From Branchiostoma floridae (Eukaryota > Chordata > Leptocardii > Amphioxiformes > Branchiostomatidae): DNA of 64,000 bases. Position numbers and translations under genes: made by a program. The stretch lies in the NCBI RefSeq assembly GCF_000003815.2, contig NC_049997.1, positions 14,548,666 through 14,612,665 on the forward strand, read 5' to 3'. The notes beneath the pieces were generated by a model. It saw only the letters and a list, made by a program, of their open reading frames with translations. It had not been told where the DNA came from and did no database searches. Below are positions 1 through 64,000 of the stretch, in pieces (position 1 is the first letter of the stretch; each line of letters begins with the position of its first letter).

Positions 1-378
1 AGTTGATCATTTAACGTTTTTTCCTTAATCACGTAGCATCATTTACAATCAACAGATTGTGGCATTGTGCTTGCTTTCCACCCGTTTTTTTTCTACCAAG
101 AGCATACTCTTATCATAGATGGGGAGACAATAGTCGTTATCAAGTCATTAACAGTTCGCTAATGAAAAACAGTAGGCGCTGCCTGAAACTCCTAACTCTG
201 TCAAAGAAAAAATCCAGTTTGCTTATGCATTGTATTGAGTAACTGGATGTCATCAACATACATCACTATTGGTTTAGAAGTACGTAAGCCTGGTATTGTC
301 GTTCTGCCATTATACAAGATGATATAACCTATGCTATGATTCTTATACATGATGATGAAGCCTTGTCTATCGTTACAG

Positions 379-3300
379 CATTTCCCCAGCCGAAATGGAG
401 CTCAACATAACGGAACTCTTCCCGATAACGAAGTACATCATCCGGATTGAAGCCGTCAGCATGTACGGACGTAGTGCTGAAGTTATGTGCTTTGGTACCA
501 CCGGTATGTTAACAACCCATTTTATACATTTTATGTATTGCGTTCCTTATAGAATTGTTAATATTAAACGGGGGGATCTGATGATTTTTTTCACGGCAAT
601 ATGTATATCAATTATCATCTCAATGGATACTCTGTTACCAGGTGTATGTACCTATATAATTCATGAAACTCTATGATAGGCTTCGTTTGATGATTTCATT
701 TTGTTTTCAGCTGACTACATTGACGCGGTAAAAGACACAGCGACGTCTTTCCCTGCCTCAACAAAGTTGCTGAGAACAACGGAGACCGTGCTGACAACGA
801 CAGCCAGTCCGGAATTAAAGATAAATACCAACACTTTTTGGCTTGAAGACTTCACCACTCCGCCTAAAAGAAAAGGTGACAGCAACCTGAATTGACATTT
901 TTTTAAATATGTTTTCCTTGATTCATTAGGCAATTTCACAAGGGAATTAAAGTTATATATAATGTTTCATTGTGACAGGTCGTTTTAACGGTTATGATTT
1001 AGCCACTCCCCAAATCGAATATTGAGTGTTTGGCCGAATGACGCATATTGCAGCTGGCGTCAGGTTCATACCAGTATATTGGCCACTGTCGAACATTCAT
1101 TTTCAGATTGATATCCTTAATTACATTTAAGTGTATGCAGAGTACTCAGTGTATCTTCTCTCCACGAAGATATACTCTTCCTCGATCTCCTCGTTGGACC
1201 AACTATTCTTTCCTCTTCAAACAGTCTTTCCTCCACCGGTGTAGTACTTTGAACATTAGTTTGCCCAGACATTTTGTCGCAATTTTAGCTGATGATGCCA
1301 AATGCCAAGACATTTCCAGCTAAATGGTCTGCCACTTCATTGTAAAATATGCAAACACATTCAAGGATATAGATAATGTTACTAGTAGTAAATTTTGCAT
1401 TACGCTGAAGGCGAAGATACTATGGAGTTTTCACTAAGCTGTGTGAGTCTCTTAGAATGGTAGCAAAGTCACCCTCGTCTTATTATTACTTTCCAGTGAG
1501 TCAGACTAAGGCGTTAGGAGTAGCTCGATCATCCATTTCTGCCAGAAGACCATACTCATGCTCCCGTTATAGTAGCTTGTTGACAACGTCTAGTTTTCTC
1601 AGAGAATCCAATGTAATCATAGTTGTCTTGAAAAAAACACAATAATAATTACGTTTTTGTTACAGATACCACAGCGAAACCAAGAACATTTGTGATGGAC
1701 CAGTTTGAGATAACTTCGACGGCTGCAACGACAGGTCAGGCTAATAAACACACTTTTACCGCATATATTTCTCTCAATTATTTGTATTTATGTGTCAATG
1801 TATGACAAATTTCCCGTGTTTGTTTCAGGTGAACCTACAACAATTTGCTCATTTCGAAACACACGTTTGAATCAAATGCTTCTGTGACGCTAATACTGTG
1901 ACTTGTTTTGCAGATCCTCAGCTGACAACTGACGTACCAAAGGCACCGACAACACCAAGTGGTATGTATAAAGTAAACAAAAAAGCACCATCAAACCGGT
2001 ATCGCAATACTGTGAGATTTAGGAGAAATATTGATATCAAGTTTATCTGACTTTTTAAAAAGCTTTTTGCGTTATTAAAAAGGCGGTATTGATTTGCTAC
2101 ATTTTGAGTGTGCTGCACATTGATAGGTTAATAATGCTACACGTTATATGTTTTTATCCTTTTCCTACAAGGTAATGGCGAAGTGGACTTGTCCACACCT
2201 TACGGGACGCTTAGTCCTCTCCAAGCGGTAATAAGCTGATATTTTTGTCATTGTCTGTGGTTTTGTCATTTTACAAGTTTTACAATACGAAAAATAGATA
2301 ACAATAACTTTATTGCCAAACAATTGCTGATCATCAAATGCATGGTAAGTCCAGTTGCTTAACACGTATATGATGGAATATGATGACACATATAATTTCT
2401 GTACAGCCTTTGTTGGATATCTCAGTTTCTTCCTTCAGAGTTCTTTCAAGAGTCGAACTGATCCAGAAAGAAAATTCAAACTTCGATATGAAAATATTTC
2501 TATTTTTACTTGGTTTGTCTAGCTACAGCGTCTTCAGAATCAAATGGACCAATCCAACGGCGAAGCAGCTTCCCTGGAAAACGTGATTGGAATTGTTACA
2601 AGGATTAACAACTTACTCCGGGTCAACACGTCACAGTCATCCTTGGCCGGATTCACTCCGGAACTGGTACGATAATGTTACGAAAAATTTCAACACGCTC
2701 GCCATAAATGTTATTGTTTCTAGTTTGCATGTTTCGGGTATGAGTAGCATAACCACTAAAAGGGTAGAAATGGATTTTGATGACATTTCGTATGCGATTG
2801 AGTCACCAACGCAAAAAAAACTACTACTGTCAATGAAATTCATCACCATTACCCTAAACTCATTGTCATTGGTATCGCAGCGGAACTTTCGTTTTATTTT
2901 ATGTTCATACAGGTAGGCACTCGAACAACGCTATGTTATACGTAATATAGACACGTATTCACGTGAACCATATTGGACTAAAGTGAATACCTTTTTCCCT
3001 ACATTTTTAACAGGAGGCAGGTATAGATCTGCTGCGGAAGTCTTCAGAACTCATCAGAGCCACTGAAGGTTCCACTATACCAATGATGGAGACGCTGCTT
3101 AACGGTATGCACGACATATCATACATAGAAGATATACGACTTTGATATGCTTGATTTCAGTTACGGCGGCCATTTTGGATTTTCCGGGTCATCCGGGGTC
3201 ATTGCACCACAACGAGGCTAGCCTGACACCATTAAATTATATTATAGTATAGATAGGCCACCTTCAGTGGTAGTTTTGCCCCTCTAACTTGAAATTCTTG

Positions 3301-6300
3301 TGAGCTTCCTGTGATATAAATCCCAATATACATAAAACATAACATTTGTGAACTATTATCATATAGACAAGTGACGTCAAGCAATCAGAATATCCCATTG
3401 TATATTGGATATGACGCCGTAAAACATAAAAATTAATCAAACACCGGTGTTTAATTAATTTATATGTGTCTAATAGGAATGGTAAAAATAGTAACCATAA
3501 TCCTTAAATGTTTCAGTCACGGTACAGGCCGTGCCCAATCTCGTTCAAATGCTGCCTGCAGAAAAGTCGATCATACTTAATACCACAACGCCTCTATTAA
3601 GAATGGATGTCATAGATGTCAACTCAGTCAATATATCTCCTAAACAACAGCTGAAGAACATAAAACACCAGCAGTGGAAATACGATCAACAGGTATTCGA
3701 TTCTAGTAGGCTAAAAATATTGCATGATTAAGAGACACGTAGTCATTTAGTATTGGCATGAGAGATTATCACAGAAGGGGTTCCTGTACTTGTCTGGGAA
3801 CAGTGCATGAAACTCTTGCATAATTTCCACTGTTTTATCTTAGAATTCTTTAATCTAAGACAATATAGGTTGTGTTTCGTTGGAATTTGAATAAACTGAG
3901 TTTGTATCCCTCAATATGGCCAAAATGTGTAAATAGGAGCATGCGTCCACTCAGACATTTCAATTTTGTAGACAATGGATAAACGCAATTAATTCCAGCA
4001 CTGGAAGTTTAGTTATATTTGTCTTATCATTTACTAGATTTAGTCGTAATACTGTGAACTATTTCATACAGCTTCGTAACGCTGGACTGTCTTTGGGACA
4101 AACTATGGAACGAACAGCCAATAGTCTTCTAGACATCTTGCCAGACACCAAAGACTACATGAAGGCATTTGAAAAAGATGACGTCACTGTTGCGGTTGCA
4201 AGGTCCACTAGGAAAGATATAATACTTCAGAGTCGTCAAGTTAACGTGTCAGCATTTCCCACACACTGTAATATAGAAGGGGGTACAGATGCCAAGGTTA
4301 GTGGTCATGCTATTCTCTTCGTTTGCATTCCATGCAACTATGTTTCATTCAATTCCAATATATTGATAATTCTACAAATAAGAACAATGGTTAATGGTAC
4401 CGGTAAAATAACGATAAAATATGTAGGCAAACGATAAAAATATAACATTGTCTATTATCGTGAGTACTTGAAATACCAATTAAATATCAGCTTAGGTACT
4501 ATCTTAAGATAACGCCATTCATCATTTAGTGAATGGAAAAATTAGGACTTTCATATTGACCATACAGTTGGTAATGTAATGTGTTTAAGAAATATTTTTG
4601 GTCATTTTACCGCAAGACTGTTAAAATAATCATGCCGTTGTCTGTTATAGATGATTGTGATGAAGAAAAACTTGTTTTCGTGGAATGCCTCTACGTTTGG
4701 GGAAAACGTCACCACGCCCGTGACTATGTTTTCGTGGGGATCCCAGCGCTTTGACCACAACTGCTCTGTGCAGCTGAACCTCTCCCATCCTATAGCAATC
4801 GAAAATATAGAAGACCCAAGACGTCAAAAACGTGACCTTCAAGAGCGTGGTCTTGTTGGGGCACAGTTTGCTCTGGGCGGCATTGTCGTTGGACAAAACA
4901 GCAACGAGACGATGGTTTTATATGCATTTGATGTACCAGCCGTTACTGCTGTTGTTGTGATGCAGTTATCGTGGTGGGATCACGCCGCTGCCTTCCGCGT
5001 CTTCTTCCGTTACGACACGCCACCAACAGAGCAGCTTTATGACGACAAGATGGTAGTTGAGGAGGAAGATGCTGTTCTGGCTTGGCGTCGAGGCACAAAC
5101 AGCGTGCGAAAATTTGTCCCAAATATCACGAAACGACGGGGGAGACTTTATGTTGGGGTACAAAAAGCAGGTAACTTATCAAACATTTCGATGTAATTTT
5201 TATTTTTAATGTCGAAGCAAGAATGTATACAACTTTTACAAGGCAAATCCAACACTTCACTGTAATGATAAAAATTGACCATTGTGACAAAAAACTATAC
5301 AGTTTTATCATTTTACCCTTTTCTGAGTTGACTGTCAATTTGCTTTTAAAAATTTCGTATGTGGAAGATTAAATGCGATTATGAAAAATGTCAACGTCTC
5401 TCATTAGAATCTGACAGCCTTTTGCAAACGGCACTTTCGCCCAAAGACTTCGTACTTCAGGCATCAGCAGTGAGCTGTCTTAACTGGGATCATACATTCG
5501 AGAAGTGGCAAGACGTAGGCTGTGGGGTAAGGTTCAAGGATTTGATCCTGACCCATGTGTGAAAAATATGTGTACTGTTGTCTTGCACACTGACAGAAAT
5601 TGCAGTTGTCTTGGTTATATCTTCTTTATTTATATATTTTTATTTGTATCTTCTTATTTATTATCTACTTAAAGGTGGTCCAACGTAGAGAAGTAAGCAC
5701 TTGCGGTTCTTAGTCTGTAGTATGTTTTCTGTTCAAAATTATAACGTCCGTCTACAGCTATCACTTCATCCTTTTTATTTAAACTTTAAGATATGCTTTT
5801 ATCTATATCAGGTTGGCGTGGATCCATTTGATAGTACCTTCAGATGTAACTGCGACGTTCCCAAGCCGAAGGCTGTCATTGGCGGCTCCTTGCACGCCCT
5901 TCCAAATACTATCGAATTGGAGGACATCTTCAAAGATCCCAGCATCCTTAATGACAACAACCTCGTTTACTACACGGTTATTTGCGAGTGGGCTCTCTAC
6001 TTGGTGTTAATGATTATACTCAACGTCGACTTTCAGCGCTTTCGAGTAAGTACATCTTCTTCGTACTATGCCCCTTCATCGTCACATTATCATTTCTGCA
6101 GCTGAATAGAGTTCGTGTAACTAGTGGGTGTATATAGGTCTACATTCTCATTATTCCTCTCTTTTGTACCAGGAAAAGACGACTGACAAATCATCAACTA
6201 CCGGAAGTAAGAAGCAGTTACCACAGCTGTCCGTCCTTCCCACGGACAGGATGCCAGCCCCACATCTCTACCAGATCACCGTCACCACCGGATCCATGCT

Positions 6301-9300
6301 TGGTGCCGGTACCTCGGCACGAATCGGGTTACAGGTATTCGGATCAAAGAGTAAAACCGCAATCAAGATGATCAACCCGGACGGAGAAGTAAGTCTGAAC
6401 CGTAACTCTGCATTTGTTTGGCACCTACCTTTTTTACTTTTGTGTGTGTCTGTCCCAAATTCCACTAAAAGTCCTCTTCTTATTTTGTTAAAAGCACAGT
6501 AATCAAAAATTAGTTATTCCTAGAATAAACGCACTGAAAACGTTACAAACACCGCTTCCATGTGTTATGCAGTCTTTGCCTCGAGGTGGTACTCATGACG
6601 TCATCATGCCCCTGAAGACGTCACTAGGACATCTGGAACTGCTGCATATCTGGCACGACAACACAGGTGTTGATGAAACTTCGTGGTTTCTGAGGGATAT
6701 CATTATCAAGGACCTACAGACGAAGGAAGTGTAAGATTCAAACAATGACCACCTTATTTTCGTGATGTATTAATTTAAACCTATGTCTACAGAATACATG
6801 GATTTTTATGTTTTCATTCAAATGGCTGAAATCAGACAAATCGTGGTTGTACAGACTAGTCAATTGTTTTGGTCCAAACTGTCTTATAATTTAAGCTAAA
6901 AGTCATTCCCAAACCACACAGTGTATAGAGGTATATAATTCATATAGTGTGGTTTATAGAAGGATGTCACTGTATATCACATCAATAAATTTCACTTTTA
7001 AATTCATCAACGTTTGACTATACCAATCGTTCTTGTAGACCAATGATGTGATAATCAAATGATGAAAGACTTCACATCTGATTGATTGATTTATCTTACA
7101 CAGTTATCAGTTTATTTGCTACGACTGGTTGTCTGAAGACCGAGGCGACTTCCCAGGTTCAGAAAGTTCTGCATGTGGCGACCCGGGAACAATTGGGATG
7201 CTTTAGTAGCCAGTTCCGAGAGAACACGGACGCAATGTTCTACGATCAGCACTTGTGGACATCTCCTTTCGTGTCACCTGAAGGTATTTTTTACGTCGTT
7301 AAGTATGTTTTACTTTGTCTTTCTTCATCTGATATACTGCAACATTTTCAGAACAATCGCTTCAAACCGTAATGTAGGTCAAGCTGTTGAAATTGGCCAT
7401 ACCTGGCAGTAAACTATTTGCACTAAAGGCAATGGAATATTTACTAAAAGGTATATGTTGCATTAAACTCGTTTCAAATCAATTTTAGGATCCAGCTTCA
7501 CCAAGTCAGAACGTCTATCTTGCTGCTGTGCTGTTTTCAACAGCATCATGCTGTCCAACGCCATGTGGTACAAGAGTGACGAGGGCTTTGTGACCAAGAA
7601 CACCGTTTTTGACCTTGGATTTGTACAGATCACCCTACAAGTAAGGGAACCGTCTAGTTCTAAACCTCCTACCTCAATCCCGACAACATATGCTGACGCA
7701 AATAAACATTCCATTATGAATTCACACTTTTGCTTTATGTATTTTTGTAACCAAGGAGCTGTACGTGAGTCTCATGACAGTTGTCATGGTGCTACCTGTT
7801 GTCCTGGTACCGGCTAGACTGTTCCGGGTGGAGGTACCAACTTCAATAACAGCTCCGGGAATACGTCGTACTTCCAAATATGGTATACATGTATATAGTT
7901 CTTCAACGTATTGTCTAAGTTTTGATATTCCTTTACAATATCCAATGTATGGAAGGTGTCTCATCCAGCAAATAATCTTACCGTTTTCAAATAATTGTTT
8001 CTCTCTTTTAAGAACGATAAGTATTTTTATTTATCCCCTTAGGGTTATTAAAAGGTGTACTGTCCCGATGGTCGAAGTATGTGGCGTGGTTTCTCGTGGT
8101 GATGGTTTCCATCCTCTCGTCCTTCTTTGTGATCCTGTACAGTCTAGACTGGGGTAGAGAGAAGAGTGAGGCTTGGCTAAAGGCCTTCTTCTTTTCTTTC
8201 GGTTTGTCAAGCATCATCGCCGAAACTGCCGAGGTAAATTGTTTGTTTCTGTTTCCTTCTGTTAACGAATTTCTGTCGCTCCGCTGCATCCTAGTATCTT
8301 AAATTCTTGCTTCGAACAGCTAATGACTAATTTATTGACGATACGTGTATACCAACAGATATTGTTCCTGGCGACTCTTTTTGCATTGATTTGTAACCAG
8401 AGGTCTTCCAACAAGCAGAAGACATACAATATCAAGGAAAAAGATCTCCATCTTCACCTTTATGATCACAAAGGTAAACCACGACACTTTCACAGCACAT
8501 TGACGATTCTTTGTTTCAAAAAACAACAACGGTTAATCAGTAAGAATCTTTTTGCCTGGAAATGTTAAAGAAGTACAGTAGGTTGTGTTCTAATTAAAGT
8601 CCTATTTACGACGTTGACCCTTTCAGCTCCCGCGAAGGTGTATCCACCTGGTGCTGTATCGGCAGAGAAGATGAAAGTCAAAAATGAACAACGACGGAAG
8701 TTTTTCTTCGTCATGAAGGAGTACGTTCTCCTGTTCTTGTTTGTTGTGGTCCTGTTCTTCATCAGCCATCACGACAAAGACCCGTTTGCTTTCAACGCAT
8801 CGCAGACGTTGCACGACACTGTTCTAGAAGATCACGATTCGGTAGGTCATTTTCAATTCACCATGTTCAATCAAGAGCATTGCTAGATCTAAGGACAAAT
8901 GTCACTGATCTTCATAATGGAACAATGATTTATGAATGAATGATTTCTTGGCATCTTTTGAGAACGTGTTCTTATTCGTAGTCAGTCACCTTCTCCCCAA
9001 AGCTTCTGTGAACCCATTGGAGTCATGATGCATGATGAACTTTGAAAGGAAAGTGTTATCTGTTAACATCTTTAAACATGCTTCATTGAATGTATTTACT
9101 CTGCGTCTTGCAACTTTACAGATCACCACTGCTGACGAGCTCTGGGCATGGACTGAGGAGATCCTCCTGCCTGTTTTGTACCCGTCGTTCTGGTACAATG
9201 GGTGGAAGATGAAGTATCTAGACCGACAGTTTCCTCTTTATACTGAAGCATTTAGAATCGGCCCACCGCGACTTACTCAGTTTAGGAAGGCACCAGGTAA

Positions 9301-12300
9301 GAATCATGACCTCTTCTCTATTATCGTACATAATTACTTTCATTTCGATGAACTCCTTTCTTTTTACTCTTTCAAGCCCTTTTTTACAAACTGTTTAAAT
9401 GTAATTGACTTAGATATCGTCTCTACTTTTGAATCAAGTGTAACAATGTCACGACTAAACCGACCAACCAAACCTTTGTTGTCACAGTAGAAAATACACA
9501 AGCTTTTAAGCAGTAGGATAATTTTTTGCAGGTTCATTTCAGTTCTATAAATTGCATAAGCTTCCTATAGATGCATTTGTCTTTTAAGAAAGAATTTCTT
9601 GTTGCATGATTGAAATTTTTGGTACTCCATACAGATGACATGGCAATAGACCTCCTTGAAAATGGATGGATGGTTGCAACTGGAGACGGTAAATCCACAT
9701 GTTGGAAGTTCAATGTCACCGGTGTGATGTCACACAACCCAGGCTGTTCCGCAGAACACTCCATGGAACTACCAACTCTCCTGGGTTTGGCGACAGCAAT
9801 ATTCTCCGACCTTCGGGATAACAAGTGGATCGACAAATACACAGACTACCTGGTTCTGGATCTGTCGCTATACTACCCAGCACAAAAACTGTTCAGTAGT
9901 CTAAGACTGACCGTAAAGCAGGAAGATGTGGGACATCTTTCAACATCAGCATCTTTTGCAACACACAGGCTTTTCCAGTACGAAAATGACTCTGACATGG
10001 TTACTTTGTTTTCCTATATCCTCTTTATGTTGTTATTCTTGGTTAATATCATCAAAGAAGCGACCACAATGAAGAAGGAGGGAAGGAAGTTCTTCAGGTC
10101 TATGTGGAACATCTTTGCTTTTGCGAGCATAATTGGATCTGCAGCTGTCATCGGTATCTTCGGAATAAGGTACCACTCTGCATCTGCAGCACTGGCAAAG
10201 TTGGTCGAGGCAACAGGTACATTGTTGCAGATTGTCACATTATACATATTCAGAGGATTGTAGCATATGAATATGAATTCTTTCTTGATTACAATGAAAC
10301 ATGCCATATTTGGGGAAAATGCTAATCTCTAAGCAGATCCTACAATGGCAAAAAATAGTACCAAACTGGCCAAAGAGTGTAGTCAGCAAAGAGGTGTCCA
10401 TTTGCCCGGTAGCCAAACACACTCCTAGGCCGGCTTCACCCCTCTGCCAGCTTTTGATACTATCTTATGCTACCGTAGGATCTGCTTGGAGATTAGGAAA
10501 ATGCTTCTTGAACTGCTTTCTATCGTAATCTGGGCGTTAGAGGAATTACCTCCGGTTAATCGTATACGCTTCACCTATGAATTTGAACATAAACAAATGA
10601 GCAAAGAAACAAACCAATTGCCATCTCTCATATTTGCATCTCTTCTTTTGTAGGCGAACTTGGAATAGATCGTTTTGTCGACTTGAGCTCAACCTTCTGG
10701 TGGGATGAAGTTTTCAAGACCGTGCTGGCCATTGTGCTGTTCATTACTACACTGTCGTTACTGCGAGTTTTCCGCTTCAGCAAGACCATCGCCAGTTTCA
10801 TCGCCCTGCCAGGCGCCATGAAGAATGACTTGGTCGGCTTCTCGATCGTAAGCGCTATAGCCTTCATGGCTTTCAGCTGCTCAGGTAAGAGGTGCTTCCC
10901 CTCATTTTAATGACTGTGACAGGGTTATAACGTTACTGTATATTCCTTGCCTAAATGGACTGGACCTTCTTGGTCCTTAGAGAAGGTAGACTGACGTAGG
11001 TCAATGGTACTTTTCAACATAGATTAAAACATCGACGTCGTATTTTACTTAGAACTTTGTAATTGATGACGTAAGACATTTCATATATTTATTTCAGGGA
11101 TGCTGGTGTTTGGGACTCATATGAAGGCATACACCAATGTGTTGCACACCAACTTTGCCTTATTTGAGATGTTATTGGGAAGGTATGTATTGTCGTCATT
11201 GCCTCATTTTAACATGTTTTTGTTTTGTTTACATTGCACATAAAGCTATTACGAAGTGAAGATAAATGGCAGGGGAAGGGTACTCCTTAATAAATTTTCC
11301 TATAAGCAACTTTTTAAAAAATCAGCAACATGTTTTATATCACACATAAAGCTATTGTATGTGAAAATAGATTCCGTGGGAGGGGGGGTAGATAAATTTT
11401 CCTAGCTTCTATGAGCAACCTTTTGACTTGAGGGTCATGTTCTACAGGTTCTTTGCCGAGGAAATCTTAGAATCGAACCGATATATCGGCCCTATCTTCT
11501 TCACTTTCTTCATGATACTCATCTTCATACTACTCGTCAACTTCCTGGTGACCATCATCTGTGATGCCATTGCTACCGGTGTCTACGTTGCGGATGAACA
11601 TGACCAAGAACTGGCTGACTACATCTGGAGAAGTTTCCAGGGAGTCTTTGGGATTCATGTCCCTCCACCGAAGGATGTAATATCAGGTAACTAATCTCTA
11701 CAGGACAGTTTATCTGTGTTGGTAGAAGTGAATGTGAAGCACATTCGAAATCTTGACTCTAAATACGACGACAATGGCACATGCTCAAAATTTCAACTGT
11801 GAAACTCTAGTCTTTTACCAAGGAACGAGTGACTCAATTGCGGTCTCTTTTGATGTCGCTTTTGACAGTTAGACACCAAGTAATCAAATATTTAATCGTG
11901 TAAGCCACTGTACAAAGGGAGTACAAGCTTATTTGGAATTTAAAAGAGGATACAAAAAGATTGATTATTGACAGAAAATAGTAACCTTGAGCAAATAACC
12001 TTTTAGTAAAGATTATATTCATTTATTTATTGTAACTTCGACTCGACTTATTGTATTTTCTATTCATCATTTACAGATGAAATGAAAGAAACAGAGCTCA
12101 ATACAACATTCGAAATGATTGCAGAATCCTTGAATGAAACCCTGGATGTTACAAGCAGCCTTTTGGAACACAACAGAATCGACGAGCCTTCTTTGACCAT
12201 ACACGATAATGCTATTGCCCAACGTCAGATCACGAAGCAGTCACACGAAGTAAAATGTGAGTTCGACGCTATGCTGCCGTCAACTTCGTCTGCTATCGGA

Positions 12301-12591
12301 CAGCAGGTAGAAAATCTCCTGAAAGCTCATGAAGAAGACACGGCAAGATATGAGGAAGTGCAGAACAAGAGCAGACGACGTGCTGAAGCCATGCTGAAGA
12401 GAAAACTGGCTGAGAAAAGGGAGAAAACACAGACCATGGTACATCACGCGCAAGAGATGATGGCACAACATGCTGCCTACGAGGAACGGCTGAATCAGCA
12501 ACAAAGGATGAACAGACGCCTGTTCCAGAGCAAACTTCGTCAGAAGATGGCACTTCGTGGCTTACAGAAAAGAGATGACCAAAAGCAATAA
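379..12591 (+). CDS. Polycystin-1-like (PKD1/PKD1L family) receptor-channel, 5' end outside window
   Basis: Spliced gene, partial at the 5' end. Exons read from AG/GT signals in phase: 379-503, 711-875, 1666-1734, 1914-1961, 2172-2227, 2523-2666, 3014-3104, 3517-3692, 4072-4296, 4651-5170, 5408-5526, 5812-6045, 6173-6388, 6573-6730, 7104-7283, 7490-7640, 7756-7882, 8043-8233, 8359-8473, 8627-8841, 9122-9296, 9635-10216, 10654-10884, 11098-11182, 11448-11686, 12077-12591. Order of parts: Fn3-like strand (first exon), Thr/Ser-rich linkers, GAIN/GPS region (5408-5870), TM1 (about 5960-6025), PLAT (6270-6730), membrane segments 2-6 (7490-8770), a large extracellular polycystin (TOP) domain (8790-9990), then the six-TM channel-like block with a pore loop (FALFEMLLGRF, 11150-11460) and a charged coiled-coil tail. 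This is the 11-TM plan of polycystin-1, which in other animals pairs with PKD2-type channels and acts in membrane or ciliary sensing. The exon at 7104-7283 carries a frameshift. The specific paralogue (PKD1, PKD1L or PKDREJ) is not resolved. Confidence 0.88.
3146..3270 (+). repeat. Dispersed repeat, copy 1
   Basis: About 125 bp in a polycystin intron is clearly similar, in the same orientation, to 37291-37414 in a USP47 intron. Both start ATGCTTGATT and contain TTACGGCGGCCAT, GAGGCTAG and a CTTCAGTGG end. No coding potential is visible. The class is unknown. Confidence 0.6.
5408..5895 (+). other. GPS motif of the polycystin-1-like protein, split over two exons
   Basis: The 5408-5526 exon encodes the C-x2-W...W...C part (SCLNWDHTFEKWQDVGCG). 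The 5812-6045 exon continues with FRCNCDVPK, the second cysteine pair. Family knowledge: GPS motifs normally end C-x-C-x-H-L-T/S, and autoproteolysis occurs between L and T/S. Here the residues after C-N-C are D-V-P, so the fold-forming Cys and Trp are present but the cleavage triad is not. TM1 follows about 40 residues later, as in polycystins. Confidence 0.75.
10323..10495. mobile_element. MITE A (173 bp), TIR core TCTCYAAGCAGATCC
   Basis: The left end (10323-10343) and right end (10475-10495) are reverse complements over 21 bp with one mismatch. GGAAAATGC flanks both sides (10314-10322 and 10496-10504), a 9-bp target-site duplication. The element sits in a polycystin intron and has no ORF. 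It shares its terminal core with the elements at 41740-42740 and 48043-48203. TSD length fits hAT or Mutator-type mobilisation. Confidence 0.8.
11237..11430. repeat. Imperfect tandem duplication in polycystin intron
   Basis: Two diverged units of about 100 bp share CACATAAAGCTATT, ATAAATTTTCCTA and an AGCAAC(C)TTTT stretch, just upstream of the 11448 exon. Non-coding. Confidence 0.5.
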
Positions 12592-14546
12592 GCTTTCTTG
12601 TAATTTTTGTTGTATTTCGCCCTCCTCGGCCACATTATACGTGATAAAAATAATGTAAGTTTCTTTCCATGGACATTGCTGTAAACTATTATGTTAATTT
12701 ATTTAACCACCTACCCGTTTACACTGGACCTCTTGGAACAGCGACTGAGGTCGACAGGGCCATATAGTTAAAATAAACATGATGTAAGTATGTATGTATG
12801 TATGACTATAGTAGCACTTAGGCTTAGGTCCTAATCCTAAAAGAGGCCCTGCCGGGTAGTTCACAGGCTGTATTTTTTTGCGTGGGACACTTTGTGGCTT
12901 CCGGGGTATTTTTGGGCCCGGCAGTACCCCGGGTTGATTTTAAGTCGGACTTAGAATTAACCGGGACGCGTTAACAAATAGATACCGTGACCTTCCCGTG
13001 TACGTGATACACCGAGGGGTATCTCCCGGTATCCAGCTGTCTATTGGGGCAAAAATGTGTTTCTTCAGAACCCGGCCGGGGCTGCATCAAGACAGCAGTT
13101 TTACTTCGCCTGCTTTGCAATTTAAAATATGGATACTACTAGAGTTCTTTAAAAACAACATGTAACTCTTTATAAAATCTATCATAGAATATATGTACAG
13201 CAGAACACATGTCTAACAAGTCGTCTCTTTTTTTGCTTGTCCTGTCATAGAATTGAAGTACCAAACAAACGTACTCAATGTTATTTTGCAAAAGCACTGA
13301 GACTTCCACATATTCTTTCATTTGTCTGTTTGTTATGTTTCTCTTTGGACACACTACATTTAGTACTTATCTATGTTCGCATTATGATCTTTATTAGGGT
13401 GAATAATTGTAAATAACCTTTGATAGCAAATGATACGTATTTGCAATGATATATAACTTTATACAACCTATACTAATTTATTGATTGAAAAGGTCATGAT
13501 TTATTGTTATTTGCATGTCGTGGTAGTTTGATCAAACTGTTCCATGTTATACTGTGATTTATTACATAATTATCTATTCTCGATTTGTCTGTCGAAAAAT
13601 TGTAAAACATAGTGAAAATGTGTAAATAGTCTTATGGAACCGTTATCTTTAACTTCTTGATTAGGAAAATAGCGGTAGAATTATCCAGCTAACTTTTTGC
13701 ATTATAGTTATATAATTAATTACGCGAATCACTGTTTAATTCTGTTGCTATTGTTACTTGAAACATATAGAAATAAATCTTTAAGAAAAATGACTAATGG
13801 AACTTTGGAACTTTATTCCTTTGCTTTCAGACAGAATATGTCCATAGCAACGTAACCAACATAAAATATAACGACCACAATGATAAAAGAAACAATATGA
13901 AAACAATAATAAAAGTACTACAATGACAGACGGAAACATTATGAGAAACAATAGTAAAAACAATAAGATACAATGACGACCTACATAAAGTTAAACATTT
14001 ACGGGGCCTTCATCAGTTTCTTTTCTCTCATAACGATTGCTAACTGAAACATACTCCTCACGTCACAAGCTATCTGTCACCAAACAATAAATTCTTTTAA
14101 AAAAAGCTGTGCCTTGCCGCGTATCTTATGTTATTTTGGTAAGTTAGACTAGATTCTACGCTTTAAAAATTCCGAGTTCCACATGTCGCCCCCCTCCCAC
14201 CCAAGTTCCTACATACGGAAAGCTTTGGTGACTTCTCCAGGTGCCAATCCAGTCTCAAATCTTCTTTTCACACAATACAAGCTCTATCAAGGACATTCAT
14301 AGTCACAAATGTCTTTAAAAGGACTAAATGTACTTACCTGGCTAAGAGCGACACCTAGCAACTTCAGTAGGAAATGCAGCGAAAATCACCGAGTGTTTTA
14401 CCTCATTATTATAATTTATGTCAGATGAATTATTGGCACATTAAACAGATTTTGTAAAACATTTTGACCCACAATGAATATGCATTATTTTTTATTACAA
14501 ATTAAGTTCCTTCTGATGCAATTTGTGATATATCTTTCTATAAACA
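12592..14546. other. 3' UTR of the polycystin gene and intergenic DNA
   Basis: AT-rich sequence without a convincing gene. AATAAA-type signals after the polycystin stop lie near 12770 and 13771, so the 3' UTR could end at either. A short GTAT microsatellite lies near 12786-12802. I see nothing else I can name. Confidence 0.4.
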
Positions 14547-16911
14547 TGGTGAGTTAAAGCGTAGATTTATTACGCTGGACCACATACAGTAACATGCGTC
14601 TAGAAGACCTGAAGGTGTTTCAAGAAGCTCTTGATGCTGGAGAACTTTCCTCCAGCCAGAAGTTTGGGGTTTTGACACTGTTGCCAAAGAAGGGAGACGA
14701 ATTGGACCCCAAGAACAGGAGACCAATCTCCCTCCTAAACACCGACTACAAAATTTTGACTAAAGTTCTTAATAACCGCCTTCAGTCTGTAATAGCGTCG
14801 GTGTTGCACCCGGACCAAACCTGTGGTGTACCAGGAAGGTCGATCCAGTGCAACCTCCGACTCACACGAGACATAGTTGTTTACGCAAATAACAATAACA
14901 TCGAATGTGCTATTGTCTCCCTTGATCAAGCAAAAGCCTTTGACCGTGTCAACATCTCCTTTCTACAACAGACTCTCGCACGAATGGGATTTGGACCTTC
15001 CTTTCGGAAGTGGGTTTCAATACTTTACAACGACATCTCCAGTTCCGTTTTGGTGAATGGCTCCCTGTCGTCTCCCTTCGCCCTAACAAGGGGAGTGCGG
15101 CAGGGATGCCCACTTTCGCCACTGTTGTATGCAATCTCTCTTGAGCCGTTTGCGGCGACAGTCCGCAAAGACTCTGAGGTGCATGGAGTAAAACTCCCAG
15201 GCGGCTACGAAGCCAAAATGTCTCTGTATGCAGATGATAACTCTGCCTTCCTGACATCAGACGACTCTATCGTCAGGCTGTTTGACCTTGTCGGGCTGTA
15301 CAACAGAGGCTCAGGCTCAATGTTGAACCTAGACAAGTGTGAGGGGTTATGGCTGGGGAAATGGAGAAATAGACCAGACACCCCTGTACAAATAAAATGG
15401 ACATCTGGGTCCATCCGTCTGCTTGGTGGGGTCTTTGGCAACATTGACATGCCCCTAACCAACTGGAAGGAAGGTAAACGCAAATTTGTTGAAACCTTAC
15501 AAGGATGGGGAGCCAGATCCCTCTCCTTTACAGGCAAAGTGACAGTGGCAAACTCTCTAGCCACCGCCAAACTGTGGTACCTGGCGTCGGTGTTCACCCC
15601 TCCTGATTCGGTCATGAAGGAAATCAATACCGCACTGTTCGCCTTTTTCTGGGACAAAAAGCGTGAGATGATCAGCCGAAATACCATCTACCTTCCTCCT
15701 CAGAAGGGCGGCTGGGGCCTAATCGACATAGCAAAGAAGGCAAAATGTCTGTACAGTCGGCCTTTCTCGGACATCATGTCCCAGGAAGACTTACCTTGGG
15801 TGCAGCTCGCCAGGTACTGGCTCGGTATTTTCATTAGACGTTTCGACCCGTCAACATGGTCCAATAACATGCCCCACTCCCCGAATGCCCCTCCCCACTA
15901 CAAAGCTCTACAGTCCCTGGTATCTGAACTCGTAGAGGCATCCCCCTCTAAAAAGTGGGACCCCGGGTGCACTACGCGGTCTCTATACGACAGCCTTCTA
16001 AAGAAGGATGCTCACATTCCAAGCGTCTGTCTTAACAAGCGTTCTGTTCCCTGGCCATTAACCTTCCAATCTGTTCAACACCCACTCCTGGAGAACAAAC
16101 TGAAGGACACTGCATGGCTGGTTGCACACCATGCCCTCAAAACGAATGCCCTGCTCTGCTCGAACTGGGGTTACATTCGCTCGGGAACTTGTCCAAGGCA
16201 GAATTGTAAAGGCCACGAAACTGTAGAGCACGCCATGTGGTACTGCAGCGAAGTGCTGCTAACATGGACTTGGGTGGAGGGTTTTCTCAGGAGGTGGGTC
16301 ATGTCAGACTTCCGAATAAATAAACAGATGGTTATCTATGGCATCCTGCCACCCTCATGGAAAAAATGCAAGATAGATGCTATCACCTACACCCTGGCCG
16401 TCGCGAGGAAACGCATATGGTCCTCACGTTGTGAAGCACTCTTTGACAAGACCTTTTCGACTCATGTCGAGATGGTCCCATACATCAAGGAGTGCCTCCG
16501 CTCAAGAATAAAGCTTGACTTTGTACGTCTGAACGAAACAACGTTTATGTCTCTGTGGTGCTCAGTGCAGTGGGCGAGGGTCGACGGGGGAAAACTGCGA
16601 CTACGCTTTTAATCCCCTGCTTCCCCCCTGTAGTCGTATCAGTCTGGTATGAACTGTCTGTCTTGTACGTTTCGTATGTCTTTTTTATTTGGATGTGTCA
16701 AGTTGGCAGGAGTGGGTTGGTGGGAGCTCGGCGGACAAGTAACCTGTTGTGGGTAGCTTGACACATCCCTTTTTCTTTCCTTCTTCTCTTGTATGTTCTT
16801 TGAAATGATGTAAAAAAAAAAAATGAAAACAGTGAAAAAACGTCTTGTCTCTCTTGTCTAGTTTTCTTTCTTTTTTGATTTTGTTATACCCCCATTAAAA
16901 ACGGGCCTTTG
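14547..16911 (+). mobile_element. L1/Tx1-like LINE, 5'-truncated copy 1
   Basis: An uninterrupted 672-codon frame (14594-16612) begins inside the reverse-transcriptase domain. RT blocks are visible in order: PISLLNTDYKILTKVLNNRL, the SLDQAKAFDRV block, GVRQGCPLSPLLYAISLEP, then YADD (about residue 212), followed by a C-terminal Cys/His-bearing segment with conserved tryptophans. The endonuclease and any ORF1 are missing. The 3' UTR contains a 12-A run at 16812-16823 and ends near GGGCCTTT. The PISLLNTDYKIL motif is typical of the Tx1/L1 lineage (family knowledge). The left boundary is approximate. The open frame suggests a fairly young insertion that is dead by truncation. Confidence 0.85.
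14594..16612 (+). CDS. LINE ORF2 fragment: reverse transcriptase plus C-terminal domain
   Basis: 672 aa. The first ATG lies within the truncated RT domain, so the start is an accident of truncation. The catalytic YADD is intact, as are the flanking QGCPLSPLLY and KVTVANSLATAKLWYL-type thumb motifs. The C-terminal part carries a CPRQNCKGHETVEHAMWYC zinc-knuckle-like Cys/His cluster as found in L1/Tx1 ORF2. No APE endonuclease is present, so the protein would not be an autonomous retrotransposase. Codon use is C/G-ending, unlike the related copy immediately downstream. Confidence 0.85.
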   Translation: MRLEDLKVFQEALDAGELSSSQKFGVLTLLPKKGDELDPKNRRPISLLNTDYKILTKVLNNRLQSVIASVLHPDQTCGVPGRSIQCNLRLTRDIVVYANNNNIECAIVSLDQAKAFDRVNISFLQQTLARMGFGPSFRKWVSILYNDISSSVLVNGSLSSPFALTRGVRQGCPLSPLLYAISLEPFAATVRKDSEVHGVKLPGGYEAKMSLYADDNSAFLTSDDSIVRLFDLVGLYNRGSGSMLNLDKCEGLWLGKWRNRPDTPVQIKWTSGSIRLLGGVFGNIDMPLTNWKEGKRKFVETLQGWGARSLSFTGKVTVANSLATAKLWYLASVFTPPDSVMKEINTALFAFFWDKKREMISRNTIYLPPQKGGWGLIDIAKKAKCLYSRPFSDIMSQEDLPWVQLARYWLGIFIRRFDPSTWSNNMPHSPNAPPHYKALQSLVSELVEASPSKKWDPGCTTRSLYDSLLKKDAHIPSVCLNKRSVPWPLTFQSVQHPLLENKLKDTAWLVAHHALKTNALLCSNWGYIRSGTCPRQNCKGHETVEHAMWYCSEVLLTWTWVEGFLRRWVMSDFRINKQMVIYGILPPSWKKCKIDAITYTLAVARKRIWSSRCEALFDKTFSTHVEMVPYIKECLRSRIKLDFVRLNETTFMSLWCSVQWARVDGGKLRLRF

Positions 16912-18980
16912 TTAATATGAATAACTTTGACTGTGCGATCATTTCTCTGGATCAGGCCAAGGCCTTTGATAGAGTGAATATTGATTTTCTTCACTTGACT
17001 CTTGCGAAGATGGGTTTTGGCCCGGTTTTTCGCAAATGGGTTGCTATATTGTACCACAACATTACCAGTGCTGTTCTCGTCAATGGGTCGCTATCATCTT
17101 CTTTTTCTCTCTCAAGAGGTGTTCGGCAGGGGTGCCCTATGTCACCCCTGCTGTACGCAATTTCTTTGGAGCCATTTGCCGCTACAGTAAGGGCCGACGC
17201 TGCGATTCACGGCCTCAGGTTGCCTGGTGGCCGTGAAGTTAAGATCTCGCAGTATGCGGACGATAACTCGGCTATTGTTACAACCGATGAGTCGATCCGC
17301 CGGCTCTTTGCTGTTATTGACATGTATAACAGAGGTTCCGGGTCTCTTTTAAATCTTGACAAATGTATGGGTCTCTGGCTAGGTAGTTGGAGGAAAAGAC
17401 TCGATTGTCCGAAGAATTTTAAATGGACATCTGTATCCATACGTTTATTGGGAGGTACTTTTGGAAGTGTTAATATGCCTTTAGTCAACTGGAGGGAGAG
17501 GCAAGCTAAGTTTGAAGCGGTTCTGCGAAGGTGGGACAGCTTCTCTTTATCCTTCGCTGGCAAGGTTGTCGTCGTTAATAACCTTGCTTTATCTACTTTG
17601 TGGTATATTGCTCCTGTATTTTCTCCTCCCGAGTCAGTCGTCAAGGACATTACGAGAGCCGTCTTTAAGTTTTTCTGGAGTTCTCGTGCAGAACTGGTCT
17701 CTAGAAAGACAGTTATGCTACCTTTGGACAAAGGTGGATGGGATCTCATTGATTTTGGAGTGAAGGCCAATTGTTTTTATTGTCGGCCGTTTACCAATAT
17801 TCTTGACCGGCCGGATCTTCCATGGGTCCAGTTGGCAAAATATTGGCTGGGTTTTTTTGCCCGTCGTTTTGAACCATCATCGTGGTCTAACAGTTCCCCC
17901 CACTCTCCTGAGGCTCCACCTCACTATTCTTTGATGCGGAAGCTCACCTTGGAATTTGTTAATGCTTCTGCTTCGAAGACTTGGGACAAGATATGCACCG
18001 TGCAGTCTTTGTACAAATCTGCCATTTTAGCTCGTTCTCATACCCCTTCCGCTTGTTTTTTAGAGCGGGGTGTTGATTGGTCACTTGTTTTTTCAACGGT
18101 GCATAACACTCTCCTTGAGAATAACCTAAAGGAGCTTTCCTGGAAGGTCGCACATGGGGCTCTCAAAACCAACTACTTGACTTGTTCGATTTGGCACAGA
18201 ACTCCTTCCCCTCTTTGTCCGAGGAGAAACTGTAGAGATACGGAGACCATTACCCATGCCATCTGGTCTTGTGGCGAGGTGCTCCTGACCTGGACTTGGG
18301 TCGAAGGGTTCATTAGGCGATGGGTGGTCTCTAGTTTTCGTGTTTCTCGCGCGGTCGCTCTCTATGGTGTTATGTCGTCTACCCTGAAGAAGTGTAAGAG
18401 AGATGTCTGCACCTACATTTTGGCCGTCGCTCGGTCTAAGATTTGGTGGTCCAGGTGTCAGGCTCTCTTTGACAATAATTTCGTATCTCACATTGAGCTG
18501 GTGTCTCTAATCAAGGAGGCTCTTAGGTTTAAACTTAAGATGGAGTTTGTTCGACTTGGTTCTGAAAGTTTCTTGGCTGAGTGGTGCCAATCTGTTAGAT
18601 GGGCAAGTGTGCGGACGGGAGTTTTGGTTCTACGTTTTTAGAGTCCTTGTCGTAGTAGTCTTTGTTTGGTGCTACAGTCTGTCTTTGCTATTGGTGGATT
18701 GTCTGTTAGATGTTCAGTGTGTGTGGTCAGTCCTTCACTATGGTGTTCTCCTTCTACTCTCTAGTCCTCTTTATAATTTCCAGTTTGCTTTGATGTGTCG
18801 TTTCTTGGCAGAAGGGTGGGCGGGTGCAAGTCTGCCTCGTGTGGAATGGCACATCCTTTTTCTTTATTTCCATTCATGAGTTGTTTCTTCTTATATTATG
18901 ATGGTTTTCAGTTTGGTCTCTGTCTGTATTACTAAAACTGTTTGTATACCCAAAATAACAAAGGGCCTTTGGAAGGGGCT
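16908..18980 (+). mobile_element. L1/Tx1-like LINE, 5'-truncated copy 2 (different subfamily)
   Basis: It begins directly after the GGGCCTTT 3' end of copy 1 and enters the RT domain at the residues equivalent to copy 1's SLDQAKAFDR block. It ends near a second GGGCCTTTGG (18961-18972). The protein is colinear with copy 1 but clearly diverged, and codon use is T-rich. The two are therefore separate subfamilies joined head to tail, not a duplication of one element. Confidence 0.8.
16917..18641 (+). CDS. LINE ORF2 fragment, second copy
   Basis: 574 aa, colinear with the 14594-16612 frame from its SLDQAKAFDR block to the end. Present are GVRQGCPMSPLLYAISLEP, YADD, the thumb region and the Cys/His cluster CPRRNCRDTETITHAIWSC. 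The fingers subdomain and everything N-terminal is missing, so the product is very unlikely to be active. The ATG is internal and chosen only because the truncated frame has no natural start. Confidence 0.82.
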   Translation: MNNFDCAIISLDQAKAFDRVNIDFLHLTLAKMGFGPVFRKWVAILYHNITSAVLVNGSLSSSFSLSRGVRQGCPMSPLLYAISLEPFAATVRADAAIHGLRLPGGREVKISQYADDNSAIVTTDESIRRLFAVIDMYNRGSGSLLNLDKCMGLWLGSWRKRLDCPKNFKWTSVSIRLLGGTFGSVNMPLVNWRERQAKFEAVLRRWDSFSLSFAGKVVVVNNLALSTLWYIAPVFSPPESVVKDITRAVFKFFWSSRAELVSRKTVMLPLDKGGWDLIDFGVKANCFYCRPFTNILDRPDLPWVQLAKYWLGFFARRFEPSSWSNSSPHSPEAPPHYSLMRKLTLEFVNASASKTWDKICTVQSLYKSAILARSHTPSACFLERGVDWSLVFSTVHNTLLENNLKELSWKVAHGALKTNYLTCSIWHRTPSPLCPRRNCRDTETITHAIWSCGEVLLTWTWVEGFIRRWVVSSFRVSRAVALYGVMSSTLKKCKRDVCTYILAVARSKIWWSRCQALFDNNFVSHIELVSLIKEALRFKLKMEFVRLGSESFLAEWCQSVRWASVRTGVLVLRF

Positions 18981-19037
18981 TTGGAAGGGCTGGGTTAACA
19001 GGTCCGTCCATCCATGGAAGAAAGCTGGCGGCAAGGC

Positions 19038-19120
19038 AAAAAATTTAGCAAGTGGGGTTCGAAACTACGATCTACGGAAGATAGGTACCGTGCTATAGAC
19101 CGCTCGGCCACGCTGGCTCG
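19038..19120 (-). other. tRNA-like sequence (SINE head or tRNA pseudogene)
   Basis: On the minus strand GCCAGCG is followed by TGGCCGAGCGGT, a good pol III A-box/D-arm of tRNA-Ser/Leu type. About 45 nt later comes a degenerate B-box GTTTCGAACCCC. The acceptor 3' strand does not pair convincingly, so I call a tRNA-derived element rather than a functional tRNA. Confidence 0.4.
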
Positions 19121-20550
19121 ATTACGCAATAGCACGTATAGAAGGGCTATTTGGTTAAAGTGACCGCTACGCACCGGCAAAAATGAAATCTCACGCAACA
19201 AAAAGGACCTCTTACTAAATAAACTACTAAGTCCTCTTTTGAGTGTTTCTGAAATGAACTAACACTCAGGACTGCATGTTTGAGAAAAAGGTTTATTTTC
19301 TGACCAGAGATGTCCAATACTATATCCATCAATTGTAACATCTGGAACATTTTTTCATATTGTTAATAATAATTACATGTATATCTCGATGCAATCTGAC
19401 GCAAAGCTGGAGAAAATAGGTAAATGTGGCACGTGACATACTTCATAAACATTTGAGTACTACTCTCTGGCAGGTGTGAATTTTTTGCTAACTGTACATT
19501 TTATTTATTATTCATGATGTATGTTAGACTGCAATTTGTTCTTAAGTATCATTATACATAAGTAAACTAAAAGGAATCTATTAAAACTTAATATTGATAC
19601 TTTTCTTTCCCAGCAAATTGCTGCTGCATTTACCACTAGAATTGTCCTAATTTGGTTAAGAACAATGTTTTTATTCAAAGAAAGCAGCAGCAAAGATTGC
19701 AACAACAAAATCATGAGGAAAAACTAAATGCTACTCGGGAAGGGATGGCAACTTTCCCTGATTCGTTAGCTCATACGGAAGCATCACTTCAGAATAAGCA
19801 GCGCATTGTGGGTAATATGTCAAAGGTGAATGCCCCTAGACATTAACAAAACATGTCTGGACATAGTATTAACATCCTCTAGACAAGAACTGCTTTACAA
19901 GTCGGGGGCATTCAACTTTGACCTTTCACACATGCATATTTCAATCGGTGAACCAGCCTATATCAAGTTGTGCCTACATAGCAATACAGTGGACCTGTAT
20001 TCGTACATTTTTACTGAAATTACAATAATTCAGATCATAAGATATAGGATAGGGCTTTTCACAATGTGGACAGCTTTAAGCTTAACTCGAGCAAAACCTT
20101 ACTGTAAGGATAGGAATGTACTGTAATTATACTTTTAGCGTAACAACTAGTGAGAAAGTTCTCCAACCCTTGCATAAATGTTACATTGTGATCAAAGTTC
20201 AGGGACTTTAATAACCAAATACAGCTCTCAAATATATGTATTTCAGTCAAAAGTGTACATTTTGTACTACAATATTGTAACTATGTACTTTCCTAATTCA
20301 CCATGCATGCTGCAGAAGTGCAAGGTGGAAGCCTTAGCTGAATTATGACAACAAATGATCTAAGAACTTAGCATACGTTCTTCCCATTAGTTTACAACTT
20401 AAGTATATGTATGTACGTATGTCATAATGTGTTCTGTTACATCTTTTCTTCTTTGGAATATATCGAAAGCATGTGTGCTTCTCTGTACAAATTTTACAAC
20501 ATCATTCTTGACATAGTCCTTTCCATATCTCAGACTTTACGCCGCTGCTA
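19121..20550. other. Likely 3' UTR of USP47 and intergenic DNA
   Basis: No coding potential is visible. On the minus strand, possible AATAAA signals downstream of the USP47 stop occur around 19500-19508 (TTTATTTATT on +), suggesting a 3' UTR of up to about 1 kb. This is an inference from the signal only. Confidence 0.35.
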
Positions 20551-40311
<19,761 letters not shown>

Positions 40312-40482
40312 CTGTAAAAACAGAATTGTAAAGATTGCATTGGTCTGACAGTTCATTCTTGTGACGCTGAAGAAGAGTGATGGATGTCACTCGAAACATC
40401 CGGAAGTAAATCTCTGTTACTCATCCAGTTGATTGAATTGTATTAGAATATTGTTTTACCTGCATGTCTAACCTTCATAGAG

Positions 40483-40853
40483 CAGGGCTCGAAATACTGG
40501 GTGCATGTGCACCCAGGTGCACCCAAAATTGGAACTGTGCACCCAATTTTTTTCAGTGCACAGGGTGCACCCAAATATTTTCTTAGGTTTATGTTTGTAA
40601 AGATATCAAGTATACTAGTATACATCATATTCTTGACATCTAAGTGTTAGAGAGACAATAAAAATGTCTGTCATGTTACTTGTTTAAGAATTTGATAGCT
40701 TGTAACTAAGTTTTGTTATTACTAATATTAGTTGATTGTTTTTTCACATTTTACTTAAATTCAAGTGGTGCACCCCAAAAAATTTTGGTGCACCCAATTT
40801 TTTAAGCTGGGTGCACCCGTGCACCTAATGCCAAAAATGAATTTCGAGCCCTG
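40483..40853 (+). mobile_element. hAT-like MITE with CAGGGCTCRAAAT ends, copy 2
   Basis: Starts CAGGGCTCGAAAT and ends ATTTCGAGCCCTG, a perfect terminal inverted repeat of 13 bp. The interior has several GGTGCACCC palindromes and an AT-rich centre matching 24774-25084 reversed. Flanked by ATAGAG on both sides. Lies just upstream of the first recognised USP47 coding exon. Confidence 0.75.
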
Positions 40854-41057
40854 ATAGAGATGAACGCATCTGTAAAAACATTCTCAGAGCAATCACAACA
40901 GTGTAGAAATGGCTAAACTCCTGTGGCATCGCCAAAAAAGAAAGACAAGACAAAGGATTACAAACACAGGCATAAACACTTGTTAATCAGTTGAATGAGA
41001 AAAGAAAACAATAGAGTTGACAACAGCATTTATATGCTAATTGGGAAAACAATGGGA

Positions 41058-41365
41058 AGTCCAGTCTTCAACACCCAAACAGAATATCCGGATTGTTGAT
41101 TACATTGTTGAAACACTTTTTTCACATGTTGTAGAGTAACTTGAAACTGCATACAGTATTCTTGCTTTATTTGAGAGAACACAACAATTACATAATAAGT
41201 AATAGATAGATGATGAGCGTGGCTTGATTATGTGAAAGTTGTGTTCTCTCAAATAAAGCAAGAATACTGTATGCAGTTTCAAGTTACTCTACAACATGTG
41301 AAAAAAGTGTTTCAACAGTGTAATCAACAATCCGGATATTCTGTTTGGGTGTTGAAGACTGGACT
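41058..41365. repeat. 128-bp inverted repeat next to the assembly gap
   Basis: 41058-41185 and 41238-41365 are reverse complements over 128 bp with one mismatch noted, separated by 52 bp. The right arm stops exactly where the Ns begin. Could be a genuine foldback element or an assembly fold-back at a contig end. Confidence 0.85.
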
Positions 41366-41465
41366 NNNNNNNNNNNNNNNNNNNNNNNNNNNNNNNNNNN
41401 NNNNNNNNNNNNNNNNNNNNNNNNNNNNNNNNNNNNNNNNNNNNNNNNNNNNNNNNNNNNNNNNN
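41366..41465. other. Assembly gap, 100 N
   Basis: A run of exactly 100 N. By common convention this is a gap of unknown size. Any 5' exon of USP47 located here would be missed. Confidence 1.
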
Positions 41466-41739
41466 AGCCCATCATCTACCTATTTTAGAACATGGCCACT
41501 ACCCCGAAGATATTTTTCAAGATGAATCAATCAGGATATCACATTATATTCAAAGTGTGTTAGAGTTACCTCTCATCAAAGAGGTGGAAAAGGGGACCTC
41601 CTTGCTCTCATGGATAGAGAATTTATTGATCAATGGAATCTGTTCATGGTGTTTTATGGCATGGCGGTGGGTGGCCATCTCCATCTAGTCTGTTCCATGT
41701 GAAACTTCAGTCTACACCCAGCCACAGGCGGGGAAGGAT

Positions 41740-42740
41740 TAATCTCCAAGCAGATCTTGCTGTGGCAAATGGGAAGGAGTTTAGCCGGCAGAGGAGTTAT
41801 TGGCCACAGCGAAGATCTGCCGCAGAACGGAACCGCTCAAAGGCAGCGGGAGGAGCGATCTTTTCAGAAACGTGTTTCTGCTCCTCCTAGTATCCACTTA
41901 CCTCCAACGTGCAAATTGGCTAAATTTGGCCAGGATTATCGTTTTACAACCCTTCCGAGCCAGTATCTGGGACAAACGCGGCGAGCCGCGCCAGTTCACA
42001 GCGGGGGCTTCCCCCCGAAACCGCTGGAGCAGACTGCATCACAGCGCACCAAGACAACGTATCGACATATGAAATTATCAGTTGTACACAAATAACAAGT
42101 TATTATCTAGTTGTTACTTGTATATATTTTGCAATAAAAGCTGCGTTTTAACTAAACACTTCCTTTATCATTTTTTCATGTCTGCAACTTCAAATCTTTA
42201 CCGATCATATACGCTTGGATTTGACGGACAGACATCGGCGTGTAAAAACGTAGACAGAACTTGAAATTTTGGAAAGGTATCCACATAATCAGCACGTGCA
42301 TTTTCAGCAAAGCCGATTTGAAATTATTTCTAACGGCGTCCGGTGCATTCTCAGACAAACAAACGGGCGCCGTGGCTTCATGAAACGTTGGGGGAAATCG
42401 ACGTCAGCGCCCCCCTCCCCACTGCACTTGCGTCCTGTCGCATCGTGCTGACGCGTTTTGCTGTTGTTTTCCTCCAGTACGTAGTCAGTTATTGACACCA
42501 AAGAAGCAAAGAAATCCCCAGATGTCACAGAAAACACAATGAACTCTTACAGCCGACCCGTGACGGGATCCCTGGCCCCGCACGCCCGGGGCAATTCGCA
42601 CCTTCTTCCTAACGCAGTTTAATTGCCTGATAATATCCTTTGAGCGGTTCCGTTCTGCGGCAGATCTTCGCTGTGGCCAATAACTCCTCTGCCGGCTAAA
42701 CTCCTTCCCATTTGCCACAGCAAGATCTGCTTGGAGATTA
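41740..42740. mobile_element. 1001-bp terminal-inverted-repeat element B
   Basis: Inverted ends of about 100 bp: left from 41740 (TAATCTCCAAGCAGATCTTG...) and right ending at 42740, the reverse complement through GCCGGCAGAGGAG and GCAGAACGGAACC. GGGAAGGAT flanks both sides (41731-41739 and 42741-42749), a 9-bp target-site duplication. The interior is GC-rich with no transposase. Its terminal core equals that of the 10323-10495 and 48043-48203 elements, so it is probably a longer non-autonomous family member. Confidence 0.85.
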
Positions 42741-42749
42741 GGGAAGGAT

Positions 42750-44300
42750 CTGGTACGGCTAAACTGAATTTTAACCGGCTTTGACTTGAACTTTCAATGA
42801 CTGGACTGACCGACTAGCCTGGGGCTCCACTTTGCAGACCGGTATAAGGAACATCTTGACCTTGAGAGTCAAGTGGGTTGTCACAGCTTTCCATCATTCA
42901 GCCAAACGGACTAAAATCTAACGTTACATCATCATGGCAAGCATATTTGAACTGGGATTTCTGATCATGAACTGTGAGTTACTCTGTTTTGGTTTATTGT
43001 TTCGGTTATTCTTTCCACTGTTTCCAGCACTGAGAACATGAATCAAGCTTGTTTTCCAGGAGAGAGAGTCAAACTGTTTTGTTTAGTTTAACCTCCTTGG
43101 TTTAACGTACCTGGCACCCATGTTATTTTCTGGAGTGGCGACACTGTTTTCAGTAGTTTACAGTTTTAATAATCAAACTGTGTGTAAGTTTGACGGCATG
43201 GTCGAGCCTGTTACTGTCTGTAAAATATTGCACAGATTTTGTTATTTTCTGAAGATCTGGTTGTGTTTTCCAGTGATAAAAATCATTGACTGTTGGGTAC
43301 TGTTTCGGTAGAAAGAATCGAACTGTTTTGTATAGTTTGACGGCAGTAACCTTGTCATTTTCTGAAGACCTGGTTCTTTGTTACAGCTATGGAAAGCATT
43401 AAACTGTTGGTTACTTTTATGACATTGAGTCTTTGTGTCTTAACCCTCTCTAATCCCCTTGGCAATTAGCACAGTGTGTGATCCGACCAGTGGTGCAGAA
43501 AAAGTGTTGGTTTATCCAAAAAGTGTGGTACTATCCAAAAAGTGTGGTATTATCTTATGCAAATTTTACATAATCCCACACTTTTTGGATAGTACAACAC
43601 TTTTTCTGCACTATGTGGATATAATCACAGTAATTGAAGGGCTCCCATTGGCTGAGGGGTAGTGGCCATGTTCTAATTCTAAGAAAAATAATTTTGATGC
43701 AACAATAATACTGCTGATTTGAGAAAAACTAGAGGTGTACCAGTTTGTAATTTTCTACGCTTCATGTTTATAACAGAAATATCCATACCATACAAACACT
43801 TGAAACAAAACTGTATCTAAAACGATTTTTCTCAGAATTTGGCCTTTGCCTTGCGAGTTGACCAGAAGTTTGGTACAAACTGCACAGGAAATAAATAAAA
43901 AAAATTATGCAAAAGAATATGATTTTGTAACGCAAATTATCTTGGTCTCTTTCATGTATAGATCTTCCTCTTAAAGAGCCCACATATATTGACATTTTCA
44001 CGAAATCGATATATTATTGACCGACGAACGTTCGCGTCCTGAAGTGAGAAAAATTTTGTGTTTTGCACTTCGGTCTTGTCTGACGTCAAGTCTAGGTTTT
44101 CAACAGTCACGTGTACTTTTCTCACCTCAGTAGCCACTACTTGCTTTCCCTCAACGGGAAGCATGGTTTCTTCTTCAAGTTCCTGTTACTCCAGTCCAAG
44201 GAAACAGCTCAGGCTTCACCTTAAAAGAGTAAAAACGACAACGCCATACAAAAATGAATCAATCTCCAATATTTCACAAGGTTTCAAGATGGCAGCTTCG
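42750..44300. other. Intergenic region between USP47 and RPL10A
   Basis: No recognisable protein-coding exon. It contains the hairpin at 43494-43610 and AT-rich filler. The upstream end of the RPL10A promoter begins near 44280. Confidence 0.4.
43494..43610. repeat. Short foldback/MITE, about 117 bp
   Basis: The left arm TGCAGAAAAAGTGTTGG... and right arm ...AACACTTTTTCTGCA are inverted, with a repeated ATCCAAAAAGTGTGG block on both sides. Non-coding. Confidence 0.65.
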
Positions 44301-44439
44301 TCTGGCGCATGCGTGGTGATGCAATCTCGCGGGAAGATCTCGCGAGATTTGGCGTTATTATGACATCTCGCAAATTGATGTCACGCGAGATTTGGCGAGA
44401 TTCTACCTTTCCTGACTTGGTCCGCTAACGAGGAGCAAG
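44285..44439 (+). promoter_or_regulatory. RPL10A promoter: YY1-, NRF1- and TCTCGCGAGA-type sites, 5' TOP start
   Basis: AAGATGGCAGC (44287-44297) resembles YY1. GGCGCATGCGTG (about 44304-44315) matches the NRF1 palindrome. TCTCGCGAGA (44338-44347) is the CGCG motif of housekeeping promoters, with degenerate repeats (GCGAGATTTGGCG) at 44341-44355 and 44386-44401. A pyrimidine tract CCTTTCCT (44406-44413) 27 nt before the ATG would fit a 5' TOP transcription start. No TATA box. Confidence 0.6.
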
Positions 44440-47400
44440 ATGAGGTAAGATCTCTTCAAAATCCGTTTTAATCTGCGTCAATCGTTGCTCGTTTTTAGCG
44501 AAACTGCACAAATGTTGACCATAGAAGAATGTAGATGTGTCACTAGAGTATATTTTGTGGAAATGTTTCGTTAGATCGTCGTAGTTTGGAGTGAAATGAG
44601 ACATGCAGTGACTGAAATAATGTGGAGCACGTCGGCCATGCTTTTTGGATACGTGCACGATCATGATCATCAAACATGTCAGAAATAAAACCTCCCTGTA
44701 GAAATCCAGCTCTAGGTTACAGTGCTGTGCTGTTTGAAACTGCCTCAAGGTCTGACGGTAAAAACTAACAAAAGTTACCTTTTTCTTTTGGCCAGACTTT
44801 AAGAAAAATTAAAAATTCACAAACCCCATGCCTTATGATCTCAAAGCAGATGTTTCGAGTTCAGTAGATGATGCATTTTACCCTAAGCCTTGCAATATCA
44901 GCTTTGAGCTTACAGTTGCTTACACATGAGAAACTCCTGCTATACTTATCTATAGTATTGTGTAGCAGAATATAACATAATTTGCATATATATAGCCAAC
45001 ATGTTGATATTATTTCCCCAAATGATTATTCTCTCCACAGTAAGATCAACAGGGACAACCTGTACGAGTCCGTGGACACGGTGCTCGCGTTCTCCAAGAA
45101 CAAGAAGCGCAAGTTCGTGGAGACGGTGGAACTTCAGATCGCCCTGAAGAACTATGACCCCCAGAAGGACAAGCGTTTCTCTGGCACCGTCAAGTAGGCA
45201 TACTGCTCCAACCTACTAGTTAGGTAGTCGCACCGTTGTGTGTGGCGGACCCCAACCCAGGGTCTTAAACAATCTGGGGAGGCAAGGGTGCCAATGTGAC
45301 CCAAGCCGTTATAGAAGGATTCCCACACTTAGCTGGGAAGGTTGCAAACTGGTACTTCTTCATTAAATAGTAGTTTGGAAGTATAAGATACAACTACATG
45401 TCAGTGCTCTTTTGGAAAATGCTTTTTGTTATCAAAAAGTACATGCACCTAGCTCTTATACTAGTTATAGTGAAACTGTTTTTTTTGGGGGGGGGGAGGA
45501 GGTTGAGAGGCTGCCTTCTGTTAAACTGTTCAAAATTAGCTAAGAAAGTAGTAATTTTGTAGCCTTCCAACATGATCTGTTTGGAGATTAAAACCATAGC
45601 ATATCACCAAACAACTTGATACCAAGGCAGTTCAGTGATGACAATATTCTGCATGTGTGCAGAGCTCGGCTATGAAGAGCAACCAGAAATAGCTCTAGAA
45701 TTACACTGAGAACCACGCCTGGTCAAAAATCTCAACACGCACTCACAGAAGCAAAATAGCGATTTCACAGTTATGTTGTTTGTACGAAGTGTTTTTGTCT
45801 CCATTTTTCAGGCTGAAGCACACGCCGCGTCCCAAGTACCGTGTGTGCGTGCTCGGAGACCAGCAGCATATCGATGAGGCCAAGGCCAATGAAATCCCCT
45901 GCATGGACGTGGAATCCCTGAAGAAGCTCAACAAGAACAAGAAGCTTGTCAAGAAGCTCGGTAGGTATACTGTAAAGTCATTTACTTACGTAAAAAGAAA
46001 AGTTTTTCATGCTGTTTTCCATTTGCGGTTGAAACAATTCCCTAGCACAGTAGTCGTACAACTCAAAAAGTCGATTCGAGTTAATTCGAGTCGGACATGT
46101 CACAGGAAAAATTGAACTGCTGCAAGAGTTATGGTATTTAAAGACTGTCATGCACAACACAAGCCCTTACAGCCAACCACAAATATTTGTAATAGTATAG
46201 TTTAGGCTTGTCTGTGTTTGTGCATGTATGTTTCTGCCGTTCTAATAAACACACTGCAATATTGCCGTAGTACAGTGTTGAAGAACGCAAGAACTTGCAC
46301 AAAAGCCCCTAAGAGGTGAAGTCTGCTATCTCTGACTACCATGTTAGGAAGAGCAAGATAAGAAAGCTGACAAGATTTTTCCTTCCTTTTATCTTCATCT
46401 AGCCAAGAAGTATGATGCATTCCTGGCGTCGGATTCTCTGATCAAGCAGATCCCCCGTATCCTGGGCCCAGGTCTGAGTAAGGCTGGCAAGTTCCCCACC
46501 CTCCTGACTCACAACGAGTCCATGACAGGCAAGGTGGAGGAGGTCAAGTCCACCATCAAGTTCCAGATGAAGAAGGTGAGAGTCAAGTAGACGGGTGTCA
46601 GTGTAGCCTGATTAGATCTCGCTTACAGCAGCCCACCTAACATCTGAGGGGCCAGCACATACAGTCAAACCTGTATTAGGTGCCACCTCTGCAGAGGGGC
46701 CACCTGTCCATAGTGGCCACTTTTTGTCGGTCCCTTGGGTATTTTATCTACAAGTTGCCACCTCTATACAGAGGCCACCTGTCTATAGTGGCCACATCTG
46801 TCCGGTCCCTTGAATGGCCGCTATAGACAGGTTTGATTGTACTAGTGCCAGTGCTTTTGCTTGTTTTAACATAATAATGATATCATTATTTCTAACAGAG
46901 ATCAAATGTGTTCTCAATGTGTTCTCAAGAAGTGTATGTAATATCTAGACTTGAAGTTTATTCTTGTAATTTTGTAGTGGAGCTTTTATTTTGTATTTTT
47001 TGGGGCAGGGTCAAACATTGTATCATCAAGAGTAGAAAGAAAAGTTTGCATGTAATCATAACACCAAGGCAGTTCAATGATGACAATATTCTGCATGTGT
47101 GCAGAGCTCTCGCTATGAAGAGCAACCAGAAATAGCTCTAGAATTACACTGAGAACCATGCCTGGTCAAAAATCTCAACTCACACCATTCCTACAATAAA
47201 ACAAGGCTCCACAGTAGGACAGTATTACTAACAGTTTGATATTGGTGTGCCCTAGGTCAAAGTTGACTTTCCTTATCTTGTTATGTTATTATGAGGACCA
47301 TGCTTTATACCATGTCCGTCATGTTTTGTTTATGTGTCAGGGGTCTTCAACTTTGACATATTACCCACATTGCATTACACTGCACTGCACATGCATGTAG

Positions 47401-47848
47401 TCTAAACTGTAAACTAACTTATTCCAATGTGGTGCAAACCAGTTGCAGAATTCCAATTACAGCCCAACTACTGTAATTCACCTTGTCATCTCGGTACCAA
47501 ATCTTAAACATCAGCAATTTATTTGTTATCGGCAATGATAACTTCACGTTCTACAGTCATCACCGTGAAAACTGAACATAGAAGTACATAGAAAACAATT
47601 AGGAATTACAGTAGCCTTCTCCCAAGTTTGTTTCAAATTGTCACCTTCTAACCATTGTTATTTATTGTGATGTTTAGGTGCTGTGCTTGTCTGTTGCCAT
47701 CGGACACGTCAACATGTCTGCGGAGGACCTGGTCGCCAACGTGGTTCTGGCCGTGAACTTCCTGATCTCCCTGCTGAAGAAGGGCTGGCAGAACGTCAGG
47801 GCACTGTACATCAAGTCCACCATGGGCCCCTCTCAGCGCCTGTACTAA
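44440..47848 (+). CDS. RPL10A: 60S ribosomal protein L10a (uL1), snoRNA host gene
   Basis: Five coding exons: 44440-44444 (ATGAG only), 45041-45193, 45812-45960, 46403-46575, 47678-47848. Together 651 nt, 216 aa plus stop, essentially the usual 217-aa length. The protein begins [17 protein letters not shown] and ends [13 protein letters not shown]. The L1 fold blocks [42 protein letters not shown] and [16 protein letters not shown] are intact. Component of the mobile L1 stalk of the large ribosomal subunit, which helps release deacylated tRNA. The tiny first exon is fixed by the M-S-K start shared with the family and by the AG|T phase. The poly(A) signal AATAAA at 47864-47869 lies only 16 nt after the stop. 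Introns 2 and 4 carry C/D snoRNAs. Confidence 0.96.
45624..45719 (+). ncRNA. SNORD45-like: C/D-box snoRNA, SNORD45-like, copy 1 (RPL10A intron 2)
   Basis: C box GTGATGA (45635-45641), D box CTGA (45706-45709), and a terminal stem with GTTC (45630-45633) pairing GAAC (45710-45713) and outer GGC/GCC. Upstream of D, AGCTCTAGAATTAC (45691-45704) is a perfect 14-nt complement to the conserved 18S sequence GTAATTCTAGAGCT. The fifth nucleotide from the D box pairs with the A corresponding to human 18S A159, the SNORD45A target (family knowledge). Internal C'-like ATGAAGA (45672-45678) and D'-like CAGA (45660-45663) are also present. The D' guide GCATGTGT can pair with 18S AUACAUGC and points to human-numbered C174. 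Confidence 0.92.
46661..46841. mobile_element. MITE with ACAGTCAAACCTGT ends
   Basis: The left ACAGTCAAACCTGT and right ACAGGTTTGATTGT are inverted with one mismatch. The interior has repeated GGCCACCTGTCYATAGTGGCCAC hairpin pieces. RPL10A intron 4. Related fragments occur near 51500 (ACAGTGAAACCTGCC) and 52807-52920 (GCAGGTTTGACTGT). Confidence 0.7.
47066..47162 (+). ncRNA. SNORD45-like: C/D-box snoRNA, SNORD45-like, copy 2 (RPL10A intron 4)
   Basis: Near-identical to copy 1: C box ATGATGA (47077-47083), D box CTGA (47149-47152), GTTC/GAAC terminal stem, and the same 14-nt 18S antisense (47134-47147). The guide and boxes are fully conserved. The changes fall in the stem, the C-box first base and the loop before C'. 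This indicates a functional duplicate rather than a relic. Intronic C/D snoRNAs are released from the spliced lariat by exonuclease trimming. Confidence 0.92.
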
Positions 47849-48042
47849 ATCAATTTGGTCATCAATAAATGTGTATGACAATTGTATGTCTGTGTGCTGT
47901 GTTGTCCTGAGTACTAATTCCATTTAGTTATGAAGTTACAGCCTGCATTCAGATAGTCTGCCGATTACAGTTTAGGGTAGAAATATACAGCGACTTAGCA
48001 CATTCCCAGTCTTAATAAATAAGGGTTACAGCCTAGTACGGG

Positions 48043-48203
48043 TAGTCTCCAAGCAGACCCAACAGTGCCTTAGAGATAGTATCAAAGCTGCCAAAGGAGA
48101 TAGCAGGCCAAAGGGAGATAGCCGGCTAAGGGAGTCAAACGGGCACCATACTGGTCAGCTTTGATACTATCTCTAAGGCACCGTTGGGTCTGCTTGGAGA
48201 CTA
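48043..48203. mobile_element. MITE C (161 bp), TIR core TCTCCAAGCAGACCC
   Basis: 47-bp inverted ends (48043-48089 and 48157-48203) with one mismatch. AGTACGGG flanks both sides (48035-48042 and 48204-48211), a clean 8-bp target-site duplication. No ORF. Same terminal core as the elements at 10323-10495 and 41740-42740. Confidence 0.85.
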
Positions 48204-48211
48204 AGTACGGG

Positions 48212-50033
48212 GTGAATTGTGAAGAAAAGGCTAGGATAGAAAATGAGATATTTGGAAAACTCTCCAAGCAAAGATCAGGAAATGACTTATTTTGAATGTC
48301 TTTTGGCATTTTGTTGGTCTTTCTATTTTGTCTGTCTATTATACTGGAGCCTGATCTCTGCTTTGAAAGTATTTCAAGTCAAGTTATACTTTCAAGGGCT
48401 TAGTTCAGAATGATGACTTCCTATCGTAGGACAGTGTCCATGCTTTAGTAGGACTGATAAAATCAAAGACCCCTTCCAGAAGAAAAGTTGAGCCAAACTC
48501 ACTATTTGGTCAATAGTCATGTTCACCATCATGTAAGGGTTTTACGTTCTTACACATTGACATGGAGGCTTGATGCCTCTTTCTTAATAAAATCTCAATT
48601 AGACCCAAGATACTGTGCAACATCAGTTGTCTAAGCATTTGCACAAATTTTATGAGATTCTTATGAATTTCAAGAGAAGTGCACAAACCCCAGAAACGTA
48701 CTAACTAATGTGATGCGCACAAATCTAATGAGATACACAGGAACCTTAATGCCCGCTGGGAGAAGGCATATTTGTGAGCATTTCCACCCATGATATTTCT
48801 ATTCCAAAGCATTGAATGGACATACACCATCACTAAGACGTATTTGATAGCCTTTGAGCTACTATTTTGCTTCATTTCGGCGAGTCACGTCATATTTTTT
48901 GTCACCGAAGATCCAGGCCCCCATCTTGCCACTCCCACTCCGTCACCTGACCCTGACAGCAGTTGCCCCCTTTGCATAAGACTTAGGCGTTTTCGCAATG
49001 ATTCATACGTCATAAGATTTGTACGTATTCACATAGTGATTTGTGCGTTTCGCATAAAATTGATACGAACTCCATCAAGTTAGTAGGAACTTGATTAGTA
49101 TAAAATCTGGGAAAATACATGGCTAATATAAAGGTTTATTAAAAAGACAACATCAATGACCATCAAGCACTTGTAATTGCTCAAATGTTTTTTGTTTATT
49201 TCTATATTGATGAGGTAAAATATCATAATACAAGTTTGGATCAGCAAACAAATGCTAACCAAGGTTACAAGTAGTTTGGTTTATAAAAGAAAGGCTTTGG
49301 TGGTAAATGGTAATACACTCTGGTACCAATCATTTCTCCTTGCTGTCTGATATATAATGTTATACACCATCTATTTAGTCCATACATGTACTACCACTAA
49401 TCTGTTATATTTACTTTGTGAACATTGCAACCATACATATTCTAGTACTATCACAAACATGCAAAGAATTTTTTTTCTTGCATGATGAACAAACACCCAC
49501 ACACATCCTCCTCATTTTCATGCTTCATTTTGGACACAGTATACTACTGGACCAACGCACCATACTTAACATGCACACATATAGAAAGGCATCAGAACAA
49601 ATACATTTTCTACCTTACGTAATATCAGTAATTGTTATATGTAAATGTTGGTGCACCCTTGGTATTGTAAAGTAGAATGTAATGATTGTTCTTCTGAAAG
49701 CAGCATTGGGCAAAAAAATAAACATTTAAAGTTCAAACATGCTCAAGTCAGTCAAAACTTCACTGTCCTCCAAAGAATAACCCTATTAGCATGTGTTCAT
49801 TTGCATGTCCAGCACAAAAAACAACTGTATATAGAATATCAAAAACTAATTGGGTATTCTTCGGAAACAATGTTTTCTAAATCTGACATTGCATCAATAG
49901 GGTTTCTGGCACTTAATAGTAACAGTTCTTGCAACATGTGTCTGTAATATGATGACGGAAAACCAGAATTCAGGAGGAAACGCATGAAATCCACCACCAG
50001 TTTAGTTCTTGACAAATCCAATATCATACTACA
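48212..50033. other. Intergenic DNA and probable makorin 3' UTR
   Basis: No coding region recognised. On the minus strand an AATAAA (49135-49140) lies about 0.9 kb beyond the makorin stop and would define a 3' UTR of roughly 49115-50033. 48212-49100 shows nothing I can name. Confidence 0.4.
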
Positions 50034-53000
50034 CTAGTCGTCATCAAAATCGCTAAGCTCCGAATCGTCTCCCCCGCTGTAATAGTAGAAGAGCAATTCA
50101 TCCAGCCAATCGTCGCTGTCGGCCCAACTAATGTCGCTTTCTCCGTCCAGTTCATCATCATCGTTCAGGCGCATGTGGCGGGAACTACGCTGTTCAAAGA
50201 AGTCCCACAAGTTGTAGTTCTGCATAATCTGTATCAATACAAGGTACATTTGTTTGTTACGAAGGGAGGGACTAGCCTAACATAAACATTTACATCAGGA
50301 CTAGGACAATGTGCTTCCTGTTTCCCTACCTACCCTAGAAAAAAACCTGCGGACCCTAGACTTTTTTTCTGGGTGGGCACTGGAGTCACATAGCTTCCAG
50401 TTAGAATTTGTATTCAGCCTGCTTTCTATTGACGTGAGAACACTGCTTGTCCTATCTAATGAAGGATAAATGTATCTATGTAGGCACAAAATGAAAGTTT
50501 GATACCGAAAAACAAGTGTCCTCGTGCATTTCTGTTTACTTTGTTCAACTGCATTGCAATATGTTTAACTTAAGTTTTGGCCAGCCTAAAACAATTATAA
50601 GAAAAAAAGATAATCCCAAGGAAAAAAATATTGTGTTTCCTGTTTCAGTCCTGAAAAAAAGGGTCGGTACAAGTGAAAAGAAAACCAACGCAAAAGCTTC
50701 AAGATTTATGGTAGGTACGGTACCACACAGTGACGTACACTGATTGAAGGGGGGGGGGGGGATAGTGTGGACCATGTGACTGTGACATTGTACATTATTG
50801 TGTAGTGGGTCATAAAAATTACCTTGAATCTGCCATCAGATCCCCCCACCTTCCTCGGTGGTTTGGGCTCTTCCTTCCTGCCGTCAGGGTAAGCGTGGAG
50901 GTAGAAACAGTTGCCACCAAACGGACAGGTCCCCTTGCCTTGGTTGAAATACTTGCATGGCTTCTTACTACATAGAAAAAACATGAGTCACACACCATGA
51001 GGTCATGGAATTGAATCCTGGCATTCCAAGCATAAAGAAAGGCCCTGAAGTTTACATAACTTTCCTCACTTTTATTCCAGGTGTAAAATGGGTACCTGAC
51101 TTTCATTGGATTGGTCAAAGGCAGTGCCCCTATGGCCTCAAAGACCATGGCACCTTAACCTAATGTCCTAAGTAATCACTTGAAATACTTTGTTCATGAA
51201 CATACAGATACATATTACTGTAAATGCAGAAACTTTCGCGGTGGTTTAATGTTCGCGTTTTTTTGCGGTGGTCGCTTCACCGCGAACTTAAAACCACCGA
51301 AAACAATTTTCCATGGCAGTAAGAGACTACAGTACATGGTGCTACCATGAACTTAAAACTGCCGCGAAAAGTCCCTTTTCCCGCTACCGCAAAATTAAAT
51401 CCGAAGCAAACTTAAAAGCATTTACAGTACTCCAAAACAAGCACACTATTGAGATGAAGGTATGATTAGGTGTAGATCATCAGCCATTTACGTACAATAC
51501 AGTGAAACCTGCCCATCCGGGCAACTCTATCCACCTACCAACTCCAGTCAACGGACACTCTGAGACGGTCCCGTCCTATTTTGCATAGTAATGGTCCTCT
51601 TTTAAACAACCAACTGCTTACCCCAACCAGCGGACACTTTGTTCCGGGCCGCACCAGCCATTCACACTCTATTCAACGGCAGCGACAATCAGTCCGGCGG
51701 TCATTTCAAAGAATAGTCTACAATCGTCGGCAAGCTTTCACATTTTATTCTGCCAAACCTTCAAATTTTCTGACAGCACAGGTCTATATCACCAAGGAGC
51801 TTTATCACAAGAAAGTTCAATAGAATGGAATTTAAGGTCGGAAACATGAAAGATCGCACTTTATGTCATCGCATCGTAGAACGTAACGTTAACGTTACAT
51901 AATCTTTACAATTCAACCGGCGTAAAATATATTTAGTAAACGCTATTCACGAAAAAAAACCTCTAGAAATATGACATACTTTAATCAAATCTTGATTCAT
52001 GTGGCAGACATCGCCTGGTGAGCTGTTTTCTTGAATAAATTTGGAATTTCTCGGCGGTTTCGCTCTTCGTCACATTGTGATTGTTTTCGTCACCATTTCT
52101 CCAAAATGGCGGGCAAGCTAGATTGACCCTGGAGGTCACGGAATATTCCATTGATAACAGGGCCGTCGACAACTGTATACATTTATTTTTAAACGCTATG
52201 ATCGGTATACGCTATCGTAGTACGAACGTAAAAGCGCCTTCATGTTTCTTTATTAAAAGCAACATTTGTTTTTTTATTCATTATGTTTCATTTGTGCCAT
52301 GAATAGCGCGCACCGAGCCTTCAGTTTCCCTTCATTCAGAGTGGGTTTGTTGTTGTTTTCCAAGCGACGCCATTTTTTTTTTTTCGGCCCGGAGAAGACA
52401 GACCAAAACGCAAGCGATTTTCTTTGACATAAAGGGCATAATTTTAGGTTAAATGTCCCTTTTATCGCCACCAAAAAACTTTATGATTGTCTGGCTTGCC
52501 GTGGCAGTTGTAACCACGCCGTCCACTGAACATTAATTGTCTGCAAAAATTTCCGACGCGGCGTCAGCGCAGCCCAGCTTTGATCAAGCAATGGCGTTTG
52601 ATCTTTTTTGTTCAGACCACCGGTATTCACATTACTGTATAAGTGTACATTAATGTACATTTTGTGTAAGTTCTTTTCATTATTGAGTTCAATGGTTTTT
52701 ATGTATTTCTTTGCTCAGTTTAATTAAATATGTTCATTGGAAGTCAAAACATGTGTGCTTGTGAGTTCTATCTAAGAAGTAGTTATACATTACATATACA
52801 CAGATGCCTGTCCCCACATTCATACCAACCAACCCAAATTTTATTCAACAACCAACTCCAGTCAACAACCATATTTCGTTGGTCCCTTGAGTGGTTGTTG
52901 AATGCAGGTTTGACTGTATTTGGTTCAAGTGTTTTAGGCCGGATTCACAGCACAAAAGAACCACTCACCTCAGAGCGACCTTGTATGTACCAATCAGCTC

Positions 53001-56000
53001 AGTCTTCTCTGCTGACTCTACCACCCAGTACTGACTGGGGGTCACGAAGTCTGACTTGACACGACATTCAGGGCAGGACCTGGGAGAAACATTCAAGTTC
53101 AATAACATTAGCCTGAAGGTAGAGACAGAAGAATGTGGTAGCCTCTACAACATATACATGTATTTGTAGTCTTTAAAAACTAAGAAAGTGGATACCAACA
53201 TAATACTGTAAACCTAACTAGTTTTGAGTGGATCTGATAATGCAGCTTGGACTGGAAAGGTCTTTGTGGCATTTAAAGTTCACATTCAACATACAATACA
53301 AAAGCACATTTATGGTAAAGAGGATTCCTTAAAAAAAACGAAAATAAAACTGCAAATATTCCAAGATTTACAGTACCATATGATAACGAAGTTGGCAAAG
53401 CATAGAAGGGCATAACAATAAAATCACAGTAATACTGTCATTATCATGTGAATACTGGTATTTGTAGGAAGGTAACAAAAACATATTGGGGACAAGCAAA
53501 ATAACTTTCATTATTTCATCCATCCCTCCCTTCCTCCATCCCTGCCTCCATCCATCCCTCCTTCCCTCTATCCATCTATTCTCTTTGCCCGCCTTCCTGT
53601 CTCACCTTACGATCTTTTTCTCGAACTGCCGTGCACTGCGCCACTTGCGTATACAGCTGAGGCAGAAGGGGTGGTTACAGTTAGACAGGATTCCAAACCG
53701 TCTCTCACTCGGGGGAGTCTTGTCCCAGATAACCTGAAGAAGAAAGAAACATAGCACAACAATATAGCGACGTCTAACATTTGAACAGTAGTGCTCCTCG
53801 AGGCATTTTTAATGTTAGGATTTGGCGATGGTCAGACAGTATTGTTGGCAGCCTAGCCACGGTGCCATCTTTCTTCTACAAGAGCTGTTTTTGATGCAGG
53901 TGATCAAAATAAAACAGGGTGGTGTTCAACAGGATATATCATAAAGAAAGTCAGCATATTATATCACGCTGTGCATATGTAGTTGAAAACAAGAACAATA
54001 CAGGTTTGGCTAAACAGTAACTTAGTACTACTGATTGTTTGTTTGTTTGTTTATTAATTGTGATTCTGCACCAACCTCCATACAGATGCCACACTGGATG
54101 TCCTTGCTCCGAGCCACAGCGAAAGAGTGTTCCATGTCCTTCTCATGGTCCGACACACATTGCTGTTAGTAGAGGAAAGAGGGCTTTGTTACAATCACAC
54201 GAAACAGGTCTCATGATTTCTGCCTAACCAAAACAAAATTTCAGCATCCTCACTCATGGTATCTCACGGAATCATGCTACATTTGGACAGACTTTTCATA
54301 AAATAACAAGAAATTGGATGCACTAGACACCCTTACACTGGGGATCCTCTGATAAGCATGAAATTCTGATTGACCAGGGATGACACTAGGTCATTTGTGG
54401 TCTGACAGTAATTTTGCCCCTCAGGATATCTTAGTTAGAATGCACCATTTTAACTTAAAACTCTGCACCATGAAAGGTGAATGCCCCCGGACCCCGCTAC
54501 AATACTCACTCCCATATTACTTACCGTGACTCGGCAAGACATTAGGACCCCCTATAAATAAAGTATAATAAAACCCTACATAAAAGCCTGCATGAGAATC
54601 ATGCAAAGAAACAAAACTTGTCTCTCCTGACCTCCATGTGTTGCGACTGTTGTGCGGGGTCGTTAGGATGTAGACAGTAGCTCCCACACAGCTCACACAG
54701 CAGCCCGTGTGTGTAAATACATCTGTCGCCATAGCGACACGACCCCATCATGGCGTACGGACACAGCAGCTTCCTGGTCTCCTCCAGGTCCACTTTGGAG
54801 GCCTCCTCATCTTCTGTCCCAACTGTACATCAAAACCATTAAGAATCCGCTCTTGGGGTGTTGCCAAAAATCAATAACCAGTATATGCCAAAATAGTGTC
54901 CAGTTAGTTAAGTAACTGCTTTTTTGGATAACTTATTACCTGGATGTCTAATTCTCATCAACGTAAATAACCAGTATACTTAGTGCTTTTGTGCAAGAGA
55001 AGAATTGACGAAAACGTGGGCCCACTATCAGCTTCCTATGGAACTGAAGTGGCATCTAAGTTGCAGATTTTTTAAAGTAAAGATTTTAAAGATGTCTACC
55101 TTTTCTCTAACGGAAAGCATATTAGTGAAACAAAGAAACTCTAGAAAAAATGTAGAGAAATGTTAAGGCGTTTGCATCTTTCATCTATTGTAAAGAAAGC
55201 AAACCTTGTCAAGCTTTCATCAAGCATCAAAAGTTGGAGCAAACAAGAGCTTAACAGGGCTATGTTCCAGGCTAGCAAAACTAGTAACATCTTACTTTTT
55301 CCTCTGTAGGGCTGGCCGGGGACAAACTCTGCTGCGTCTGTCCACTTGCTCCAGGAAAACTTGGTATCAGACAGGCCAGGGGATGTCTCGTTTCTACCAC
55401 CAGTTTCTTGGCTCTTGAGGTCGGTTAGTTTGACTTTGAGAGAACTTTTCCGTTCTTTCGGTTGGAATGTGGGGCTAGGAGAGCGAGGTTCGTCTGGTGT
55501 GGATGATACATGGGCAAATCTGACAAGAAAAGAGAGGTTTGGTGGGATGTAACTTACCTTACTTGTCAGACTAGCATGTTTAACAACTTTACCATGAAGT
55601 TTGTCGAAGTGTGTGACAGATAGATCGAAACCATAGCCCCACCAAACTCTGTTATAACATTACAATATGATAAAATGTTTGACAAACATGCAGGCATTCT
55701 CTCATTGGTAGAACAGCTAATTGCCATGCAATAATTGGTCCAACTGCTAATTGTGATTGACAGCTAGGATCAGTCTATTCTGATGATGATATTTACAAGT
55801 AATGTTACTTATAGGCAAAGTGACCAAACAAATTCGTGACAGGCATTCCATGTCAAGGGGTCAATGGAAGATCATACTAATTCATGGGGAGGTATTCTGT
55901 GTTTTCCATTGTATATTACCTCTATGCTAGTCAGGTTCACCATGCAGTGACAAGATGCTACTGAAGGACATATCTACTTAACTTGCATATTAAAATCAAT

Positions 56001-56159
56001 GAATTACAAGACAAATGGGAACTCTTGATTCACCTGCACTTGTCTCCAAAAGCACACTGGTTCTTCAGGAAGAAGCGGCACACAGGCGGCGCCTTGTTCG
56101 CCTGGTCGTGAGAGTACCTACAGGTGTCTCCATATCTGCATACACCACTCACAAAGAAC
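50034..56159 (-). CDS. MKRN: Makorin-type RING/C3H E3 ubiquitin ligase, first exon not found
   Basis: Minus-strand exons, 5' to 3': 56034-56159 (first C3H finger lacking its leading Cys-Arg, plus a second C3H), 55296-55519 (linker ending in the makorin signature [10 protein letters not shown]), 54632-54822 (third C3[20 protein letters not shown], then the makorin Cys-His motif), 54076-54163 and 53606-53733 (RING start CGICMEV through [16 protein letters not shown]), 52969-53079 (RING end CPECR), 50823-50967 (last C3[22 protein letters not shown]), 50034-50228 (acidic tail). The domain order C3H-C3H-C3H-Cys/His-RING-C3H is the makorin plan. Makorins ubiquitinate targets and bind RNA. The 56159 acceptor needs a preceding exon ending ...TG(C/T)AG, which I could not find. 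Which makorin paralogue is not resolved. Confidence 0.9.
50967..52969. other. Long makorin intron with MITE remnants
   Basis: Contains the MITE at 51217-51428, an ACAGTGAAACCTGCC remnant near 51500, and at 52090-52120 a promoter-like CCAAAATGGCGGGC (YY1-type) next to CpG-rich sequence. No exon between 50967 and 52969 is needed by the family alignment. Confidence 0.4.
51217..51428. mobile_element. MITE with ACTGTAAATGC ends
   Basis: Left ACTGTAAATGC (51217-51227) and right GCATTTACAGT (51418-51428) are perfect 11-bp inverted repeats. The interior is rich in TTTCGCGGTGGTT / AACCACCG-type complementary blocks. Single-ended relics with ACTGTAAAT occur near 30880, 56183 and 57437. Confidence 0.7.
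53516..53582. repeat. CCATCCCTCC low-complexity tract
   Basis: Pyrimidine-rich simple repeat of CATCCCTCC/TTCCTCCATC units beside the 53606-53733 makorin exon. Confidence 0.7.
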
Positions 56160-58773
56160 CTGAATTAAAGAGAGATGATACTGTAAATTCATTTATTTTT
56201 GCAGCGGCTTGATTTCAAGGTACCGTAAGAGGGAAAAGGTGGTGCTTTAAGTTCTCTGTTGTAGCACAGTAGCAATACAAAAGACACAGGTACGGTTCCA
56301 AATCAGACCTCCTGTTTCAACCTCCTTGCTTTAAGAGACTCTAGAAGTAAAAGAAATGATCAAAATGAACGGACACAGACTATGAACTACTAGTGTTTTG
56401 TACCATGCATATGTAGTGATATATATGTTGATAGATTTATTATGACTCCATGTAATCTGTATCTCTGTTATCTTTTATCTGGCCCTAACCTCTCTCATGA
56501 CCTCAATGAAAAGTGACCTGCAGGCCGTTTTGAGTTTCTCATGAATAAATAAAGGTTCAAACAAACAAACATATTAGTGGTGTCTTGGTTTTTTCATAAA
56601 ATAAAACTACCACAAAAATGTTTTAAGCACTTAAGGCCTAAATGTTTAATGTGTGATTGGATTCTTGTAACTTGTAAAACAGTCTTCCAAAACAGAAATT
56701 GCCTTATGCAAGGAGGTTAAAAAACACAGGTTTTTTAACCTCCTTGCCTTATGCTATACACGCAATGGTACCAATTTCCCAAATGCACCTTCTGCCAAAT
56801 ACACATTACCAGAATGCATGTATACCCATTACAATGGTTGTAGAAAAGGTGCAAATTGCCCAAACTTGCTGAGGTGTGAAAGTGCATTCGGTGCTTTACG
56901 TCACTGTTTAACAATTGGTACATTGTCCCTGATTCAAGGCATCTATCAACATTTATCCTACAAATGCATACCACATTTGTATAAAGTACTATGTGAATAT
57001 TTGTACTACTGTACTACTATCAACATTACAAGTGTATATGTAGATTATAAGCTTTGAGGCCACATTTGTTTGCATGTTCAAAACAACATACTAGCTAGTA
57101 CTTTTACACTAAATGGGAATGCATGCCATTTTTACGTGGGTTATCGCATACTCAGCTGTTTCAATTCCATGCCACTTGTATTGTAAACAGACTCCTCAAA
57201 TTTAATGTAGGGCATAATTGGTCCACCTAATTTTAGAAAAAGGGAAACTAAAGCGTAGAATTCAACATAGACCCCCATGTATACAACATGAGATATGCAT
57301 GTAGTAACTGGGATACATAGTTTGCATTTGAAAAGTGCATGCAAAAATTTTTTTTTGTAAGCCCATGCTTAAAATGATTCTGAATAGAACAATACTCAAC
57401 CCTACATTGAGTGATGAAGAAAGATACTTTAAAGTACTGTAAATTTGTTTTATTTTTGCATGGATCTAATTTCCTTTCTACAATCCTTTATTACAAAAAA
57501 TAATATAATTTCATGGTATCAAGGAGCTTTAATATACTGGTAGGACCAAGGAGGTTATATTCAGAAGGAGATTGGACACAAGTTGCCTTCATTCAGTGAT
57601 GTTCCCCTCAGGTGAGAAGTAACAACTTCACGTCGAGGTGCTAATTACCCCCCGATCTGCATACGCCGGCAAGCAAGGGTCCTTTGTTTACAGTCTTTTT
57701 CAAGATAACTCGCACTGGAAACAGTGACTTTAAAACGGGTTGAGTGATTTTGAAGAAGTTCTTGAAGAATCGAAGGCACCTGGCTGTCTTGCAGACAACA
57801 CAGAACTAGCGATAGCTATAGCAGTAACATTTTTACTTGTAATACGTGCGGTTGAGCTAAGCTGACCTCACTGTCACAAATTATACATGTATTTAACTGC
57901 CACTGCATTTAAACTAACGTATTGCATCTAGAAGTTCATTTTCTAAACGGTAATATGTATTTTAAGACCATCAAAAATTCTTACCTTCAAGATCGTTCAT
58001 ACTTTTCTGCAACAATTGTCTTGCGTAGCGGAAATAAATAGACTATGGGTAGGGGGAGGGAAATCTTTATTCATCGCTACCGTCAAGTCAGAATACCGAC
58101 TAGAAATTGTATGAACTATTTGATCGGAGGTTCCCAAGAAACACTTATTGTGACGTTATTTAGAAGAAACGTTATATTTAACTATAAACAGAACACGATG
58201 ATTACCACTCTTGGTTTAGATACGTAAATTTTATTCCGAACTACGTGGCCTTTTCGGCAAGGCCGTATCCACTATGGCGTCGATTTAGTGGTCTTCCCTT
58301 CCTCGGTAGTTTTCTGAAAAGCACAAACATGGACTCGATAAGACTGGGAACCTAGTTGTACAACGTTAACGTCACATCAAGGAGGTTATTGGTCACATAA
58401 ACAAGTGGATATGATGTCGCCGCGTGTACCGGGTTGAACTACAAACGATTAGGCGTAATGATCAAAATGTCGACTACAAAATCCCATGTCGCTAGTACAT
58501 ATAACCTCCCACCCTGCCCATGAGTGTGATGGATCCACGGAGTCCGTACTGACACAAAAATAAAGCAAAACTCAAACGCAGAGTCCAGTAAATCTAAACT
58601 GAGTCCAATGACAAACAATATTTCAATGGGTCACCAAAGCATTAAACTATCCAGGAAATTCGTCAGTTTCGGTGGGAAATTTGTTAAATAATTTTTATGG
58701 AGACATTTAATACAGAACATTTTTCATATTTTCGAGCAAAAAAATCCCGTACGCATCCACAAAAATGCTTATA
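56160..58773. other. Region upstream of recognised makorin exons
   Basis: Expected to hold the makorin first exon and promoter. A minus-strand ATG (about 57993-57995) followed by five codons and a consensus donor GAAG|GTAAG (57976-57980) is a candidate leader, but its phase does not join the 56159 acceptor. Several relics of ACTGTAAAT-type elements are present. No other gene seen. Confidence 0.3.
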
Positions 58774-59060
58774 AAATGATAGTTATCTACCTACCTGGCT
58801 TAGATAACTACAGTTATCCAAGCAATCGTAGAAACATATGTCCCACCCCTAACTCTTCCCATCCCAGTGTTCGCTGAGGTCTTACCTCTCAAGCGAGCTG
58901 TTAGGAAGAGGAGGATCCGGATGTGACGTGTGGTCACCCGGATGTTTTTCTTTGCTGTAAATAGCTGCCATCTGGGAAGAGTTAGGGGTGGGACATATGT
59001 TTCTACGATTGCTTGGATAACTGTAGTTATCTAAGCCAGGTAGGTAGATAACTATCATTT
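58774..59060 (-). mobile_element. Small DIRS-derived inverted-repeat element
   Basis: 88-bp perfect inverted arms (58774-58861 and 58973-59060). The 111-bp interior, read on the minus strand, is homologous to the 5' leader of the adjacent DIRS element (63709-63803), including an ATGGCAGCTATTTACAGC start and a GAGGTAAG donor-like site. Its ends resemble but differ from the DIRS ends: TTATCC, CAATC and GAAACATATG blocks are shared. Probably a non-autonomous relative from another subfamily. It touches the 3' end of the full element. Confidence 0.8.
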
Positions 59061-59326
59061 ATCCGTCGCAATCTCCGAAACATATGGCGATTTTGAAGAA
59101 AGTGAGCTGAGGCTAAAAGAATTAGCAAAGGAAAGAAAGAAGCTCACCATGTGAGGATATGGTCAGGGTAGAGTCCTAGGTTGTGTCTGCTCACACCCAA
59201 GGCATCCCCACTTTGAAGTCTCGAGGAAGATTCTCTCTCATGTGAAGTTGAGATCTGTGGTCGGTCGTTGTACTCCGATGTCTGGAGACGGGGTGTCAGT
59301 TGTTGACACCGTCCCCTGGCCTCCCG

Positions 59327-62281
59327 TTATTGTTGGGAAGTCAGGATGGCTCGTCCTAGATCCGAGTCGGCTTCTGGACGATAATAGAAGGTTTGAAAGG
59401 TCGCAGCTCTAGACCAGTCAGCCAACTTGAGCAGTTCTGGGAGCGATAAGCCTTTCCTGAACGCTGCGGAGGCAGCGGCCCCCCTGTGCGAGTGGGGCTT
59501 GAATATCGAGACATCTATTCCTGCTAGGGACATAATCTCTTTCAGCCACCTCGCAATGGTCGATGAGGTGACTGATTTTTTAGTCCGAAAGGACATGAAG
59601 AGTTTCCTCTCCAGGCGTAAGTCCTTTGTTCTCTGGATATATGCCCGGATATAGGAGACTACAGAGAGGCTTTCTTGACCTCCATAGTGTTGGAGGACTA
59701 TCTCCCTGTAAGGCCGGCCTGGCCTATCTGTTTTTGTCAGATTAGCAGGTACGAACGTTACTTTTGTTGTTGACATGGCCATGAGGTCAAGTGACAGAGA
59801 AGACAGGGTAGCTGACCTGTCTGCTGAAGTTAATGCCATAAGTGTGGCAGTCTTGAGAGTCAACATCTTTAGGGACAGATTGTCAGGGGGATGTAGTGTC
59901 TTCAAATACTGTAAGACTTTGTCTACGTCCCAAGTTACCAGGTATCTTGGGCGGGGAGGTCTCAGGTTAAAGATACCCATCATAAAGCTGGATACCATCC
60001 AGTGTTGTCCAATACGTACGCCCTCGATCGGAAGTCTAGTGGACGAAATGGCCGATCGGTATACATTAAGGGACCTGTATGCCAAGCCTTCTGAGTATAA
60101 GGAATGGAGAAAGTCCACTACTCTAGGGATGGGAGCTGTTGTAGGGTCTAGCAACCTGGCCCTACACCAGGAAGCATAGCGATTCCAGGCGCTCTGATAT
60201 TGCTTGTTTGTTGACTTCCTGGTAGCCGCTGTGAGCACCGAAGTTGCCTCTTTGGAGACCCCAAGAGCGGCTAACGCCTGCCCGATACAGCCCATGCGGT
60301 CAGTTTTAGGGTCTTCCACAGCGGGTGTGTTTCTGTCCGACTGCCCGGAAGGCTGAGGGAGTACTTGTCTACCGGCAGAGGAAATGGTTCGTCTGTGGCT
60401 AGCTCTTTGAGAAGCGGGAACCATGGTTGGCTGGGCCAAAATGGTGCGATTACCATCGCCTGAGCCTTGTCTTGCCGCACCTTGGCTAGGCAGCGGGACA
60501 GGAGGCATACTGGGGGAAATATGTACACTTTCATTCCGTTCCATGGCCATGTGAACGCATCTACTTTCCAGGCTAGAGGATCGGGTTTCCAGGAGCAAAA
60601 CTTCGGCAGTTTGGTGTTGAGTCTGGACGCAAATAGGTCCACCTCTGGGTGGAAGTTGAGTTGACGGCTGGCTAGACGGAAGAGGTCGGGATGTAGAGAC
60701 CACTCTGTCGTGTCCTGGAAGACCCTGGAGGCTGTGTCTGCCTCCTCGTTTTGAACTCCTGGAATGTGCTCTGCTGAAATGGTGAGACCCCTTGCTAGGG
60801 ACCATTTCCACAGATTCAGTGCAGTCTTGCACAATGTCAGGGACTTGCATCCTCCCTGATGATTGATATAGGCTACCGCTGAGGTGTTGTCTATCCTCAG
60901 ATGTACATGGCTGTTCTTCCTGGTGGCAGCGAAACACTGGAGAGCGAAGAATGCCGCCTTCAGCTCCAGTTCGTTTATGTGGAGCTTGCTCTCTGACAGG
61001 GACCAGCGGCCCCCTGTTTGATTGTTCTCGCATGTGGCTCCCCACCCTTGGAGGGAGGCGTCCGAGGTAATGGTCAGTATCGGACCTTGAGGGTTCACGA
61101 AGACTTTGCCGTTCCACTGGCTCAGACATTGAGACCAGACAAGAAGCTCTTGCCTGGCCTCCTGTGGAAGGGTTACCTTGTCCTCCCAAGACAGGCCTTG
61201 TGTCCGGGAGTCGTTTAGCAAGGTTTGCAAAGCCCTGTAGTACAGCGGAGCTGGTAAAACCGCTAGTACTGACGCGGTCATCTTGCCTAGTACTCTGGCA
61301 AGTTGTCTTAGGGAGATCTGCTGCGATCCTTGCAAGGAGGAGCAGGTCTGAACCAGATTCATCACTTTCTCCTCTGGAAGGGAGAAGGTAAGGAGCAGGG
61401 AGTCGATCACCATGCCCAGGAAGGTTATCTTCTGGGTGGGTATCAACTGTGATTTCTCCCAATTCAGGAGAAATCCTAGAGAAGTCAGGAGATCGATGAC
61501 AAACTTCAGATTGTCCCTGCATTCTTGGGCTGACGTGCCCAGGATGAGGATGTCGTCCAGGTAAATGATTATGCGAATTCCCTGGGATCTGATCACTGCT
61601 ATGATGGGTTTGGTGATCTTTGTGAAGGCTCTGGGTATGCAATTCAGCCCGAAAGGGCAGACTTGGAACTCCCACAGGCGAGATTGGAATTGAAACCTGA
61701 GGAGTTTGCGAAAGGATGGGTGTATGGGAATGTGGAAGTAAGCATCCTGGATATCCAGGGATGCCATCCAGTCTCCGGGACGTATGAGAGATTTGAGGTC
61801 TTGTAGTCCCTCCATCTTGAAATGTGGGGCCAACACATACTGATTGAGAGGTTTCAGATTTACGACCGGGCGCCAGCCACCCGACTTCTTTGGAACCAGG
61901 AAGAGGCTGGCTACAAACTCTCCCGGTGTAGGCAGAACTTCCGTTATCGCCCCCTTCTGCAGAAGTGACTGAATCTCCTTTGAAATTAAGTCTGTCTCCT
62001 CTGTGGAACGATTCTGTTCTCGTGGTGCTACGCGTTGTATTGGTCGTCCTGTGAGCTGCGGCTTCAGACCCTGGATCGCCTGAAGGACCCAGGCGTCCGA
62101 CGTAATAGCCTGCCACTGTGGCAGGAAGTGTTGTAGCCGGCCAGCTACTTGGGTAAGAGGCTGCAGCGCAGGGGGCGACCGGGGTGATACCACCAGGGAG
62201 GGGTGAGGTGTAACCTCTAGTTTTTTGCCTGGCGCTTCCCCTTGTGGAAGTTCTTTGAGCCCTGGGGTTTGTGTGAGTCAC
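59327..62281 (-). CDS. DIRS tyrosine recombinase frame (long overlapping ORF)
   Basis: 984 codons open. Only the C-terminal part (about residue 675 on, from about 60270) looks like a folded protein: a SAM-like core-binding segment (STNKQYQSAWNRYASWCRA) and the catalytic domain with Arg in LTSADRSATLSSL, H-x-x-R in HSHRGAAAS, Trp in LADWSRAAT and the nucleophile Tyr in FQTFYYRP. This is the tyrosine recombinase that inserts the DIRS circle. The first about 660 codons overlie the RT/RNase H gene in another frame and are Ser/Pro/Gly/His-rich, so the real YR start is probably near 60300. Confidence 0.85.
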   Translation of the reverse strand: MTHTNPRAQRTSTRGSARQKTRGYTSPLPGGITPVAPCAAASYPSSWPATTLPATVAGYYVGRLGPSGDPGSEAAAHRTTNTTRSTTRTESFHRGDRLNFKGDSVTSAEGGDNGSSAYTGRVCSQPLPGSKEVGWLAPGRKSETSQSVCVGPTFQDGGTTRPQISHTSRRLDGIPGYPGCLLPHSHTPILSQTPQVSIPISPVGVPSLPFRAELHTQSLHKDHQTHHSSDQIPGNSHNHLPGRHPHPGHVSPRMQGQSEVCHRSPDFSRISPELGEITVDTHPEDNLPGHGDRLPAPYLLPSRGESDESGSDLLLLARIAADLPKTTCQSTRQDDRVSTSGFTSSAVLQGFANLAKRLPDTRPVLGGQGNPSTGGQARASCLVSMSEPVERQSLREPSRSDTDHYLGRLPPRVGSHMREQSNRGPLVPVREQAPHKRTGAEGGILRSPVFRCHQEEQPCTSEDRQHLSGSLYQSSGRMQVPDIVQDCTESVEMVPSKGSHHFSRAHSRSSKRGGRHSLQGLPGHDRVVSTSRPLPSSQPSTQLPPRGGPICVQTQHQTAEVLLLETRSSSLESRCVHMAMERNESVHISPSMPPVPLPSQGAARQGSGDGNRTILAQPTMVPASQRASHRRTISSAGRQVLPQPSGQSDRNTPAVEDPKTDRMGCIGQALAALGVSKEATSVLTAATRKSTNKQYQSAWNRYASWCRARLLDPTTAPIPRVVDFLHSLYSEGLAYRSLNVYRSAISSTRLPIEGVRIGQHWMVSSFMMGIFNLRPPRPRYLVTWDVDKVLQYLKTLHPPDNLSLKMLTLKTATLMALTSADRSATLSSLSLDLMAMSTTKVTFVPANLTKTDRPGRPYREIVLQHYGGQESLSVVSYIRAYIQRTKDLRLERKLFMSFRTKKSVTSSTIARWLKEIMSLAGIDVSIFKPHSHRGAAASAAFRKGLSLPELLKLADWSRAATFQTFYYRPEADSDLGRAILTSQQ
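60271..62193 (-). CDS. DIRS reverse transcriptase / RNase H
   Basis: 640 aa. RT blocks: LFLVPKKSGGWRPVVNLKPL (about 97-116), SLDIQDAYFHIPIH (about 145, first catalytic Asp), the CPFGLNCIPRAFTK block, and YLDDILILG (about 210, catalytic Asp pair). RNase H: TSDASLQGWGA (about 378), INELELKA with the catalytic Glu, and RIDNTSAVAYIN with the catalytic Asp, then HIPGVQNEEADTASR. All catalytic residues are present. The entire frame lies inside the longer 59327-62281 ORF in another reading frame. The ATG chosen is the first in the open frame; translation could start by reinitiation or frameshift after gag. Confidence 0.88.
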   Translation of the reverse strand: MVSPRSPPALQPLTQVAGRLQHFLPQWQAITSDAWVLQAIQGLKPQLTGRPIQRVAPREQNRSTEETDLISKEIQSLLQKGAITEVLPTPGEFVASLFLVPKKSGGWRPVVNLKPLNQYVLAPHFKMEGLQDLKSLIRPGDWMASLDIQDAYFHIPIHPSFRKLLRFQFQSRLWEFQVCPFGLNCIPRAFTKITKPIIAVIRSQGIRIIIYLDDILILGTSAQECRDNLKFVIDLLTSLGFLLNWEKSQLIPTQKITFLGMVIDSLLLTFSLPEEKVMNLVQTCSSLQGSQQISLRQLARVLGKMTASVLAVLPAPLYYRALQTLLNDSRTQGLSWEDKVTLPQEARQELLVWSQCLSQWNGKVFVNPQGPILTITSDASLQGWGATCENNQTGGRWSLSESKLHINELELKAAFFALQCFAATRKNSHVHLRIDNTSAVAYINHQGGCKSLTLCKTALNLWKWSLARGLTISAEHIPGVQNEEADTASRVFQDTTEWSLHPDLFRLASRQLNFHPEVDLFASRLNTKLPKFCSWKPDPLAWKVDAFTWPWNGMKVYIFPPVCLLSRCLAKVRQDKAQAMVIAPFWPSQPWFPLLKELATDEPFPLPVDKYSLSLPGSRTETHPLWKTLKLTAWAVSGRR

Positions 62282-63563
62282 GAAAGGAGCGGTTAGATTG
62301 ACCGTGATGACGTCCTCCCCTGGAGCGGTGCCTCCCCCCAGGAAGGTTGGTACCAGAAGACTGTTGAGTCTTCGGTGATGCCGGTTTGTTGTAGAGAAGG
62401 GCCGGCTTGTTGGCAGCGAAACCTGAGCTGTTTAGCCTGGCCACTGTCTTTTCCGTTTTCTCACAGTCCTCAATGTTCTTGATGATATCCTCTCCCAGGA
62501 GCCACTTACATGTGGCATTGGTAAGGCGTCCATCGACATTCTGGGACTTCCCAGGCACCTTTTGCTTGTCGTGGACCAAGCATTTGAACCTTGGGTCCAC
62601 CCACTCGTGGACCAGGCGGCGCCTCACTCCTGTGATTTCATTACAGACACTGCCCAGGAGTTGGCCCGTAACCTTCAGGTTGGTCACAAGTGTGTTAGCT
62701 AGTTCCGATAACTCCTTGTTATCGGACACAGTAAGGGGTACTATCGTGTCAAGAGACACTAGTAAGGGCTGTACTGCGCGCAGTACGTGCTCCTGGATTT
62801 TCTTGATAGAGTCATCGTGTTTGACCGCTTGGACCGAGTGTTTGATCCCCTCCCACTTCTCCCTCAAGAGAGGTTGTAGGTTTGGGGCCGAGACAGCTTC
62901 CAACTGGCTCTGGTCCAGTAAGTAAGGTTTGACGGTGGTGTCAAAAGTCTGCTGAGAAAACAACAGACACCTTTCATTTTTGAACCAGTTGAGTAGCTTG
63001 TCTGAAACAAGTACCCCTGTTTCCTTAGGTTCAATGGAAGTGAGGAGGTCGTAAGGGTCTGGAGGGGGGGACGTGGTCACCTCCTCCTCCTTCTGGTCAG
63101 GGATGAGTTCCTGTTCAACTTCAAGGTTCCGCTCCCGCTCATGAAGCTCTGATTCGGAGGGAGCAAGGACACTAATGTCGTCCCGAACCTGAGATGTCGA
63201 CGGGCTGGTCGGGCGGTGACTCCTAGAACGGGACCGAGAGCGGGACGAGTAGCGACTCACGTCATCCCTTTGGCGGTGCAGGGGGGACCTGGACCGCTCA
63301 TGGCGCCTGTGCCGACGATAGCGAGCATCGTCCTCGTCTTCCGAGCCGCTGCCGCTGGAAAAGCTTGAGAAGCGGCTCCTGGACCGACTGTTGCGGTCCG
63401 TAAAGGCCCGCATCGAACCAGACACTGCCTCAGCCACCATTTGTTGGAGGCCCTGCACAAACGCTGGATCTTGAAAGATCTGCGATCCGACTGACAGAAG
63501 TTCGGTTCCCGCCAAATCGTGGGGGGAGCCGCCGTGTGCATGGTATGTGTGGTCCCCCGGCAC
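62217..63563 (-). CDS. DIRS gag-like protein
   Basis: 448 aa. Residues about 55-125 are Arg/Ser/Asp-rich with repeated SRSRSR stretches, followed by an acidic segment and a helical domain (about 160-370), and a basic Gly/Arg/His-rich tail ending HKGKRQAKN. The first ORF after the 5' leader, the position of gag in DIRS elements. No zinc knuckle is visible; nucleic-acid binding would rest on the basic RS and GR tracts. Its last 65 nt overlap the start of the 59327-62281 frame. Confidence 0.75.
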   Translation of the reverse strand: MPGDHTYHAHGGSPHDLAGTELLSVGSQIFQDPAFVQGLQQMVAEAVSGSMRAFTDRNSRSRSRFSSFSSGSGSEDEDDARYRRHRRHERSRSPLHRQRDDVSRYSSRSRSRSRSHRPTSPSTSQVRDDISVLAPSESELHERERNLEVEQELIPDQKEEEVTTSPPPDPYDLLTSIEPKETGVLVSDKLLNWFKNERCLLFSQQTFDTTVKPYLLDQSQLEAVSAPNLQPLLREKWEGIKHSVQAVKHDDSIKKIQEHVLRAVQPLLVSLDTIVPLTVSDNKELSELANTLVTNLKVTGQLLGSVCNEITGVRRRLVHEWVDPRFKCLVHDKQKVPGKSQNVDGRLTNATCKWLLGEDIIKNIEDCEKTEKTVARLNSSGFAANKPALLYNKPASPKTQQSSGTNLPGGRHRSRGGRHHGQSNRSFRDSHKPQGSKNFHKGKRQAKN

Positions 63564-63663
63564 CTCAGAGGTGGCGGGCGGGCCATGTGCGCTTGGCGCG
63601 ATCGACTGATTTTGACCGTTTCCCGGCGCTGGAGCGGCAGGAAGGGAACTTGATTAGAAGACA

Positions 63664-63820
63664 TATTGAGCTGAAGAACGCGCTGCCGAGTGGGTAATGA
63701 AAAATATCTTACCTCGCTCAGTCGAGCTAAGTTAGAAGAGGAGGATCCGGATGTGACGTGTGGTCACCCGGATGTTTTTCTTTGCTGTAAATAGCTGCCA
63801 TCTAGCGAGCGCGTTAGGAA
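63664..63820 (-). promoter_or_regulatory. DIRS 5' leader with conserved donor/acceptor-like signals
   Basis: On the minus strand ATGGCAGCTATTTACAGC opens a short upstream frame (63801 down). GAG|GTAAGAT follows near 63715 and TTCTTCAG|CTCAATATG about 42 nt later. The leader through the donor-like site is conserved in the 58774-59060 element. Its role (packaging, short ORF or splicing) is unknown. Confidence 0.45.
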
Positions 63821-64000
63821 CGCCATATGTTTCGGAGATTGCGACGGATAACTCACCCATGTCGATCGTACAGCGGTGAAACACACATCAAAATGGCCGT
63901 CAGCGTCTTGTCCAAATGATGCCGCCTTTTGCACACGTCACCCGCGCTTCCCAAATAAGGAAATACGCGGAAACTGCCCGCATGCCGATCTCAGCCTCGG

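Follow-up and report, generated by a model that had tools for sequence, protein, structure and literature searches.

RPL10A and its introns

An RPL10A (uL1) gene was identified on the forward strand of the window, which is the whole 64-kb stretch of DNA that was analysed. The gene, its coding exons and its introns are as follows.

44440..47848, + strand: RPL10A (uL1) host gene, from ATG to stop, with a 216-aa ORF once spliced
44440-44444, 45041-45193, 45812-45960, 46403-46575 and 47678-47848, + strand: coding exons of RPL10A
44445-45040, 45194-45811, 45961-46402 and 46576-47677, + strand: introns 1-4 of RPL10A, all with GT...AG ends

The spliced product matched the Pfam family Ribosomal_L1 with an E value of 3e-55. 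Over residues 2-216 its best PDB match was 8q87, named just 'Ribosomal protein' (E 2e-111), and the 60S ribosomal protein L10A / uL1 was matched over the same residues (E 4e-110). Two near-identical copies of a candidate box C/D snoRNA were present on the sense strand of the gene, one in intron 2 and the other in intron 4. Judged from the sequence, RPL10A is the host of both, and the host and introns given in the first-pass annotation were upheld by the spliced ORF, the GT/AG introns and the Pfam and PDB matches.

No Rfam family reached its gathering score anywhere in the 64-kb window. In the same Rfam search of the window no H/ACA snoRNA was found at gathering score, and no tRNA gene was found. 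Low-score matches to snR10, sn2429, SCARNA7 and snoMe28S-Cm2645 were taken as likely chance.

Two further structures were observed in and beside the gene. At 46678-46832 in intron 4, upstream of snoRNA copy 2, a 60-nt repeat occurred twice, 75 nt apart and with 82% identity, and this stretch also contained a palindrome and an inverted repeat. Just 3' of RPL10A, at 48043-48203, there was a near-perfect inverted repeat with 48-nt arms, which were 98% complementary and separated by 65 nt. Its miRNA-precursor scores on the two strands, 34.2 and 31.9 bits, were below the threshold of 70 bits, which suggests that the hairpin is MITE-like and not a miRNA.

Boxes, stems and guides of the two copies

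The duplicated unit and the elements recognized within it are listed below for each copy, with 18S targets in human numbering.

45621..45736, + strand: copy 1 of the duplicated unit, intron 2; snoRNA from stem to stem 45630-45713, 84 nt
45635..45641, + strand: copy 1 box C, GTGATGA
45651..45658, + strand: copy 1 D' guide GCATGTGT, 7 Watson-Crick pairs and 1 G-U pair with 18S ATACATGC; D'+5 at C174
45660..45663, + strand: copy 1 box D', CAGA, 1 letter off CTGA
45672..45678, + strand: copy 1 box C', ATGAAGA, 1 letter off RTGATGA
45690..45704, + strand: copy 1 D guide TAGCTCTAGAATTAC, 15 Watson-Crick matches to 18S; D+5 at A159
45706..45709, + strand: copy 1 box D, CTGA, 102 nt before the intron end
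47063..47179, + strand: copy 2 of the duplicated unit, intron 4; snoRNA from stem to stem 47072-47156, 85 nt
47077..47083, + strand: copy 2 box C, ATGATGA
47093..47100, + strand: copy 2 D' guide GCATGTGT; D'+5 at C174
47102..47105, + strand: copy 2 box D', CAGA, 1 letter off consensus
47115..47121, + strand: copy 2 box C', ATGAAGA, 1 letter off consensus
47133..47147, + strand: copy 2 D guide TAGCTCTAGAATTAC; D+5 at A159
47149..47152, + strand: copy 2 box D, CTGA, 525 nt before the intron end

Box C (RTGATGA) and box D (CTGA) were perfect near the ends of both copies, and the internal D' and C' boxes were present in both, each 1 letter from consensus, as is common for C'/D' boxes. The closing stem GTTC/GAAC was extended by an outer stem, with a duplex energy of -13.4 kcal/mol in copy 1 and -14.6 kcal/mol in copy 2. 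None of 2000 mononucleotide shuffles of the stem arms was as good for either copy. Among 2214 placements with the same spacing in the RPL10A introns, the copies' own surroundings being excluded, 0.8% matched the stem strength of copy 1 and 0.6% that of copy 2. The fold energy of the whole RNA was ordinary (z -0.5 to -1.3), which is usual for C/D RNAs. With these boxes and shuffle-tested stems, both copies have the predicted anatomy of a box C/D snoRNA, and the perfect C and D boxes and closing stems of the first-pass annotation were borne out in each. Box D usually lies 70-80 nt before the intron end in vertebrates, and the 525 nt of copy 2 is beyond this distance, which counts against it.

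The D guide TAGCTCTAGAATTAC, one base before box D, paired with 18S GTAATTCTAGAGCTA over 15 nt without any wobble, so that the complement is one nucleotide longer than the 14 nt first described. The 18S target stretch was used as printed for yeast and Candida, with its positions anchored to human numbering, and on this scale the D+5 register of both copies fell on A159, in agreement with the target first named. Nine RTGATGA...CTGA frames were present on the two strands of the window, and only the two copies exceeded a 7-nt duplex with a 38-nt 18S stretch, G-U pairs being allowed. A 15-nt duplex was found in none of 300 dinucleotide shuffles; duplexes of at least 12 nt were found in 3 of them, with a maximum of 13. 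The exact 14-mer complement occurred twice in the window, both times inside the copies, and seven of the nine 14-mer matches in the window carried 3 mismatches, as expected by chance (mean 6.35).

The D' guide GCATGTGT could form an 8-bp duplex, including one G-U pair, with 18S 171-178. By D'+5 geometry it would point to C174, as had been proposed, through a duplex that is weak, and in the predicted fold its letters could form a hairpin instead. The C174 claim for the D' guide is weaker than the A159 claim for the D guide. We consider that the copies very probably function as C/D guides for 18S A159, and an action of the D' guide on C174 is rather probable.

The two copies were 96.6% identical over 117 aligned columns in blastn, and the repeat search agreed. 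The near-identity reported at first was confirmed, whereas the length of about 95 nt was not, since the unit spans 117 columns and the RNAs would be 84 and 85 nt. Over the whole unit there were 3 substitutions and 1 indel, located at the box C purine, at two adjacent places in the D'-C' loop and at one place in the outer stem; copy 2 could be distinguished by A at 47077 and TC at 47110-47111. The guides and boxes D, D' and C' were unaltered, and the change in box C fits the consensus either way. Because the copies have a common recent ancestor, they are not independent witnesses. Outer stems help the release of intronic C/D snoRNAs, and if the outer stem was copied along with the snoRNA, the greater length of the unit would be accounted for.

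Similarity in blastn ended at the unit borders, and the flanks beyond aligned loosely at best. No further copy of the unit was found in the 64-kb window (blastn, word size 7, E up to 1), the remaining matches being two, of 15 and 16 nt. As to marks of retroposition, the 52-nt 5' flank and 61-nt 3' flank of copy 1 shared no word of 6-12 nt, and the corresponding flanks of copy 2 shared two 6-mers, which is near chance (about 0.8 expected per copy by our estimate). No shared flank word of at least 7 nt was present around either copy, and no A-tail was seen by eye. With flank words near chance and no A-tail, DNA-level copying and old retroposition are indistinguishable here.

SNORD45 likeness, origin and alternatives

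The three human genes SNORD45A, B and C all lie within RABGGTB introns. SNORD45B is described with the targets A159 and U172 and the host RABGGTB (PMC3766210), and SNORD45C with the target Cm174 and the same host (PMC8393311); Cm174 is likewise given as the SNORD45C target in PMC9941101 and PMC9412354. In a table of PMC8000472 SNORD45A, B and C share one row with RABGGTB. In a table of PMC3511168, Am512 is assigned to U45a and RF00279 stands next to U44/Am166, which conflicts with the SNORD45B target of PMC3766210. The latter was preferred, because the Rfam SNORD45 consensus, when read in the same way as the copies, itself indicated A159 (with only 6 uninterrupted pairs) and U172.

A covariance search had been proposed as a check in the first-pass annotation. 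In full-length alignment to Rfam SNORD45 (RF00279) the copies scored 22.8 and 21.7 bits (E 0.45 and 0.86), under the gathering cut-off of 42 bits, so formal membership of RF00279 was not reached by either. These scores were no stronger than those of likely chance matches alongside (snR10, 22.4 bits; sn2429, 22.3 bits), and SNORD45 was absent from the whole-window Rfam list at E up to 5. The Rfam scores thus give no proof for the copies and assign them to no family, and the case therefore rests on the boxes, the stem, the guide and the host.

The copies resemble SNORD45A/B and RF00279 in the A159 D guide, in the letters around box D and in having several copies per host. They differ from RF00279 in a D' register shifted by 2 nt, which falls on C174 instead of U172, in a length that exceeds the 72 positions of the model by 14-15 nt, and in a score about half of the gathering value. 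The published target of human SNORD45C, C174, is also the one predicted for the D' guide of the copies, but its host is RABGGTB and theirs RPL10A. SNORD44 and plant snoR18 (18S A166 / A162) address the same 18S stretch (PMC3511168), whereas D+5 of the copies lies on a different base, 7 nt away; the SNORD44/A166 type was ruled out, as D+5 falls on A159. The description as SNORD45-like can be kept for the predicted targets A159 and C174, and it fails at the Rfam cut-off and at the consensus D' target U172. On paper, the copies would work like SNORD45, with the register of SNORD45C. It is very likely that each copy is a gene for a box C/D snoRNA of SNORD45 type, encoded within an intron.

According to this proposal, RPL10A pre-mRNA would be transcribed and spliced, C/D proteins would bind the core of stem, box C and box D in the intronic RNA, and debranching with exonuclease trimming would free an RNA of ~85 nt. 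The snoRNP would pair its 15-nt D guide with 18S, and the equivalent of human A159 would be 2'-O-methylated by fibrillarin; methylation of C174 through the 8-bp D' duplex is less sure. The pair probably arose when the 117-nt unit, snoRNA and outer stem together, was copied from intron to intron, and this copying could be recent, or older with later homogenisation.

Three other explanations of the pair were considered. An unrelated C/D family might have converged on A159 with no descent from SNORD45, which would fit both the Rfam score under the cut-off and a D' guide directed to C174 when the Rfam consensus is directed to U172. Against this, C174 is also guided by human SNORD45C (PMC8393311), and both predicted targets, together with AAUUACaCUGAga around box D, have their counterpart in the consensus of SNORD45 or in one of its genes; convergence appears very unlikely. 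It is extremely improbable that the unit is a chance match, or a non-RNA repeat such as a transposon-derived intron element that fits 18S fortuitously. Other repeats are indeed present in the intron 4 region, but a C/D frame with the 15-nt match arose in 0 of the 300 shuffles, on which a chance origin was rejected, and a repeat of transposon type was rejected on the mere two copies in 64 kb and the lack of any common flanking word of at least 7 nt.

The remaining alternative accepts one copy as a working snoRNA gene and takes the other, more likely copy 2, as a recent copy which is not expressed and has not yet decayed. The distance from box D to the intron end, 525 nt in copy 2 vs 102 nt in copy 1, speaks for it, and because just 3 substitutions and 1 indel part the copies, copy 2 may simply be too young to have decayed. 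On the other side, neither copy has lost a box, a guide or its closing stem, and the stem of copy 2 is even slightly stronger (-14.6 vs -13.4 kcal/mol). We regard one silent copy as somewhat unlikely, and prefer the reading of two snoRNA genes of the SNORD45 kind.

Changes of host and of copy number have been described for other snoRNAs. In a survey of 44 eukaryote genomes, the positions of intronic snoRNAs are described as unstable, with movement among broadly expressed hosts (PMC3511168), and in Drosophila 27 cytoplasmic ribosomal-protein genes are given as snoRNA hosts (PMC2246290). For B. floridae 60 snoRNA families are given in PMC5006418. No earlier report of SNORD45 or of RPL10A-hosted snoRNAs in amphioxus was found among the open-licence papers listed. 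Since host mobility and multi-copy hosts have been reported, the SNORD45-like pair in RPL10A belongs to a known type of event. The first-pass annotation had stressed an unexpected host and a duplication within it; both hold for the sequence, and the element of surprise is lessened by the mobility reported in PMC3511168 and the shared SNORD45A-C row of PMC8000472.

A wider scenario could be drawn in which SNORD45 of the chordate ancestor was a single guide for A159 and C174 whose host encoded a ribosomal protein, while the RABGGTB site and the A159/U172 type appeared later in vertebrates; we hold it to be quite unlikely. If it were true, Cm174 would be the older second target. This modification is described as regulated and MYC-responsive in human cells (PMC8393311), and the C174 register of the copies bears on the time of origin of the human SNORD45C target.

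With the pair, which the curated threshold of Rfam misses, the known snoRNAs gain a sequence-based example of a differing host and of copying between introns. Two distinguishable copies in one transcript, lying 102 and 525 nt from the intron end, also allow the influence of position and outer stem on the release of intronic C/D snoRNAs to be compared in a natural setting.

Other elements of the window

On the reverse strand, ORFs at 59327-62431, with a further ORF at 62217-63653, included a reverse transcriptase domain (RVT_1, E 1e-26). In another frame there was weak similarity to a tyrosine recombinase (Phage_integrase, E 5e-06, 26.8 bits vs a cut-off of 27.1 bits); by their look, these ORFs presumably belong to a DIRS/Ngaro-type retrotransposon. 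On the forward strand, two consecutive long RVT_1 ORFs at 14558-18641 (E 1.5e-32 and 4e-17) were alike by eye, and looked like those of two adjacent LINE-type elements.

At 41072-41351 and 43520-43603, miRNA-precursor scores were below threshold (84 vs 160 bits and 42.3 vs 83 bits), the former stretch being near an N run, and both are perhaps hairpin-forming repeats. An ORF at 34437-34748 on the reverse strand had a weak ubiquitin hydrolase match (UCH, E 8e-05, 22.8 bits, below the cut-off of 23.9), and a USP-type gene probably has one of its exons here. On the forward strand, 9610-10260 and 11392-11691 were identified by Polycystin_dom and PKD_channel matches as exons of a polycystin-type channel gene, which by eye may also include neighbouring ORFs that begin at about 3900.
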